From Candidatus Thiodiazotropha endolucinida (GTDB lineage Bacteria; Pseudomonadota; Gammaproteobacteria; Chromatiales; Chromatiaceae): a DNA stretch of 64,000 nucleotides. The notes under the pieces are model-generated. The model saw only the letters and a list, made by a program, of their open reading frames with translations. It was not told where the DNA came from and ran no database searches. Shown here piece by piece: positions 1 through 64,000 of the stretch; the stretch's first letter is position 1, and each line of letters opens with the position of its first letter. A program made the position numbers and the translations under genes. The stretch is taken from positions 1 through 64,000 of the forward strand of contig NZ_MARB01000021.1 of assembly GCF_001715975.1 (NCBI RefSeq), in the 5' to 3' direction.

Positions 1-88
1 ATCAATCGCTAGATTGAGCGGTAATTACACCGCCAAACGAATTTGACGGCTGACGACGGGTAAAAATCAACAGCCTGCTAGTGGACGG

Positions 89-877
89 GTGGACTTTTTT
101 TCATTCTTCTCGCTGTTTTTACCCTCCCTGGTCAGCTACCTCGTACCTGCGGCGATCATGCATTTCGCACTCCCCGAAGGTCACCTCTCAAGCAGGCAGG
201 AACAGATACCCATGCGACGTGGCGCAAAACGCATCATGGGGTTATTCCTGTTGACGATCGCAACCGCAGTCTTTTTCCAGGGCCAACTGTTGCTTCCCGC
301 CACTATCGGTGTGATGACCGGGCTCTCCTATCTGCAGTTTTTCGGCTACTTTCTCAAAAAAACCCATCAACCCAGTGAAGAGAAGATCACGACCACTGAA
401 TCACCCGATTTCTCCATAGTCGTCGAGAGCAGGCAGCCCTTCGATGTATTTTTGCGCGTCGCCAGATCAGAATGGGACACACTGCTTTTTCTCTATGGCG
501 TCATTCTCTGTGTCAGCGGCCTGGGTTATCTCGGCTATCTGACGCTGGTCTCCGAATTGCTCTATATTCAGTGGGGCGCAACGATGGCCAACATCTCCAT
601 TGGTATCGCCTCCTCCGTACTCGAAAATATTCCCACCATGTCAATAGTACTCAACATGCGACCGGAAATGTCTCTCGGTCAATGGCTACTGGTCACACTC
701 ACCGCCGGTATCGGTGGCAGTCTGCTGTCGATTGGATCAGCGGCCGGGGTAGCCTTAATGGGTCAGGCAAAGGGAAAGTACACCTTTTTCACCCACCTGC
801 GCTGGACTCCGGCAATCGCACTGGGTTTTTTCGCCGGTATCCTCGTTCACCTCTGGCTCAATGCCAATTTGTTCTGA
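89..877 (+). pseudogene. nhaD: NhaD-type Na+/H+ antiporter, C-terminal half only
   Basis: The 262 residues match the C-terminal part of NhaD sodium:proton antiporters: an EWDTLLFLYGV segment, the ENIPTMSIVL segment and the GGSLLSIGSAAGVALMGQA signature near the end, with about six hydrophobic stretches. NhaD exports Na+ in exchange for H+ across the inner membrane. Family members are usually above 400 residues, so about the first 150-200 are missing. The reading frame is closed by TGA at 44-46, and the other two forward frames carry stops within the first 20 bases, so the N-terminal half cannot be joined to it here. The only start near the homologous region is GTG at 89, without a clear ribosome binding site. 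I read it as a broken or 5'-truncated gene. A translated short version is possible but unlikely to be a working antiporter. Confidence 0.6.
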
Positions 878-1323
878 AAGGTAATGGTATTCCGTCCCCA
901 TTGCGCCGCTGAGGAAGCCGTTACAGGCTGCGAAAAAAGAGACTACAAAAGGGGCATCAACGAAAACCAACCGATCCAAAATATTTTTATATTTATATGA
1001 TTTTAAGCGTTATTTTACATCTATCCCAGCAATCGCCCGAAATCACCAACCATCCCTGACCAGGTACCTGTTCGTGCCATACTCGCATCTGCGTAATTGC
1101 GCAATGCAGCATACTGTCCGGGTGAAACAGTAACCGGCCAGCCGGCCCTCCCTGTTGTGCCGATGATTCGAAATACAGGATCCATTGTCACTGGAAATCG
1201 GACATCTCCGTGTTATAGTTGGCACCAATTTTTTACCCATAACCTAGTCCGATGAGAACAATACAGCCTCTACAGAGGCCTACCGGACAGCACAATATAA
1301 TGAATTAGATAAGGGAGAAGCAT
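878..1323. other. 446-bp spacer upstream of phosphoribulokinase
   Basis: No convincing gene is present. The left part holds an A/T-rich stretch (about 980-1020). The right part leads into prkB and ends with a good ribosome binding site, AAGGGAG at 1311-1317, placed 6 bases before the ATG. A TATAGT at about 1214 could be a -10 element, but I see no well-spaced -35 partner, so no promoter is called. Confidence 0.5.
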
Positions 1324-2196
1324 ATGTCTAATAAGCATCCTGTGGTTGCCGTCACCGGCTCATCAGGCGCCGGTACCACCACTGTCAAACGCGCCTTCGA
1401 ACATATCTTCTATCGCGACGGCATCAAGTCTGCCGTGGTCGAGGGTGACAGCTTCCATCGTTATACGCGTGTGGAAATGCGAGAGAAGATGACCCAAGGC
1501 CTGAGCCATTTCGGCCCCGAAGCAAACCATTTCGAAAAGATTGCCGAGCTTTTCAAAACCTACGGCGAAACGGGTGGTGGAAACAAGCGATATTATCTGC
1601 ATAGCGAGGAAGAGGCCGCCGAGCACAATTCCCGCCTCGGTTGCGATCAGAAACCCGGTGAGTTCACCCCCTGGGAAACCATTGATCAGGACACTGACCT
1701 GCTCTTTTATGAAGGTCTGCACGGTATGGTGGTAGATGGTGAGGTAGATGTCGCCAAATACGTGGATCTGGGGGTTGGCGTTGTACCAATTGTCAACCTG
1801 GAGTGGATTCAGAAGATTTTTCGCGATAATGCAGAGCGTGGTTACAGCGAAGAGGCAATTGTCGACACAATCATGCGTCGTATGCCCGATTATATCAACC
1901 ACATCACACCGCAGTTCTCCCGCACCGACATCAACTTCCAACGGGTACCTACGGTGGATACCTCCAATCCCTTCATCGCCCGCGACATACCGACACCGGA
2001 TGAGAGCTTTGTGGTTATCCGCTTCAGCGATCCCAAGAAGTTCGATATCGACTTCCCCTATCTTCTGTCGATGATCGACGGCTCATTCATGTCCCGCCGT
2101 AACAGCATCGTCGTACCCGGCGGCAAGATGGGGTTTTCCATGGAGATTATCCTGCAGCCCATCATCGAACGCATGATGGATGCCCGCAACGTTTAG
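1324..2196 (+). CDS. prkB: phosphoribulokinase
   Basis: Phosphoribulokinase makes ribulose 1,5-bisphosphate from ribulose 5-phosphate and ATP, the step that supplies RuBisCO in the Calvin cycle. The P-loop GSSGAGTT lies at residues 12-19, followed by the family's EGDSFHRYTR segment and the FYEGLHGMV segment around residues 127-137. At 290 residues it has the normal length of the octameric proteobacterial enzyme. The start is the ATG with AAGGGAG just upstream. It is on the same strand as cbbL but separated by gloB, dxs and cbbR, so it probably has its own promoter. A 9-bp hairpin follows the stop codon. The symbol cbbP would be equally correct. Confidence 0.96.
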   Translation: MSNKHPVVAVTGSSGAGTTTVKRAFEHIFYRDGIKSAVVEGDSFHRYTRVEMREKMTQGLSHFGPEANHFEKIAELFKTYGETGGGNKRYYLHSEEEAAEHNSRLGCDQKPGEFTPWETIDQDTDLLFYEGLHGMVVDGEVDVAKYVDLGVGVVPIVNLEWIQKIFRDNAERGYSEEAIVDTIMRRMPDYINHITPQFSRTDINFQRVPTVDTSNPFIARDIPTPDESFVVIRFSDPKKFDIDFPYLLSMIDGSFMSRRNSIVVPGGKMGFSMEIILQPIIERMMDARNV

Positions 2197-2203
2197 TGGT
2201 ATT

Positions 2204-2231
2204 GGCCGCATAGCCTGCGGGTTATGCGGCC
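2204..2231. terminator. hairpin between convergent prkB and gloB
   Basis: GGCCGCATA (2204-2212) pairs perfectly with TATGCGGCC (2223-2231) across a 10-base loop. It lies in the 56-bp gap between two convergent genes, where a bidirectional terminator is expected. There is no run of T on either side, so intrinsic termination is only partly supported. Confidence 0.5.
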
Positions 2232-2252
2232 GGATGACCGCTTTCGAATCAG

Positions 2253-3032
2253 CTAGTCGTACTCACTATCCTTCCACTTTCGCAACGCGGTAAAGACCTC
2301 ACGTGGTGTGGAGAGTAGATGGCCCGTAGCCTTTTCCACAGCCTCCACCACTGATTGCTCCCCCGTACGCAGGAAGGGATTCGTCAATAACTCCTCGGTG
2401 AGGAGTGAAGGTACTGTAGGGACACCCGACTCTCGTTTTTCCCGCTCACGCCTGATACGCCTTGCCAAGTCGGGATTCTCCGGCTCAACCCACTCTGCAA
2501 AACCCAAATTGGCAAGGGTGTACTCATGGGCGCAGTAGAGCCTGGTGTCTCCCGGCAGTGCCGCGATGCGTTGCAGTGAATCCGACAACTGCTCGAAGGT
2601 GCCGCTGAAAACCCGACCACAACCGGCAGCGAACAGGGTATCGCCACAAAACAGCGCCCCTTCGCCGAAATATGCGATATGCCCCAGGGTATGCCCCGGC
2701 ACCTCCAGCACCTGGAACCCGGCATCCAGACCGGCTATCTGAGGCCTGTCACCCTCTTTGAGAGGATGGGTTACGCCTCGAATGGACTCATTGGCCGGAC
2801 CATAGACCTCGACTTCAGGATAGGCTTCCCGAAGTTCAGCGATGCCGCCTACATGGTCATAGTGGTGATGTGTGATAAGGATTGCACTGAGATTGCAGTC
2901 ATGCTGCCGCAACCAAGCCAACACCGGCGCCTCATCTCCCGGGTCCACTGCAATGGCCCGGGATGAAGCAGGATTTTTCACCATCCAGATATAGTTGTCA
3001 TCAAAGGCATCGACACCTGTAATTTCGATCAT
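2253..3032 (-). CDS. gloB: hydroxyacylglutathione hydrolase (glyoxalase II)
   Basis: Glyoxalase II hydrolyses S-lactoylglutathione to lactate and glutathione, the second step of methylglyoxal detoxification in the cytoplasm. The metallo-beta-lactamase zinc motif THHHYDH is at about residues 54-60. The second histidine region (VPGHTLGHIAYF), the GDTLFAAGCGR segment and the AHEYTLANLGFA segment follow in the family order. The length of 259 residues from the MIEITGVDAF start is typical; an upstream in-frame ATG six codons earlier is less likely because it adds a non-conserved leader. It ends convergently with prkB and starts about 35 bp after dxs, so the two may be co-transcribed. Confidence 0.95.
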   Translation of the reverse strand: MIEITGVDAFDDNYIWMVKNPASSRAIAVDPGDEAPVLAWLRQHDCNLSAILITHHHYDHVGGIAELREAYPEVEVYGPANESIRGVTHPLKEGDRPQIAGLDAGFQVLEVPGHTLGHIAYFGEGALFCGDTLFAAGCGRVFSGTFEQLSDSLQRIAALPGDTRLYCAHEYTLANLGFAEWVEPENPDLARRIRREREKRESGVPTVPSLLTEELLTNPFLRTGEQSVVEAVEKATGHLLSTPREVFTALRKWKDSEYD

Positions 3033-3067
3033 AGGGCTCCCGGAGATCATAAGATTCGTCCAGTGAC

Positions 3068-4981
3068 CTAGACAACCTGGAACTTCGTCTCTCTATTGGC
3101 GCGTTCGATGGCGGCGAGGATACCCTCGGAATCGAGCCCGGCCTCAGAAAGCTGTTGCTGATGACTGGCATGGTCCAGATAGCGATCGGGCAATCCGAGA
3201 TTAAGCACCCTTACTTGACGCCCACTGGATGCCAGGTACTCGTTCACCGCAGACCCGGCACCTCCCATCACCACGTTCTCCTCCAGTGTGATCAGGATCT
3301 GATGTGTGCCGGCCAATTTATCGATCAGCTTCTCATCCAGCGGTTTGATGAACCGCATATTGGCCAGCGTTGCGTCGACATGCTCGGCAACCTGTTGCGC
3401 TGTTGCGAGCAAACTGCCGAAGACCAGAATCGCCACACGACTGCCGTTACGCCGGATCTCACCCTCACCGATCGGTAACCGTGCCGGAAGTGACGAGCCC
3501 ACATCCACACCCGGACCACTTCCCCGTGGGTAACGTACAAGGGCTGGTCCGGGATAGTCATAGGCAGTCTGCAGCAATCGACTGCACTCCCGCTCATCAC
3601 CCGGAGCCATAATCACCATGTTTGGGATCGATCTCGCATAACTCAAATCGAAGCTGCCCGCATGGGTAGCCCCGTCCGCACCGACCTGCCCTGCACGGTC
3701 CACAGCCAGTGTCACGTCAAGATCCTGCAATGCCACATCGTGGATCAGTTGATCATAGGCGCGCTGAAGAAAAGTCGAGTAGATCGCCACCACCGGCTTC
3801 AAGCCTTCGCAGGCCAAACCCGCAGCGAATGTGAGTGCATGCTGCTCCGCGATACCCACATCGTAATAGCGATTGGGATACTGTTTGGCATATTGCACCA
3901 TCCCCGATCCCTCACACATAGCGGGTGTAATGGCCACCAGCCGGTCATCATGTTTCGCGGCGGCACACAGCCAATCCCCAAATACCTGGGTATAGGTCTT
4001 ACCACTGCCGTGTTTCTCCATCTTGCCCGTATCGGGATCGAATGGCGTGACCCCATGGTAGACACAGGGATCATTTTCCGCATGCACGTAACCCCGCCCT
4101 TTCTGGGTCACCACATGCAGCAGCCGGGGCCCGGACATGTTGCGCATGTTTTGTAGCGTCGCCACCAGGGTATCGAAATCATGACCATCGATGGGCCCGA
4201 TGTAGTTGAATCCCATCTCCTCGAACAGGGTACCCGGCATCACCATCCCTTTCATATGCTCTTCCCACCTGCCGACCAGATCACCCACCTGGTGGGGTAG
4301 ATGGCTCAGCGCCGATTTGCCGCCCTCGCGCATACTGGTGTAGACCTTACCGGACAGCAAGCGGGCCAGATGGTTGCTGAAACCGCCGACCGGCTTTGAA
4401 ATCGACATATCGTTGTCATTCAGGATCACCAACAGATCCTGATCCAGGGCGCCTGCCTGGTTGAGGGCCTCGAAGGCCATCCCCGCACCCATGGCGCCGT
4501 CCCCTATGATCGCTACGACGTTGCGTTTTTCACCCTTCTGCTTTGCTGCCACGGCCATCCCGAGCGCTGCCCCGATTGAGGTGCTGGAGTGACCTGTACC
4601 GAAGCTGTCATATTCACTTTCTCGGCGTTTAGGAAATCCTGAAAGCCCCCCCTGTTGCCGCAGACTGCCCATCTGCTCACCTCTCCCGGTAAGGATTTTG
4701 TGTGGATAGGCCTGATGCCCTACATCCCACACCAGGCGGTCGTAAGGTGTGTTGAAGACGTAGTGCAGAGCGATAGTCAACTCCACCACGCCAAGCCCGG
4801 CTGCCAAATGGCCGCCAGTCTGGGAAACAGCGTCGATGAGCAAACGCCGCATCTCACCCGCCAAGGGTCTGAGCTTTGCCTGATCCAGCTGACGCAGATC
4901 CCTAGGCAGTTTGACTTTGCTAAGGAGAGGATAAGCTTCCAGTGCGTTCGGGCTTTGGTCTGAACTGCCCCTATCTGACAT
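3068..4981 (-). CDS. dxs: 1-deoxy-D-xylulose-5-phosphate synthase
   Basis: DXS condenses pyruvate with glyceraldehyde 3-phosphate, using thiamine diphosphate. It is the entry step of the non-mevalonate isoprenoid pathway and also feeds thiamine and pyridoxal synthesis. The thiamine motif begins at [16 protein letters not shown] and ends with NDNDMSIS. The [10 protein letters not shown] and [16 protein letters not shown] segments and the transketolase C-terminal domain are all present. From the MSDRGSSD start it has 637 residues, close to the usual 620-640. A second ATG six codons upstream (4999) is possible. It lies between cbbR and gloB on the minus strand. Confidence 0.95.
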
Positions 4982-5191
4982 ATTTTGGAGGCCCCACATA
5001 AAGTGAAATGTTGATGCTGAGTGCTTAGCTATGACAACGGTCGAGCTGAATAGTTGATTCTAACCCAACCACGGACCCTGTGCATTTGGCTCGTCCACTC
5101 AACGAACCATTCATACATCATATCCACCGCAAAAATAACAAATCCGGAGTCAAACGGACTCTGCAATCCCGCAACCACGATCCATGATGCG

Positions 5192-6100
5192 TTACACAGG
5201 CTCCTGTTTGATACGCAGAGCCTCTGCCAGAACAAAGTCGTGGAATGCCCTTGCCGGCGGTGACAGTCTCTTCCCCTTGCGATAAACCATGTACCAGTGG
5301 CGCTGCAACGGAAAACCCACCACATCGAGCACCAACAGACGCCCGGTCTCCACTTCCAGCTCGATGGTATGGCTGGAGACAACACCCAGTCCCATGCCGG
5401 CACGTACCGCCTGCTTGATTGCTTCGTTCCGGGTCATCTGCATGCCGGTGCTGAGGGGGATCGACTGTTCGGTAAAGAAACGCTCCATCGCCAGTCGGGT
5501 GCCCGACCCCTCCTCACGCATGATAAATACCTCTTCAGCCAAACGTTGTGCCGGTATCCTCCGTTCGTGCTGCAGCGCATGTCCGGGTGGTGCAATCACT
5601 ACCAGCGGATTCTCCATAAAAGGCTCGTAGACGAGTTCTATATCCTCCGGCGGCAGGCCCATCAGAACAATATCGATCTCGTTATTCTTGAGCAGACCCA
5701 TCAGCCGTTCGCGGTTGGTGACATCGAGGCTCAGGTCGATACCGGGATATCGACGGCTGAAGGCCGCGAGCAACCTCGGTGCGAAATAGTTGACCGTACT
5801 GGCCACGGCAATATTCAGGCGACCGGTATCAAGCCCCTTCATGGCATCCAGGACCTCTTCCATCTCCTCGAAAGTCTGAAAGATGGTCCGCACATACTGG
5901 AATATCTCTTTACCGGCCTCGGTAAGCTGAATCTTCTTGCCGGTGTGCTCAAACAGCGGCAGACCCACCGACTCCTCCAGCTGCTTGACCTGCATCGACA
6001 CCGCCGGTTGGCTGAGATGGAGCTCCTGTGCCGCCCGCGTGTAGTTCAGGTGCTTTGCCACGGTGGTGAAGACTCGCATCTGTCTTAGGGTGGTATGCAT
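5192..6100 (-). CDS. cbbR: LysR-type regulator of the Calvin cycle genes, CbbR
   Basis: This 302-residue protein begins with a LysR helix-turn-helix at about residues 19-63 (NYTRAAQELHLSQPAVSMQV) followed by a two-lobe co-inducer domain. Its N-terminus MHTTLRQMRVF and position, divergent from cbbL across a 302-bp spacer, are the classic CbbR arrangement. CbbR proteins activate cbb operons in response to cellular metabolites. A 25-bp palindrome lies in the shared spacer. No second LysR gene is found next to the form II operon, so this one may serve both. A related LysR such as CysB-like is unlikely given the context. Confidence 0.9.
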   Translation of the reverse strand: MHTTLRQMRVFTTVAKHLNYTRAAQELHLSQPAVSMQVKQLEESVGLPLFEHTGKKIQLTEAGKEIFQYVRTIFQTFEEMEEVLDAMKGLDTGRLNIAVASTVNYFAPRLLAAFSRRYPGIDLSLDVTNRERLMGLLKNNEIDIVLMGLPPEDIELVYEPFMENPLVVIAPPGHALQHERRIPAQRLAEEVFIMREEGSGTRLAMERFFTEQSIPLSTGMQMTRNEAIKQAVRAGMGLGVVSSHTIELEVETGRLLVLDVVGFPLQRHWYMVYRKGKRLSPPARAFHDFVLAEALRIKQEPV

Positions 6101-6196
6101 GGAAATACGCTCACTTTGGTCAGTCGATCAGAAACGGCTCCCACATAGAGATCTCTATCGATATCAATGTTCGCCAAGAATCAAATTATCAGGAAA

Positions 6197-6221
6197 TATA
6201 CCATAAATCTCATATGGTATA
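6197..6221. promoter_or_regulatory. palindrome in cbbR-cbbL spacer, likely CbbR operator
   Basis: TATACCAT (6197-6204) and ATGGTATA (6214-6221) form a perfect 8-bp inverted repeat with a 9-base centre. This is the size and A/T content expected of a LysR-family site. It lies about 100 bp from the cbbR start and about 58 bp upstream of the proposed cbbL -10 element, consistent with dual control. The assignment to CbbR is by position only. Confidence 0.55.
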
Positions 6222-6256
6222 AGTATTTTATTATGATTTTTATTAAAAGATCTGAC

Positions 6257-6284
6257 TTCACTTAACCGTCTGCCTTTCTATACT
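6257..6284 (+). promoter_or_regulatory. candidate sigma-70 promoter for cbbL
   Basis: TTCACT (6257-6262), a 16-base spacer and TATACT (6279-6284) resemble -35 and -10 elements. They lie downstream of the palindrome, as needed for activation by CbbR. The implied leader before cbbL is about 110 bases. The -35 is weak, as expected of an activated promoter. Confidence 0.4.
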
Positions 6285-6402
6285 AGCTCCACCTTACACA
6301 AGGTAGTTAGAGAGAGATTATTAACACTGACAGCACGGAAACATTTCTTCCAGATGCTGCATTTCAAGGCAACGCAATCCTAAATCAGGAGGAATCGCTA
6401 AA

Positions 6403-7821
6403 ATGGCCAAGAAATATGATGCGGGCGTAAAAGAGTACCGCGAAACATACTGGATGCCGGAATACACCCCGGCCGACACCGATATCCTGGCGTGCTTCAA
6501 GGTTGTTCCACAGCCTGGCGTACCCCGTGAAGAGGCCGCAGCCGCTGTTGCCGCCGAGTCTTCCACCGGTACCTGGACCACCGTTTGGACCGATCTGCTG
6601 ACCGACCTCGACTACTACAAGGGGCGTGCTTACGCCATCGAGGACGTCCCCGGTGACGACTCCTGCTTCTACGCCTTCATTGCCTATCCGATCGATCTGT
6701 TCGAGGAAGGCTCCGTAGTCAACGTATTCACCTCCCTGGTCGGTAACGTATTCGGCTTCAAGGCGGTACGTGCCCTGCGTCTGGAAGACGTACGCTTCCC
6801 GCTGGCCTACGTGATGACCTGTAATGGTCCGCCTCACGGCATCCAGTCCGAGCGCGACAAGATGAACAAGTACGGTCGTCCGCTGCTGGGTTGCACCATC
6901 AAGCCGAAGCTGGGTCTCTCCGCCAAGAACTACGGCCGCGCCTGCTACGAAGGTCTGCGCGGCGGTCTCGACTTCACCAAGGACGACGAGAACGTCAACT
7001 CCCAGCCTTTCATGCGCTGGCGTGAGCGCTTCAACTACGTGGTTGAAGCCATCCACAAGGCAGAGGCCGAGACCGGTGAGCGCAAGGGTCACTACCTGAA
7101 CGTTACCGCGCCGACCCCTGAAGAGATGTACAAGCGTGCCGAGTACGCCAAAGAGCTGGGTGCTCCGATCATCATGCACGACTACCTGACCGGCGGTTTC
7201 ACTGCCAACACCGGTCTGGCCCAGTGGTGTCGTGACAACGGCATGCTGCTGCACATCCACCGCGCCATGCACGCGGTACTCGACCGTAACCCCCACCACG
7301 GTATCCACTTCCGCGTGCTGACCAAGGCCCTGCGCCTGTCCGGTGGTGACCACCTCCACTCCGGTACCGTTGTCGGTAAGCTGGAAGGCGACCGTGACGC
7401 CACCCTGGGCTGGATCGACATCATGCGTGACAGCTACATCAAGGAAGACCGCTCCCGCGGTATCTTCTTCGATCAGGATTGGGGCTCCATGCCTGGCGTA
7501 CTGCCGGTGGCTTCCGGTGGTATCCACGTATGGCACATGCCTGCGCTGGTCAGCATCTTCGGTGACGACTCCGTGCTGCAGTTCGGTGGCGGTACGCTGG
7601 GTCACCCCTGGGGCAACGCTGCCGGCGCGGCCGCCAACCGTGTTGCGGTTGAGGCCTGTGTCGAGGCTCGCAACCAGGGTCGCGAACTGGAGAAGGAAGG
7701 TAAGGACATCCTCACCAACGCTGCCGCTTCCAGCCCTGAATTGAAGGCCGCTATGGAGACCTGGAAAGAGATCAAGTTCGAATTCGACACTGTCGACAAG
7801 CTGGACGTCTCTCACAAGTAA
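6403..7821 (+). CDS. cbbL: RuBisCO form IA large subunit
   Basis: The large subunit of form I ribulose-bisphosphate carboxylase/oxygenase, which assembles as L8S8 and fixes CO2. The catalytic lysine segment TIKPKLGL is at residues 165-172. The carbamylated lysine is K193 in [13 protein letters not shown], loop 6 is GKLEGDRD, and [12 protein letters not shown] follows. The 472-residue length and the sequence are of the proteobacterial IA type, and the small subunit lies downstream. The ribosome binding site AGGAGGA (6387-6393) is strong. Codon use is markedly biased towards C/G-ending codons compared with neighbours, as expected for a very highly expressed gene; this bias also creates a long empty reading frame on the opposite strand. 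No carboxysome genes are nearby, so the enzyme is probably free in the cytoplasm. Confidence 0.98.
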
Positions 7822-7839
7822 TCGACAGAATCGATGACT

Positions 7840-7936
7840 TGGCTGCCAGCCACCAGCTATCAACAGCCAGCCGTGGGCGGCCTAGCCGCCCACACATTGA
7901 GCTGGCATCTGGAAGCTGGAAGCTGGCCGCTTCAAG
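7840..7936. repeat. inverted GCTGG-rich repeats around a 9-bp hairpin (cbbL-cbbS spacer)
   Basis: The left block (7840-7873) is built of CAGCCAGC/CCAGCTAT-like units, and the right block (about 7900-7927) of GCTGGAAGCTGG units in the opposite orientation. Between them GTGGGCGGC (7873-7881) and GCCGCCCAC (7885-7893) form a perfect 9-bp stem with a 3-base loop. Similar blocks occur in the next two spacers of the operon. The stem may attenuate or process the message so that large and small subunits are made in suitable ratio; this is inference. Confidence 0.6.
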
Positions 7937-8000
7937 GTTTAGTGATTTTTCTTGAGCCAGACATTCACACTGGAACTGGCCAAAACAGAGGATTTATCTA

Positions 8001-8357
8001 ATGAGTGAAATGCAAGACTATCAATCCAGTCTTACCGATACTGCAAGCCGCAAGTTCGAGACCTTCTCCTACCTGCCGGCCATGGACTCCGACCAGATCC
8101 GCAAGCAGATCGAGTTCATCGTCTCCAAGGGCTGGAACCCGTCCATCGAGCACACCGAGCCGCAGAACGCCACCGGTTCCTACTGGTACATGTGGAAGCT
8201 GCCCATGTTCGGTGAGACCGACGTAGACGCCATCCTGGCCGAGTGCGAAGCCTGTCACAAAGCTCACCCGAACAACCATGTTCGTCTGCTGGGCCTTGAC
8301 AACTACGCCCAGTGCGCCGGTGCTTCCATGGTTATCTACCGCGGTAAGCCGGCCTGA
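8001..8357 (+). CDS. cbbS: RuBisCO form I small subunit
   Basis: The small subunit caps the L8 core of form I RuBisCO and is needed for full activity. The 118 residues include the conserved [12 protein letters not shown] start of the mature domain, the [24 protein letters not shown] segment and a [11 protein letters not shown] segment near the C-terminus. The length is typical for proteobacterial CbbS. A ribosome binding site (AGAGGA, about 7987-7992) precedes the ATG. It is 179 bp after cbbL, an unusually long gap because of the repeat element between them. Confidence 0.97.
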
Positions 8358-8383
8358 TCTCTGATCCGAGGTTTAGCTAATCA

Positions 8384-8414
8384 CCCCCCGCGCACCGTCC
8401 TGCGGGGCGGGGGG
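8384..8414 (+). terminator. G/C-rich hairpin after cbbS, possible attenuator
   Basis: CCCCCCG (8384-8390) can pair with CGGGGGG (8408-8414), and an alternative CCCCGC/GCGGGG pairing also exists. No T run follows. The position between the abundant RuBisCO message and the activase genes suggests partial termination or RNA processing that lowers cbbQ/cbbO expression; this is inference. Confidence 0.45.
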
Positions 8415-8427
8415 ATTCCGATTGGTA

Positions 8428-8566
8428 AGCTGCCAGCCGCCAGCAGCCAGCGATCAGCTGACTCACTGATCGAAATCTTGGGCTGTTGTCGAGTGAGAGT
8501 TTACTTAACAACAATGCAAATCGTCGGTTGCAGCTGTACCCCAGCCGGCAGCTGACTGCTGGAGGC
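8428..8566. repeat. inverted GCTGG-rich repeat blocks (cbbS-cbbQ spacer)
   Basis: The block 8428-8460 (CCAGCCGCCAGCAGCCAGCG core) and the block 8531-8566 (AGCCGGCAGCTGACTGCTGG core) are further members of the GCTGG repeat family seen on both sides of this region. The right block runs directly into the GGAGG that serves as ribosome binding site for cbbQ. Confidence 0.55.
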
Positions 8567-8574
8567 ATTTAGCG

Positions 8575-9381
8575 ATGAGTGATATCGACCGCGATCAGTA
8601 CTTAATCAAAGAGGAACCTTATTACCGCTCCGTGCATAATGAGGTTGAGATGTATCAAGCCGCATACGACGCTCGCATGCCGGTCATGTTGAAGGGCCCT
8701 ACCGGTTGCGGCAAGTCCCGTTTCGTCGAATACATGGCGTGGAAGCTGCAAAAGCCGCTGATCACCGTGGCCTGTAACGAGGACATGACCGCCTCCGACC
8801 TGGTCGGCCGTTTCCTGCTCGATATCAACGGCACCAAGTGGCAGGACGGTCCCTTGACCGTGGCCGCCCGCATTGGCGCCATCTGCTATCTCGACGAAGT
8901 GGTCGAGGCGCGCCAGGACACCACCGTGGTGATCCATCCTCTGACCGACCATCGCCGCGAACTGCCGCTGGAAAAGAAGGGTGAGCTGCTAAAGGCCCAT
9001 GCCGATTTCCAGATCGTCATCTCCTACAACCCGGGCTATCAGTCATTGATGAAGGATTTGAAGCAGTCCACCAAGCAGCGTTTCGGCGGCATGGATTTCG
9101 ACTATCCGGCGACCGATGTCGAGACCGAGATTGTCACTCATGAAGGTGGCGTTGATAAGGAGACCGCTGAGAAGCTGGTTCAGATTGCCCAACGTTCCCG
9201 CAACCTGAAAGGCCATGGTCTGGATGAGGGTATGTCCACCCGTCTGTTGGTCTATGCGGCGCAGCTAGTAGCCAAGGGTATCGACACCCAGTCTGCCTGC
9301 CAGATGGCGTTGGTTACCCCGCTGACCGACGACCCGGATATGCGCGATACCCTGAGCGCTGCGGTGAATACCTACTTCTGA
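8575..9381 (+). CDS. cbbQ: RuBisCO activase AAA+ subunit CbbQ (form I partner)
   Basis: CbbQ is a MoxR-class AAA+ ATPase that, with CbbO, remodels RuBisCO and releases inhibitory sugar phosphates. The Walker A motif GPTGCGKS is at residues 41-48, the Walker B motif [10 protein letters not shown] at about 104-113, and an arginine-rich [14 protein letters not shown] segment follows. It has 268 residues, the usual size. It is followed by a four-helix-bundle gene and then cbbO. It is very similar throughout to the second CbbQ in this window (15273-16079), consistent with duplication with each RuBisCO form. The ribosome binding site GGAGG lies in a GCTGG repeat. Confidence 0.95.
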
Positions 9382-9439
9382 GCGGCCAGCGGCATAGAGG
9401 ATCAGCGGGATGCTGAATCATGTCAACATATGTAGGTGA

Positions 9440-9805
9440 ATGGGAATGAGGGACTATCGAAGACTAACGGTTTGGTCTAAGGCGCATGAATTGACAATGA
9501 TGACATACCAAATCACCAGCAAATTTCCTACTGAAGAGCACTTTGGATTAAGCAGCCAAATGCGTCGGGCTGCCATTTCGATTGCATCAAATATTGCGCA
9601 AGGATATGGGAGACAGTGTGATCGGGATTTCGCCCGCTTTCTACATATCGCCTCAGGCTCAAGCTGTGAACCGGAGTATCAGTTGGTACTTGCCGGTGAC
9701 CTTGGTTATATCAATAACAATGTTATGAGACAGCCTCTGAGCACCTGTAAAGAAGTACGCCAAATGTTAGCCGGTCTCCTAAAAAAGCTGGCAGCTGGCC
9801 GCTGA
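9440..9805 (+). CDS. four-helix-bundle protein of the 23S rRNA intervening-sequence (S23/bAvd-like) family
   Basis: The 121 residues carry the family's hallmarks: an N-terminal RDYRRLTVWSKAHEL, then QMRRAAISIASNIAQGYGR and a GSSCEPEYQLVLAGDLGYI segment. These small helical bundles are known from 23S rRNA intervening sequences and resemble Avd of diversity-generating retroelements; their cellular role is not established. Here the gene interrupts the cbbQ-cbbO pair and is bounded by GCTGG-type repeats. Its last codons (KLAAGR) are themselves part of the repeat. Translation may start at 9440 or at the ATG six bases later. There is no reverse transcriptase or variable repeat in the window. I infer that it arrived with the repeat element rather than being part of the RuBisCO system. 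Confidence 0.85.
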   Translation: MGMRDYRRLTVWSKAHELTMMTYQITSKFPTEEHFGLSSQMRRAAISIASNIAQGYGRQCDRDFARFLHIASGSSCEPEYQLVLAGDLGYINNNVMRQPLSTCKEVRQMLAGLLKKLAAGR

Positions 9806-9821
9806 CAGCTGGGAGCTTTTT
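9782..9821 (+). repeat. GCTGG repeat with AAAAAGCT/AGCTTTTT stem, supplying the cbbO ribosome binding site
   Basis: AAAAAGCT (9782-9789) and AGCTTTTT (9814-9821) are inverted repeats enclosing GCTGGCAGCTGGCCGCTGAC-type units. The repeat contains the last codons and stop of the four-helix-bundle gene. GGGAG (9811-9815) sits six bases before the cbbO ATG, so the only visible ribosome binding site for cbbO is provided by the repeat. Confidence 0.7.
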
Positions 9822-12212
9822 ATGACCATCGACTTCTCAGAATACATCACATGCCTCGACGAAGGCGACCACGAGCATGCGGAAGCGCTCGAATCCTCAT
9901 ACCACGAGGCGCAACGCGTCATGTCGCCACGCGGCCTGCAGAACTATATCGAAGGCATGCGCGCCTTCTGCACACTGGGCCGGGGCCAGGACCTTGTCCT
10001 GACCTACATCCAGGAGATGCCCGGCGTGGCCAAGGAGGTCGGCGAGGACATCATTCCCGACATCGTCGAGGCGATGATGAAACTCTCCTCTCACACCTCG
10101 GGCAGTGTCATCACCCTGATTGTGGCCAACCTGCCGCTGGCGGCCTCCCGCCTTGGCGATGCCGAAGTCATGCGCAGCTTCCTCAAGCTGCTGCACCAGA
10201 TGACAGGCAAGGCACCGCGCGGTCTGCGCCCGATGATGGAGAACCTGGACGAACTGCTCTCCAAGCTGACACTGGGTGGTCTCCGGCGCTGGGTCATGTG
10301 GGGTGCGCAGGCTCACCAGCGCGACCTCGATGGCCAACTGGCCTACTTCGGACTGCAGACCGAGTCTTCCCGCTCAATTCTGCAGTCGGAAAGACGCGGC
10401 ACCCTGTTTATCGACAACCAGCGCAAGCTCAACTTCTACCTGCGGGCGCTCTGGGCAAGGGCCTTCTTCATGCGGCCCACCGCGGGCGATTTCGAATCGC
10501 GCCAGGGTATACGCCCCTATATCGAGGATTTCCAGGTCCATGTACCGGACGCCTTCGACCCATTCCGCGGTATCGACGGCATGGAGGTCTACCGCGCCAC
10601 CGTGTCACACGCAGCCGCACACATGGTCTACACCCGCGAGCCGATCTCCGCGGAACAGCTCTCCCAGGCGCAGATGCGCATGATCGAACTCTTCGAGGAT
10701 GCCCGCGTCGAGTACCTCGCCTACAGCGAGTTTCCCGGCCTGCGCAAACTCTGGCTGCAGTTCTTCACCGCCGAGCCGGGTGAGAAAGACGAACTCGGCA
10801 AACCCCACGAGACCATGGACCTGATGCTGCGCACCACCCGCGCCATCATGGACCGCGACTATCGTGACGAGTTGGAGGTGATCAACCAGGTTGCTGACGA
10901 CTACTACGCGCAGCTGCAGGAAGACCCCTACAATCCGCGCATGGCGTGGATGGCGGGCGTCGACTTCTACAACCGGATCGTCGAGATCGCCAAAATCCCC
11001 AGCGTACGCATCCTCAGCGAGTGGCCGATCCCCTACCGTGACGACAACCGCTACTTCTGGGAGTTCTCCGAGAACATGTTCGAGTCCCAGGGCGTCGACT
11101 ACATGCCTGCGACCCATGGCACGGTACGGCGACACGTCAATATCATGGAGTTCGTCAACGAGATCGACTCGGAGATGACCCATGACAACCCGGACGAAAT
11201 ACTGGTGCTCTCCTCCGAGCTTTTCCCCTATGAGGATGACCTGGAGACCACCAAAAGCTGGAACGAAGCCGAAGGCGTGGAACCGATCTCCGATCCGTAC
11301 CACTATAATGAGTGGGACTACCACGTGCAGCTCGCGAGACCCGACTGGGCTACGGTTATCGAACGCAAGCAGGGCCGTGGCGATCCCGAAATCATGGACG
11401 AGATTCTCACCAAGCATAAGCCGATCGCCTCGCGCATTCGCCACCTGATCGATGCACTGCAACCACAGGGTATCGTACGCCGTCGCGGCTACGAGGAGGG
11501 CGAGGAGCTGGATCTCAACGCGGCGATTCGCGCCATGATCGACATCCGCCGCGGGGTCATGCCAAACCCGCGGATCAACATTCGCATCCCCCGCCATATC
11601 CGCGACCTGTCGATTGTGCTGCTGCTCGACCTCTCCGAGTCGACCAACGAAAAGATCGGTGATATCGCCGAGGGTGAAGAGGGTTACCAGGATCAGGAGA
11701 GTATCCTTGACCTTACCCGGGAATCGGCCGGTCTGCTCTCCTGGGCGATCGACTCCATCGGCGACAACTTTGCGGTGCACGGTTTTGCTTCGGACGGCCG
11801 TCACGACGTGCAGTACTACCGTTTCAAGGACTTCGAGCAGACCTACGACGACGAAGCCAAATCACGGATGGCAGGCATGAAGGGCGGCCTCTCCACCCGT
11901 ATGGGTGCGGCACTGCGCCACGCCGGCTGGCATCTGACCCAACAGAATGCACAGAAACGACTGGTGCTGCTGGTCACCGACGGTGAACCGGCCGACATCG
12001 ATGAACGGGATCCCCAGTATCTGCGCCATGACGCCAAGAAGGCGGTGGAAGATCTGGCGATGCAGGGCGTCTATACCTACTGCCTGACCCTGGACCCCAA
12101 TGCGGATCGTTATGTAGCGAGAATCTTCGGCGAGAACGGCTACTCCATCGTGGATAACGTGGAGCGACTGCCGGAGAGATTGCCGAGTGTCTTTGCTGCG
12201 CTGACCGGATAG
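9822..12212 (+). CDS. cbbO: RuBisCO activase VWA subunit CbbO (form I partner)
   Basis: CbbO is the adaptor that works with CbbQ in RuBisCO activation; its C-terminal von Willebrand A domain binds the target through a metal-ion site. The 796-residue protein has the usual long helical N-terminal region. The VWA domain starts near residue 595 with the MIDAS motif DLSES at about 603-607, and DGEPADIDERDPQYL follows near the C-terminus. Length and order match the family. It is separated from cbbQ by the four-helix-bundle gene; elsewhere the two are normally adjacent. An inverted-repeat element begins 26 bp after the stop. It is paralogous to the CbbO at 16234-18468. Confidence 0.93.
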   Translation: MTIDFSEYITCLDEGDHEHAEALESSYHEAQRVMSPRGLQNYIEGMRAFCTLGRGQDLVLTYIQEMPGVAKEVGEDIIPDIVEAMMKLSSHTSGSVITLIVANLPLAASRLGDAEVMRSFLKLLHQMTGKAPRGLRPMMENLDELLSKLTLGGLRRWVMWGAQAHQRDLDGQLAYFGLQTESSRSILQSERRGTLFIDNQRKLNFYLRALWARAFFMRPTAGDFESRQGIRPYIEDFQVHVPDAFDPFRGIDGMEVYRATVSHAAAHMVYTREPISAEQLSQAQMRMIELFEDARVEYLAYSEFPGLRKLWLQFFTAEPGEKDELGKPHETMDLMLRTTRAIMDRDYRDELEVINQVADDYYAQLQEDPYNPRMAWMAGVDFYNRIVEIAKIPSVRILSEWPIPYRDDNRYFWEFSENMFESQGVDYMPATHGTVRRHVNIMEFVNEIDSEMTHDNPDEILVLSSELFPYEDDLETTKSWNEAEGVEPISDPYHYNEWDYHVQLARPDWATVIERKQGRGDPEIMDEILTKHKPIASRIRHLIDALQPQGIVRRRGYEEGEELDLNAAIRAMIDIRRGVMPNPRINIRIPRHIRDLSIVLLLDLSESTNEKIGDIAEGEEGYQDQESILDLTRESAGLLSWAIDSIGDNFAVHGFASDGRHDVQYYRFKDFEQTYDDEAKSRMAGMKGGLSTRMGAALRHAGWHLTQQNAQKRLVLLVTDGEPADIDERDPQYLRHDAKKAVEDLAMQGVYTYCLTLDPNADRYVARIFGENGYSIVDNVERLPERLPSVFAALTG

Positions 12213-12237
12213 TCATTCACAAGGTTTTTTGATTATT

Positions 12238-12482
12238 GTCCGCAAATGAACGCCAATAAACGCAAAATTACTTTTTTAAGTTTAAACTCACACCCGACAA
12301 GGGAGGTTGGGTAGAACGTTACACTGGGTGCCCTCGAACGTAAGTTCCACTATTTATCTGTACATTCCTTCTCTTTCGAGACTGTAGATACACAGGGTGC
12401 TTGCCGTACCCAGGCAATTGAGATATTGACAGTAATTAATTCAAGAAAAACCATTTGCGTTTATGAGCGTTCATTTGCGGAC
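12238..12482. mobile_element. 245-bp MITE-like element with GTCCGCAAATGAACGC ends
   Basis: The first 29 bases (12238-12266) and the last 29 (12454-12482) are inverted copies with only two mismatches, each starting or ending in GTCCGCAAATGAACGC. The inside has no gene; it contains a decayed GGGTGC...TACCC hairpin. The element sits between the convergent ends of cbbO and the next gene and finishes two bases before that gene's stop codon. Related ends occur at 16186-16203 and 48021-48210. No transposase is present, so it would have been moved in trans. Confidence 0.75.
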
Positions 12483-12484
12483 TT

Positions 12485-12946
12485 TTACTGTTTGGGATGT
12501 GGTTTTGGAAACGGTAGCACCCGCTTCACCCGCGCTTCACAGCCACTCTCTTTGAAGCGCACCTCCATGATATCGAGGGCCTTTTTGAAATCGCCGATCA
12601 ATCGAGTGTGCAGTTCTCGGGCCTGACCGTCATAATAGATCAGATCGATCGGGGCAGGATCCGTGAGACTGTCTCTTTCCTGATCACGGCGGAATTTCCA
12701 GGCCAGCCGGATCAGCTTACCCCCTTCCCCATCCCGTACTGCGTAGGCCTGATTGTCGACAAAGATCACCTCATCCTCATCGATCACTGCCTGGATCTGC
12801 ATAGTGCGGACAGGGATGAAGATATGTTCGTAGTGGCAACGGGACAACATCAGCCGGCACTGATTGTAGAGCGGCGAGGGAATGGTCAGGCGCTCACAGG
12901 CAAGTTCGTCAGGTCGAAAGAAGGTCTCGCTCAGGCTACCACTCAT
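12485..12946 (-). CDS. conserved hypothetical protein
   Basis: I do not recognise this 153-residue protein. It has no signal peptide or membrane segment. The sequence alternates beta-like stretches (HIFIPVRTMQIQAVIDEDEVIFVDNQAYAV) with a helix-rich charged second half that contains the LIYYDGQARELHTRLIGDF segment, and it ends in a basic, proline-containing tail. It is read as a gene because its codon use is regular, it lies in a non-overlapping slot between the two RuBisCO operons, and the frame is preceded by a second small gene on the same strand. The final codons abut the repeat element at 12238-12482. A role in carbon fixation is only suggested by position. Confidence 0.7.
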   Translation of the reverse strand: MSGSLSETFFRPDELACERLTIPSPLYNQCRLMLSRCHYEHIFIPVRTMQIQAVIDEDEVIFVDNQAYAVRDGEGGKLIRLAWKFRRDQERDSLTDPAPIDLIYYDGQARELHTRLIGDFKKALDIMEVRFKESGCEARVKRVLPFPKPHPKQ

Positions 12947-12985
12947 ACCAGGGTCCGTTAATTCTCATCCAACCGCCCCTAAGCC

Positions 12986-13288
12986 TCAATCATCTTCACC
13001 CAGCTCAGGATTCCACCCCTTATCCTTGGCTTCGCTAATCGCCCGCTGATAGATACGACTGTGTCGCTCCGCCAGCTCCGGTGGGAGGTTCGAAACCAGG
13101 TGACCGTATTTTTCCCACTCTTTGGTGACTTTGTCATAGAGGTCATTAATCCCCTGTACCAACCAACCCTCACAGGTCTCAGTCTCGGGAATCAGGCCGA
13201 ACACCCAGGCATCACGAATGATGTTGCCGGTGGGGTTCATGGCGCCGGTAGGGTCCTTGTCTATACCCTGGTATCGCTTTTCTGCCAT
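12986..13288 (-). CDS. conserved hypothetical protein, about 100 residues
   Basis: This is a small soluble acidic protein of unknown function. From the ATG at 13288 it reads MAEKRYQGIDKDPTG, then a glycine- and asparagine-rich turn, a CEGWLVQGINDLYDKVTKEWEKYGH helix region and a charged C-terminus. A GTG start four codons upstream (13300), with AAGAG just before it, is an alternative. It lies 39 bp upstream of the 153-residue gene on the same strand, so the two probably form a small operon. It is divergent from cbbM, sharing a spacer of about 390 bp with it. Confidence 0.65.
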   Translation of the reverse strand: MAEKRYQGIDKDPTGAMNPTGNIIRDAWVFGLIPETETCEGWLVQGINDLYDKVTKEWEKYGHLVSNLPPELAERHSRIYQRAISEAKDKGWNPELGEDD

Positions 13289-13300
13289 TTTGGAAAACAC

Positions 13301-13682
13301 GCTCTTATTGGTAATTACTGAAAAATATCGCTTAATTCAGGCTGGATTTGCTTGATTCCACATTATTATACCGGTTTGATTTCAACGCTATATAACCCGT
13401 TTAAGATATTAACAATCGACCTCATGGATCAGCACTCAACACCACTGTGTGAGTATCTTCCGCGCATTGACGATTTTCAACTATACCGATTTTGTCCTGC
13501 ATCGTGACGAGTCTATAGTACAAACTTAAACGATAAGCATTAAATTATAATAAACATAAGAATATTTTGGGTTTACTTATAAACATACTGTCTGTAAGGT
13601 TTGTTGCCAATCCCGCAAACATCGTGTGGTTTAAAGAGAGAGATCCTCTCAAACTGACAGATTCAAAAACCGGAGTAGACAA
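13301..13682 (+). promoter_or_regulatory. A/T-rich spacer and promoter region upstream of cbbM
   Basis: This 382-bp spacer has no gene. A possible promoter is TTGTCC (13492-13497), a 16-base gap and TATAGT (13514-13519); a TATAAT (13546-13551) is also present without a good -35. GTTTA (13571-13575) and TAAAC (13580-13584) form a short palindrome of LysR-site type. The leader would be 110-160 bases. CGGAG (about 13672-13676) precedes the cbbM ATG. None of these sites is proven. Confidence 0.35.
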
Positions 13683-15068
13683 ATGGCATTAGACCAATCA
13701 TCCCGTTACTCGGACCTCAGCCTGAAGGAAGAGGATCTCATTGCCGGCGGCCAGCATATCCTGTGCGCCTACAAGATGAAGCCCGCCTCAGGCTATGGCT
13801 TCCTCGAGGTAGCCTCCCACTTCGCCGCCGAATCCTCCACCGGCACCAACGTCGAGGTCTGCACGACCGACGACTTCACCAAGGGCGTGGACGCGCTTGT
13901 CTACCACATCGACGAAGCGACCGAGGAAATGCGCATCGCCTACCCGATCGATCTGTTCGACCGCAACATGATCGACGGCCGTATGATGCTGGTCTCCTTC
14001 CTGACCCTCACCATCGGCAACAACCAGGGCATGGGCGACTGCGAGTACGCCAAGATGTACGACTTCTTCATGCCGCCACGCGCCATCCAGCTGTTCGACG
14101 GTCCGGCCAAGGATATCTCCGACCTGTGGCGTATGCTGGGTCGTCCGGTGGTTGACGGCGGTTACATCGCCGGTACCATCATCAAGCCCAAGCTGGGCCT
14201 GCGCCCCGAACCTTTCGCAGAAGCGGCCTATCAATTCTGGCTGGGTGGCGATTTCATCAAGAACGACGAGCCCCAGGGCAATCAGGTCTTCTGTCCCGCC
14301 AAGAAAGTCTATCCCCTGGTCTACGACGCCATGAAGCGCGCCATGGACGAGACCGGCGAGGCCAAGCTCTTCTCCGCCAACATCACCGCGGACGACCACG
14401 CCGAGATGATCGCCCGCGGCGAGTTCATCCTCGATGCCTTCGGCCCAGACGCCGACAAGGTAGCCTTCCTGGTCGACGGCTACGTGGGCGGTCCGGGTAT
14501 GGTCACCACCGCCCGTCGCTACTTCCCCGGCCAGTACCTGCACTACCACCGTGCCGGTCACGGCGCCGTCACCTCCCCCAGTTCCAAGCGCGGCTACACC
14601 GCCTACGTGCTGGCCAAGATGTCACGCCTGCAGGGCGCCTCCGGTATCCATGTCGGTACCATGGGCTACGGCAAGATGGAGGGGTCCAAAGACGACCGCA
14701 ACATCGCCTACATCATCGAGCGCGACGAGTACCAGGGCCCAGCCTACAACCAGAAGTGGTACGGCATGAAGCCCACCACCCCGATCATCTCCGGCGGCAT
14801 GAACGCCCTGCGTCTGCCCGGCTTCTTCGAGAACCTGGGCCACGGCAACGTGATCAACACCGCAGGTGGCGGCTCCTACGGTCACATCGACAGCCCGGCT
14901 GCCGGTGCCACCTCCCTGCGTCAGGCCTATGAGTGCTGGAAGGCCGGCGCAGATCCCATCGAGTGGGCCAAGGAGCACAAAGAGTTCGCACGTGCTTTCG
15001 AATCCTTCCCGCACGATGCGGATGCGATCTTCCCAGGTTGGCGCGAAAAGCTGGGTGTGCACAAATAA
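13683..15068 (+). CDS. cbbM: RuBisCO form II large subunit
   Basis: Form II RuBisCO is a large-subunit-only enzyme (L2 or multiples), typically favoured at high CO2 and low O2. The form II segments are clear: [22 protein letters not shown], the catalytic [20 protein letters not shown] (about residues 164-183) and the carbamylated lysine K193 in [14 protein letters not shown]. The 461-residue length is normal. Like cbbL it has strong codon bias and an empty long reading frame on the other strand. A textbook terminator follows at 15099, so cbbM is probably made mostly as a single-gene message with read-through or a separate promoter for cbbQ2. Confidence 0.98.
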
Positions 15069-15098
15069 GCACTGCCCGGTAAGTCAACTGGCATTTAT

Positions 15099-15124
15099 AA
15101 GCCCCCGCAAGGGGGCTTTTTTTC
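15099..15124 (+). terminator. rho-independent terminator after cbbM
   Basis: AAGCCCCC (15099-15106), loop GCAA and GGGGGCTT (15111-15118) form a perfect 8-bp stem that runs into a tract of T residues ending at about 15123. It lies 31 bp after the cbbM stop and separates the abundant RuBisCO message from the activase genes. Confidence 0.92.
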
Positions 15125-15272
15125 GCCAACGGTTTGATTAACCAAAATAAACACAAAGCAGCATCGGCGGGGTTGAGCCGCACCATTTGATCTAGTACAG
15201 GAATAACCCTAATTATTTAAGTAGAATATCGCAGAGATCATCTGCCTTACATTTTTTGAATCTGGAGTCCCC

Positions 15273-16079
15273 ATGAGTGCCGACACCGAGCAATACCTGG
15301 TCAAACAGGAACCCTACTACCAACCTCAGGAAGATGAGATTGAGCTCTATGAGGCTGCCTACGCCGAAAGACTCCCGGTGATGATCAAGGGACCGACCGG
15401 TTGCGGAAAGTCACGCTTCGTAGAACACATGGCCTGGCGGCTTGGCAAACCCCTGATCACGGTGGCCTGTAACGAGGATATGACCGCATCGGATCTTGTC
15501 GGCCGCTACCTGTTGGATTCCGAAGGGACACGCTGGCTGGATGGGCCACTGACCGTAGCCGCCCGCATCGGCGCCATCTGCTATCTCGATGAGGTGGTGG
15601 AAGCCAGACAGGACACCACCGTTGTGATCCACCCCCTGACAGATCATCGGCGAACCCTGCCTCTCGATAAAAAAGGCGAAGTGTTGGACGCCCATGAGAA
15701 TTTCCAACTGGTGATCTCCTATAACCCGGGCTATCAGAGTTTGATGAAGGATCTCAAACAGTCAACCAAACAGCGCTTCTCTGCGCTCGATTTCGATTAT
15801 GCACCATCAGCCCTGGAGGCCTCGATTATCGCCAAGGAGACCGGTATCGACGAAGAGAAAGCCACCAGGCTGGTGAAGATCGGTGAGACAGCACGCAACC
15901 TGAAAGGACACGGTCTGGACGAAGGCATCTCGACCCGGTTGCTGGTCTATGCCGCGAGACTGGTAAAACGTGGTATCAAACCCAGGGCCGCCTGCCGCAT
16001 GGCCCTGGTCAGACCGATCACTGACGACAAGGACATTGTCGCAACCCTCGATCATGCGATTGAGGCTGTTTTTGGATAG
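15273..16079 (+). CDS. cbbQ: RuBisCO activase AAA+ subunit CbbQ (form II partner)
   Basis: A second CbbQ, 268 residues, with Walker A GPTGCGKS at residues 40-47, Walker [11 protein letters not shown], and the same STKQRF arginine region as the copy after cbbS. It acts with the downstream CbbO to reactivate RuBisCO. The position directly after cbbM marks it as the form II partner. GGAG lies about 8 bases before the ATG. The 204-bp gap from cbbM contains a strong terminator, so it is probably transcribed at a lower level than cbbM. Unlike the form I cluster, no extra gene lies between this cbbQ and its cbbO. Confidence 0.94.
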   Translation: MSADTEQYLVKQEPYYQPQEDEIELYEAAYAERLPVMIKGPTGCGKSRFVEHMAWRLGKPLITVACNEDMTASDLVGRYLLDSEGTRWLDGPLTVAARIGAICYLDEVVEARQDTTVVIHPLTDHRRTLPLDKKGEVLDAHENFQLVISYNPGYQSLMKDLKQSTKQRFSALDFDYAPSALEASIIAKETGIDEEKATRLVKIGETARNLKGHGLDEGISTRLLVYAARLVKRGIKPRAACRMALVRPITDDKDIVATLDHAIEAVFG

Positions 16080-16203
16080 GGCTTTTTACAAGCCGCATGA
16101 CACCCATGATCGAAGCGAAGGGTACGGCTTGCTGCATCGAGGCCGTCTATCCCAAGTAGCCAAAATGATATGTACATTTGCAACCATTCGCGTTCATTTG
16201 CGG
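16080..16203. repeat. decayed copy of the GTCCGCAAATGAACGC element (cbbQ2-cbbO2 spacer)
   Basis: ATTCGCGTTCATTTGCGG (16186-16203) is the right end of the element family found complete at 48021-48210. Upstream in the same spacer GGGTACGGCTTGCTGC is a degraded form of the GGTGCGGC hairpin found inside that element. The left end is not recognisable. The repeat ends about 30 bp before the cbbO2 start, and no clear ribosome binding site remains there. Confidence 0.55.
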
Positions 16204-16233
16204 CCTTCTGAATAAACGGTATATGCAAGCCCA

Positions 16234-18468
16234 ATGACACAAGAGCGAGAGCAACTCAACTGCGGCTTCCGGGAGATCGACCCGGTCTTTGACGATTGCC
16301 TGGCCAACGCCCGCCGCCATATGAGCGACGCGGGGGTTGACGCCTATCTGGAAGGGGCCTCCCTGACCTGCAAAATCGGCCGCGGCGTGGAACCGGTCAT
16401 CGTGTTCCTCGAAGAGATGCCGGAGATCACAGCCCGGGTGGGTGAGGCGGTTATTTCCAAGATATCGCAAACCGTATGGAAGATCTCGCGCAGTCCCAAC
16501 GGCAAGGCGATACTCCCTTTTCTGCAGATGCTGCCCGAGGCGAGCCGCAGGCTGGGCAGCGCAGAACTGATGGAGCGCTTTATCGATCTGCTGCTGGAGA
16601 TGATGGAGCAGACATCCGGTTCCATTCACGGTTTTCATACCACCATACCCAGCCCTTCCCTGCCGGATCTGTTGAAAAAAACCCCCTATCTGCTGAGCCA
16701 GCTATCCTGCGAGGGATTCCGTAACTGGGTCGACTACGGGATCCGCAACTACCGTACCCATCCACAGCGCCAGATCGACTACTTCAGCCTGCAGTCCGCC
16801 GACAGCCGGGCAATTCTGCAGCGTGAGCGGCACGGGACCCTGTTCGCCGATCACGAACGCAAACTCGATCTCTACCTGAAATCCCTGTGGCGCACCAAGG
16901 ACCACTTCGTCCCCTACTCGGAAGGCTTCGACGAACTGCGCAAACCCATGCCCTACTACGACTCACTGGGGATACGCATACCCGATGTGTATGACGATTT
17001 TCACGGTGTCGCCGGAATCGACCGCTACCGTGCGCTGTTGGCACATGTCGCCGGTCACAAACGCTGGACCGGCCATGTGGTCGCGGACAATTACAGCCCC
17101 TTTCAGCGTGTCGCCATCGAGACCTTCGAGGATGCCAGGGTCGATCTGCTCGTCACCCGGGAGTATCCCGGTTTGCGCAATACCCTCCTGAAACTGCACC
17201 CCGCACCCGGCGAGGAAGACTGTGATCCGGAAAAAGAGTCCTGCATCCGACACCGGTTGGCGATGTTCTCATATGCAGCCTTGAATCCGGATCACGGCTA
17301 CACCAATCCCGACCTGCTGGAGTTTCTGGGTCGCTTCAGTTCAGCGCTGACCGACAGTCTATCGAGCACCCAGGAGATGGCCGGGCTTGCCATTTCCTAT
17401 ATCGCCCGTACCCGCCGTCAGGCGGATCTCTCCGCCAATGTCTATTTCACGGATACCGAAGTGAGCTACCGTGACGACAACCGCCACATGTGGATCTTCA
17501 TTGAAGAGGGAGATGAGGAAGAGATGTTCGATGCGGAGCAAAAGCGCAAAACATCGGACGAGGAGGTCGAGGGTCTGCCACCCCGCCACTACCCGGAGTG
17601 GGACTACAAGAGTAAGACCTACAACCCGGACTGGGTCAGTCTGTATGAGAGCCTCCATCCCCAGGGAGATGCCGGTTTTATCGATGCCCTGCTGCAAAAG
17701 CACCAGACCATGGCGAAACAGCTGAAACGCCTGCTGGATCTGCTCAAACCGCAACAGTATGTGCGTATACGCTACCAGGAGGAGGGTAGCGAGCTCGATC
17801 TCGATGTGGCGATCCGGTCATTAATCGAATACAAGAGCGGCCACAATCCCGATCCGCGGATCAACATGAGTCATCGCAACGATGGGCGGGATATTACGGT
17901 AATGCTGCTGATCGACCTATCCGAGTCTGTGGACCAGATCCCCGAGGGCTCCCAGCAATCGATACTGCAGCTCAGCCAGGAGGCGGTCTCCCTGTTGGGC
18001 TGGGCTATCGAACAGTTGGGTGACAGCTTCGCGATCGCCGGTTTCTCATCCAACACCCGGCATGAGGTCCGATACCAGCACATCAAAGGATATGCCGAAC
18101 ACTGGAACGATGCGGTCAAAGGGCGTCTGGCCGCCATGCAGGCAGGCTGGTCAACCCGCATGGGGGCCGCCATCCGCCACGCCTCACACTATCTGGGCGC
18201 CAGGCAGGCAGATAAGAAGCTGATGCTGATACTCACCGATGGGGAACCCGCCGATATCGATGTCCACGATGACCGCCTGCTCATCGAGGACAGCCGCAAG
18301 GCCGTACTGGAAGCGGAACAGGAGGGCATCTATACCTACTGCATCAACCTTGATCCCCAAGCCGATGACTATGTGAGAGATATTTTTGGTCACCAATTCA
18401 CGATCATCGACCGGATTGAGCGGTTGCCGGAACTGCTGCCTAGACTTTTCATGGCCTTGACGAAATAG
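16234..18468 (+). CDS. cbbO: RuBisCO activase VWA subunit CbbO (form II partner)
   Basis: A 744-residue CbbO paralogue, about 50 residues shorter than the form I partner. The C-terminal VWA domain has its MIDAS motif DLSESVD at about residue 561, and TDGEPADIDVHDD and YTYCINLDPQADDYV follow, matching the first CbbO. It is predicted to bind RuBisCO form II and CbbQ2. The start ATG at 16234 has no evident ribosome binding site; the spacer upstream carries a decayed repeat. The VWA tail ends at the same point as in the other copy, so the protein is complete. Confidence 0.92.
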   Translation: MTQEREQLNCGFREIDPVFDDCLANARRHMSDAGVDAYLEGASLTCKIGRGVEPVIVFLEEMPEITARVGEAVISKISQTVWKISRSPNGKAILPFLQMLPEASRRLGSAELMERFIDLLLEMMEQTSGSIHGFHTTIPSPSLPDLLKKTPYLLSQLSCEGFRNWVDYGIRNYRTHPQRQIDYFSLQSADSRAILQRERHGTLFADHERKLDLYLKSLWRTKDHFVPYSEGFDELRKPMPYYDSLGIRIPDVYDDFHGVAGIDRYRALLAHVAGHKRWTGHVVADNYSPFQRVAIETFEDARVDLLVTREYPGLRNTLLKLHPAPGEEDCDPEKESCIRHRLAMFSYAALNPDHGYTNPDLLEFLGRFSSALTDSLSSTQEMAGLAISYIARTRRQADLSANVYFTDTEVSYRDDNRHMWIFIEEGDEEEMFDAEQKRKTSDEEVEGLPPRHYPEWDYKSKTYNPDWVSLYESLHPQGDAGFIDALLQKHQTMAKQLKRLLDLLKPQQYVRIRYQEEGSELDLDVAIRSLIEYKSGHNPDPRINMSHRNDGRDITVMLLIDLSESVDQIPEGSQQSILQLSQEAVSLLGWAIEQLGDSFAIAGFSSNTRHEVRYQHIKGYAEHWNDAVKGRLAAMQAGWSTRMGAAIRHASHYLGARQADKKLMLILTDGEPADIDVHDDRLLIEDSRKAVLEAEQEGIYTYCINLDPQADDYVRDIFGHQFTIIDRIERLPELLPRLFMALTK

Positions 18469-18643
18469 CTTAAATACAGATCACTCCCCGCTTCAGATAT
18501 CCCTTGCTAAAAAAACCATGCATTAATTACACCTTTTATGCTGTCTTTTGCGGATTATCATAATGCGACAGATCATTTATCGCCGATTCATCCTATGCAT
18601 GTATAATTACTTGTTTACTTGATCTGCATTTAAGCATCAACGC

Positions 18644-19708
18644 ATGAAACAGACAGACGATCTTCGCATTAAGGCAATCAAAGAACTGAGCCCCCCCGCT
18701 CAGATTCATCAAGAACTTCCCATCACGGAAAAGGCGGCCGATACTGTGTATTCGACACGGCAGCGGATACATCACATTTTGCATGACGAAGATGACCGAC
18801 TACTGGTTATTATCGGGCCCTGTTCGGTACATGACCCCGAAGCCGCCATGGAGTATGCCCGGCGTTTACAACCGGTGCGCGAACGGCTGAAGGATGATCT
18901 TGAAGTGGTGATGCGCGTTTATTTTGAAAAACCCAGGACTACAGTCGGCTGGAAGGGATTGATCAACGATCCGACCCTTGACGACAGATTCGAGATCAAT
19001 TCGGGTTTGCGCCTGGCCAGAAAACTCCTTCTGGACATCAATAATCTGGGGGTTCCAGCCGGCACGGAATACCTGGACCTGATCAGTCCGCAATATATCG
19101 CCGACCTGATCAGCTGGGGCGCAATTGGCGCCCGCACAACCGAAAGCCAGGCCCACCGTGAACTCGCATCGGGCCTCTCATGTCCGGTGGGATTCAAGAA
19201 CGCAACCAACGGCAGTATGCGGGTCGCTCTCGATGCAATTCGTTCGTCCTCCCGCCCCCACCATTTCCTGTCAGTCACCAAGGAGGGCAGGTCCGCTATC
19301 TTCTCAACACATGGCAACCAGGATTGCCACGTTATTCTTAGAGGCGGCAGCCGTCCCAACTATGACTCGGAGAGTATCAACATTGCAGCGGAGGAGATGG
19401 AAAGCAATGGTCTGAAAGCCAGGGTGATGATCGATTTCAGCCATGCCAACAGCCGCAAGCAACATCCCCGACAGCTCCTCGTAGGACGCGATGTGGCCAG
19501 CCAGATTGCACGGGGAGACCAACGTATCATGGGAGCCATGATCGAGAGTTTTCTGATCGAGGGTAGACAGGACAGAATAGAGGGTGAGACCCTGGCCTAT
19601 GGCCAGAGTATTACGGACGCCTGTATCAGTTGGGAAAACAGTGAGCCACTATTGGAAACCTTGGCCGAAGCAGTCAGACAACGGCGTGAATTCGTTGCAG
19701 CGGCTTGA
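18644..19708 (+). CDS. aroG: 3-deoxy-7-phosphoheptulonate synthase (DAHP synthase, class I)
   Basis: DAHP synthase condenses phosphoenolpyruvate with erythrose 4-phosphate, the first step of aromatic amino acid synthesis. The class I enzyme is evident from IIGPCSVHDPEAAMEYA, RVYFEKPRTTVGWKG, GARTTESQAHRELASG, GFKNATNGS and VMIDFSHANSRKQ. At 354 residues it has the usual length of the feedback-sensitive AroF/G/H group; which amino acid inhibits it cannot be told here. The upstream 175 bp contain no clear operator. The next gene starts about 30 bp downstream on the same strand. Confidence 0.93.
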   Translation: MKQTDDLRIKAIKELSPPAQIHQELPITEKAADTVYSTRQRIHHILHDEDDRLLVIIGPCSVHDPEAAMEYARRLQPVRERLKDDLEVVMRVYFEKPRTTVGWKGLINDPTLDDRFEINSGLRLARKLLLDINNLGVPAGTEYLDLISPQYIADLISWGAIGARTTESQAHRELASGLSCPVGFKNATNGSMRVALDAIRSSSRPHHFLSVTKEGRSAIFSTHGNQDCHVILRGGSRPNYDSESINIAAEEMESNGLKARVMIDFSHANSRKQHPRQLLVGRDVASQIARGDQRIMGAMIESFLIEGRQDRIEGETLAYGQSITDACISWENSEPLLETLAEAVRQRREFVAAA

Positions 19709-19740
19709 TGCCATAAAGTAGAGAAACCGGATGATTCCAG

Positions 19741-19866
19741 ATGCCTGAAGAAGCAATTGAGTTATTGGTATTAGGTAACACCACACCTGAAGTTGAGGCC
19801 TATCTAGATGCCTTGCGTAACAATGGCAACCCGGCACACGCCACACGCCACACGCATCGAGCATGA
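19741..19866 (+). CDS. N-terminal fragment of FimX-like protein, out of frame after a 7-bp repeat
   Basis: The frame starting at ATG 19741 reads PEEAIELLVLGNTT and then a helix, the expected first beta strand and helix of a response-regulator-like domain. It then enters the CACACGC repeats and stops at 19864-19866. With two repeat copies instead of three it would run on without a break into the downstream 19808-21835 frame to give a 695-residue protein. It is therefore listed as the true 5' end of the next gene, disconnected in this sequence. Confidence 0.65.
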   Translation: MPEEAIELLVLGNTTPEVEAYLDALRNNGNPAHATRHTHRA

Positions 19867-21835
19867 TGCCGATCAGCTGGGCTCAGCACTGAAAGAGAAA
19901 AGATCACTGGATCTGTTGCTCTACACCATCGAAAACGAAGCGCTGGACACAACACATCTATTTGCCATCATTGGCGCTATCAATCCTATCATTCCCGTTG
20001 TCGCCGTATGTGACTCGCCCGATGAAGAGCTGCAGCTGGATCTGATGCGGCAGGGCGTTACAGACCTGGTGCAACGAAAAAATCATCCGCATCTTGTGCA
20101 GGTAATTCTTCGCGAACACAAGCATCTCAGTGGCATGCGCCGCTTGCAGCGGCTGGAGCGCCAGCTTGAAGAAGCCGAGGAGCGCTGTGATGCGCTTACG
20201 GAAAGCTCTAGAGATGCCATCGCCTATGTACATGAAGGTATGCATGTCACTGCCAACCGCGCCTATTTAGAGCTGTTCGGGCTCGCCGGGGAGGATGAAA
20301 TCGAGGGGCTCCCCATACTGGACATGATTGCATCCGCCGAACATCAGACGTTTAAAAAACTGCTGCGCAAACTGAGTGCCGATAGTGACTATTCAAGTGA
20401 AGTGAAAACCACGTGCGTTCGCGACAACGGCACCGAATTCAGTGCAGAGCTCCATTTCACGCCCGCCAGTATAGATGGTGAAGCATGCACACAAGTCATC
20501 ATCCGCGATCAATCGATCTCCAGGGAAGTCGAGGAAAAGCTGCGCCTGCTCAGTACCCAAGATGTACAGACGGGTCTCTACAACCGCCAATATTTCATTG
20601 GCCAACTGGACGAAGAAGCCAAACATCACTTTGATCGCGGTCAAAACCCACAGACGCTGCTTTACATCACTCTGGACAATTTCACAGAAATACGCAGTAA
20701 AACCGGTATCAAAAAGAGCGATGCGCTGCTGCTGGAGATTGCGGGGGAGATTCGTAAAATTGTCTCGAAAAACGATCTTCTCGCACGTTTTGGCGATCAT
20801 ACCTTTACCATTCTCACTGCAAAGCAGGAGCTGGCGGCTACTGAAGAAAAAGCCCGTAAAATCTGTGACACCGTAGCCTCTCATACCTTTCAGGAAAGCG
20901 ACAGCGACATCAATCCAAGCTGCAGCATCGGTGTGGTTTTCTCATCCGATGATGTACTCAGCGGCCACGATTTTATTACCCAAGCCTACCATGCCTGCGA
21001 GCACGCCCGTTCCAATGGCGGCAACGATTTCTATATCACCGACAGCCAAATTCCGGAAGACACGCAAACTACGGCCAGTGAGGCCAATCTCAGCAATCTG
21101 ATTCGCTATGCCTTCGAAAACAATCAGTTTCAATTGGCGTATCAACCCATTGTCAGCCTACATGGCGATACCAGGGAGAACTATGCGATCACAGTCCGCC
21201 TGATTGATGAAAGCAAGGAGGAGATCCAACCCGAGCATTTTCTCAACCAGGTCAAATCACTGAACAGAATGCCGGAACTGGATCGTTGGGTCATTCGCCA
21301 TGCCATCGATGAACTCGCGACACAGCGTAAACAAGGTAAAAAAATCAATTTCCTGATCAGTATTTCCGGCGCAACGCTGGAAGATGACACCTTGTTGCTG
21401 TTCATTTGCGATTGCCTGCGGGATTACGAAGCCAAAGGCTCCTGGGTGACCTTTCAGTTCGATGACGATGAGGCCCGATCACACCTGCACCAACTGCAGA
21501 AACTGGCTGAGGGATTGAAAAAGATTAAATGTAAAACCTGCTTGGGTCATTTCGGCTTAGCGAAAAAGCCCGAAGCCATTCTCAATAGTTTCCCCCTGGA
21601 TTTCATTCAATTTCACAGCTATTTCCTCTCCGATCTGTTCGAAAATCAAGACAAGCAGGATGCCTTGAATCATCTCAATGAAGTGATACAGGCAGAAAAT
21701 ATCAAGACCATTGCCTCAGGTGTGGAGGATGCCAGCAGTCTGGCCATTCTCTGGTCAATCGGCGTCAACTATATTCGCGGTTATTTTATCCAGGAACCTT
21801 CAGCATCCATCGATTACGATTTCCATACTGATTGA
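19808..21835 (+). CDS. FimX-like c-di-GMP protein (REC-like, PAS, degenerate GGDEF and EAL)
   Basis: The layout from the N-terminus is a response-regulator-like domain without clear phosphoacceptor (to about residue 110), a coiled linker, a PAS domain (about 130-230), a GGDEF domain and an EAL domain. The GGDEF signature is degenerate (RFGDHTF), and the first EAL motif is replaced (NYAITVRL after FQLAYQPIV), so the protein should bind c-di-GMP or act as a scaffold rather than make or cut it. FimX of Pseudomonas and Xanthomonas, which controls type IV pili, has the same order and degeneracy. The frame given is the only one open in this sequence and must use an internal ATG at 19808 or 19823, losing the first beta strand. 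See the repeat at 19835. Confidence 0.8.
   Translation: MPCVTMATRHTPHATRIEHDADQLGSALKEKRSLDLLLYTIENEALDTTHLFAIIGAINPIIPVVAVCDSPDEELQLDLMRQGVTDLVQRKNHPHLVQVILREHKHLSGMRRLQRLERQLEEAEERCDALTESSRDAIAYVHEGMHVTANRAYLELFGLAGEDEIEGLPILDMIASAEHQTFKKLLRKLSADSDYSSEVKTTCVRDNGTEFSAELHFTPASIDGEACTQVIIRDQSISREVEEKLRLLSTQDVQTGLYNRQYFIGQLDEEAKHHFDRGQNPQTLLYITLDNFTEIRSKTGIKKSDALLLEIAGEIRKIVSKNDLLARFGDHTFTILTAKQELAATEEKARKICDTVASHTFQESDSDINPSCSIGVVFSSDDVLSGHDFITQAYHACEHARSNGGNDFYITDSQIPEDTQTTASEANLSNLIRYAFENNQFQLAYQPIVSLHGDTRENYAITVRLIDESKEEIQPEHFLNQVKSLNRMPELDRWVIRHAIDELATQRKQGKKINFLISISGATLEDDTLLLFICDCLRDYEAKGSWVTFQFDDDEARSHLHQLQKLAEGLKKIKCKTCLGHFGLAKKPEAILNSFPLDFIQFHSYFLSDLFENQDKQDALNHLNEVIQAENIKTIASGVEDASSLAILWSIGVNYIRGYFIQEPSASIDYDFHTD
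19835..19855 (+). repeat. three perfect tandem copies of CACACGC in the coding region
   Basis: The copies are at 19835-19841, 19842-19848 and 19849-19855. Because 7 is not a multiple of 3, each gain or loss of a unit shifts the frame. Three copies split the gene into the frames 19741-19866 and 19808-21835; two (or five) copies join them. This is the form of a slipped-strand contingency locus. Confidence 0.85.
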
Positions 21836-21886
21836 GGCTGACCCTTGCGGAACGGGCAAAAGATTGAGATGCCACTGTCGCCCCCC

Positions 21887-22157
21887 CTAGGGCCTGTTAA
21901 CACTAATCCAATACGCCCTGTTGTGCCTGAAAAAGCGCCAATCAAGGCGCGAGGAGAGAGGTTTGGTTATTCCAAATGAGCGACGAGCAACGCCGAGTGG
22001 CGCTTTTTCAGGCGCAACCCGAAGGGCTGGGGCTGTTTTTGCGCCCAGCGGCGTTATCATTCGCTCATGTAGCATAACTACACCTCGCTCATTCTGCCTT
22101 GCTGGACACAAAAACAGCCCCAGCAGGGCGTATTGGATTAGTGTTAACAGGCCCTAG
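21887..22157. mobile_element. 271-bp MITE-like element with 34-bp perfect terminal inverted repeats
   Basis: The bases 21887-21920 and 22124-22157 are exact inverted copies of each other, beginning CTAGGGCCTGTTAACACTAA. Nested inside are a second inverted pair, CTGAAAAAGCGCC (about 21927) with GGCGCTTTTTCAG (about 22001), and a third, GGGGCTGTTTTTG with CAAAAACAGCCCC. The short open frames in it are repeat products without a plausible gene. It fills the spacer between the convergent FimX-like gene and the coiled-coil protein gene. Single ends of the same family lie at 41083-41117 and 45038-45053. Confidence 0.8.
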
Positions 22158-22235
22158 GCATTAGCCTCTCGCCCGCCAATATTGCGTATCATGACGAAAG
22201 AAGCCGGCCAGAAACGGAACCGACCAAGATAGCAG

Positions 22236-22757
22236 CTACCAGGGCATAAATGAGTTCCAGAATGTCATCGGCCGGGATGCATCATGAATATTGTAGTTCA
22301 TCGAATGCATGTCCCGTTGGATGTTATAGGTTGCGTGGGTCATCGTCTTAATGGACTCTTCCATGGAATCCATACTTGTGAGCATTGGTTCCAGGGTTCT
22401 GACATCCTGGGCCATCGATTCCACACTGACAGCCATGGTACGTACATTGGCTGAGAGTTGACCGACGCTGTCGGTCATGGTCATGAGATTGCTTGACATG
22501 ATATTCATATTGGAATCTACGCTCAGGGCCAGGAAATGGATATCCTTGGCGAGACTGAAGATCAAATAGAATCCATATGCCGCCAGCAATATAAATGCAA
22601 AAAGAGAGGGATAGACGATCAGTTCCCAGCGCCGCGCGCTGGTTTCGAACGCCATTGACAGGCGATCCATCGAGTCCTGAGTATCTCTGCTGTCTGCCTC
22701 AGCACCCCTATCCTCTACCTGATCATTCAGGGGTTTCTTGTCGTCTTTTTCAAACAT
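22236..22757 (-). CDS. membrane-anchored coiled-coil protein, NSFxPW family (copy A)
   Basis: I do not recognise a named family. From ATG 22757 the protein has 173 residues: a charged N-terminus (MFEKDDKK), a RWELIVYPS segment leading into one transmembrane helix (about residues 46-70, containing GFYLI), then about 90 residues of heptad-like sequence rich in methionine and serine (MTDSVGQLSANVRTMAVSVE and similar). It ends in RPMTFWNSFMPW. The layout suggests an inner-membrane anchor with a long periplasmic or cytoplasmic coiled coil. A clear paralogue lies at 38608-39174. An upstream in-frame start exists, but MFEKD is shared with the paralogue and is therefore preferred. A terminator separates it from the DUF302-type gene upstream. 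Confidence 0.75.
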   Translation of the reverse strand: MFEKDDKKPLNDQVEDRGAEADSRDTQDSMDRLSMAFETSARRWELIVYPSLFAFILLAAYGFYLIFSLAKDIHFLALSVDSNMNIMSSNLMTMTDSVGQLSANVRTMAVSVESMAQDVRTLEPMLTSMDSMEESIKTMTHATYNIQRDMHSMNYNIHDASRPMTFWNSFMPW

Positions 22758-22885
22758 ACTATCTCGACCTAATACTAATTCTATGATTCTGGTCATAACG
22801 AATAGTAGCATAGCAACCGTTTATCACAATCAAAGTGTGTTGATACGCTAATAGAAACGAAACAATATCAGCACCAAACAGGCAT

Positions 22886-22915
22886 AAAAAAACCGGGCAT
22901 TGGCCCGGTTTTTAA
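22886..22915. terminator. bidirectional rho-independent terminator
   Basis: AACCGGGC (22891-22898), loop ATTG and GCCCGGTT (22903-22910) form a perfect 8-bp stem with A residues on the left and T residues on the right. It lies about 50 bp past the stop of the minus-strand DUF302-type gene and should end its transcript. Confidence 0.85.
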
Positions 22916-22960
22916 TTTTTATTACAATTAGTTAGCTTATTACCACAGCTTTATTATGGT

Positions 22961-23539
22961 TTAGAACTCTCCTGTCGCACCCCGATTCATGATGTCCAGG
23001 ATATAATCCTTGACCAGTAAGGCCTCCTCCTTGAGATCAGGTGGCAGAGGCTTCCCACCATAGATCATCATGTCCATGTTCAGTGCAGTCAGCCAGAGCC
23101 TTCCCTGTTGATCCTCGATCAAGGTGATTCTGCATGGCAGATAAGCCGAATAGGCGTCAGAATAATCGAGCATCTTGGCCGCGATCAGTGAATTACAGAA
23201 CAGATAGATCTTCACGAAGCGGTATTTCTCACCACTCTTTGCCTCAATATCCTTGTACAGTGGAAGCTCACCTACATTCGACATATTGTGCTCGTTGGCG
23301 ACAAATTTCATGGTCTCTTCCACATCCTCCCAGGTGAGATCTTCCGCCACCGGAACCTTCCAGATGCTCGCTTCAGCCACATTCTTGGTAGACATGGTAG
23401 CCTGCGCAAATTCCATGAACATCTTACCCGCTTCAGGATCGAATTCTTGAAACTCCTTGTTATACTTCACATAGATGGCAGCCGCGCCCATGACTACCAA
23501 AAGCCCAATCAGGGCGAACAGATTTTTTATCATCCCCAT
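22961..23539 (-). CDS. DUF302-type membrane-anchored protein
   Basis: An N-terminal signal anchor (MIKNLFALIGLLVVMGAAAIYV) is followed by a domain resembling DUF302: a mid-region YRFVKIYLFCNSLIAAKML, then AYLPCRITLIEDQQGRLWLT with a cysteine at the usual position, and a helical C-terminus. DUF302 proteins are frequent in sulfur-oxidising bacteria, often in the periplasm, but their function is not established. Several starts are possible within 18 bases (TTG 23551, ATG 23539, ATG 23533); GGAGAGAG favours one of the two ATGs. It follows the orphan parA by about 70 bp on the same strand and is followed by a terminator, so these two genes probably form a transcript. Confidence 0.7.
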   Translation of the reverse strand: MGMIKNLFALIGLLVVMGAAAIYVKYNKEFQEFDPEAGKMFMEFAQATMSTKNVAEASIWKVPVAEDLTWEDVEETMKFVANEHNMSNVGELPLYKDIEAKSGEKYRFVKIYLFCNSLIAAKMLDYSDAYSAYLPCRITLIEDQQGRLWLTALNMDMMIYGGKPLPPDLKEEALLVKDYILDIMNRGATGEF

Positions 23540-23607
23540 CTCTCTCTCCAACGAACAACCAATAATATAGAATTGAGAATCCCAAACGACACAGCGCTAT
23601 TACACAC

Positions 23608-24243
23608 TTATTGGCTGATGTACTTGGGATACAACGCAGCTGTCAGCGCATAGAACTCTTTACTGCCTTTTCCTCTCGGATCCAGTTCATATACAGCCAA
23701 ACCCTCACTGAAAGATCTGCGAAAAACCGTTCTTTGACAGAGGCGGTATTTTATAAAATCCACATCCGGCAGAGATACCAGGGCAGCAGCAGCTTCATCG
23801 GATTCCCTGATCGCATGGTGGGTATCGGCCCGGTTGATGAATGCCAACAAATCAGGACGATCGCCATCCACAGCCTCATCGAGAAAATTGATGAACCGCT
23901 GAGTCGACCAGATATCGGCCTGAGAAGGGGGTACTGGAATCACTACCCGATCAGCCAGCGCCAATGCCAATTTCATCGAATCGATATCGGAAGTCCCGAC
24001 ATCAATCAGTACTTCATCATAACCCGCGAGTTTCTTTCTGGACAATGCCGATGCGTTCTTAATATTCAGATAGGGTTCATATCCCTCCTCTGTCCGAACC
24101 TCGGATACATCACTCAAGGTCGCCTGCGGATCGGCGTCTATGACCAGTACTTCAGCCTCTGCCATTTCCAACCAGACAGCCAGATTGAAGGTCACCGTGC
24201 TTTTGCCGGACCCTCCTTTCAGACTACCGATTACTGTGATCAT
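23608..24243 (-). CDS. orphan ParA/MinD-type ATPase
   Basis: A 211-residue ParA-family ATPase with the deviant Walker A motif KGGSGKST at residues 9-16, a DADPQATLSD switch region at about 37-46 and IDVGTSDIDS as switch II. Such short ParA proteins position cargo such as plasmids, chemoreceptor arrays, carboxysomes or secretion machinery. No parB, parS-like iteron or carboxysome gene is adjacent, so it is not a chromosome-partition pair. Its neighbour is a DUF302-type membrane protein, which might be a partner or just co-transcribed. The cargo cannot be told from the sequence. Confidence 0.85.
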   Translation of the reverse strand: MITVIGSLKGGSGKSTVTFNLAVWLEMAEAEVLVIDADPQATLSDVSEVRTEEGYEPYLNIKNASALSRKKLAGYDEVLIDVGTSDIDSMKLALALADRVVIPVPPSQADIWSTQRFINFLDEAVDGDRPDLLAFINRADTHHAIRESDEAAAALVSLPDVDFIKYRLCQRTVFRRSFSEGLAVYELDPRGKGSKEFYALTAALYPKYISQ

Positions 24244-24338
24244 ACACTCCCCTTTATTATATTATCGGTCATGTTTGCGCGCTTTATCCGGGAATATACA
24301 GAGTGCTTTTATTATCTATCGTCAGCCTCTCTATAACC

Positions 24339-25550
24339 TCAGTCCACCGGCAAGTATTGCGAAACCCTCGGCCACTCCTGCTGCCCGGCCAACTTATACC
24401 ATGCCCCTTCACCGTCACCCCGTCCATCATACCAGTTGATACCGTATCGGTTCGGCACATCGGGCCGCCGCATCGGATGTGACATTCCAGGATAGGACAT
24501 TGCCATTTGAGGTTGCCATTCCCGCCTCATAGTATCGTAATTGGCCCAACCGGGCCGCCTCCATTGATAGTTTGCTGCAGGATATGATCCGGCGGCATAC
24601 CTATCCGGTATACCGCGATAGCGATATCCATCCCATACCGGTCGTTTTAGTGGACGGAAACGATGTCCTGTGAAAGGAGTTTGCCCTGTATATCGAGGGG
24701 CGGCATAGCCACGGGGAATCGGGTATCCGACACTATCTCCCCGCCAACGGTATCTGTCGTTCGAGTGAGCCACCGAAAACTGATTGTACCTGTCAAGGTA
24801 TCGATATGGATCATAATGTGATGATGCCAAACCTGGCATAGGTATCCAGGAACGATCATAACCGATGCGCATCGGATCCCAGGGATTGTAACCATAATCC
24901 TGCATACCCGGTACTGCGGGACTTCGTCGTCTCTGTTGGTCCATGTAGTTACTAGGTTGCTGTACCTTGAGCGGGCGATAGACATAATGGTTGGGTATTT
25001 CAAGCTGTGCAGGCCGATAGGTCCACCTCGGCGGAGCCTCTCTCAGCCGCTCCCTTTCCATGGGCCTGAATCTGTACTGACTGTTGGGGCCATACTTCAG
25101 GTATCCTGCACGGGCAGATTGAGCCGCAGGTCGCCAATAGAATTGCTTGGGGACAGCCGCTCCCTGTGCTCCCTGGGAGCCAGGATTGTAAATATTCGTC
25201 GGCATTGCATATGCCCCGTTGTCGGGCCTTTTATAAGGTGCAGGACTTGTATTTGGCATCCTGGAAACGAGGCTCTTGTGACGACCGGCGTAGCCCTTCC
25301 AGGGTCTGAAGCTATAGGATTGCGGCCTATGCAGAGAGTAATTGTTACCACGCGTCCAAGCCGTAGGCCTAGCGTTTTGTTCCGGCTGAGGGGAGAAGTT
25401 GTTCCAGTTTACATCCCGGTGGTTCTGACTCTGGATTGGCCGCCATTTGCCTGTACCAGGATAGGAGGCACCCTCCACTGCAAACGTCAACGGCATAAGC
25501 ATCACGGAGATTATCCCTGTAATCAGTAGTGCATACGTCTTGTTTCTCAT
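24339..25550 (-). CDS. secreted Tyr/Arg/Pro-rich repeat protein 1
   Basis: I do not recognise a named family. A 403-residue protein with a Sec signal peptide (MRNKTYALLITGIISVMLMP, cleavage probably after TFA near residue 24). The mature part is low-complexity and very rich in Y, R, P, G, W and N. The motif aromatic-x-aromatic-R-P recurs: KWRPI, SFRPWKG, YWRPAA, YRFRPME, TYRPAQ, YVYRPLK and HRFRPLK. There is no transmembrane helix after the signal. Sulfur globule envelope proteins of purple sulfur bacteria are also secreted and Gly/Tyr/Pro-repetitive, so a structural role is possible, but I cannot align it with them. The next gene upstream codes for a smaller protein with the same motif. Confidence 0.75.
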   Translation of the reverse strand: MRNKTYALLITGIISVMLMPLTFAVEGASYPGTGKWRPIQSQNHRDVNWNNFSPQPEQNARPTAWTRGNNYSLHRPQSYSFRPWKGYAGRHKSLVSRMPNTSPAPYKRPDNGAYAMPTNIYNPGSQGAQGAAVPKQFYWRPAAQSARAGYLKYGPNSQYRFRPMERERLREAPPRWTYRPAQLEIPNHYVYRPLKVQQPSNYMDQQRRRSPAVPGMQDYGYNPWDPMRIGYDRSWIPMPGLASSHYDPYRYLDRYNQFSVAHSNDRYRWRGDSVGYPIPRGYAAPRYTGQTPFTGHRFRPLKRPVWDGYRYRGIPDRYAAGSYPAANYQWRRPGWANYDTMRREWQPQMAMSYPGMSHPMRRPDVPNRYGINWYDGRGDGEGAWYKLAGQQEWPRVSQYLPVD

Positions 25551-25655
25551 CTTGATTACCTGTTAATTTGGTCCATCATCTATTTATGCAGCCCTGACTC
25601 GTCACTTCTATGCGGCCCAGTGTGGGACTGGACAGTAAGGTGAAGACGAACTCCT

Positions 25656-25699
25656 AGACCTGTTTCAATTTACAACACAGTTTAGCGGTAAACAGGTCT
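25656..25699. repeat. 10-bp inverted repeat in the spacer between the two repeat-protein genes
   Basis: AGACCTGTTT (25656-25665) and AAACAGGTCT (25690-25699) are perfect inverted copies 24 bases apart. They lie in the 232-bp gap between the two secreted-protein genes and could end the upstream transcript or be a regulatory site. No T run is present. Nothing else is recognised in the gap. Confidence 0.4.
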
Positions 25700-25782
25700 G
25701 TACAAAACCACCACTGTGCTGTTTTTGCATGAAGTCGATTGGAATCAATAGATGCAGTGCAACGATCGTCATCAGGAACCCC

Positions 25783-26424
25783 CTATTCAGGACGGAACAT
25801 CGGCGCTTGATAGGCATCGGTAAATGCAGGATTGTAGGGAAATGATTGTGAACGCCCCCAATTCCCGCCGCGCTTCTTATCCAGTCTTTTATCAGGACGG
25901 AACTTATAGGCCCCCTGTCGCTGAATTTCCGGTTGGCCGTGACTATAACCACCGGATGAATGAATTGACCGGTTATCACTTCGATCCGGCTGCCAGGATT
26001 GATTGTAGAGTTCATTCCTCCGCTTAATGCGGAGTTGCTCGTCCGGGGTCAGTTCACGAAATCTAAACCCGTCCATGTGAGGGGTGATGGTATGCCTCTC
26101 TTCTACCGGCCTATAGACGCCACGGGGAAGACCTGGCGGTGTCTCGGCATAATCGATAACCGATGACGGATTGAGGGTCGACTGGTTTGGGAGACGGATA
26201 TTAGCGGAGTCGTCAGATGATTCAATGAGCTTCTCTTCTTCCTCATTCAAGGGACGCCAGCGATAGTGATCTTGCTGCAAGCCCAATCTGTTTTGAGTCT
26301 GGCTGCGGAACTGAAAATCGGCATAGGGCTCCCTTGCCAGGACATCACCAAGACCAACCAGACACAAGAGAGAGACTAACCAGAGCAATGCATCAATACG
26401 CAAACTACCACTCCATTTTGCCAA
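25783..26424 (-). CDS. secreted Tyr/Arg/Pro-rich repeat protein 2
   Basis: A 213-residue protein with a hydrophobic N-terminus (IDALLWLVSLLCLVGLGDVLA, possible cleavage before REPY) and a mature part with the same recurring motif as its neighbour: YRWRPLNE, VYRPVEE, FRFRELT, YKFRPDKR and a C-terminal MFRPE. The rest is charged and asparagine/serine-rich, without a recognisable fold. Location outside the cytoplasm is inferred from the signal. The adjacency and shared motif suggest that the two proteins work together or arose by duplication. Nothing in it suggests an enzyme. Confidence 0.7.
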   Translation of the reverse strand: MAKWSGSLRIDALLWLVSLLCLVGLGDVLAREPYADFQFRSQTQNRLGLQQDHYRWRPLNEEEEKLIESSDDSANIRLPNQSTLNPSSVIDYAETPPGLPRGVYRPVEERHTITPHMDGFRFRELTPDEQLRIKRRNELYNQSWQPDRSDNRSIHSSGGYSHGQPEIQRQGAYKFRPDKRLDKKRGGNWGRSQSFPYNPAFTDAYQAPMFRPE

Positions 26425-26575
26425 AATGAGTATAGACCATACCGACAGAGGCAGGACCTGGTTGAGTGGTAATCGACCGCCTAACGTCCGGGTTTAGCCT
26501 CACCAACCCGGCACCATAACAAGTAGTGTGCAGCTACTGTGGCCTGTCTGCAGCGATGGATTAACAAGCCAAAAA

Positions 26576-29500
26576 CTACTTCAGCCTTATCCCTCTTCTC
26601 GCGGCCCTTTTGCGTATCGGAAATTCCGTCACATTTGAGGCCGGCTTGGGAACCGTCTTTGTTTGCTGGGTATCGGATCCCGGTGATCCATTGCCCTTGC
26701 TCTTGGCCGATGCCGCTTTCTTTTTCGCCGCCTGTTTTTTCAGGGCCGAAGGGCGCTTTTTTTGCTTGGGATTGCTGGTTGCCTGTTTTCTGGAATCACC
26801 TTTCGTCCTACCCTTCCCTTTCTCAGCGAGCTTGACCTGCTTTTTCTTGACACTCTTTTTCTGTTTCCCAACGGCATCAGCTTTAGTGGCCTGCTTTCTT
26901 GGTTTGAGGTCTTCTGCCGACTGATCCCCAGGTGTATCCACTGAAACCTTAGATGGGGCCGCCACTTTTTCTTTCGGGCGCTGACTGGCTTTGTCAGTAG
27001 TCGTCGCAGGCGCGGCAGCAACCGGCACATCTTCGCTAGCAGATGATGGTGACCCAGTCTGGGGTGTCGTTGCGCCACCACTGCCTGAGCCGCCAGCCGT
27101 ACCGCCTCCCTTTTTTACGCCCGGCTGGGCATCCGGTAGCTGAGGGGCCTTGCCTTTCCGAAATAGTCCTTTAAACATTTGCCCGATCACCAGGAATATC
27201 GCCCTGATCAGATAGAACAGCATAGTGACGACAGCGATGACTTTTTGCCAAATCCTGATAGGTAGGGAGTCGTTTTTCACAACCTCGGATTTAGCCTCGG
27301 GAGAGACCTGCGTATGGGCAACTGCAGGTATTGCCTCGGCCGGTTTCTTTTCACTATCCTCATCAGGACTGCTTCCAGCCGGTGCGGTAGTGGCGGCCAC
27401 TTCCATAATATCCTTACTGGCGGCAATACAACCTAAAGGTATCACAATCAATGTCAACACCGTGGAGACCAGTACACCGGAGGCCAAGGATATCGCCATT
27501 CCCTGGAAAATCGGATCGAAAAAAATCACCGATGAACCACAGACCAGTGCGAATGCTGTAATCATGATCGGACGGGTCCGTGTCTTACAGGCCATGATCA
27601 CGGAGTCGACCACGGAGGTACCCTGCTGAACCTGATGGATGGAGAAATCGACCAGCAGGATCGAATTACGCACGATGATACCCGCCAGGGCGATCCAGCC
27701 GATCATCGAAGTGGCGGTAAATTCCCCTCCCCAGCCAGCCTGGAAAAAGATGAAATGGGCGGGAATGATCCCCAACAATGTCAAAGGAATTGGGGCCATG
27801 ATCAGTGCCGGTATACGGAAGTTGCCGAACTCCCATACGACCAGGATATAGATCAAAACCAGAGCAACCGCAAACGCCGCGCCCATATCGCGGAAGGTTT
27901 CAAAAGTCACCGTCCATTCACCGGCCCATTCAATGCCGGTCTGGGAGTCGTTATCGGGCGGACCGAGCCAGTCAGGTTTGATGGCAACACCGTCAGGTGC
28001 CTTGTACTCATTTTCGGCAAGGAGATCCTGTACCTGCAGCATGCCGTATACGGGAGCCGCCAGCTTGCCCCCCACTTCCGCCACGACATACTCCACATCC
28101 CGCAGATCCTTGTGGTAGATAATCGGATCCTCGAGCACTTGCTCGAAACGACCCAGTTCACGCAAGGGTACGGTGATACCGCTGCTGGACTGGATCGGCA
28201 GATCGCCCAGACGGGTGATTTCCGATCGCTCGGCCAGGGGCACCTGCATCATGATATTGATCGGTTCATGACCGGCGCGTTGCTTGACATCGCCCAAGGG
28301 TGAGGCGCCAAGGGCCATCCCCAGATTGCGGTTGATGGTATCAACCGAGATACCCCGCCGCACCGACTTTTCGGTGTCAACGGTAAAACGCCAGTACTGA
28401 TAGGGATCGCGCATGTAGTTATCCACATCACGCAGGCTCTCTGTCTGCTCGAATATATCGGTCAGATCACGTGTCACCTGACGCCTGACTTCCGGGCTCG
28501 GCCCATGCACTTCAGCAACGACAGACTGCAGCACCGGGGGACCCGGGGGCATCTCCACCACTGCAATCTTGGCGCCTGTACCCTCGATGAGCTTACCCAG
28601 CACCTCCCTTGTCTGGACCGCGATTTCGTGACTGGTGCGGTCACGATCGGTCTTGTCCAGCAGCTGCACCTGCACTTCCGCCTGCCAGGGCTCCGAGCGC
28701 AGATAGTAGTGGCGGACCATACCATTGAAATCGAAGGGACGGGCGGTACCCGCGTAGACCTGAACCGCCGTAACCTCCGGCATGACACGGACCTTTTCCG
28801 CCATACGATGGGCCAGGTTGGCCGTCACCGGCAGGGCGGTCCCCTCCGGCATATCCACCACCACGGAAAACTCCGGCTTGTTGTCCAACGGCAACATCTT
28901 CACCGCCACCCACTTGAAATAGAAGAATGAACAGGTGACAAGGAAGGTGCCCCACATGATCAGCTTGAACAGCCGTGCCTTGCGAGGCGACTCGATCATC
29001 GGCATCAGGATGCGTTTAAACAATCGCTCCAGCCACTCAGACTCCTTGTGTTCCCGCGCACCGGCCACTTCCAGGTAACGCATGCTGGGCCTCAACCAGT
29101 GGGAGACGGTCAGATAAGGAGTGAATACGAAAGCGGCAAACAGGGAGATCAGCATCGCCACCGAGCCAAGGGCCGGGATCGGTTCCATGTAGGGCCCCAT
29201 CATGCCGCTGACAAACCCCATGGGTAGCAGCGCCGCGATGACGGTGAAGGTGGCCAGTATCGTAGGATTACCCACCTCCCTGACCGCATCCACGGCGGTA
29301 ACCACATCGGTGGACTTCTCTTCCAGCCAGCGCCGATAGATATTCTCCACCACCACGATGGCGTCATCCACCAGGATACCGATGGAGAAGATCAATGCGA
29401 ACAGGCTGACGCGATCGATGGTGTATCCCATCACCCAGGCGCTGAATATGGTCATCAGCAATACCACCGGGATAACCAGCACCACCACAATGGCCGGCCT

Positions 29501-30697
29501 GAACGCACGGAAGGCGCCCAGCACCAGCAGGAATACAAAACCGGTAGCCATAAAAAGCTTAAAGATCAGTTCGGTGACCTTGTCGTCGGCCGTCTTACCG
29601 TAGTTGCGGGTGACGCTGACCTCCACATTGTCCGGTATCAATGACCCTTTGATATGCTCGACCCGCTCCTTGATGGCATTGGCCACGGTAACGCCGTTGG
29701 AGCCCTCTTTTTTGGCGATCGCCAGCGTCACCGCAGGTACACCATCGGCCTTGATCTCCAGGTCGCTGGCCGCACCGGTGTAGTAGCCCACCAACTGCTT
29801 GGCATCCTCCGGCCCCTGCTTGACCCGGGCGATGTCGTGCACATAGACCGGGACGTTGTTGTGGGTACCGACCACCAGCCGGTTGATGTCTTCGACATTT
29901 TCCAAGAACGACCCGGTTACCACATTGAAATGGGTACTACCGGTCTCAACACCACCAGCCATTTGCTCCGCATTGGCAGTGCGAATCGTATTGGCAACCT
30001 GGTCCAGGCTGATGCCGTATCCCGCCAATCTTTCCGGAAAAACTTCAATGGTGACCTGTTCCCGCCGACCACCAACGACAAATCCGTTTCCGGTATCGGG
30101 CAGTTCCTTCAGGGCCTGCAGCACATCGTGGCCCAACATCCGCAGTTGCCCGTCGTCAACATCGGGCGCCCCATCCCGGTCCAGGTCCTTGGACCATAGG
30201 GTCAGTGTCACCACCGGCACATCGTCAATACCCTTCGCCTTCACCAATGGCGGCATCACGCCCGGTGGGATCAAATCCATGTTGGAATCGATCTTATCGT
30301 TCACCTTCACCAGAGAGGGGCCCATCTCTTCACCCACCTCGAATTCGATGGTGACGGCGCCGCCACCTCGCTGAGAGGCTGAATAGACATGTTTCACATC
30401 GGGGATCTCCGACATGATCCGTTCCAGCGGTTCAATGGCCAGCGCGGCAACCTGATCCGCCGCCGCGCCCGGATATTGCACGAAGATATCCACCATCGGC
30501 ACCGAGATCTGAGGATCCTCCTGACGCGGCGTGATGATAAGGCCCAATAGTCCCATCAACATCATGGCCAGGAAAAAGAGCGGCGAGAGAGGAGACTGGA
30601 TAAAGAAACGGGCGGTTCTACCCGCGATACCCAGATGCGCCTCGTAGTTAGGATCGGTTGAGTGGAGCTGATCGAGTTTCTCGTCGTTCTGGCTCAT
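26576..30697 (-). CDS. RND-family efflux permease with a long lysine-rich C-terminal extension
   Basis: Residues 1 to about 1086 form a complete resistance-nodulation-division permease: first transmembrane helix near residue 35, two large periplasmic loops, the transmembrane-4 motif with the paired acidic residues (GILVDDAIVVVENIYR) and the second bundle ending in VLTLIVIPLGC. Such pumps use the proton gradient to export metals, drugs or lipids and need the membrane-fusion protein encoded upstream. The remainder is unusual: an extra hydrophobic segment (about 1142-1174) and about 200 residues rich in Lys, Ala, Ser and Gln (KKKQVKLAEKG, KKQAAKKKAASAKSK) that resemble histone H1-like tails. Normal family length is about 1000-1100. 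No outer-membrane TolC-like gene is in the window. The substrate is unknown. Confidence 0.88.
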   Translation of the reverse strand: MSQNDEKLDQLHSTDPNYEAHLGIAGRTARFFIQSPLSPLFFLAMMLMGLLGLIITPRQEDPQISVPMVDIFVQYPGAAADQVAALAIEPLERIMSEIPDVKHVYSASQRGGGAVTIEFEVGEEMGPSLVKVNDKIDSNMDLIPPGVMPPLVKAKGIDDVPVVTLTLWSKDLDRDGAPDVDDGQLRMLGHDVLQALKELPDTGNGFVVGGRREQVTIEVFPERLAGYGISLDQVANTIRTANAEQMAGGVETGSTHFNVVTGSFLENVEDINRLVVGTHNNVPVYVHDIARVKQGPEDAKQLVGYYTGAASDLEIKADGVPAVTLAIAKKEGSNGVTVANAIKERVEHIKGSLIPDNVEVSVTRNYGKTADDKVTELIFKLFMATGFVFLLVLGAFRAFRPAIVVVLVIPVVLLMTIFSAWVMGYTIDRVSLFALIFSIGILVDDAIVVVENIYRRWLEEKSTDVVTAVDAVREVGNPTILATFTVIAALLPMGFVSGMMGPYMEPIPALGSVAMLISLFAAFVFTPYLTVSHWLRPSMRYLEVAGAREHKESEWLERLFKRILMPMIESPRKARLFKLIMWGTFLVTCSFFYFKWVAVKMLPLDNKPEFSVVVDMPEGTALPVTANLAHRMAEKVRVMPEVTAVQVYAGTARPFDFNGMVRHYYLRSEPWQAEVQVQLLDKTDRDRTSHEIAVQTREVLGKLIEGTGAKIAVVEMPPGPPVLQSVVAEVHGPSPEVRRQVTRDLTDIFEQTESLRDVDNYMRDPYQYWRFTVDTEKSVRRGISVDTINRNLGMALGASPLGDVKQRAGHEPINIMMQVPLAERSEITRLGDLPIQSSSGITVPLRELGRFEQVLEDPIIYHKDLRDVEYVVAEVGGKLAAPVYGMLQVQDLLAENEYKAPDGVAIKPDWLGPPDNDSQTGIEWAGEWTVTFETFRDMGAAFAVALVLIYILVVWEFGNFRIPALIMAPIPLTLLGIIPAHFIFFQAGWGGEFTATSMIGWIALAGIIVRNSILLVDFSIHQVQQGTSVVDSVIMACKTRTRPIMITAFALVCGSSVIFFDPIFQGMAISLASGVLVSTVLTLIVIPLGCIAASKDIMEVAATTAPAGSSPDEDSEKKPAEAIPAVAHTQVSPEAKSEVVKNDSLPIRIWQKVIAVVTMLFYLIRAIFLVIGQMFKGLFRKGKAPQLPDAQPGVKKGGGTAGGSGSGGATTPQTGSPSSASEDVPVAAAPATTTDKASQRPKEKVAAPSKVSVDTPGDQSAEDLKPRKQATKADAVGKQKKSVKKKQVKLAEKGKGRTKGDSRKQATSNPKQKKRPSALKKQAAKKKAASAKSKGNGSPGSDTQQTKTVPKPASNVTEFPIRKRAARRGIRLK

Positions 30698-30823
30698 ATT
30701 TAATCTCGAAGCATTGATATCGGGCAGGCCCTGTCGAAGACCCTGACCCGCATCGTGATTTTAAGTGTTGAGAGTACTTTATTTTTGCGTGAAAACCCTG
30801 GGAATCCCCGCATAACCTCCGCA

Positions 30824-31981
30824 CTACTGACCCTGCGAGGAGGTCCAACCGGCACTGATTCCCAGAGGTGGATTACGCAATACCCGCTCGCCCGCCTGCA
30901 GCCCCGACAATACAGTACTGTATTCTCCACCCGGAAGCTTTTCACCGACGCGAATCAGCCTCAGCATCGGCTTGCCGTCCTCTCCCACTACATAGACGCC
31001 GGGAAGGCTTCCGTTATAGCGTATTGCACTGTTCGGTATGACCGGATTGGAACGGGCCGGCGCATTGAAGTCGGGCACCAAAACCTTCGCATACATACCC
31101 GGCGCGGAGACTCCCTGGGGCAGGTCGAATTTGATGGTTACGGTGTGTCTTTGAGCATCGGCCATGGGGAAGATCTGAGCAATCCGAACAGGAACATCTC
31201 GATCACCCACATCGAGTTCCGCCCGTAGCATCATGCCTTCGTTCAGGCCGGGACGCAGGCGGCCGGGCACATCCACCACGATCTGCAGATACTCCACATC
31301 GGCATATTTCAATAACGGTTGACCCGGTTGCACGGTATCGCCGACTTCGACGAATTTCTTCATGATCACACCGTCGAAGGGGGCGAGACTCTTGGCATCG
31401 CGCAGCTTGGCGTCGATGGCCCGAATCTCAGCCTGAACCCGGTAGATGGTATTTCTCGCCTGTTGAATGTTGGTTTGCGAGGAGAAGATATCCGCCCTGC
31501 GTTCGGCGCCTTGATCACGCTCCCCGAAGGCGTCTTCCATCGGACGTGTAAACATCTGATCAAAGAGGTTCGGCATACCCATGCCGCCCATGGCGGATCT
31601 CGACTTAGGCGACCACAACTCGCGACTGTACTGCACGCCGGCATTGCGCAACTGGGCGTCGGCATTCGCCAGCTGCGCCAGCGCCGCTTCCCGTTTGGCC
31701 ATCAACTCGCTGTCATCCAACTCCACCAGACGATCGCCTTCCTTGAATGTATCGCCCTCGATACCGGCAAGATAGTTCACCCTGCCAGGGAGTTGCGCAG
31801 ACAGGGTAACCTCTTTGTAGGGAACCACTGTACCGCCAAGAGAGACATTGGGTACGCCCTGTGTCTGCTGAACCACGAAGTGGTCACCACCGCTCATATT
31901 GGGCTGTGCCTGCAATCCGGTCGTTACAAGGGAAAATGCACAACTGGCAACCAGAATCCGCGCCTTCGATCTAAAACCCAT
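30824..31981 (-). CDS. RND efflux membrane-fusion (periplasmic adaptor) protein
   Basis: The 385-residue protein has an N-terminal signal (LVASCAFSLVTTGLQAQ), then the biotinyl-lipoyl half motif VSLGGTVVPYKEVTLSAQLPGRV, a helical hairpin (about residues 95-190), the second lipoyl half (SLAPFDGVIMKKFVEVGDTVQPGQPLLKY) and a beta-barrel domain. This is the standard order of adaptor proteins that join an inner-membrane RND pump to an outer-membrane channel. It lies 126 bp upstream of the permease on the same strand and is its likely partner. The hairpin contains a glycine/methionine-rich insert (SAMGGMGMPNLF), which is unusual for a coiled coil. Confidence 0.92.
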   Translation of the reverse strand: MGFRSKARILVASCAFSLVTTGLQAQPNMSGGDHFVVQQTQGVPNVSLGGTVVPYKEVTLSAQLPGRVNYLAGIEGDTFKEGDRLVELDDSELMAKREAALAQLANADAQLRNAGVQYSRELWSPKSRSAMGGMGMPNLFDQMFTRPMEDAFGERDQGAERRADIFSSQTNIQQARNTIYRVQAEIRAIDAKLRDAKSLAPFDGVIMKKFVEVGDTVQPGQPLLKYADVEYLQIVVDVPGRLRPGLNEGMMLRAELDVGDRDVPVRIAQIFPMADAQRHTVTIKFDLPQGVSAPGMYAKVLVPDFNAPARSNPVIPNSAIRYNGSLPGVYVVGEDGKPMLRLIRVGEKLPGGEYSTVLSGLQAGERVLRNPPLGISAGWTSSQGQ

Positions 31982-32042
31982 ATTTCACACTACCTGGTGT
32001 TGATTCACTATCGGTACGGGATATCCCGTTACCACACATCTA

Positions 32043-32438
32043 TCAGACACGCCCCATAACGGAAAAGCTCTTGATAAATGGCCCCGCCATACGTGGATCC
32101 TTGATCATGGATGAATAGTCGCCGACCATGAATTTCATCTTGCGTGATGTAAAGGCCATTCCGAGCCCCATCATACCGGGTGGCTTCGCAATCCACTTGT
32201 TCCATTGCTCCTCAGAGGCGCGAATATCCCAGTTCATCGTCTGGCCGTTGTAAGCCTCACCACCCACTGCCTTTCCATTTTCCACGATGAGCACACCTTT
32301 CGGGGTATCGTCACCATCGAAACCGTAACCGATCACGCTATTGAAGCCTATTTGAGACAGGGCGTCCGCCAATTCAGGTTCTGCATTCCAGTGAGTTGCA
32401 AAATCTTTCATCCATGCCTCGGAAAACAGTTCTGCCAT
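32043..32438 (-). CDS. SCP-2-like sterol-carrier-fold protein
   Basis: A small soluble protein of 131 residues. The central part (GVLIVENGKAVGGEAYNGQTMNWDIRASEEQWNKW) and the late GLGMAFTSRKMKFMVGDY segment resemble SCP-2 lipid-binding domains. These bind acyl-CoA or other lipids. There is no signal peptide. It precedes the efflux genes on the same strand by 61 bp and may be co-transcribed with them, which would fit a lipid or hydrophobic substrate, but this is inference. The start is taken as the second of two adjacent ATG codons. Confidence 0.65.
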   Translation of the reverse strand: MAELFSEAWMKDFATHWNAEPELADALSQIGFNSVIGYGFDGDDTPKGVLIVENGKAVGGEAYNGQTMNWDIRASEEQWNKWIAKPPGMMGLGMAFTSRKMKFMVGDYSSMIKDPRMAGPFIKSFSVMGRV

Positions 32439-32441
32439 CAC

Positions 32442-32863
32442 GATCTCCTCTACAGATTATTCGACATTTTTATTCAGTTGCAGGCGAATTCCCGACCTGC
32501 TTAAGAATCTGCCAGTATCTACGAAGGCGGGTGCCATTGCAACCGACTAAATTCATCAGAAACCATTATAAATCATTTATTTAAGAATATCAGCAAATTA
32601 TAATATTATTTTTACTTTCAGTAACATAAGGCACTTCAAAACGTTACATTACGGATTAAAACTCATACAATAATTAAGGTTGAAATTTTACCTTTTAAAA
32701 TGCTTCGCAGACGACGGTAATCTCACGCCGAGTTAAAAAAAATTATGCATGCCGCCGAGGCAGGCATTAAGATAGCCCTAAGTATCTGATTTCGACCACC
32801 TGCCTATTATCAAGTAGAAAAAATGATACCTGCGAGACAGCGTAATCGAGGAGTGTGATAAAC
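32442..32863. other. A/T-rich divergent spacer, 422 bp
   Basis: The spacer lies between the SCP-2-like gene and the dynamin-like gene, which are divergent. It is strongly A/T-rich in 32560-32740 and must hold promoters for both directions. ATGCATGCCGCCGAGGCAGG at about 32743 can form a short hairpin. AGGAG near 32848 is the ribosome binding site for the plus-strand gene. No gene is seen. Confidence 0.4.
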
Positions 32864-34366
32864 ATGCATCCAGCCGGAAAGGTCATTGAGGCACGCCTGC
32901 AACACCTAGAAACCCACCTGGAACAGGAAAACCCAATCCTCCTCAGTACGGTACAGAGTTTTCGTCAACTCGACGCAGTCGCCTTCCGGCTTGGGCTGCT
33001 GGAAGGCGACAACTCATTTGCCACGCAGATACCCTGGTGGCCCCTGATTTCGATCCTCGGCACCTTCTCCGCCGGCAAATCGACATTCATCAATCACTAC
33101 ATCGGCACATCCCTGCAGCGTTCGGGCAATCAGGCTGTTGACGACAAGTTTACCGTCATCTGCTACAGCAAAGAGGCTACCGCCCATGCCCTGCCCGGCG
33201 TAGCCCTCGATTCCGATCCCCGTTTTCCCTTCTACCAGATGTCTGACGAGATCGAAAAGGTGGCGAAAGGCGAGGGTGAACGTATAGATGCCTACCTCCA
33301 GCTCAAGACTTGTCCGAGTGAAAAGCTGCGGGGAAAGATCATCATCGATTCTCCGGGATTCGATGCCGATGCCCAACGAACCTCGACACTGCGCATCACC
33401 GATCACATTATCGACCTCTCCGATCTGGTACTGGTCTTTTTCGATGCCCGCCATCCTGAACCCGGCGCCATGCAGGATACCCTGAGCCACCTCATCGAGC
33501 GCACCATCCATCGCAATGACACCGGTAAATTCCTCTACATCCTGAACCAGATCGATACCACAGCCAGAGAGAACAACCCTGAAGATGTCATCGCAGCCTG
33601 GCAGCGTGCATTGGGAGAACGCGGGCTTACGGCCGGTCGCTTCTATGCGATCTACAATCCTGATGCAGCGGTGCCTATTGAGGATGAGGCCCTGCGACAA
33701 CGCTATGAGACAAAGCGTGATATCGATCTGAAAGAGATCCACAGCCGTATGGAAGAAGTTGAAATAGAGCGGGCCTACCGAATCGTTGGCGCACTTGAAA
33801 AAACTGCACGGGATATCGAAGAGCGCAGCATACCCCTGATCAGTTCAGCTCTTGGGCGCTGGAAGAAGCGGGTATTGTTGGGGGATGCCCTGTTGATGGG
33901 CGGCTTGCTTCTGGCACTGCTGATATTCTCGGTCAATGCGGGCTATTGGCAGGGTTTCAAGTTTGCCCCACCCTGGCTCGAAAGTGGGGTAAACACGCCT
34001 TTGCCATGGGTATTAGCGGCTCTGCTGGTCATTGTTCTCATAGTCATCCATTTTGCGGTCAGGCTGGCCGCTGCCCGTAGCCTGCTGAAAGGGCTGCGCA
34101 AACAAGTGTCCAGCGCGGGGATAAAGGGTAATCCGGTTGGCGCCTTCCTACGCAGCACCAAGCCCTGGCGCTCAATCTTCCGTAAAAATCCCGCCGGGTG
34201 GGGACGCAAATCCAAAAGAGAGTTACGGGAAGTCCTGCAGGCAACGGACACCTATATCCAGACGCTCAATGACCGGTTCACCAATCCTTCCGGCAGTGAA
34301 ACTCTGCTCGCAGCCGAACCCGCTTCGCCGGCCGAGGCGCCGCAGGTTGCCGAGGAGAATGTTTGA
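32864..34366 (+). CDS. dynamin-like GTPase with two C-terminal membrane helices
   Basis: The P-loop GTFSAGKST is at about residues 66-74, the G3 motif DSPGFDAD around residue 163 and the G4 motif NQID around residue 228, the pattern of bacterial dynamin-like proteins. Two hydrophobic helices (about 340-360 and 382-402) follow a helical region, and the C-terminus is basic. Bacterial dynamin-like proteins bind and remodel membranes, often as pairs; here there is a single gene. The start is ATG 32864, with AGGAG about 11 bases upstream; a GTG three codons earlier is too close to that site. The neighbours give no clue to the role. Confidence 0.8.
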   Translation: MHPAGKVIEARLQHLETHLEQENPILLSTVQSFRQLDAVAFRLGLLEGDNSFATQIPWWPLISILGTFSAGKSTFINHYIGTSLQRSGNQAVDDKFTVICYSKEATAHALPGVALDSDPRFPFYQMSDEIEKVAKGEGERIDAYLQLKTCPSEKLRGKIIIDSPGFDADAQRTSTLRITDHIIDLSDLVLVFFDARHPEPGAMQDTLSHLIERTIHRNDTGKFLYILNQIDTTARENNPEDVIAAWQRALGERGLTAGRFYAIYNPDAAVPIEDEALRQRYETKRDIDLKEIHSRMEEVEIERAYRIVGALEKTARDIEERSIPLISSALGRWKKRVLLGDALLMGGLLLALLIFSVNAGYWQGFKFAPPWLESGVNTPLPWVLAALLVIVLIVIHFAVRLAAARSLLKGLRKQVSSAGIKGNPVGAFLRSTKPWRSIFRKNPAGWGRKSKRELREVLQATDTYIQTLNDRFTNPSGSETLLAAEPASPAEAPQVAEENV

Positions 34367-34403
34367 CGCTTTGCGGAGGATAGACGAACCCTGTCGAGCG
34401 GGG

Positions 34404-35582
34404 TCACAGGAAACTTCTGCGACTGTTATGACCTTCGCATTTACAATCGTACATGGCGCGATCCGCTTTCGAATAGAGTTGATCAAGCAGTTCACTGATT
34501 GATAAAGCTCGGTCGTAATCGGGTGACAGCGAGGTTATCCCGATGCAGGCGGTTAGACTCAATCCCACCAGGTCGCGCCCTGTGTCGAGTTGCGCCAGCC
34601 TCTCCTGTATGCGCTGTGCCATCAATTCTGCGCCACCGATACCGGTTTCCGCAAGCATCACCACAAACTCTTCACCACCCACCCTGGCGAGTATATCACC
34701 ACCGCGGGCTTCCTCCTTCAGGCCCTTTGCAATGGCAATCAGTACCTCATCACCAACCTGATGGCCCCATTGATCATTGATGCGCTTGAAATAATCCATA
34801 TCGATCAGCATTAAGCTGCAGCTCTGTTCATGCCGGACGGCCCTGGATAACAGAGCCTCAGCTTCCGTAAAGAAGTAGCGTCGGTTATGTAATCCTGTGA
34901 GCTCATCGATAGTCAGCAATTGTTCATAGCGCTTGCGATGTGCATCTGCCTCATTTAAGGCATCTTGCAACTCCCGGGTGCGCTGTTCAACCTCATTCTC
35001 CAGATCATTCAGCAACCTGTGGTTGTACATGATCTGCCCGAGACAACTACAGAACAGACTCAAGGTGTGCTGTTGCCAGGGTTCGAAATATTCCGGTAAG
35101 GGGTGGGATGCGATCAATACTCCCAATACCTGTTTCCCCATCATGATAGGGGCACTGATCAGGGATCCGGGTATCTCACCGCCGGACAGTGTATTGATTA
35201 AAAAGTCGTCGCTCTGGGAGCAGTCGCGGCAATATTGTAACTGGCCGGTGCTAAAGGCTGTACCCGCGATTCCCTCCCCGGGTCTGAACTGCATCGTCTC
35301 CCTGGATTGTCTTACACGCTCAGATCCGCTGACCTGAGCATGGGTTTCATCCAGGTTGGTACCCACCGCGCAGCGAAGCAGATCCCCCTCCATGCGAAAA
35401 ACCGAACAGTTTTCAACATTCTGATAGCGTACCAGTTCATCCAAGGCTTTGGTGATCAGTTCATCTTCAGTGATACCATCAAGGTTGATTTGGGATAGCG
35501 CGCGCAATGCAGAGAGCGAATCGAGCAGACTAAAAAAACGCTCTCGCAAGTCCATGGATGTCTGATTAAAAGAGAGATCCAT
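34404..35582 (-). CDS. GAF-GGDEF diguanylate cyclase
   Basis: A cytoplasmic 392-residue protein: an N-terminal GAF sensor domain (about 20-190), a coiled linker (ENEVEQRTRELQDALNEADA) and a GGDEF domain with an intact active site GGEEF near residue 300 and an RxxD inhibitory site (RGGD) five residues before it. It should make c-di-GMP from two GTP and be product-inhibited. It begins 12 bp after the HDOD gene on the same strand, so they form an operon. The GAF ligand is unknown. It may supply the signal read by the degenerate FimX-like protein in this window; this is inference. Confidence 0.9.
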   Translation of the reverse strand: MDLSFNQTSMDLRERFFSLLDSLSALRALSQINLDGITEDELITKALDELVRYQNVENCSVFRMEGDLLRCAVGTNLDETHAQVSGSERVRQSRETMQFRPGEGIAGTAFSTGQLQYCRDCSQSDDFLINTLSGGEIPGSLISAPIMMGKQVLGVLIASHPLPEYFEPWQQHTLSLFCSCLGQIMYNHRLLNDLENEVEQRTRELQDALNEADAHRKRYEQLLTIDELTGLHNRRYFFTEAEALLSRAVRHEQSCSLMLIDMDYFKRINDQWGHQVGDEVLIAIAKGLKEEARGGDILARVGGEEFVVMLAETGIGGAELMAQRIQERLAQLDTGRDLVGLSLTACIGITSLSPDYDRALSISELLDQLYSKADRAMYDCKCEGHNSRRSFL

Positions 35583-35594
35583 TCAATGCTCCGG

Positions 35595-36461
35595 TTATTT
35601 GGCCAACATATTGGCAATCATATGAATCTCCTCCTGTTTGCCGAGAAAATCCGTCATGATGGTATCCAACTGTTGTCTCGACATCCTGCATTTCACTTCC
35701 AATCCAGACAATGGCTGTGTCAGCTTCGATTCAGTGGGTAGCGGACTCTTAATCCACTCCGCCACATTGCCCACAAGCACGGCATCACAGTGATTGTCCG
35801 AATCAATCCCCTCTCCTGCTCCCTGTGCGATGATTTGGACCACCATTTCGGGCAGATGCCAACGATGGCCCAGCCAGATTCCCGCCTGACGATGGTCGAT
35901 CCCGATTATTTCTGTTTCAAGTTCCAGCCGATCCTGATCGGGCTGCTGTTTCGACACCCGCAGTACCCTGGCATACTCCTCCGGAAACTCATGCACCAAG
36001 ACCAGCACACCAATTTCGAATAGAAGCCCCGCCAAATAGATCCCGTCAGCATCCGGCTGTATTTCGTTTTTGACAGCCAGGCTGATCTGCCGGGAGAGCA
36101 TGGCAATAGATAGTGAATGGCCCCAATACTCCTGTAAATCGAAACCACTACAAGCATCGGATTCGAACACGCCGCTGACAGCGACGCTGAATGCAAGGCT
36201 TTTCACCATGTTCAAACCGAGGACGCGAATAATAGCGTCTTCCAGGGTGAGAATCGGTTTTGTTTGGCCGAAATAGGCTGAATTGGCGAGCCCCAGAATT
36301 CTCGCACTGAGCCCTGGATCCTGATTGATGACACCCGCCAGGTCATGCAAGGTAAAACTGTCATCACCCAACATCCCAAGTAGACGGGTAGCCGTCGCCG
36401 ACAGTGGCGGTAGGTACTGCAGCTTCTGTACCCTGTACTTTGCCTGATTGGGTTGTTTCAT
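35595..36461 (-). CDS. HDOD-domain signalling protein
   Basis: An HDOD domain (an HD-related output domain lacking the metal-binding residues) occupies about residues 10-205. Supporting features are LPPLSATATRLLGMLGDDSFTLHDLAGVINQDPGLSARILGLANSAYFG at the N-terminus and the GLLFEIGVLVLVHEFPEEY segment. These proteins act in two-component and c-di-GMP signalling as protein-interaction modules. The start is taken at MKQPNQAKYR, with AAGGT upstream; an ATG 19 codons earlier is possible. It is the first gene of an operon with the GGDEF protein. The last 80 residues have no recognised domain. Confidence 0.85.
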   Translation of the reverse strand: MKQPNQAKYRVQKLQYLPPLSATATRLLGMLGDDSFTLHDLAGVINQDPGLSARILGLANSAYFGQTKPILTLEDAIIRVLGLNMVKSLAFSVAVSGVFESDACSGFDLQEYWGHSLSIAMLSRQISLAVKNEIQPDADGIYLAGLLFEIGVLVLVHEFPEEYARVLRVSKQQPDQDRLELETEIIGIDHRQAGIWLGHRWHLPEMVVQIIAQGAGEGIDSDNHCDAVLVGNVAEWIKSPLPTESKLTQPLSGLEVKCRMSRQQLDTIMTDFLGKQEEIHMIANMLAK

Positions 36462-36688
36462 ATTACCTTGTTCTAAGAAATCCACCTTTCTACTCAAGTT
36501 TAATAACGGCATACCCATTCCGACCTTTAACCCCTCCAGCGCGCTCTGAGAGAGAGTTCATGCTACTACTTAGTGACATGTGGGATTGCCAGTAGCTTGT
36601 CCGAGCCGAGACATGTGGATTGGTCGCCCCCGCCATAACCATGCAAACCCACCGGTTTTCTGTCTGGAGAAGTACTGGTGCAATAAAT

Positions 36689-36703
36689 GTGTATTTGATA
36701 CAC
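36689..36703. promoter_or_regulatory. 15-bp palindrome upstream of nrtR-nadA, likely NrtR operator
   Basis: GTGTAT (36689-36694), TTG and ATACAC (36698-36703) form a perfect palindrome 65 bp upstream of the nrtR start. NrtR repressors bind palindromes of about this size in front of NAD genes and are often autoregulated. The exact NrtR motif varies between groups, so this assignment rests on position and symmetry. Confidence 0.55.
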
Positions 36704-36767
36704 TAAGCTGTAATAAAGAAGTAACGGAGTGATTCTAGCGATCCAGGCATCCACGTCAGACAGAGTA

Positions 36768-37448
36768 ATGCCTCCAACCCACCGACACTGCTATGACTAC
36801 CCTCACCCGGCGGTGACCACTGATGTTGTGTTGTTCACCATTCGCCAGGACGCCTTGTCTGTACTGCTGATCCAGCGCGGCAATCCTCCTTGCCAGGGGA
36901 TGTGGGCCCTACCGGGGGGATTTCTGAATATCGACGAAGACCTTGAGACATGCGCCAAACGTGAATTGCTGGAAGAGACGGGGGTCGAGGGTGTCTATCT
37001 GGAGCAGCTGTATACCTTCGGTGATCCAAAACGTGATCCACGGGAAAGGGTAATCAGTGTCACGTTTTATGCATTGAGCCAATCCGACCTTCTGACGCCC
37101 AAGGCATCCAGCGATGCGGCGCTCACAGCATGGTTCGCCATCAACCAGCTGCCGGAACTGGCATTCGATCATGCCGATATTGTTCAATTGGCACGCCAAC
37201 GCTTAGTGTCCAAGTTAGGCTACACCACCATCGCTTTTCAAATGCTGCCGAAATCCTTCACACTCAGTCAACTGCAGTCGGTCTATGAGATATTGCTGAA
37301 TGAAAGCCTGGACAAGCGCAACTTTCGCAAGGGGATACTTGCCCGTAACATCATCAAGGAGACAGGTGAATACTCCCGTATTGGAAATCACCGTCCGGCC
37401 AAAACCTACCGGGTAATCAATCCATCCCAGGTCGAAATTATAAAATAG
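36768..37448 (+). CDS. nrtR: Nudix-related transcriptional regulator of NAD metabolism, NrtR
   Basis: The N-terminal domain is a Nudix fold with an intact Nudix box (GGFLNIDEDLETCAKRELLE, continuing ETGV). The C-terminal region (LDKRNFRKGILARN, then RPAKTYRV) is the winged helix-turn-helix of NrtR. NrtR represses NAD synthesis genes and is released by ADP-ribose or related signals. The gene is directly followed by nadA, 15 bp away, which supports the assignment strongly. The intact Nudix box means that ADP-ribose pyrophosphatase activity is possible. The start MPPTHRHCYDYPHPA is chosen because homologues begin shortly before the PAVTTDVVLF strand; a GTG at 36729 is an alternative. Confidence 0.88.
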   Translation: MPPTHRHCYDYPHPAVTTDVVLFTIRQDALSVLLIQRGNPPCQGMWALPGGFLNIDEDLETCAKRELLEETGVEGVYLEQLYTFGDPKRDPRERVISVTFYALSQSDLLTPKASSDAALTAWFAINQLPELAFDHADIVQLARQRLVSKLGYTTIAFQMLPKSFTLSQLQSVYEILLNESLDKRNFRKGILARNIIKETGEYSRIGNHRPAKTYRVINPSQVEIIK

Positions 37449-37463
37449 AGAAATGAGAACTCC

Positions 37464-38528
37464 ATGAATTCCCAACCACTCAATCTTACCAAGATCGTAG
37501 TCCCCGAGCACCCTCAATGGCCCTCTCTCAGCGACCAGGAGAAGCAAGCCATCAAGGCCAGAATCAGCCGTAAGCTGGAACAACAAAATGCGGTATTGGT
37601 GGCTCACTACTACACCGACGCCGAACTGCAGGCTCTTGCCGAAGAAACCGGTGGCTGCGTTGCCGACTCCCTTGAGATGGCACGTTTCGGCACAGTTCAT
37701 TCAGCGGATACACTGGTTGTCTGCGGCGTCAGATTCATGGGTGAGACATCGAAGATCCTGAACCCGGAAAAACGGGTCATCATGCCGGATCTCGGCGCCA
37801 CCTGTTCCCTTGATGAGGGCTGCCCTGCCGATCAGTTCACCGCATTCTGCGATGCCCATTCAGACCATACCGTGGTCGTCTACGCCAACACCAGCGCCGA
37901 AGTGAAGGCCCGTTCGGACTGGGTGGTTACCTCGGGCATTGCATTACCGATCGTCAAGCACCTGGCCGAACAGGGAAAGAAAATTCTGTGGGGGCCGGAT
38001 CGACACCTGGGCAGCTATGTACAGCGGGTCACGGGAGCGGAGATGTTGATGTGGCCCGGCTCATGTGTTGTTCATGAAGAATTCAAGGCGGTGGCACTGG
38101 AACGCATTCGACGCCTGCACCCGGATGCAGCGGTATTGGTTCATCCTGAATCCCCTGAAAACGTAATTCAACAGGCTGACGTCATCGGCTCCACCACCGC
38201 CTTGATCAAAGCCGTATCGGAGCTGGAGAACAAGGAGTTCATCGTTGCCACCGACGGGGGCATCTTCTATAAGATGCAGCAGATGGCGCCCGATAAGGTA
38301 CTTATCGAGGCACCTACCGCTGGCGAGGGAGCGACCTGTGTCAGCTGTGCCCACTGTCCCTGGATGGGTATGAACTCACTGCAGAACCTGGAACAGGTTC
38401 TCGATTCCGGTGGGAATGAAATTCATATCGATGAAGCGATCAGGGCACGCGCGGTAATCCCGATTAAGCGAATGCTCGACTTTGCCGCTCAACAGGGCAT
38501 TGGGATGCAGGACAAAGGAAACGCTTGA
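37464..38528 (+). CDS. nadA: quinolinate synthase
   Basis: NadA condenses iminoaspartate with dihydroxyacetone phosphate to quinolinate, a precursor of NAD, using an oxygen-sensitive [4Fe-4S] cluster. The cluster cysteines are in [13 protein letters not shown], the second in the [14 protein letters not shown] or [11 protein letters not shown] region, and the third in [14 protein letters not shown]. The [16 protein letters not shown] segment binds substrate. The 354-residue length is normal. It is in an operon with nrtR, which is expected to control it. No nadB or nadC is in the window. Confidence 0.95.
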
Positions 38529-38607
38529 GACTGTGAATCACCAGCACAAGTCTTTGATATTGGCGTCATTGACCAGATGATCAATTAGGCCGCGATCAGC
38601 TGCTGAT

Positions 38608-39174
38608 TCACCATGGGGTAAATGAGTTCATAAAGTCCATCGGACGCCCCATTTGATTGATGTCGCGGCTCATGAAACCGGTGTTTACCGTCATTGTACG
38701 CATGGCCTGATTCATATCTGCGATATTCACCGTCATCAGCCCCACGTTCTGTTTCATGTTACCCACGTCAACCGCGAGCGCACCGATATTACCGTCCATT
38801 GCGGCGATATGCTGCTCCATACTGTCCACCCGCTCCACCAAAACAGTGATCTGTTCCGTCATGATCTGGATATTCCGTGTCAACTGCCCCATGTGGTTAG
38901 ACATCGATTGCAGATTGTCTTCCATACGCGGATCCACCTGTTCCGTAAGTGTATGCATATCGGTTGTGACGTTGTAGATGAGGTAGAAACCGGACAATCC
39001 GAGCACACCGACAACCACCAGCATGGGATAGATCATACGCTCCCAACGGGACATGCTCTTATCGAAGTTCTTGAAGAAGTTGGTCAAGGTTATCTCAAGC
39101 TTGACCATCGCCTTCTGCTCCGGCGACAGATTCTTGAATTCAGGAGAGAAGGTGCGTGGATCTTTCTCAAACAT
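38608..39174 (-). CDS. membrane-anchored coiled-coil protein, NSFxPW family (copy B)
   Basis: A 188-residue paralogue of the protein at 22236-22757. Shared features in order: MFEKD start, RWERMIYP before a single transmembrane helix with GFYLI (about residues 62-90), a DMHTL segment, a long heptad-like region rich in Met, Asn and Gln (MSNHMGQLTRNIQIMTEQIT and similar) and the C-terminal RPMDFMNSFTPW. The conserved last residues suggest a binding peptide recognised by a partner. The gene stands alone between nadA (convergent) and the fatty acid hydroxylase gene (divergent). Function unknown; tethering or sensing roles are guesses. Confidence 0.75.
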   Translation of the reverse strand: MFEKDPRTFSPEFKNLSPEQKAMVKLEITLTNFFKNFDKSMSRWERMIYPMLVVVGVLGLSGFYLIYNVTTDMHTLTEQVDPRMEDNLQSMSNHMGQLTRNIQIMTEQITVLVERVDSMEQHIAAMDGNIGALAVDVGNMKQNVGLMTVNIADMNQAMRTMTVNTGFMSRDINQMGRPMDFMNSFTPW

Positions 39175-39404
39175 AGACTGAATACTGCCTCAAATTATGA
39201 GCAAGCCTCTGATTTTTCCCCGCGAGGGATTCTGTGGTCTGTGATATCTATTTTCCATGATATATCTACGATTATAGACACCGCCATACCCCATTAGGGA
39301 AGAATCTGCGATTATAGCTGTCGAATCTTAAAGTTAAGTTTGCCAACTTAGTCGGTTAAACTTGAGATTAATCAATTATTACCCGGGCCTCAAGCAAACT
39401 ATAC

Positions 39405-40277
39405 ATGTCTGACTTTATTCTCGATCATGAGCTGTCTATCCGGTTAACGGCCTTTTTCTCAGTGTTCGCCATAATGGCGTTGTGGGAGGTCGCCTCACCC
39501 TGCCGCAAACTACGTGTTCCCCGCTCCCGGCGCTGGTTGGCGAATATCGGTATTGTGATACTGAACACCCTGTTGTTGCGTCTGTTGTTTCCGGCAGCAG
39601 CGGTAGGAATGGCACTGTTCACCACACAGGCCCAATGGGGGGTGTTGAACGTCATCGCACTGCCCCCCTGGCTGACTATCATCATCGCCATTCTGATCCT
39701 GGATCTGGTGATCTACCTGCAACATGTGATGGTTCACGCCGTCCCGATGCTCTGGCGCCTGCACCGGGTGCACCATGCGGATCCCGATTATGACCTCACC
39801 ACCGGGGCGCGTTTTCATCCCATTGAGATTATACTATCGATGCTGATCAAGATCGCGACCATCGCCGTACTGGGCCCACCGGTAGTGGCGGTTGTGATAT
39901 TCGAGGTACTGCTCAACGGCATGGCGATGTTCAATCACGCCAACATCAGACTTCCTACCCGCATCGACAGAGTGTTACGCTGGCTCGTCGTGACCCCTGA
40001 CATGCATCGGGTACACCACTCCGTGGAGCCCGATGAGACAAACAGCAACTTTGGTTTCAATCTCTCACTCTGGGACCGCCTGATGGGCACCTATCGCCAG
40101 CAACCCAGACTAGGACAGCAAGCAATGGATATCGGCATCGTATCCCTGAGAGACCCCCGAATAACGACCAGGCTCACGGGAATGCTGGTGATCCCTTTTC
40201 TTCAGGACAAAGATGTCTACAGTATCAATAAACGGTCCTGGAAGATTGACCGTGAACCTGGAGATGCTCAACCATGA
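39405..40277 (+). CDS. sterol desaturase / fatty acid hydroxylase family membrane protein
   Basis: A 290-residue integral membrane protein with four to five hydrophobic helices and the histidine clusters of di-iron hydroxylases: HVMVH (about residue 108), HRVHH (about 120), NHAN and a final MHRVHHS (about 200). Such enzymes hydroxylate or desaturate lipids using O2 and electrons from a partner. The substrate cannot be predicted. It overlaps the next gene by four bases (ATGA), so the two are translationally coupled. Confidence 0.85.
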   Translation: MSDFILDHELSIRLTAFFSVFAIMALWEVASPCRKLRVPRSRRWLANIGIVILNTLLLRLLFPAAAVGMALFTTQAQWGVLNVIALPPWLTIIIAILILDLVIYLQHVMVHAVPMLWRLHRVHHADPDYDLTTGARFHPIEIILSMLIKIATIAVLGPPVVAVVIFEVLLNGMAMFNHANIRLPTRIDRVLRWLVVTPDMHRVHHSVEPDETNSNFGFNLSLWDRLMGTYRQQPRLGQQAMDIGIVSLRDPRITTRLTGMLVIPFLQDKDVYSINKRSWKIDREPGDAQP

Positions 40278-41062
40278 CTGGCGAAATGTATGACGTCTAT
40301 TTCTCCGGAGCCATTATCAAGGATAGTGACCCGGTGGAGGTGAAACGTAAAATCGGTGCTATTTTCAAGCTGCAAGGCGACAAACTTGATCGGCTCTTCA
40401 GTGGCAAACCGATCCCGATAAAAAGGGGCGTGGATATGGATCGGGCAATTAAGTTTCGAGTCACGTTTCGCGATGCAGGCGGTTTGGTGGATATCGTACC
40501 TGCCGGCGACCCTCCTCCCACTGCTAAACCGACTCAACAAAGCCGCCCGGCGGAGCAGGCAAAGGCTGTCGCCACCGATTCTCATCAGGCAAGTAGCGAA
40601 TTGACTTTCGCGGATGGACCCATGGAATCACCGGCTGACAGCCATTCGGATACCCCGCCCATTGCCGTTCCGGACTATGAACTCTCATCGGCACAAGGTT
40701 TCGACCTGAGCGACTGTGCACCGACAGTGGAGGCTGTGGAGATTCCCGATATCAGCTCGCTTGATATGGACAAACCCGGCATCACTCTGGATGAATCCCC
40801 GGATCCGGAACCTCTGGAAATCGATACATCCTCATTGGAATTGGATAAACCGGGAGCGACCTTGATTGAAGAATCGCCCCCTGAACCAGCCAGGATCGAC
40901 ACGGCAGCTTTAAGTATGGCGCCAGCCAACCAGGGCAGCCTGGAAGATTGCCAGACACCCGTTGAACCTGCACCCATCCCAAACATCGATCACTTGAGTG
41001 TGGTACAGCCCGAACAGGATCCATCCGAAGGCAAGGCAAAATTTGATATCGCAGACGATTAA
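40274..41062 (+). CDS. hypothetical protein with conserved N-terminal domain and acidic proline-rich repeats
   Basis: The first 75 residues (YDVYFSGAIIKDSDPVEVKR and following, with a LFSGKPIPIKRGVD segment) form a small folded domain I do not recognise by name. The remaining 190 residues are acidic, rich in P, E, D and S, and contain two to three copies of a roughly 27-residue unit: LDMDKPGITLDESPDPEPLE, then IDTSSLELDKPGATLIEESP, then IDTAALSMAP. No signal peptide or membrane helix is present. The start overlaps the stop of the fatty acid hydroxylase gene by four bases, implying coupled translation and perhaps a shared process at the membrane. Function unknown. Confidence 0.75.
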   Translation: MTGEMYDVYFSGAIIKDSDPVEVKRKIGAIFKLQGDKLDRLFSGKPIPIKRGVDMDRAIKFRVTFRDAGGLVDIVPAGDPPPTAKPTQQSRPAEQAKAVATDSHQASSELTFADGPMESPADSHSDTPPIAVPDYELSSAQGFDLSDCAPTVEAVEIPDISSLDMDKPGITLDESPDPEPLEIDTSSLELDKPGATLIEESPPEPARIDTAALSMAPANQGSLEDCQTPVEPAPIPNIDHLSVVQPEQDPSEGKAKFDIADD

Positions 41063-41082
41063 TCGAAGGGGCAGGGAATAAC

Positions 41083-41117
41083 CTAGGGCCTGTTAACACG
41101 AATCCAATTGGCCCTAG
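41083..41117. repeat. solo end of the CTAGGGCCTGTTAACAC element
   Basis: This 35-bp copy starts CTAGGGCCTGTTAACACGAA and ends GGCCCTAG, so it is itself a short inverted repeat. It closely matches the terminal repeat of the element at 21887-22157. The stop codon of the DUF3108 gene (41114-41116) lies inside it. Confidence 0.65.
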
Positions 41118-42028
41118 AAGCCGAGATAGGTCTCGAGGGAGGAGCGGGTCGCTTCGGAAAATCCAGCATCTTCGCCATCAAGGGGGCGGCCCGTATCAAG
41201 AATCCCCTCCATGGCACCAAAGGCACGCTCCGCATAGAAACGCAGTAACAGGCGTTCCTCATCGTCACTCAACCAGAGATCCACCTTGTTATCCTTTTTG
41301 CCACTCTCCGGGTCAATCTCCCACAACCTGACCTTGAAGGCAGGCCGGTTCCAACCGGCTCTCACCAACCGTTCCTGACCCACCTTGATATGATATGCAT
41401 TGAGTTTCTCGCCATTGAAGGTGGAGAAATCGAGCTGGGTACCCGGTTTCAGCGGCATACCGCGAAGACGATGCAGAAAGCTGATGTAATCCAATGCCTC
41501 GCTGCCATCAAAGGCAACGCGATGGGTCTGCAATAATCTTTCCCATTGCTCGTCAGGTAGCTCCGTAATCTGTTTTAAGCCTACCGGAGGTTTGCCTGCC
41601 TCCTCGTTATCCGACTTGCCGGATTGGTAGTTATAGGCCTCGCCCTGGGTATGATCGAACCACATCAGCGCCTCTTTATGCTCCCTCGTTTTCAGGGATT
41701 TAACCGCCACAAGCGGGTGGAGTTTGTGAGCATCCAGCCAGCTGCGATAGGTCAATCTCACAGGATAGAGCATCTCGGCCTTACGGTAGGGCTCCGTGGT
41801 GAGTTGCAGGTTGGTGACATAGGCCGGATTGTCATCCACATGTCCCATCTTGCGCTCCACCGCCATGGTCATTTTCGCGATGTCCAGTTCCACGAAACCT
41901 GTCACCACGCCGCGAAATTTCAGTGTATATTCAAGATACTCCCCAAGCACCGGCGCTTTCGCCGCGACTGATGATCCGGCGAGTATCAGCCCCAACAGGA
42001 GGATTAGGGCTTCAATTCGCACGATCAT
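41114..42028 (-). CDS. DUF3108-type exported protein
   Basis: A 304-residue protein with a signal peptide (ALILLLGLILAGSSVAAKA) and a beta-rich mature domain that begins GEYLEYTLKFRGVVTGF, the usual opening of DUF3108 proteins. FNGEKLNAYHIKVGQE and a KVDLWLSDDEERLLLRF segment follow. These are periplasmic proteins of unknown function in many proteobacteria. The stop codon is inside a repeat end, so the last residues (LETYLGF) may have been altered by the insertion. It is divergent from the small gene at 42163. Confidence 0.75.
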   Translation of the reverse strand: MIVRIEALILLLGLILAGSSVAAKAPVLGEYLEYTLKFRGVVTGFVELDIAKMTMAVERKMGHVDDNPAYVTNLQLTTEPYRKAEMLYPVRLTYRSWLDAHKLHPLVAVKSLKTREHKEALMWFDHTQGEAYNYQSGKSDNEEAGKPPVGLKQITELPDEQWERLLQTHRVAFDGSEALDYISFLHRLRGMPLKPGTQLDFSTFNGEKLNAYHIKVGQERLVRAGWNRPAFKVRLWEIDPESGKKDNKVDLWLSDDEERLLLRFYAERAFGAMEGILDTGRPLDGEDAGFSEATRSSLETYLGF

Positions 42029-42162
42029 CTTTCAATCCCCTGAGCACTATTCACTTGGCTATACTCTGCAATAGTCTGTTGGCACGTTTCTGGCATCATC
42101 CCTCATAAATGCTGAATCGCAGCTGAATGCGTCAAATTTTTGTCTCTAGAGGAGTCGGTATC

Positions 42163-42519
42163 ATGATCAGCCCCGTCAACAGCGACAGACCCATCAACAC
42201 ATCAACGGATCAGTCGGGTAGATCACACACTAGCCAGAAGCCAGCGGAGGCATCGGTACAATCAACGACTCAGCAATCACAGGCGACGCAAGCGAACAGC
42301 GCCGCAGTTGAGGTCGATCAGGCACGTAGACTCTTCGATATAGAGAATAACCGCGCTCAGGTCTCGGAGAACGCCTTAAACACGCCTGAAGAGGCCCGTT
42401 CATTACTCGCAAGCATAGTGCAACAAATATCGACCACGCCAGCAACGGCCGCCGAGGCACAGGCCGGCAAGGCATCTGCAGATCCCATTTCGGGCATTCT
42501 GCAAAGTGCCCCGGCTTAG
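42163..42519 (+). CDS. small hypothetical protein
   Basis: A 118-residue protein with a disordered Ser/Thr/Gln-rich N-terminal half and a helical segment (VEVDQARRLFDIENNRAQVS, then EEARSLLASIVQQI), followed by an Ala-rich tail. No signal or membrane segment. I do not recognise it. The start is the ATG with AGAGGAG just upstream (about 42148-42154); an earlier in-frame ATG at 42127 lacks such a site. The gene stands alone. Confidence 0.65.
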   Translation: MISPVNSDRPINTSTDQSGRSHTSQKPAEASVQSTTQQSQATQANSAAVEVDQARRLFDIENNRAQVSENALNTPEEARSLLASIVQQISTTPATAAEAQAGKASADPISGILQSAPA

Positions 42520-42640
42520 GCTCTGCATTACCCTGGCGAGATTGAAACTGACGCTGCCCAACGTCACGATATCTGAACGAAACCTCTCTTCGAGGTAGCT
42601 AGTAGCGGCAGCTGAATTACTGCATGAATTGACGCTACCC

Positions 42641-43369
42641 CTATAGATCCTGTGAACCTGGCGGGGGTTCCAACAAATTGTCAGCTACGGCCTGCTTGAG
42701 ACGGGAAATTTCCTGATTCGGCCCAATAACCACCAATATATCCCCAGCATGCAAGCGGTGCGATACACCGCTGTTTGCAAAGATCAGCTGATTTCCCAAC
42801 TCCAGGTCGACTACCCCGGTGATGATCAGATTGAACTGTTTTTCCAGCTGCAGATCGTTCAATACCACCCCCGACAATCTGGAATCTTCGGGCATCTCAA
42901 TCTCGGCGATGTCGATATGCTTGCCGAATAGTGAGCTTTCGAGCATTTCGACCAGATAGGGTCTGGCGATGCGTTCATGTACACGGTGGCCACTGATTTC
43001 GTATGGATCGATCACTTTTGTCGCGCCCGCCGCTTTTAAGCGCTCCCCGGACGCAGCTGACTCACAAACACAGACGATCTTGAGATTGGGATCGATGGAT
43101 CTGGCGGACAGCGTCAGAAAAAGATTGTTCGGTTCTTGGGGAAAAAGACAGAATATCGTCTTTACCCATCTGCCTATGCCGATTTCACGCAGCTTGTCAT
43201 CATTCTTGAAATCGACCACTGCGGCCTGCATTCCCTTTGCCAGCAGCGCCCCGACTTCATTCAGATCGTTGCTGTAGAGGTATGCCTCGACACCACGCTC
43301 CGCCAGTTGCATGGCGACCTCATGACCCAGTGCACCGCAACCGAAAATCAGGGTGTCTAGCCGGCTCAT
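42641..43369 (-). CDS. TrkA/RCK-type NAD-binding regulatory protein
   Basis: A 242-residue soluble protein with an N-terminal Rossmann fold of the TrkA-N type (DTLIFGCGALGHEVAMQLAE with the GxGxxG-like turn) and a C-terminal TrkA-C domain (RLSGVVLNDLQLEKQFN, then HAGDILVVIGP). It resembles the RCK half of the channel encoded just upstream, but has no membrane part. Its ATG overlaps the channel's stop codon by one base (TGATG), which implies translational coupling. It is probably an extra gating-ring subunit for the channel; a role with an unlinked Trk transporter is the alternative. Confidence 0.82.
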   Translation of the reverse strand: MSRLDTLIFGCGALGHEVAMQLAERGVEAYLYSNDLNEVGALLAKGMQAAVVDFKNDDKLREIGIGRWVKTIFCLFPQEPNNLFLTLSARSIDPNLKIVCVCESAASGERLKAAGATKVIDPYEISGHRVHERIARPYLVEMLESSLFGKHIDIAEIEMPEDSRLSGVVLNDLQLEKQFNLIITGVVDLELGNQLIFANSGVSHRLHAGDILVVIGPNQEISRLKQAVADNLLEPPPGSQDL

Positions 43370-44961
43370 CAGAGCGTCCCCCTTTCGAGACAATCACGAA
43401 AGTGAACCACGCTGTATTCGTGTCCCATCAATACAAGCAGGTCATCCTTCTTGAGGGTGAAATCATCTTTGGGATTAAAGAAGAAACAACTCCCTTGCAG
43501 ATCATAGTAGGCATGCTCTTCAGCCGTGCCGCATCCCGCTTCGCGTATCACGCCAAAGGGTGTCAGTTTGCGGTGCCTGAAATCGATACTATCTATGCGT
43601 CGCCCGACCAATACACTCTCCTGCTTGACACGCACTGCCTCAATTCCTTCCGGTGATTGGCCGGTCAGCAATCCATAAATGGCCTCGAAAGCGACCGGTT
43701 GCCCGGCATACTCGGCTGCGATCAAACCGAACACCTGATTGGGTGCGACGCAATAGTCGGCACCGGCGCGGTAGAGCTTGGATAGATTTTCCCGATGGTT
43801 GGCACGGGAGATGATTTCGATGTTTGGATTCAACTGCTTTGCGGAAAGGGTGATATATACATTGACCACATCATCCCCGGTAAGACATAGCAACCGCTGT
43901 ATACGCTTTTCGATTCCCAGACTCGATAACAACTCGGTATCTTCTCCATCTCCGACCACCGCCAGGTGGCCGCGCTGTTTGGCGATGAGCGCATTCTCAT
44001 CCAGCGGATCAATCACGATAAAGGCACGTTTGTCCCCTGCCATGCGTTCCGCAACCACCTGCCCTACCCGCCCAAAACCGCAGATCAGGGTATCGATACG
44101 TTTACGTTCAACCTCGGAATAGATCCGATGGGCGCGAATTTCATCGATCTTCTCGCCAAAGGCCGAGACGATGATGGAGGTGAAAAACGAGATCACGCCC
44201 AATCCGGCGATGATCAGTACAAGGGTAACAACCCGTCCTTCGGTGGTGTGCGGTGTTATGTCACCATACCCAACCGTTGACATGGTCACCAGAGCCCAAT
44301 AGACACTGTCGAAAAAGCCGGTTATCTGGGCATCCTGCTGATCGGCCTCAAAGAAGAATATTGCGGTGGCGGCAGTGAAGGTGATGAAGGCCATAAAGAT
44401 AAACAGCGTCACCAGCTCGATCCGTTTCTCGGAAAGCACCTTGACGAACTCACTGATACTGCGGGTATAACGGAACAGCTTGAAAAGGCGAAACAGTAAG
44501 AAGATACGCAGAAATCGCAATGGCCGGTAGCTGGGAATGATCGCCAGCAGATCGATAATCGCCAGCGGTTGAACGACATATCTGATTTTTTCCAGAAAAG
44601 CCCGCCAAAGTGCCGGCCAGACCTGGAAGGGCTGATTAATGAACTCGGCACGCTCGTAGCGCTCAAGTATCACTTTGTGGCTGTCATTGAAGATCCAGAA
44701 TCGCAACAGATATTCGATGATGAATATTCCGACCGCAATCATCTCGAACAGATCACCAAACATACCCAGGTCATGCTTGACCTCATAGATCAGCATCCAA
44801 ACCGTGGTCAAAACAAGCAGGATCATGAAGATATCGAAATAGGGACGAATCGGCGCGCGGGGATTCTCCAACAGATTGTATACTGTTTGTTTCAGCCCGG
44901 TATAACGGGCGGAACCCTGCATGGCATAACACTGCTTTATGACGCGATGGGAGAATGACAT
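43369..44961 (-). CDS. voltage-gated-type potassium channel with RCK domain
   Basis: The N-terminal part has six membrane helices, with an S4-like basic helix (RPLRFLRIFLLFRLFKLFRY) and the potassium selectivity filter TVGYGD near residue 230. The C-terminal half is a TrkA-N (RCK) domain beginning DTLICGFGRVGQVVAERMAG, then a TrkA-C domain. Such channels let K+ cross the inner membrane under control of nucleotides or ions bound by the RCK ring. The 530 residues contain all parts. It is translationally coupled to a second RCK protein. The exact ligand is unknown. Confidence 0.88.
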   Translation of the reverse strand: MSFSHRVIKQCYAMQGSARYTGLKQTVYNLLENPRAPIRPYFDIFMILLVLTTVWMLIYEVKHDLGMFGDLFEMIAVGIFIIEYLLRFWIFNDSHKVILERYERAEFINQPFQVWPALWRAFLEKIRYVVQPLAIIDLLAIIPSYRPLRFLRIFLLFRLFKLFRYTRSISEFVKVLSEKRIELVTLFIFMAFITFTAATAIFFFEADQQDAQITGFFDSVYWALVTMSTVGYGDITPHTTEGRVVTLVLIIAGLGVISFFTSIIVSAFGEKIDEIRAHRIYSEVERKRIDTLICGFGRVGQVVAERMAGDKRAFIVIDPLDENALIAKQRGHLAVVGDGEDTELLSSLGIEKRIQRLLCLTGDDVVNVYITLSAKQLNPNIEIISRANHRENLSKLYRAGADYCVAPNQVFGLIAAEYAGQPVAFEAIYGLLTGQSPEGIEAVRVKQESVLVGRRIDSIDFRHRKLTPFGVIREAGCGTAEEHAYYDLQGSCFFFNPKDDFTLKKDDLLVLMGHEYSVVHFRDCLERGTL

Positions 44962-45037
44962 GTGATGGCGCTACTCACCGATTACCAATTTTCGTTAACT
45001 GCCCGAATCCACAAGGACCCTCACGGGTTGCCGGCCA

Positions 45038-45053
45038 GTGTTAACAGGCCCTA
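45038..45053. repeat. solo end of the CTAGGGCCTGTTAACAC element, inverted
   Basis: GTGTTAACAGGCCCTA matches the terminal repeat of the element at 21887-22157 in the orientation opposite to the copy at 41083. It lies in the 145-bp spacer upstream of the potassium channel gene. No matching second end lies within the spacer. Confidence 0.55.
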
Positions 45054-45106
45054 AGCTTCTGGCTCTATATCGGCAGATCTGAAAAAACCTGGAGCGAGCG
45101 ACTACC

Positions 45107-45499
45107 TCACGGGCGTTGCCGGGAAGCCGACTCCAGTTCGATGCGTTCATTGTTGGCCACACTGACCTCCCTGCCGTCCAGGGTGACAAAATAGCGTTCT
45201 TCGATATCGCCGCGCCGCGCCTGGTAACTGACACTTCTCCCCGTCTGGGTGTCGACCACGACGACAGTGACGACGCGGGTGGAATCCTGCCACTGCACGA
45301 AGAGATAGGCCCCACTACCCGCCAACAGCATAGCCAGCAGTGCATAAGCCCCCCATTTGAGCAGGGGATTCGTAGCGCGTCTTGCCGCAACATCAGGCTG
45401 GCTATCATGGGTGATGGCCTGTACGCGTTGCTGTCTGTTTTTAACCACCAACCAGGCAATGGCTATAACCGTAAGGGTGAGAATCAGTTTTGTTATCAT
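45107..45499 (-). CDS. small membrane protein of unknown function
   Basis: A 130-residue protein with an N-terminal hydrophobic helix (LILTLTVIAIAWLVVKN), a short basic loop, a second helix (about residues 48-68, LLKWGAYALLAMLLAGSGAY) and a C-terminal domain of about 60 residues that is beta-rich (TRVVTVVVVDTQTGRSVSYQ). I do not recognise it. It stands between a repeat end and a divergent ankyrin gene. Confidence 0.65.
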   Translation of the reverse strand: MITKLILTLTVIAIAWLVVKNRQQRVQAITHDSQPDVAARRATNPLLKWGAYALLAMLLAGSGAYLFVQWQDSTRVVTVVVVDTQTGRSVSYQARRGDIEERYFVTLDGREVSVANNERIELESASRQRP

Positions 45500-45592
45500 G
45501 GCGGCTAAACCCTATCACGTGCCTGCCGTCAGGCCAATCATCGACAGTCTTTGCTTGCAGCTTTGGTAGATAACGATTTACTATCTTCCACT

Positions 45593-46240
45593 ATGTTCAA
45601 CAGATTCAACCTCCTCAGTATTGTCTGCCTATCCACGCTTATCGGTTGCAGCCAGCCCAGCGAACCCACTATCACCCTTGCGCGTGCTGTCCAGATCGGC
45701 GATATCGATCAACTGGAACGCAATATCCATTGGAACGCCGACATCAACAAACCGGGACCTGAGGGAATGACGCCGCTGCATGTTGCGGCGACAAAAGGGA
45801 GTTTGGTGATGACCAAAATCCTGGTCAAAAACGGCGCTGATTTTGAAATTACCGACCCTCAAGGCCACACACCCCTACTTAAAGCACTGATTGCACGCAA
45901 CACCATTGTTGCGGAATATCTATTCAAAAGCGGCGCAAAACTCGACCCGAATACCGCATTGCACGAAACCGCAAAACTGGGCAGCGCTGATCGTGACGTG
46001 ATCGGATTCCTGTTACGCCGGGGCGCAACACTTGATAATACGGATGCAGACGGCAATACTCCCCTCCATTCGGCGATTCTCAATGATCAGCGGGTCGTGG
46101 CCAAGTATCTCATCAACCGTGGAGCCAGCCTGGATATACGCAATCGTGCGGGAATGAGCCCGCTGGCGCTTGCCATTGAGCGGAAAAATCAGGATATCGA
46201 AAGAATTTTAAGGCAATTCGGTGCAAGTGAAGCGCGCTGA
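45593..46240 (+). CDS. ankyrin-repeat lipoprotein
   Basis: A 215-residue protein. The N-terminus is a lipoprotein signal (MFNRFNLLSIVCLSTLIGCS, lipobox LIGC with Cys at residue 19). The rest is five to six ankyrin repeats with the characteristic TPLHVAATKG, TPLLKALIARN, TPLHSAILND and SPLALAIERK starts. It should sit on the periplasmic side of a membrane as a protein-binding scaffold. An earlier in-frame start exists, but the signal peptide favours ATG 45593. The next gene follows after about 40 bp. Confidence 0.82.
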   Translation: MFNRFNLLSIVCLSTLIGCSQPSEPTITLARAVQIGDIDQLERNIHWNADINKPGPEGMTPLHVAATKGSLVMTKILVKNGADFEITDPQGHTPLLKALIARNTIVAEYLFKSGAKLDPNTALHETAKLGSADRDVIGFLLRRGATLDNTDADGNTPLHSAILNDQRVVAKYLINRGASLDIRNRAGMSPLALAIERKNQDIERILRQFGASEAR

Positions 46241-46281
46241 TCACAAGTCATCCACCGTTACATTTAGGAACAGTATTTCAA

Positions 46282-46566
46282 ATGGCATCAACACCCGAAG
46301 AACTCAGTGTCACCTACTCGGAGGACGGCATCGATGTCGTCAAGGAGCTGGACAAAGTCGTACTCTCCAAGGGAGCGTGGACAACCATCATATTTCGCTA
46401 TCAGGATTGGGACAGAGCCAAACAGCAGTACGGCGCAGACAAATATACCATCCGCCGCTACCAGAAACGTAGCGGGGAATATATGCAAAAGAGTAAATTC
46501 AATATTTCCAGCAGGGATCAAGCGAAGGGAATAATCGAAGCCTTGCGGAATTGGATCGATGAATAA
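46282..46566 (+). CDS. small hypothetical protein
   Basis: A 94-residue soluble protein that alternates short beta strands (WTTIIFRYQDWD, KYTIRRYQKR) with a final helix. It has regular codon use and a typical start. I do not recognise a family. It is downstream of the ankyrin lipoprotein gene and convergent with sbcB, with only 3 bp between their ends. Confidence 0.65.
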   Translation: MASTPEELSVTYSEDGIDVVKELDKVVLSKGAWTTIIFRYQDWDRAKQQYGADKYTIRRYQKRSGEYMQKSKFNISSRDQAKGIIEALRNWIDE

Positions 46567-46569
46567 GCA

Positions 46570-48009
46570 CTAGATCTCCGGCGCGATCCGCTCAGCCCAG
46601 CTCAGTAACTGTGAGATCAGATCCCGTTTTTCCGGCATCAGCGTCGGATCCGTTTCAAGGTCATCCAGCCGTGCGAGATATTCACTCAGGGTGATACTGC
46701 CACCGCCATCGGGATCCAGCAACCTGGCTTCGCGATATTCCTGCCACCGCTGGTTCTCCTCCACAGAGAGCAGTTCAGGCCAGTTTCTTGCCCGATACCT
46801 GAATAACATTTCAGGCAGACGCGTATCGTCAAAAACCAGAGGGAATTGAGCCAGGGAAGCCGGTTCTGTCGCTAAAATTGCATCCATGCGCTGTCGGTCA
46901 TCACGGGAAAAGAATCCGCCACTATAGAGCGCCTGATCGGGATCGTTGATCGGCTCGAAGCCGCTTCTTTTGTGAATATTCGCTATTTTGCCGATGAAAG
47001 CCGGTTCAGCCAACAACCGTTGCCGATAGGCCTCACCCTGCCTCGGATCGATACACCACCGTTTTGCCGCATCCTCTGTCAGAGTGGATAGAGGTACGAC
47101 AACCGGACACTTATTGATGTGTACGGTCTTCAGTGGAATACGTTCGACACCCTCGGGCAGATCCGCGCCAGGCGTAAACAGTCGCTCATGCAGAACCTCC
47201 TCCGACAGCCCGAACAATGGTTCCGGATCATGGCGAAGATCATATACGATCACACCGTTGGGATTGGCAGGATGCTTCAGCAACGGTACGACCATTGCGA
47301 TGCAACCCAGCGCGGCCGGATACATCGATGAGACATGCAATACCGCCTGGCGCTTTTGCAGATTCAGGCGCTCCGCTATGACATTTTTCTTGCGGCTCTT
47401 GAACAGATAGTCGTAGAGTTTTGGCTGACGCTGTTTAATCAGCCGTGCCAACTCAATCGTTGCATAGACATCGGAAAGTGCATCGTGAGCGGATTCATGG
47501 GAGATATTATTGGCGGCACTGAGCGCCTCGAGACGAAAACTGGTCACACCCGCTTCATTTTGCGGCCACTCAATACCCTCAGGCCTCAAGGCATGGGTCA
47601 GGCGAACCATATCGAGGATATCCCAGCGGGATGATCCATGCTGCCACTCTCTCGCGTAAGGATCGTAAAAATTCCTATACAGTGTGTTGCGTGTTACTTC
47701 ATCATCAAAGCGAATCGTGTTGTAACCGACACCGCATGTTTCCGCTGCGGAAAGTTGTTGATGGATAAGCCTGATGAATTCGGCTTCAACCAACCCCTCT
47801 CGGAGCGCCGTTTGCGGTGTGATACCGGTAACAAGACAGGCTTCCGGCTGGGGCAGCATATCGTCACTTGGCTTGCAGTAGATGACCAGCGGGTCACCGA
47901 CCGGATTCAGATCCGCGTCGGTACGCACGCCCGCGAATTGAGACGCTCTGTCCCGGCGCGGATCGGCACCCCAGGTTTCATAGTCATGCCAATAGAAGCT
48001 GAATGTCAT
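46570..48009 (-). CDS. sbcB: exodeoxyribonuclease I
   Basis: ExoI digests single-stranded DNA 3' to 5' in recombination and mismatch repair. The DEDD catalytic motifs start with FYWHDYETWGADP near the N-terminus (D and E of DYE), followed by a GYNTIRFDDEV segment and a SAHDALSDVYATIELARL segment. The 479 residues from MTFSFYWHDYE match the E. coli enzyme in length. The start at 48009 is 12 bp from an inverted-repeat element; an upstream in-frame extension (to 48090) would be translated from that element and is rejected. Confidence 0.93.
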   Translation of the reverse strand: MTFSFYWHDYETWGADPRRDRASQFAGVRTDADLNPVGDPLVIYCKPSDDMLPQPEACLVTGITPQTALREGLVEAEFIRLIHQQLSAAETCGVGYNTIRFDDEVTRNTLYRNFYDPYAREWQHGSSRWDILDMVRLTHALRPEGIEWPQNEAGVTSFRLEALSAANNISHESAHDALSDVYATIELARLIKQRQPKLYDYLFKSRKKNVIAERLNLQKRQAVLHVSSMYPAALGCIAMVVPLLKHPANPNGVIVYDLRHDPEPLFGLSEEVLHERLFTPGADLPEGVERIPLKTVHINKCPVVVPLSTLTEDAAKRWCIDPRQGEAYRQRLLAEPAFIGKIANIHKRSGFEPINDPDQALYSGGFFSRDDRQRMDAILATEPASLAQFPLVFDDTRLPEMLFRYRARNWPELLSVEENQRWQEYREARLLDPDGGGSITLSEYLARLDDLETDPTLMPEKRDLISQLLSWAERIAPEI

Positions 48010-48020
48010 TGTATTGATAT

Positions 48021-48210
48021 GTCCGCAAATGAATGCAAATAACAGCTTAAAAAACCCGATCAATACGTAGGGTGCGGCTCGCCGCACCAATACACAAGCA
48101 TCATTATGGTACCAATATGTCTAGAGGATTTAACGGTGCGGCAAGCCGCACCCTACACGATAGAAGCGCCGAGCGGAATCAATAAAATCCATTCGCGTTC
48201 ATTTGCGGAC
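48021..48210. mobile_element. 190-bp MITE-like element with GTCCGCAAATGAACGC-type ends
   Basis: GTCCGCAAATGAATGCAAAT (48021-48040) and the inverted ATTCGCGTTCATTTGCGGAC (48191-48210) differ at two of 20 positions. Inside are two inverted copies of a hairpin unit, GGTGCGGC-nn-GCCGCACC (48067-48088 and 48135-48156). It fills the spacer between sbcB and the histone-deacetylase-family gene and ends 12 bp from the sbcB start, so the sbcB promoter must lie in the element or be supplied by read-through. Confidence 0.75.
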
Positions 48211-48217
48211 TCATTTC

Positions 48218-49144
48218 TCAACTTAAATCCATCAATACCCGGATATGGGCCTCGACGCTGCGTGCCAGGGCGCTGGGCTCATAGCCACCCTCCAGGACAG
48301 AAACTATTCTCCCGTCGGCATACTGATCCGCCAATATCTTGATCTGTTCCGTTACCCAGCGGTAATCCGCTTCCGTTAGACTGACTCCCGACATGTCATC
48401 CTCTATATGGGCATCAAATCCGGCAGAGACAAAGAACATCTGCGGCTTGAAATGATTCAGCGCCGGTAGCCAGTGCCCGGTAACGGCATCCCTGAATTCT
48501 GCGCTCTTCGCGGTCGCCTTCAAGGGTGCGCAAATTATATGATCGGGACTCTCTTCAATATCTGTATAGGGGTAGAAAGGGTGTTGAAAGGTTGAACAGA
48601 CGATCACCCTTCGATCATCACGAAAGATATCTTCGCTACCATTGCCATGATGGACGTCGAAATCGAGTATGGCGACTCGTTCCAGGCCATACACTTCCAT
48701 TGCATGAGCAGCTCCGATTGAGGCATTGCCATAAATGCAAAACCCCATGGTACGCATTTTTTCTGCGTGATGCCCTGGAGGCCTGACATTGCAAAAGGCA
48801 TTCGACAAACCCTGATTCATAATCAGATCCACGGCCTTTATGACGGCACCCGCCGCCCGTTTTGCGGCTTGCGTGCTCTCAGGGCTGACCACCGTGTCCG
48901 GATCAAGGTGGGCATAACCGTTTTGCGGCATCAATTTGTCAACCTGATTGAGGTAGGCCACATCGTGACAACGCAGCAATTGTTCTTTTGTCACCTCGGG
49001 TGCATCGTAGTGACGCAAAAAATCATACAGCTGTGCCGCCATCAATCGGTCATCGATCGCCTGCAGGCGACCTGCGTTTTCGGGGTGACCCTCACCGGTA
49101 TCGTGCAACAGGCAATCCGAGTGTGTTATGTATGCGGTCTTCAA
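48218..49144 (-). CDS. histone deacetylase family (class II-like) deacylase
   Basis: The 308-residue protein has the arginase/deacetylase fold signatures: HDTGEGHPENAGRLQAIDDR near the start, RPPGHHAEK with the catalytic histidine pair, FDVHHGNGSEDIF with zinc-binding Asp/His and VSAGFDAHIEDD. Bacterial members act on acetylpolyamines or acetyl-lysine; the substrate here is unknown. The N-terminus MKTAYITHSDCLLHDTGEG is a good start. It lies 70 bp downstream of nothing on its strand and may share a transcript with sbcB through the repeat element. The divergent neighbour is a protein acetyltransferase (Pat), an interesting functional counterpart. Confidence 0.88.
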   Translation of the reverse strand: MKTAYITHSDCLLHDTGEGHPENAGRLQAIDDRLMAAQLYDFLRHYDAPEVTKEQLLRCHDVAYLNQVDKLMPQNGYAHLDPDTVVSPESTQAAKRAAGAVIKAVDLIMNQGLSNAFCNVRPPGHHAEKMRTMGFCIYGNASIGAAHAMEVYGLERVAILDFDVHHGNGSEDIFRDDRRVIVCSTFQHPFYPYTDIEESPDHIICAPLKATAKSAEFRDAVTGHWLPALNHFKPQMFFVSAGFDAHIEDDMSGVSLTEADYRWVTEQIKILADQYADGRIVSVLEGGYEPSALARSVEAHIRVLMDLS

Positions 49145-49396
49145 TCTCCAAACCTCACTTCCTATATCTCTATTTGACCGAGCAATACTCAGTATAAATC
49201 ATTAAAAAATCACAACTTAGTTAAAGAAATTGTCATCATATACCGGTAAACTTCAAGCCCATCATGCCGCTATCCATAGTGATCGATACTGATACTTTTC
49301 TTTAGCGGTATTGTCTGAGTTTCACACTGTGCCTTAATGAGTAATCAAGGACATCATACTCCATATCATCTTACGAAGTTCAACAGGCAGTAGATT
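49145..49396. other. divergent spacer between deacetylase and Pat genes
   Basis: This 252-bp spacer is A/T-rich and holds the promoters of the two divergent genes. I see no clear palindromic operator and do not call specific promoter elements. Confidence 0.35.
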
Positions 49397-52078
49397 ATGC
49401 AATCACACTATTTGACGTCTCTCTTCTCTCCAAAAAGCATCGCCATGTTTGGTGCCAGTGACAGGAAGAATTCAGTCGGTGAGGTGGTATTTAAAAATCT
49501 CATATCATCCGGATTCAAGGGGGATATATACCCGATCAACCTCAAACACGACAAAGTTCAGGGTATTAAGGCTTATAAAAGTATCGAGGCAATCATCAAA
49601 CCTGTCGAGCTCGCTGTCGTCGCCACACCGGCAAAGACTATACCTGCTATTGTGCAGGCCTGCGGCGAACATGGTGTCAAGACCATGATCATACTCTCTG
49701 CCGGGTTTCGTGAATCCGGAACCGCCGGCCGGCGTCTTGAAGACAAGATTGTTGAACTGGCAAAGGACTATGGGATGCGCTTCATCGGTCCCAACTGTCT
49801 TGGCCTGATTCGACCGGATCAAGGCATCAATATTACCTTCGGCAACAACAATGCAGCCCCCGGCAATCTGGCGCTCGTTTCTCAGTCGGGAGCAATCTGC
49901 ACTGCCATCCTCGATTGGGCGGAGGTCAACGATATCGGTTTCTCAACCGTCATCTCCACCGGTATCGGGGCGGATCTGGATTTTGGCGACTACCTTGATT
50001 TCCTGGTATCGGATCCCATGACGGACAGTATCCTGCTGTATGTGGAGGGCATAAAGGACGCACGTCGCTTTATGAGTGGCTTGAGGGCAGCGGCGCGCAT
50101 CAAACCCGTCATTGTACTCAAGGTGGGACGGCATGCGGCCGGGGCGGAAGCCTCAATGTCACACACCGGCGCCCTGGTAGGCAGCGATGAAACCTTTTCC
50201 GCCGCGCTCTCCCGTTCCGGCGTATTGCGTGTGGAGACCATTTCACAACTCTTCTCCGCCGCCAAGGCGCTCTCTTCCCGCTATCGGGTCTATGGCGACA
50301 GGCTGGCTATTATTACCAATGGTGGTGGTCCGGGCGTCATGGCCGCCGACAGGGCTTCCGACCTGAATATCGAACTGGCGGAACTCAATGATCAAACAAT
50401 CGATGCATTGAACAAAGTGCTGCCGGATGTATGGTCCCATGGAAATCCCGTGGACATTATCGGTGACGCCCCCCCCGAGCGCTACCGTGCCGCAGTCGAC
50501 ATCTGTCTCAACGATCCCGCTGTGGACGGCACCATCGTCATACTGACCCCTCAGGCGATGACCGAACCGGAAGAGGTAGCCAGGGCACTGATCGATTTGG
50601 CGGATTCCCATAAGAAACCGATCCTGACCAGCTGGATGGGAGGCAAGCAGATCGAAACTGCGCGCAAGCTGTTCAAAGACGCCAGATTACCCAGTTTTCG
50701 TACCCTGGAAAACGCAGTCGATGCCTTCTCCTACCTCTCTTCCTATCAGAAGAATCAGCGCCTGTTACTACAGACACCCGCCAAGAGTTCCCGTCGGCAC
50801 ATCCAGCCCGATACCGAAGGGGCGCGCCTCATTATAGAAAGCGCTCTGTCGGAACAGCGTAAGATCCTCACCGAGCCCGAATCATTTGCCTTGCTCGGCG
50901 CATTCCGCATCAACGCGGTACGTAACGGTATTGCACGTTCCGCCAATGAGGCGTTGATCCTGGCGGAATCGATCGGTTTCCCCGTTGCCATGAAGATCTA
51001 CTCACCCGACATCTCCCACAAATCCGACGCCGGCGGCATTCGACTCAATATCAGCAATGCCCAGGTTGTACGGAGTACCTATCGGGATCTGATCGAACAA
51101 GTCAAGGAGACCCGTCCCGAAGCGAATGTGGAGGGCGTGACTGTCGAGCAGATGTATCAGAGTCCGAATGGACGGGAACTCCTCATCGGTATCGTGCGTG
51201 ATCCGGTATTCGGGCCGGTTATCAGTTTCGGCAGCGGCGGCACCGCGGTGGAAGTGATGGGCGACTCGGCGATTGCCCTGCCACCCCTCAACCGCAGCCT
51301 CGCCAGCGATCTGATCGACCGCACCAAGGCGGCAAAACTGCTGAGTCAGTTCCGGCATATGCCACCCGCCAATCGCGAGGCACTCATCGATGTATTGTTG
51401 CGGGTATCGACCATGGCTTGTGAACTGCCTTGGATTCGTGAGATGGATATCAATCCATTGATTGTCGATGATCAAGGGGCGGTCGCCGTGGATGCACGTA
51501 TACGGGTCGATTTCCCACGCCCATCCACCGATCCCTATCACCATCTGGCCATCCATCCCTACCCGGTAAATCTGGTCAACACCACCCAGTTGCCCAACGG
51601 CACCAATATCGTGATCAGGCCCATCCGCCCGGAAGACGCCGACCTGGAACAGACCTTCACCCGCCAGCTCTCCGATGAAGCAAAATATTTCCGCTTCATG
51701 AGTTCGATACAGGAACTGACCCCGGAGATGCTGACGCGATTCACGCAGATCGACTATCACAATGAGATGGCCCTGATCGCAGTCACCGAGGATGGCAACC
51801 ATGAAATCGAATTGGGTGTCGCCCGCTATGTGATCAACCCTGACAAAAAGAGCTGCGAATTCGCCCTGGTGGTATCCGATCAGTGGCAACGCCAGGGCAT
51901 CGGGCACAAGCTGATGCACCAGCTGATGGAGGTTGCCCGCGATCGCGGTCTGGAAAAAATGGAGGGCGAAGTATTGAGCAACAATTTCAAGATGCTCGAC
52001 CTGATGAAATCACTCTACTTCCATATCTCCACATCGCCGGACGACAACAGCATCAAGCAGGTAGTGATCGACCTGTAG
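49397..52078 (+). CDS. Pat-type protein lysine acetyltransferase (NDP-forming acyl-CoA synthetase-like plus GNAT)
   Basis: The 893 residues have the domain order of bacterial Pat (YfiQ/PatZ). First comes a CoA-binding domain (about 1-130, SIAMFGASDRKNSVGEVVFKN), then succinyl-CoA-ligase-like domains, then an ATP-grasp domain (about 490-700, FPVAMKIYSPDISHKSDAGG, then GTAVEVMGDSAIALPPL). A C-terminal GNAT acetyltransferase domain (about 725-893, RQGIGHKLMHQLMEVARDRG) follows. In well-studied homologues the GNAT part acetylates acetyl-CoA synthetase and other proteins while the ligase-like part is regulatory. A working ADP-forming ligase cannot be excluded. It is divergent from a histone-deacetylase-family gene. 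Confidence 0.9.
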   Translation: MQSHYLTSLFSPKSIAMFGASDRKNSVGEVVFKNLISSGFKGDIYPINLKHDKVQGIKAYKSIEAIIKPVELAVVATPAKTIPAIVQACGEHGVKTMIILSAGFRESGTAGRRLEDKIVELAKDYGMRFIGPNCLGLIRPDQGINITFGNNNAAPGNLALVSQSGAICTAILDWAEVNDIGFSTVISTGIGADLDFGDYLDFLVSDPMTDSILLYVEGIKDARRFMSGLRAAARIKPVIVLKVGRHAAGAEASMSHTGALVGSDETFSAALSRSGVLRVETISQLFSAAKALSSRYRVYGDRLAIITNGGGPGVMAADRASDLNIELAELNDQTIDALNKVLPDVWSHGNPVDIIGDAPPERYRAAVDICLNDPAVDGTIVILTPQAMTEPEEVARALIDLADSHKKPILTSWMGGKQIETARKLFKDARLPSFRTLENAVDAFSYLSSYQKNQRLLLQTPAKSSRRHIQPDTEGARLIIESALSEQRKILTEPESFALLGAFRINAVRNGIARSANEALILAESIGFPVAMKIYSPDISHKSDAGGIRLNISNAQVVRSTYRDLIEQVKETRPEANVEGVTVEQMYQSPNGRELLIGIVRDPVFGPVISFGSGGTAVEVMGDSAIALPPLNRSLASDLIDRTKAAKLLSQFRHMPPANREALIDVLLRVSTMACELPWIREMDINPLIVDDQGAVAVDARIRVDFPRPSTDPYHHLAIHPYPVNLVNTTQLPNGTNIVIRPIRPEDADLEQTFTRQLSDEAKYFRFMSSIQELTPEMLTRFTQIDYHNEMALIAVTEDGNHEIELGVARYVINPDKKSCEFALVVSDQWQRQGIGHKLMHQLMEVARDRGLEKMEGEVLSNNFKMLDLMKSLYFHISTSPDDNSIKQVVIDL

Positions 52079-52083
52079 ATACA

Positions 52084-52103
52084 AGGGTGCGGCTTGCCGC
52101 ACC
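52084..52103. repeat. GGTGCGGC-type hairpin unit after Pat gene
   Basis: AGGGTGCGGCTTGCCGCACC contains the perfect inverted repeat GGTGCGGC/GCCGCACC. It begins five bases after the Pat stop codon. The same unit occurs twice inside the element at 48021-48210. It may act as a transcription-ending or message-stabilising stem. Confidence 0.6.
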
Positions 52104-52139
52104 ATTCAATCTGTCAGTAATCGGTGCGGTAATTATAAG

Positions 52140-52293
52140 ATGAGTTTTTAGTTTTGAGTTATGAGTTTTTAGTTGTATGTGTTCGCTTCGCTCACGCTTT
52201 TTTTCCCTACAGTCTGACCGACCCAAGAGGAAGAGAATCAAAAACAAGTTGTGCGATTTACCGCACTCATCCAACTCAAAACTAAAAACTCAT
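52140..52293. mobile_element. A/T-rich inverted-repeat element downstream of rplS
   Basis: The first 21 bases (starting ATGAGTTTTTAGTTTTGAGT) and the last 21 (52273-52293) are exact inverted copies. Each arm is made of hexamer-like A/T units. The centre contains ATGTGTTCGCTTCGCTCACG and TTGTGCGA. A similar element with other arm sequence lies at about 54392-54521, so the two flank the rpsP-rimM-trmD-rplS operon. Confidence 0.65.
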
Positions 52294-52317
52294 AACTCAT
52301 AACTCATGACTAAGAAC

Positions 52318-52350
52318 AAAAAAGCCGCTCTGTCCAACAACAGAGCGGCT
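52318..52350 (-). terminator. rho-independent terminator of the rpsP-rplS operon
   Basis: On the minus strand AGCCGCTCTG and CAGAGCGGCT form a perfect 10-bp stem (52323-52332 and 52341-52350) with an 8-base loop, followed by six T. It lies 32 bp past the rplS stop. Confidence 0.93.
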
Positions 52351-52381
52351 CTCTCAACAACCGGTTTACAGGTTGAAGTTT

Positions 52382-52726
52382 CTAGATTTTCTCTTTAATA
52401 CGCGCAGCCTTACCGGTCCGTCCACGCAGATAGTAGAGTTTCGCGCGACGCACATCACCACGACGCGTCACCTTGACAGAGGCTACGGTCGGGCTGTAGG
52501 TCTGGAATACACGCTCGACACCCTCGCCATGCGAGATCTTACGAACGGTGAATGCCGAGTTGAGACCGCGGTTGCGCTTGGCGATCACTATACCCTCGAA
52601 GGCCTGCAGGCGCTCACGCTGCCCCTCCTTAACCCGTACTTGAACCACAACGGTATCACCGGGGCCAAAATCCGGAATCTCACGACCCATCTGCTCGGCT
52701 TCGAGTTCTGCGATGATATTACTCAT
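52382..52726 (-). CDS. rplS: 50S ribosomal protein L19
   Basis: The 114 residues are a typical bacterial L19 ([73 protein letters not shown]). L19 sits at the interface of the 30S and 50S subunits. It is the last gene of the conserved rpsP-rimM-trmD-rplS operon and starts 3 bp after trmD; the intrinsic terminator follows. Confidence 0.98.
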
Positions 52727-52729
52727 GGT

Positions 52730-53491
52730 CTATTGCTCCTGTGTCTGCTCCGCGTCTCCCGACGCAGCAATGATTTCTGCTAATAACTTCTCTTCTTCCA
52801 CCGTCATCTGACGGTCCTGCAGCAGATCGGGTCGTCTCTCCCGAGTGCGTTTCAGTGCCTGCTGCAGGCGCCAACGCCGTATGGCGTCATGGTTACCGCC
52901 CTGCAGCACTAACGGCACAGACATGCCGTCGATCTGCTCAGGACGGGTATAGTGCGGACAATCCAGCAACCCGTCCATGAATGAATCCTGTTGAGCGGAG
53001 TCTGCATCGCCCAGAGCACCGGGGATCAGCCTAATCACCGCATCAAGAACCACCATCGCGGCCAGTTCACCGCCGCTCAAAACATAGTCGCCTATGGACC
53101 ACTCTTCATCCACATAGCGTTCTATAATACGCTCATCGACGCCTTCATAACGGCCCGCTATCAGCAACAGCGGCTGTCGATTTTCAACAACCGTTTGTGC
53201 CCGCTGCTGATCAAACCCAACCCCTTGCGGGCTCATATAGACCACCTTCGCCTGCGGAGATGCACTCAACGCCGACTCGATCGCCTGTTGCAGCGGCTGG
53301 TACTTCATCACCATGCCAGGGCCACCACCGTAGGGCCGATCATCCACCGTGCGATGTACGTCCCTGGTATAGTCGCGGGGATTCCAAAGCTCGATCTGCG
53401 CCAGTTGGCGGCCTATCGCTCTGGCTACGACACCCTCCTTAGTCAAGGCATCGAACATAGCCGGCATCAGCGTCACCAGGTCGAAGCGCAT
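52730..53491 (-). CDS. trmD: tRNA (guanine-37-N1) methyltransferase
   Basis: TrmD methylates G37 next to the anticodon and prevents frameshifting; it uses S-adenosylmethionine bound in a trefoil knot. Hallmarks are [13 protein letters not shown] at the start, [18 protein letters not shown], the knot region [13 protein letters not shown] and [18 protein letters not shown]. The 253-residue length is normal. Its ATG overlaps the rimM stop (TGATG). Confidence 0.98.
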
Positions 53492-53997
53492 CAGAAATCA
53501 GGATCCCAGTCCACGATAATCCGACCGTGCTCCAGATCCACCTCCCGTATGGCCTCACCCTTGGTGTAGGGTATCAACCTTTCGCGCTCACCGCGGACCA
53601 CCAATACATCGTTGGCCCCGGTCTCGAAGAGGTGTGAGACGACACCCAATTCAATCCCTTGGAGATTTAACACCCGCAATCCCTGCAGGTCGTTCCAGTA
53701 ATACTCGCCGGATTCCAGTGGCGGCAACTGCTCACGCCGGACGGCGATATCACAGTTCACCAATGGGGCTGCAAGATCCCGGTCATCGATACCCTGCAGT
53801 TGGGCAACCACGCCCTTACCCTGACTACGACCGGCAACCAGCCTATGGCACTTCCAATCATCCCCTCGCTTCAGGTACCAATCCCGGTAGCGGACGATTC
53901 CCTCCCTCGGCGAGGTGTGGGAGTAGATCTTGAGCCACCCCCTGACACCAAACAGGCCAGAAACCCGGCCCATTACTATAAACTCATCTTGTGACAT
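53491..53997 (-). CDS. rimM: ribosome maturation factor RimM
   Basis: RimM helps to mature the head of the 30S subunit and binds S19. The 168 residues have the N-terminal RimM domain ([23 protein letters not shown]) and the PRC-barrel domain ([18 protein letters not shown], then [21 protein letters not shown]). It is in its standard place between rpsP and trmD and overlaps the latter. Confidence 0.97.
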
Positions 53998-54045
53998 CTT
54001 CTCCGTCCACCTGCGCGGCTTTCACCCGGGACGGGAGGCTGACTG

Positions 54046-54297
54046 TCAGGCTGCCTGCTTAGCCGCCTGCTTCAGTAGAGCCGTCACCCGATCGCTCGGC
54101 TGCGCACCCTTTGAAATCCAGTGCTGCACACGCTCCTGATCAATTCGCAGTCCCTCTTCGCCACCCACTGCTACGGGATTGAAGAAACCGAGACGTTCGA
54201 TATAGCGACCGTCACGCGCATTGCGGCTGTCGGTCACCACAATATGGTAAAAGGGCCGCTTTTTCGCGCCCGTTCTTGAAAGGCGTATGGTTACCAT
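54046..54297 (-). CDS. rpsP: 30S ribosomal protein S16
   Basis: An 83-residue S16 with the usual [20 protein letters not shown] start, [20 protein letters not shown] and the [19 protein letters not shown] segment. It is the first gene of the operon with rimM, trmD and rplS. The promoter should lie within 54298-54390; I do not call its elements. Confidence 0.98.
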
Positions 54298-54391
54298 GAT
54301 GTATCCTTAGAAATTCGCTAACACACCGGAACCTGCCGGCGGGAAACGGCGTATTATAACCAACTTTGGGCCGATGTGAAGAGAAATGTAA

Positions 54392-54521
54392 TTATAAATG
54401 TTGAATTTTGAATTGTGAATTGATGTGTTCGCTAAGCTTACATCCCTCTTGGATGATCAGTGTGCGAAGCGCAATCCACCCATTCAGAGTTCAACGTTCA
54501 AAATTCATAGTTAATTCAATG
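54392..54521. repeat. A/T-rich inverted-repeat element between ffh and rpsP
   Basis: TGAATTTTGAA (54402-54412) and TTCAAAATTCA (54497-54507) are inverted arms within A/T hexamer-like repeats. The centre carries ATGTGTTCGCTAAGCTTACA and TGTGCGAAGCGC, resembling the centre of the element at 52140-52293. The ends are less exact than in that copy. It separates ffh from the rpsP promoter region. Confidence 0.55.
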
Positions 54522-54528
54522 TGCTAAC

Positions 54529-55911
54529 TCAAAACGGAAAGCCGCCACCCCCCGGTGGCATGCCCCCACCCGGAAAGCGTCCTGCCATCCCCCGCATCAT
54601 CTTCTTCATACCCCCGCCCTTCATCTTTTTCATCATTTTCTGCATCTGCATGAATTGCTTGAGTAATTTGTTCACATCCTGCACCTGGGTACCGGAACCG
54701 GCAGCGATGCGGCGTTTACGGGATCCTTTGATAACCGCCGGAAAAGCCCGCTCATGGGGCGTCATGGAGTTGATGATTGCAATCAGCCGTCCGACCTCTT
54801 TGTCGTTCACCTGATTTTTCACATGATCGGGTATCTCTCCCATGCCCGGTAATTTGTCCAGCAGGCCGCTCATGCCCCCCATATTGGCCATCTGCAACAT
54901 CTGCTCCTTGAAATCCTCCAGATCGAATCCCTTGCCCTTTTGGAGTTTTTTCGCCAGTTTTGTTGCCTTCTCCTGATCGACCTTGCGGCCCACCTCTTCC
55001 ACCAGGCTGAGGACATCGCCCATGCCCAAAATACGGGAGGCGATACGATCGGGATGAAAGGCCTCAAGGGCATCGGTCTTTTCACCGACGCCGATGAATT
55101 TAATCGGTTTCCCCGTGATCTGACGTATCGACAGGGCCGCGCCGCCGCGGGCATCACCGTCGGCCTTGGTCAGAATCACGCCTGTCAGCGGCAGTGCGTC
55201 ATTGAAGGCCTTGGCGGTATTCGCGGCATCCTGTCCGGTCATGCTATCCACGACGAACAGGGTCTCCACCGGATCGAGGACCTGATGGAGCTGCTTAATT
55301 TCCCCCATCATCTCCTCATCGACATGCAGTCTGCCGGCGGTATCGACAATCAGCACCTCGGCAAACCCCTTTGCTGTCTCCTTCAGCGCCCTTTTGGCGA
55401 TGTCCAATGGCTTTTCATCATCTGAACTGGATATAAAGTCGAGCCCCACATCCCGAGCCAGGGTCTCCAACTGGTCGATCGCCGCGGGGCGGTAGACGTC
55501 GCAACTGACAACGCTGATCTTCTTTTTTCCCTGTTGCAGCAACCAGCGACCAAGTTTGGCGACACTGGTGGTCTTACCCGAGCCTTGCAAACCCGCCATC
55601 AGTATCACCGCCGGGGGTTGCGCCGCCAGATCGAGGGCTTCGTTGGCCTCACCCATCACGTGAATCAATTCATCATTGACGATCTTGATCAGGGTCTGGC
55701 CGGGAGTGAGGCTCTTCATGACCTCCTCACCCATCGCTTTCTGCTTCACCTGATCAATGAATTCACGCACCACCGGCAGGGCCACATCAGCCTCCAGCAG
55801 CGCCATCCGCACTTCGCGCATGGTCTCCTTGATGTTGTCATCCGTGAGACGGCCCTGGCCGCGCAGATTAGTGAGCACCTTGCCCAGTCGTTGAGTCAAA
55901 TTGTCAAACAT
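54529..55911 (-). CDS. ffh: signal recognition particle protein Ffh
   Basis: Ffh binds 4.5S RNA and signal sequences and delivers nascent membrane proteins to FtsY. The 460 residues have the N domain, the GTPase G domain (GLQGSGKTTSVAKLGRWL P-loop, VDTAGRLHVDEEMM, TKADGDARGG) and a methionine-rich M domain that ends in a Gly/Pro/Met tail (MKKMMRGMAGRFPGGGMPP). Length is typical. It is on the minus strand, divergent from the ccsA-like gene. Confidence 0.97.
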   Translation of the reverse strand: MFDNLTQRLGKVLTNLRGQGRLTDDNIKETMREVRMALLEADVALPVVREFIDQVKQKAMGEEVMKSLTPGQTLIKIVNDELIHVMGEANEALDLAAQPPAVILMAGLQGSGKTTSVAKLGRWLLQQGKKKISVVSCDVYRPAAIDQLETLARDVGLDFISSSDDEKPLDIAKRALKETAKGFAEVLIVDTAGRLHVDEEMMGEIKQLHQVLDPVETLFVVDSMTGQDAANTAKAFNDALPLTGVILTKADGDARGGAALSIRQITGKPIKFIGVGEKTDALEAFHPDRIASRILGMGDVLSLVEEVGRKVDQEKATKLAKKLQKGKGFDLEDFKEQMLQMANMGGMSGLLDKLPGMGEIPDHVKNQVNDKEVGRLIAIINSMTPHERAFPAVIKGSRKRRIAAGSGTQVQDVNKLLKQFMQMQKMMKKMKGGGMKKMMRGMAGRFPGGGMPPGGGGFPF

Positions 55912-56058
55912 GATGTTCCTGGTGGGTAACGCCCGGAATGAGCATCAACTAATGAGTCATAAAAGTATAAGAATCAGTATACCAGTCCGGGGGAAATCCC
56001 TGCCATCTCTTTCACTGCAACAGGAAAATATGCGAACATCGCGGCTGATTCCCATCTG

Positions 56059-56874
56059 TTGATAAGGATTTACAGGACATTGATCGCCACACTCGCCATT
56101 ATCGCCTATCTGGCCGCCGGCTCGATCCTGGCATTGCGGTTGTTCCGCACCCATGAAAGTTTGGTGCGTTCCCGCGTTCTGGCACTGGGATTGGGGTTTC
56201 TCGGTGTGGCGTTGCACGCCATCCCCCACTATCAGAATCTGATCTCATCCTCGGGTATCAATCTAGGTATTTTCAATGCCATGTCCCTGATCGCCTGGAC
56301 CATCACCCTGTTGCTGCTGGTCTCAAGCATCAGCAAGCCGGTAGAGAACCTGGGTATCGTTATCATGCCCCTCGCAGCAATCGCTCTCTACCTGGAGAGC
56401 CGATTTCAGACAGTCCACTTCATAACCGACCAGCTCTCCAGCGGCCTGACTATCCACATCCTGGTCTCCATGCTGGCCTATAGCCTATTCACCCTGGCCA
56501 GTGTGCAGGCTGTTTTGCTCGCCATACAGGATCATCATCTGCGACAACGCCATCCGGGTGGCTTCATACGCGCCCTCCCCCCGCTGCAGACCATGGAGAG
56601 TCTGCTGTTCGAGATGATCGCCGTGGGTTTTGTGTTATTGAGCCTGGCCCTGCTCTCAGGATTCGCCTTTCTGGAAAATATGTTCGAGCAGCGTCTCGCC
56701 CACAAGACCGTACTGTCGATCATCGCCTGGGTGGTCTTCGGCACCCTGTTATGGGGACGTTATCGCTTCGGATGGCGCGGACAGATGGCCCTGACATGGA
56801 CCCTCAGCGGCTTTGTGGTATTGATGCTCGCCTATTTCGGCAGTAAGGTGGTCATTGAGTTGATTCTCAGCTGA
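56059..56874 (+). CDS. cytochrome c assembly (CcsA/YpjD-like) membrane protein
   Basis: A 271-residue integral membrane protein with eight hydrophobic helices. The WTITLLLLVSSI and TIHILVSMLAYSLFTLASVQA segments, and later MESLLFEMIAVGFVLLSLAL, are those of the CcmC/CcsA family that handle haem for cytochrome c assembly. It is divergent from ffh, as ypjD is in many gammaproteobacteria. The start is uncertain: no ATG precedes the first helix, and TTG at 56059 or TTG at 56080 are the candidates. The exact role of the YpjD subgroup is not established. Confidence 0.85.
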   Translation: MIRIYRTLIATLAIIAYLAAGSILALRLFRTHESLVRSRVLALGLGFLGVALHAIPHYQNLISSSGINLGIFNAMSLIAWTITLLLLVSSISKPVENLGIVIMPLAAIALYLESRFQTVHFITDQLSSGLTIHILVSMLAYSLFTLASVQAVLLAIQDHHLRQRHPGGFIRALPPLQTMESLLFEMIAVGFVLLSLALLSGFAFLENMFEQRLAHKTVLSIIAWVVFGTLLWGRYRFGWRGQMALTWTLSGFVVLMLAYFGSKVVIELILS

Positions 56875-56896
56875 CCGATAGGTCTACAGGACCGAA

Positions 56897-57214
56897 TCAA
56901 TCGTATGACTGTTTCAGATAGGCATGAACGGCCTCCTTGCCCAGTTTCAACCTTTTGCCATCCTGTATGACACCCTCTCTCGCCTCGGTACAAATCGCCA
57001 TTGCCTGGTTGTTCAATGCCACGATCTGCTCCAGCTGATCTTCGAAATCCCTGTGTCCGGTCCGCATTTCGGGATCGGCAAAGATCGATTCCAGGATCCG
57101 CATCCGCTGTCGATCGAGTTCATCCATATCAGACCAGCGTTTCTCGCCGGCGAGACGTACGATCTCTTGACTCAACTCCAAGGCAAGATTGAGGTTCTGC
57201 ACGAGCTGAGTCAC
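56897..57214 (-). CDS. fliT: flagellar protein FliT-like chaperone
   Basis: A short (105-residue) all-helical protein with the FliT pattern: long N-terminal helix (LNLALELSQEIVRLAGEKRWSD), a DELDRQRMRILESIF second helix and a basic C-terminus. FliT-type chaperones bind the filament-cap protein FliD. The position directly after fliS and fliD supports the call; sequence alone is weak. Confidence 0.72.
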   Translation of the reverse strand: MTQLVQNLNLALELSQEIVRLAGEKRWSDMDELDRQRMRILESIFADPEMRTGHRDFEDQLEQIVALNNQAMAICTEAREGVIQDGKRLKLGKEAVHAYLKQSYD

Positions 57215-57252
57215 AGGCTACTCCTGTCAGAGGTGAGGTGTTGAGCCGGTTT

Positions 57253-57675
57253 TCAGGTGGTTTTTACCACGTCTTTGATATTTTTCGCGTTCTGAATTGC
57301 TTCAGGCATGGCGTCCCAGGCGGTTTTGATCTCTTTCAGAAGTGATGCCACTTCATCGAGCGCCTCAGTATCCTGGTGTATGTTTGCCTCAAACAGACGG
57401 CGAATCATGTAGTCGTAGAGCATGTCGAGATTATTGGCTATCTCACCGCCCTTCTCAAAATCCAGGGCGCCACGCAGGGCATCGATCACGGAGATGATCC
57501 AGTTGATCTCGTTATGCCTCGCTTCATGCTCCTTTCTCTGAATCGAGCCTTTTGCATTGGAGATGCCGTCCAGGGCTCCGTTCATCAGCATCTGCACCAG
57601 GCGGAAGGGGGTGGCATACATGGCTTCAGATGAAGCTGCTTGACGATAACTGTTTATTGCTGAGTTACTTACCAT
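57253..57675 (-). CDS. fliS: flagellin export chaperone FliS
   Basis: FliS binds the C-terminus of flagellin and keeps it unfolded until export. The 140 residues start with the typical YRQAASSEAMYATPFRLVQML and continue NGALDGISNAKGSIQRKEHE, then LDMLYDYMIRRLFEANI. It lies between fliD and fliT on the minus strand, the usual order. Confidence 0.95.
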   Translation of the reverse strand: MVSNSAINSYRQAASSEAMYATPFRLVQMLMNGALDGISNAKGSIQRKEHEARHNEINWIISVIDALRGALDFEKGGEIANNLDMLYDYMIRRLFEANIHQDTEALDEVASLLKEIKTAWDAMPEAIQNAKNIKDVVKTT

Positions 57676-57720
57676 TATTAGACCTTCAAGCTATCCGGGT
57701 TAAGCCAATTTTGCATATGC

Positions 57721-59079
57721 TCAGCTGCTGTTCTGGATGGAAGCCAGCTGACTGGTGAGAAAGCTGCTGGTACTTTGCAGTATAGCAACCGTTTGATCCA
57801 AAGCTGTAAATTGAGCGATCAGTTTTTTCTCATAATCGTCCAGGCGCAGTTCCGCCCGCTCGATCTGAGTCTGCACATTGTCCTTCTGATTGTTCAAACT
57901 TTCATCTTTGGCTTCGATAACCCCACCGACATCCAGCAACAGATCGGCGTAGTTATAGAAACGGTTTGCAAATCCTGTGGTTTCATCGGTCAGGATCTGC
58001 GACACACGATCAAAATCGTTGACCAATGCATCCGCCAAATCGCTGCTATCGAGGGAGAGAACACCCTCTCTGTCGCGAGTGATACCGATCTCAAACAGAT
58101 AGGCATTGGCGGCATCCACGGTTGCGACCTGATTGAGGACATCGACAAAACCTTGTCTCATCCTGCGCAGGCTGCTGTCGCCACCCAATGAGCTCGCTTC
58201 CATTGCTTCGAACTCTTCCATCACCGTATTGTAGGCATCGACCAGCCCTTGGATCTTCTCCTCGATCCTGGTGTTGTCCCGGGTGATTCCGATTGAAGCA
58301 CTGCCGGCAGCCACCAGTTCAAAGGTAACGCCCGATACGGCCCCAGTCACTGAATTCGATGCACTATTGACGGTGAAACCATCTATGTAGAGCAGCGCAT
58401 CCTGGGCTGTATCCACCTGTTCGGCAAGGCCATCGCCGCCGGCACCGATATGGAAAAGTCTGGAGAGACCATTGGCGTCGGTATTGTTGCCGTCATCGCC
58501 ATCCACGAAGCTGACTGAAATGGCGTTCGCCGCACCGGTCTCCTGACTGGTGAGGATCAAGCGGCTGCCGCCACTCTCATTCAGGATGGTGGCCGCAACA
58601 CCGGGATTGTCGGCAGCGCTGTTGATGGCGTCACGCAGATCCGCCAGCGTGTTGTTGCTGCCATCCACGGTCAGATTCATGGTCGACCCATCGACGGTGA
58701 TCGACAAACTGCCCGTACCGACTGCGGTATTGCTGTCGGTATAAGCGGAGGAAGCCAGCTTATCCCCGCTCGCCAGGTGGTCCACAACGATGTCGTAACT
58801 CGACACCGCCGCGTTTTCATCGGCGCTGACGGTCACCACGGATTCGTCGCTGGAGCTGGTGGAAAAAACCGCCAGACCTGTCGTGGTGGTCAAATCTTCC
58901 ACAGTGCTCTTGAAGGTGTCGATAGCACTCTTGATCAGTCCATAGTCGCTGATCTGCTGATCGATCTCCTTCTCACGTGTGCGCAGCTGATCGAGCGGTC
59001 GCGACTCAATCTGCAACAGCTGATTGATAATGCTGTTCCAGTCGCTCCCGGCACCAATGCCTGAAAAGCCGATTGCCAT
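57721..59079 (-). CDS. fliD: flagellar filament-cap protein FliD
   Basis: FliD forms the pentameric cap under which flagellin subunits fold. The 452-residue protein begins GFSGIGAGSDWNSIINQLLQ and IESRPLDQLRTREKEIDQQI, the usual N-terminal domain, and ends with the coiled segment that contains LRLDDYEKKLIAQFTALDQT. The central hypervariable domains (about 90-330) are acidic. Length is typical. It follows flaG on the same strand. Confidence 0.95.
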   Translation of the reverse strand: MAIGFSGIGAGSDWNSIINQLLQIESRPLDQLRTREKEIDQQISDYGLIKSAIDTFKSTVEDLTTTTGLAVFSTSSSDESVVTVSADENAAVSSYDIVVDHLASGDKLASSAYTDSNTAVGTGSLSITVDGSTMNLTVDGSNNTLADLRDAINSAADNPGVAATILNESGGSRLILTSQETGAANAISVSFVDGDDGNNTDANGLSRLFHIGAGGDGLAEQVDTAQDALLYIDGFTVNSASNSVTGAVSGVTFELVAAGSASIGITRDNTRIEEKIQGLVDAYNTVMEEFEAMEASSLGGDSSLRRMRQGFVDVLNQVATVDAANAYLFEIGITRDREGVLSLDSSDLADALVNDFDRVSQILTDETTGFANRFYNYADLLLDVGGVIEAKDESLNNQKDNVQTQIERAELRLDDYEKKLIAQFTALDQTVAILQSTSSFLTSQLASIQNSS

Positions 59080-59116
59080 GATTAGCTAAGCCTCACCAAT
59101 TGTATGAGTACTACGT

Positions 59117-59497
59117 TTAAACCCTGTCATCCAACAAGACGCCCGGTAACAGCTCGTCCTGCATCTCCTCTATATGAGAAATAACATGCAAGATCTGATC
59201 CGGGGGAATCTGCCTGACCAATTCACCGGTATCGGAATCGATTACCCGTATTACCTGGGTTCCGGTTTCCTGATCAATACTGAACTCGAGATTCCGGTTG
59301 ACAATCTGCGTCAGGTTTTCGACGTTGAGCGCCAGCGCTTTGCTGTCGATAACCAACGGTTGTTCAACATCCGCCGCCTGTTTCTTCTCCCCCTCATCAG
59401 AAGGGGTCAGATTCTGCGCAGCGGGACTCTGAGCAGTCTTGGAGACATCGCGCTTATAGGCATACTCATTGGCCAAATTGTTGATTACGTTTGGCAT
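59117..59497 (-). CDS. flaG: FlaG family flagellar protein
   Basis: A small protein with a variable Ala/Ser/Gln-rich N-terminus and the conserved FlaG C-terminus (LEFSIDQETGTQVIRVIDSD, then GELVRQIPPDQILHV). FlaG influences filament length or capping and is usually encoded between fliC and fliD, as here. Translation probably starts at MPNVINN (59497); an ATG two codons earlier is possible. Confidence 0.9.
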   Translation of the reverse strand: MPNVINNLANEYAYKRDVSKTAQSPAAQNLTPSDEGEKKQAADVEQPLVIDSKALALNVENLTQIVNRNLEFSIDQETGTQVIRVIDSDTGELVRQIPPDQILHVISHIEEMQDELLPGVLLDDRV

Positions 59498-59532
59498 GAT
59501 CACACCCTAACCTATTTGTTCCGCTAAATCAT

Positions 59533-59557
59533 GGGGGTGGCCGATAACGCCACCCCC
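59533..59557 (-). terminator. strong hairpin between fliC and flaG
   Basis: GGGGGTGGC (59533-59541) and GCCACCCCC (59549-59557) form a perfect 9-bp G/C stem with a 7-base loop, just past the fliC stop. No T run follows on the minus strand, so it may protect the abundant flagellin message from 3' decay or cause partial termination, lowering flaG-fliD expression. Confidence 0.65.
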
Positions 59558-59567
59558 ACGGCTGTCC

Positions 59568-60338
59568 TTAACTAAGCAGACCCAAGGCCAGCTGTGGCAG
59601 AGAGTTGGCCTGCGCCAAGGCGGCCACACCAGCCTGCTGTACGACCTGAGCACTGGTCATTCTGGCAGTTTCACGGGCGAAGTCCGCATCCATGACGCGT
59701 CCGGCGGCCGCATATTGTGCCTCTTCGATGGAAGCGGCTACGCGAGAGGCCGATGACAGACGGCTCTGCAGACTACCGACGTTAGCCAGTTCGGCTGCCA
59801 CTGCATTGAGGTCTGTGTCCACTGACGCGATACTGCTGATGGTCGCGGTATGGGCAGGTGAGGCTGAGGAGACAGCGATGGTCTGACCGGCGTTGGCACC
59901 GACCTGAATGGTACCACCACCTCCGAACACTGCTGCGCCGTTGAAGGTTGCACGAGCCAAGGCGTCCGTGATCTCGGTTGTCAGGGCATCAAATTCGGTC
60001 GACATATAACCCTGCTGGGCTGCGGTGTAGAGACCGCTGGCATGTTGCACTGCGAGTTCACGCTGACGTTGCATCATGTCGCTGACAGTCTGCAGGGTAG
60101 CGTCAGCTACGCTCAGATAGGAGATACCGTCCGCGATATTACGCTGGGCGACTGTCATGCCCCGTGCCTGACCGGTTTGCAGTTGTGCGATAGCGAGGCC
60201 GGCGGCATCGTCTTTCGCCATATTGATGCGCAGGCCTGATGAGAGGCGCTGTACTGCGGTTTCAAGGTTGGATTGGGTGCGACCTAAGTTTTTCTGTGCC
60301 GCAAGGGAGAATACATTAGTGTTGACTGTGATTGCCAT
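59568..60338 (-). CDS. fliC: flagellin
   Basis: The filament subunit. At 256 residues it is a short flagellin made of the conserved D0/D1 ends with little of the variable middle: MAITVNTNVFSLAAQKNLGR, VQRLSSGLRINMAKDDAAGL at the N-terminus and RETARMTSAQVVQQAGVAAL with the final LPQLALGLLS at the C-terminus. AGAGGAA precedes the ATG. A sigma-28 type promoter lies about 115 bases upstream. The small middle suggests a thin, plain filament. Confidence 0.97.
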   Translation of the reverse strand: MAITVNTNVFSLAAQKNLGRTQSNLETAVQRLSSGLRINMAKDDAAGLAIAQLQTGQARGMTVAQRNIADGISYLSVADATLQTVSDMMQRQRELAVQHASGLYTAAQQGYMSTEFDALTTEITDALARATFNGAAVFGGGGTIQVGANAGQTIAVSSASPAHTATISSIASVDTDLNAVAAELANVGSLQSRLSSASRVAASIEEAQYAAAGRVMDADFARETARMTSAQVVQQAGVAALAQANSLPQLALGLLS

Positions 60339-60743
60339 GATCTAATTCCTCTATCGAACCGGCGACGGCATCTATCTAAGCGCTCTATCACCGGTGATTT
60401 GCATTTAGCGGATATACCAACAATTTTGGTATTTACCGCCTCCGATATTTGTAGCGGCCCCCAGCCCTGGAACTTTAACCCATATCACACTTTACCCACC
60501 TGCGCCCCGCCTCCCATCAGTCAGCGTTACTTATTGATTATACTGGAGTTTATAAGAATTACCGATCGTCTTCCGTAAGGAAGCAATATCCTATGCCTTA
60601 GCTTCCCTAATTTTTCGCAAAAGACCTACACGCGCATCGATTCAGCGAAGATCGGTTTCGACTGCCTGATACGGGACTTTGGAGTATCTGTTGCAAGACG
60701 GGCAGGCTCTGCGGCTCGACAGCAGCCCGCAGCGTCCTGCCGT
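60339..60743 (-). other. 405-bp spacer between fliC and flgL with fliC leader
   Basis: The spacer contains the fliC promoter and an untranslated leader of roughly 100 bases. Its other end carries a structured region just after the flgL stop: ACGGCAGG and CTGCGG pair with CCGCAG and CCTGCCCGT (about 60694-60743), an interrupted hairpin without a T run that may end the flgK-flgL transcript. No further gene is seen. Confidence 0.5.
60451..60477 (-). promoter_or_regulatory. sigma-28 (FliA) type promoter of fliC
   Basis: On the minus strand TAAA (60477-60474), exactly 15 bases and GCCGCTAC (60458-60451) match the FliA consensus TAAA-N15-GCCGATAA at all four -35 bases and six of eight -10 bases. 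Position upstream of flagellin is as expected for a class III promoter. Confidence 0.75.
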
Positions 60744-61649
60744 TTAGAGATAATTGAAGAGTGAAAGGCCTTGCACCATGTTGAAGGTCTGCTGTGCCGC
60801 TTGCAATGCCACCAGATCCTGTTCAAAGCGACTGATCGCCTCTGCGATATCCAGATCTTCGGTCTCGGAAAGCGCACTTTGCATGGTGAAGATGAAGTCT
60901 TCATTGATAAAGCGCTGTTGATCGATGGTATTCAGGCGCGCGCCGCCGCGTGCCCTGACCGAAACCACATGTTCCTGAGCCAGTTGCAGGTCGTCCATGA
61001 ATGCGCTGTTCGGCGCATCTGCTTCCATGCCGGCGATAATGCCATGTACGGTTTCGAAGATATTTCGTCTTCCGCCCGCTGCAGTCTCTATATTCATGAA
61101 CACATCGAAGCCATTTTCCCGGTCCTGAACCTGTCGGGTTGCCGAGATTTGCAGGGTTCTGATTCCCATGTCACCGCCATAGGCGAACACACCGTCGGCG
61201 GGATTGCCGAATGGAATGGTGTCGGCATCATAACCGGCAAAGATAAACTCACCGTCACTGTCCCGGGTATTGGCCAATGCCATCAACTCATCATTAAGCT
61301 GGCGCAGTTCTTCGGCGATGGCCTGACGCGCCGCTGCAGAGTAGGTATCACTCTGCCCCTGTATGGCCAACTCCATGATGCGCGGCAACAGATCATCCAC
61401 CCCCCTCAGCGTGGCTTCCTGCAGCTCGAGTCGGGATTGAGCCCTGTCGGCATTGTTCTGATACTGTTCAACCTGGGTAATGGAGGTACGCAGATCGAGC
61501 ACATAGGCAGCGCCGGGTGGATCGTCCTTGGGTGTCAGGATGCGTTTACCGGTGGAGATCTGCAGCTGCGCCCTGCTGACTGCAGACTGGCGTTCGAGCA
61601 TACTGTTGATACCCCGGTCGAACAGCATGGATGTGGAAATCCGACTCAT
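60744..61649 (-). CDS. flgL: flagellar hook-filament junction protein FlgL (HAP3)
   Basis: FlgL joins FlgK to the filament. The 301 residues have flagellin-like ends: MSRISTSMLFDRGINSMLER, LQISTGKRILTPKDDPPGAA at the N-terminus and a C-terminal helix LQAAQQTFNMVQGLSLFNYL. Length is typical. The ribosome binding site AGGAGG is located in the last codons of flgK, with flgK ending 4 bp before the flgL start. Confidence 0.95.
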   Translation of the reverse strand: MSRISTSMLFDRGINSMLERQSAVSRAQLQISTGKRILTPKDDPPGAAYVLDLRTSITQVEQYQNNADRAQSRLELQEATLRGVDDLLPRIMELAIQGQSDTYSAAARQAIAEELRQLNDELMALANTRDSDGEFIFAGYDADTIPFGNPADGVFAYGGDMGIRTLQISATRQVQDRENGFDVFMNIETAAGGRRNIFETVHGIIAGMEADAPNSAFMDDLQLAQEHVVSVRARGGARLNTIDQQRFINEDFIFTMQSALSETEDLDIAEAISRFEQDLVALQAAQQTFNMVQGLSLFNYL

Positions 61650-61653
61650 ACCC

Positions 61654-63615
61654 CTACCTCCTGACCGCGCCTATGAGAGTATCGAAGAGGGTGCCGGCAA
61701 CCGATATCACCTGTGCCGACGCCTGATAGGCCTGCTGAAACTGGATCAGCTTGGCCGCCTCTTCATCGAGGTTGACACCCGATATCTCCGCCATCGCCTC
61801 TTGCGAGCGCACCAACAGACTCTCCTGGGCTCCCAGATTCAGTTCCGCGTGACGTGTCTTCGAACCCACATCCGAGACCATCTGGATATAGGTTGCATCA
61901 AAGGTAGCCGTTCCGCCCAGTAACAGATTCTGGTTTTGCAGATTCTGCAGAGAGAGGGCATTGCGATTATCGCTACTGCCGTTGGTGTTATTGCTGATGG
62001 TGAAACTGTCGCCATCCGCGGGCACGCCTGAAATAGCGAAACTGATGCCGCCGTAGGCGGCGAACTGGGCACTTGGTACCTGGGTACCTGCTATCGCCGC
62101 AGTATTGAGATTGTCGTAGACGATGAAATCGTCGAAGGGATCAACACCAGGTACCGAACCCGGATAGTAGACCTCGAAACCGCTGGTCGGTCCACCCTGA
62201 TCGTCATAGACCAGTTGTATATCGCCACCGGCCAGTGGCAGTCCGGCCATGGAGCTGTTCGCCGGCTGTGTGACGCGGGCGTCACCGCCATTCAGCGGGT
62301 TGCCGTTGCCATCAACGGCAGGCCTCACCTGCACGGGACCGCCGGCCGCCAGCCTTCTCACATCGTTGATCAGAAGATCGATATCCAGGGAGGCCGTTCG
62401 GGTGGGCTGAATCAGGAAGGTATCCCCGGTTACCGCACCGGCGGCGTTGATATTGATATCGAGACCGTCAACGATATTGGATCCCGCCGCCAGGGTCTGG
62501 GTTGTACCGGAGACCAGATTTTGCAAGATAAAATCGGCCCCGTCATAGATCAGCTCGTAGCTGTTACCGGTCAGATTACTCACATTATCGTAATCGACAG
62601 TGATGGAACTGCCGTTACCCGGCTGTGGTAGAACCTGTACTGAGCTGGTATTGAAGAGCGCACCGCCGACCAAACCATCCAGATCGAGACCCAGCTGGTG
62701 CTGGGTATTGAGCTGGTCTGCAATACCGAGAGCGACCAGCCCGACCCTGTCCTGGGTTGGATCGAGAATCTCGTTACGAAACCTGAGTAAGCCGCCGATG
62801 GTGCCGCCGCTGATCTGGTCGGTAATGATCTGGGTACCGAATGAGTAGTTGAACGTAATCTCAAGGTGGCTGGGATCGAGACCGGAGGGCTGGGTGCCTA
62901 GCGTGGCGGCAGCGGTGTCCATCACCAGTGGCTGGCCCCTGCCGATAAACACGTTATATGCCCCATCGGTCTGCTGCAGGATCTGGATATCGACCTGTTC
63001 CGACAGTTCGTTGACCAACTGGTCCCGCTTATCCAACAGATCATTCGGGGTACTGCCGTAGGCGAGTTTGATGTCTGCATTGATATCGGCGATGTTTTGC
63101 GCAAGACGGTTGATTTCACCGACATTGTACCCGATCTGACCATTCGTCCTGGTGCGGGTGTCATCGAACTGCTGGTTGAAATAGTGGAATCGGTCTGCCA
63201 TCGATTCCGCCTCGGTCAGTGCCAGCTGACGGGCTGGAATCGAGGTGGGATCATCGGCCAATCCCTGCAGGGCATCGAAAAAGTTCTGGATGGTCGGCTG
63301 GATCCCGGCATCCGGATCCGCCACCAGGTCATCGAGTCGCTGAGCCTCCCCATAGTAGGCCCTCAAGTCGGAAGAGACCGTCAGACTGGTGCGCATCTGC
63401 CCGGCCACGAAGCCGTCATACTGGCGCTGGATTTCAGAGCTCTCAACACCGGTCCCCAGATACCCGGCCGGGCTCAGGAAGGGTTCTCTGGTATTGAAGT
63501 CAATCCGCTGACGGCTGTAGCCCTCGGTGTTGACGTTCGAGATATTGTGCCCTGTGGTGTCCAAGGCATGCCGATTGGCAATCAACCCTGAGACACCGAT
63601 GGATAGTATGCTCAC
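61654..63615 (-). CDS. flgK: flagellar hook-filament junction protein FlgK (HAP1)
   Basis: FlgK sits between hook and filament. The 653 residues start with SILSIGVSGLIANRHALDTT and GHNISNVNTEGYSRQRIDFN, and end with the conserved GVNLDEEAAKLIQFQQAYQA helix. The long variable centre (about 330-560) makes it larger than the E. coli protein. Translation starts with GTG at 63613-63615, directly next to the flgJ stop codon. Confidence 0.96.
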   Translation of the reverse strand: MSILSIGVSGLIANRHALDTTGHNISNVNTEGYSRQRIDFNTREPFLSPAGYLGTGVESSEIQRQYDGFVAGQMRTSLTVSSDLRAYYGEAQRLDDLVADPDAGIQPTIQNFFDALQGLADDPTSIPARQLALTEAESMADRFHYFNQQFDDTRTRTNGQIGYNVGEINRLAQNIADINADIKLAYGSTPNDLLDKRDQLVNELSEQVDIQILQQTDGAYNVFIGRGQPLVMDTAAATLGTQPSGLDPSHLEITFNYSFGTQIITDQISGGTIGGLLRFRNEILDPTQDRVGLVALGIADQLNTQHQLGLDLDGLVGGALFNTSSVQVLPQPGNGSSITVDYDNVSNLTGNSYELIYDGADFILQNLVSGTTQTLAAGSNIVDGLDININAAGAVTGDTFLIQPTRTASLDIDLLINDVRRLAAGGPVQVRPAVDGNGNPLNGGDARVTQPANSSMAGLPLAGGDIQLVYDDQGGPTSGFEVYYPGSVPGVDPFDDFIVYDNLNTAAIAGTQVPSAQFAAYGGISFAISGVPADGDSFTISNNTNGSSDNRNALSLQNLQNQNLLLGGTATFDATYIQMVSDVGSKTRHAELNLGAQESLLVRSQEAMAEISGVNLDEEAAKLIQFQQAYQASAQVISVAGTLFDTLIGAVRR

Positions 63616-64000
63616 TTAAATCGCCTCTGTTTCACTCTGTATCGACTGTCGGAGCGATCCCTTAAGCCGGTTGAGGGCGGTCTGCATCTCCGGCCCCTGC
63701 ATCACCCGTACTATTTTTTCCGCATAGTCGGGATCGGTGGCGTACCCCGCATCCTGCAGTGCCTTGAAGTATTGCGTGGCATCCTGAGTATTCTGCAGGG
63801 CATTTGTATAGCGGGGATTCTGTTTGAGAAAGGTCACATAGTCCCTGAAACTCTCATCGTATGAGCCATAGGTACGGAAATACTCGCGCCGGCGAACCAC
63901 GACATCCTGTTCAAACTCCAATGTTTCCTGCCTGACCCGGTCACCGCTCCAGCGCTGATCGGCTTTGATGCCGAACAGATTATGGCTGCTTCCGCCATCC
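63616..64000 (-). CDS. flgJ: flagellar rod assembly / peptidoglycan hydrolase FlgJ, C-terminal part
   Basis: Only the end of the gene is in the window; the frame is open to the edge. The visible residues begin GGSSHNLFGIKADQRWSGDR, typical of the glucosaminidase domain of FlgJ and related enzymes, and continue with REYFRTYGSYDESFRDYVTF and LQDAGYATDPDYAEKIVRVM. FlgJ caps the growing rod and cuts the cell wall for it. Position before flgK and flgL is standard. Confidence 0.93.
   Translation of the reverse strand, partial: DGGSSHNLFGIKADQRWSGDRVRQETLEFEQDVVVRRREYFRTYGSYDESFRDYVTFLKQNPRYTNALQNTQDATQYFKALQDAGYATDPDYAEKIVRVMQGPEMQTALNRLKGSLRQSIQSETEAI

Follow-up and report, generated by a model that had tools for sequence, protein, structure and literature searches.

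The window, by which we mean the whole 64,000-nucleotide stretch of DNA that was analyzed, comes from a 4.49-Mb draft genome in 55 contigs. The genus is Candidatus Thiodiazotropha, and the nearest named genomes are those of gill symbionts of lucinid clams. The window carries a fimX gene whose reading frame is broken near its start by one extra unit of a 7-bp tandem repeat. The features of this region are as follows:

13683-15068: cbbM-like ORF (named by eye)
18644..19708, + strand: DAHP synthase-like gene (named by eye), the upstream neighbor of fimX, which served as the selection control
19741..19866, + strand: 5' part of fimX, 41 codons from the conserved start, followed by a TGA that is due to the extra repeat unit
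19808..21835, + strand: downstream fimX frame of 675 codons, which begins at an internal ATG preceded by GAGG and encodes PAS, GGDEF, and EAL domains
19835..19855, + strand: three perfect CACACGC units, 7 bp (one unit) more than in any congener examined

With regard to the cbbM-like ORF, Ca. T. endolucinida is reported to encode form II RuBisCO (PMC6712303), and the window may belong to this species or to a close relative of it. A table in PMC11168628 lists 37 MAGs of Ca. T. endolucinida.

Translation of the frame that begins at ATG 19741 places its stop codon at 19864-19866, and the downstream frame runs without interruption from ATG 19808 to a stop codon at 21833-21835. The preliminary description of this locus had placed three perfect CACACGC copies within the coding region and had the frame from ATG 19741 stop at 19866 when three copies are present, and both statements are confirmed, the second by translation. 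Its further claim, that two copies would give a single protein of 695 residues, agrees with the 31 codons before and 659 codons after the tract and with the 695-codon frame of the two nearest congeners. Since the repeat unit is 7 bp long, a change in copy number shifts fimX in or out of frame.

ATG 19808 lies directly 3' of an in-frame stop and has a Shine-Dalgarno-like GAGG. The predicted ribosome-site energy is -5.6 kcal/mol at this ATG, compared with -3.3 kcal/mol at ATG 19741; these values are equaled by 10% and 29%, respectively, of 300 random window ATGs. Because ATG 19808 scores better than ATG 19741, some product from it is plausible. Two other routes to the downstream frame were rejected. 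The overlap contains no slippery run evident by eye that would allow translational recoding across the junction, and coupling at the ATGATG near the stop (19863-19868) fails on arithmetic, as neither ATG is in the downstream frame.

The locus is the genome's best fimX match. Pfam detects PAS, GGDEF, and EAL domains, in that order, both in the downstream piece and in a whole congener protein. The best solved relative is FimX (4j40, E value of 4e-68), and the five best-scoring chains are all named FimX. At the alignment positions that we take to be the GGDEF and EAL signature sites, GDHTF and AIT stand opposite GDSIF and EVL of the solved FimX, and both signatures are degenerate. No Pfam match to a receiver domain was found in the two window pieces, nor at an E value of 0.01 in the whole congener protein. 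Of the REC-like, PAS, GGDEF, and EAL domains that had been assigned earlier, the last three therefore stand, and the label "REC-like," for which position and the FimX literature are the basis, is weaker than first stated.

A stretch of ~260 bp 3' of fimX (21891-22151) has no counterpart at the same place in genome G004, and in genome G020 its counterpart is in the opposite orientation elsewhere within the stretch compared. This segment looks like a small repeated element.

fimX in related genomes

We compared the locus with 21 species besides the window genome, each represented by one genome, most of which are named Candidatus Thiodiazotropha. The gene is present in 22/22 genus genomes, the window's own included. 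In 20 of the 21 congeners it is a single uninterrupted frame of 693 to 697 codons with a matching N-terminus, and in the remaining one (G011) it is cut by contig ends and has the same in-frame N-terminus. The 5' part is thus a genuine N-terminus, the same in all 21 congeners, as the preliminary description had suggested in calling it nonrandom. The extra 7 bp is absent from 21/21 congeners, and a count of CACACGC units shows three copies in none of these relatives. The earlier claim that one extra heptamer puts a FimX-type gene out of frame is therefore supported.

The two closest relatives, G004 and G020 (98% protein identity), each have one 695-codon frame and carry the imperfect two-unit repeat CACACGC CACGCGC where the window has three CACACGC units, a difference of one synonymous substitution and one extra unit. 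Because the nearest relatives have this two-unit repeat, the window tract is, as judged by alignment, an expansion from two to three units.

A wider set was drawn from the best 80 of 547 loci, of which 79 gave an ORF (the missing locus is the G011 fragment). Alignment begins within the first six residues in 77 of the 79 ORFs, and the other two begin at residues 48 and 50. In an N-terminal alignment of 46 of these 79 relatives, G29 is invariant and L8, E19, and L25 are nearly invariant; by this alignment, all four residues belong to what the break removes. Where congeners have an ATG that matches ATG 19808, it is, by arithmetic, out of frame with the gene.

Over the 659 codons after the tract, the window and G004 differ by 47 bases and 8 residues. 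The dN/dS ratio for this comparison is 0.055 by the NG86 method and 0.088 by the YN00 method, compared with 0.081 (NG86) and 0.122 (YN00) for fimX between G004 and G020 and with 0.054 (NG86) and 0.077 (YN00) for the neighboring DAHP synthase gene. These ratios indicate that fimX after the tract is under purifying selection. When changes were assigned to branches, the window branch had synonymous/nonsynonymous counts of 10/4, 13/6, and 13/5 with G021, G006, and G019, respectively, as the outgroup, and the G004/G020 branch had counts of 10/0, 7/0, and 7/1; 7, 5, and 5 changes, respectively, were left unassigned. By these small counts, the window branch appears somewhat richer in nonsynonymous change, without clear relaxation of selection. 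Given that selection still preserves the remainder of the gene, the break either arose recently, is bypassed, can be reversed, or is not real.

Repeat arrays and other broken frames in the genome

None of 100 dinucleotide-shuffled versions of the window contained two adjacent CACACGC units. The three-unit pattern occurs once in the whole genome, which led us to reject the idea that this heptamer forms a genome-wide family. Heptamer arrays of TAACTGA are described in Beggiatoaceae (PMC4679880); a connection with these was also rejected, as three-unit TAACTSA has 0 matches in the genome. Repeat arrays were surveyed in 876,001 bases of the window genome, which comprise the window, 100 kb from the start of each of five contigs, a 12-kb pilB region, and 15 further 20-kb stretches. 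This sample contains 2 perfect heptamer arrays of at least three units, compared with 0.0 in 5 order-3 Markov simulations; one is the coding array in fimX, and the other is intergenic, at 52287. Two-unit heptamers are as frequent as in the simulations (57 versus 54.0), and three-unit arrays of a 4-bp motif are less frequent than simulated (6 versus 18.0). The fimX array is unusual, yet the 876-kb sample shows no program of repeat switches, and the many repeat-controlled genes that characterize phase-variable genomes were not encountered in it.

The intergenic array AACTAAA/AACTCAT (window positions 52273-52330) is 49 bp, or seven units, shorter than in G004; the length of this tract thus differs between close relatives.

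Several other genes in the window genome (G000) have broken or shifted frames, among them pilB, which encodes the partner ATPase of FimX:

G000 C6:113337-115017: pilB (locus L173), split into two frames at codon 430, where a run of six C's (C6 ~113,760) has become seven
G000 C7:46145-46170: phosphomannomutase/phosphoglucomutase gene (locus L218), with three AGCGAAC units and the last residues shifted
G000 C3:29111: gene for a GGDEF protein (locus L209), with 26 bp lost between two GGGGTAT repeats

The pilB region entered the survey of frame breaks described below because a targeted PilB search had found the break. pilB passes the family cutoff in 20/21 congeners; the exception is G001, in which it (locus L203) is broken by a different one-base change. 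In the window genome, pilin-, pilC-, and pilD-like genes close to pilB (named by eye) are open, as is pilQ. At the phosphomannomutase site, G004 and G020 have two AGCGAAC units; the alignments of 15/21 congeners span the site and are each 7 bases shorter, and the remaining 6 do not extend past it.

Two screens for frame breaks were made by comparison with G004. In the first, G004 ORFs of at least 150 codons were compared with the window genome; of 462 ORFs, 356 aligned and 22 were flagged, 7 as frame splits and 15 for in-frame stops only. Four splits were kept by eye (C3 57506, C3 29111, the phosphomannomutase gene, and pilB). The others were dropped once their sequences had been read: the ORF that has 20 bp inserted at C2 55498 is doubtful, C2 73410 is upstream of the likely start, and C3 97060 is between two divergent genes. 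The in-frame stop lies within the first 10 residues in 5 of the 15 rows, which reflects start choice, and further in for the other 10; examples are a response regulator (residue 166 of 231) and another gene (residue 104 of 663). A Pfam scan of 4 of the 15 rows, these two examples included, found all four to be real protein families. In the second screen, 246 ORFs gave 197 alignments and 11 flagged rows. ORFs of 701, 647, 2003, and 856 residues were kept by eye, with Pfam backing those of 647 and 856 residues, and seven rows were dropped by eye as contig-edge, start-choice, or doubtful ORFs.

Of the 553 ORFs aligned in the two screens, 8, including pilB, were retained by eye as frame splits, and fimX is a ninth. 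The first screen missed fimX because its 5' piece is too short, and breaks near gene ends are therefore undercounted. Breaks affect something like 1.5% of genes or more. In the reverse direction, the first screen flagged 26/362 ORFs, including five frame splits, two of which have Pfam support, and the second flagged 6/199. Because other breaks occur in the genome, the finding that pilB is broken as well as fimX is suggestive but falls short of proof.

Breaks are also seen in G004, a single-contig genome: its glycyl-tRNA synthetase beta gene (C1 ~2943874-2945960; loci L228 and L229), for example, has a one-base frame break, which is probably a residual indel error.

When 13.5 to 64 kb of the window was aligned to G004 and the gaps were read by eye, the fimX insertion was the sole frame-changing indel deep in a clearly conserved gene. 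Of the gaps that overlap a G004 ORF, those at 16098-16211 lie between window ORFs 15273-16079 and 16234-18468, those at 52077 and 52363 are at ORF ends, and the one at 60616 is within a 105-codon ORF.

Interpretation of the broken frame

The explanation that we favor, with modest confidence, is that the fimX frame is broken by a +7 slippage mutation that arose recently and is confined to the window lineage or to one strain. In the order of events that we infer from the two nearest relatives, a synonymous ACG-to-ACA change would have made two adjacent heptamers identical, and slippage would then have added a third. Ribosomes from ATG 19741 would halt after 41 codons, and some product that may begin at ATG 19808 would keep the EAL domain and lose native residues 1 to 32. 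These residues would be the start of the domain that is linked in FimX to dimerization and polar targeting. For Pseudomonas aeruginosa, one report models FimX dimerization via the REC domain, describes the amino-terminal domain as enough for polar targeting, with the EAL domain needed too, and states that FimX makes PilB-dependent assembly of pili faster (PMC5595344). In Xanthomonas citri, PilZ is reported to be the bridge between PilB and the FimX EAL domain (PMC8389850). The expected effect is that FimX function would be weak or absent and type IV pilus extension poor. If the fimX and pilB breaks are both real, the sequenced strain is probably pilus poor, with few or no pili. Because a three-unit tract could lose a unit again, the mutation would be reversible in principle.

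A slippage mutation is supported by the absence of the insertion from 21/21 congeners, by the imperfect two-unit repeat in the nearest of them, and by two similar lesions, the private heptamer expansion in the phosphomannomutase gene and the C6-to-C7 change in pilB. The lack of decay after the tract (659 open codons and a dN/dS ratio of 0.055) supports a recent break. That the fimX insertion is, by our reading of the gaps, the sole indel of its kind in the well-aligned part of the window also speaks for this explanation. Counting against a real mutation are the other breaks in the assembly (8 splits among 553 ORFs and 15 rows with in-frame stops) and the lack of clear relaxation of selection on the window branch, which would fit an error or a bypass as well. 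The connection to pili is indirect. If the breaks are real, a symbiont that is acquired from the environment would have naturally lost pilus control through lesions affecting both FimX and its partner PilB; this suggests that the sequenced strain can do without pili or that selection acts against them there.

A clearly less probable explanation, which nevertheless deserves weight, is a sequence or assembly error, in which case fimX would be intact in the organism, with two repeat units. Assembly errors are reported to be the source of many apparent pseudogenes (PMC11017572). The draft contains further breaks, several of them one-base changes at short runs, fimX is unbroken in 20/21 congeners (the last being cut by contig ends), and purifying selection acts downstream of the tract. 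However, a pure assembler duplication of the relatives' sequence would retain the variant CACGCGC, and each of the three units reads CACACGC; an error would thus require a substitution in the species as well. The gain of a 7-bp unit is also unusual for a base-calling error, and there are few coding indels in the window aligned to G004. If the insertion is an error, draft symbiont genomes can mimic contingency loci.

It is unlikely that the gene encodes a working N-terminal variant that starts at ATG 19808, with a remodeled first domain and with its localization altered and its function not abolished. The GAGG and the predicted energy of -5.6 kcal/mol at this ATG, together with 675 open residues under purifying selection, speak for such a variant. 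The residues lost are conserved, however (L8, E19, L25, and G29 in 46 aligned relatives of 79), and ATG 19808 is out of frame in the congeners, which argues that it is not an evolved start.

The preliminary description had proposed the tract as a candidate phase-variation switch. We consider it quite improbable that the tract often gains and loses a unit and so provides selected on/off switching of fimX and the pilus, which would make it a slippage switch on FimX. The unit length is not a multiple of three and the tract lies within a gene for a surface structure; in addition, three units is the lowest heptamer threshold of a Haemophilus influenzae repeat survey (PMC2651432), and the second private heptamer expansion and the pilB C7 run are slippage-type lesions in surface-related genes. 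Against this, the three-unit tract is short and is found in 0/21 congeners, with one genome per species. It is also the sole coding three-unit heptamer in 876 kb, in which 4-bp arrays are scarcer than simulated, and several other breaks are in genes without a surface role. The proposal is therefore not supported: nothing shows frequent or selected reversal of the fimX tract, and an evolved switch is unproven. Coordinated slippage control of type IV pili at the fimX heptamer and the pilB C run, with pilus extension OFF in the gill population and ON again in the environment, when hosts are sought, is very improbable.

Compared with FimX of P. aeruginosa and Xanthomonas, the gene has the same PAS-GGDEF-EAL order, degenerate signatures, and a length of ~690 to 700 residues in congeners; it differs in that the window frame is broken near its start and that the congener protein has no Pfam receiver domain. 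Symbionts of Ctena orbiculata are reported to express pilus-related genes in the gill (PMC6712303), which indicates that silence of pilus genes is not a general feature of the genus.

The best-ranked literature matches, which cover the literature in part, include no slippage switch on FimX. The fimX tract resembles the repeats of H. influenzae hmw1A and hmw2A in having a heptamer unit whose copy number could change by slippage. Those repeats are reported to be upstream of the genes and to reach 13 to 38 copies in some strains (PMC2651432), whereas fimX has three units inside the coding frame, in one genome only. The phase-variable c-di-GMP phosphodiesterases of Clostridioides difficile (PMC9286219) are likewise c-di-GMP pathway genes whose expression varies, as that of fimX would. 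They are described as varying by DNA inversion upstream of the genes (PMC9286219), in contrast to the coding repeat and candidate variation of fimX. With respect to the kind of mutation and its setting, fimX can also be compared with Escherichia coli lacI. The CTGG hotspot of lacI yields ordinary slippage frameshifts at a short coding repeat. In both cases a coding repeat of two or three units gains or loses one of them, a change that is reversible as a mutation; the cases differ in that the fimX unit is 7 bp rather than 4 bp and occurs in a wild symbiont.
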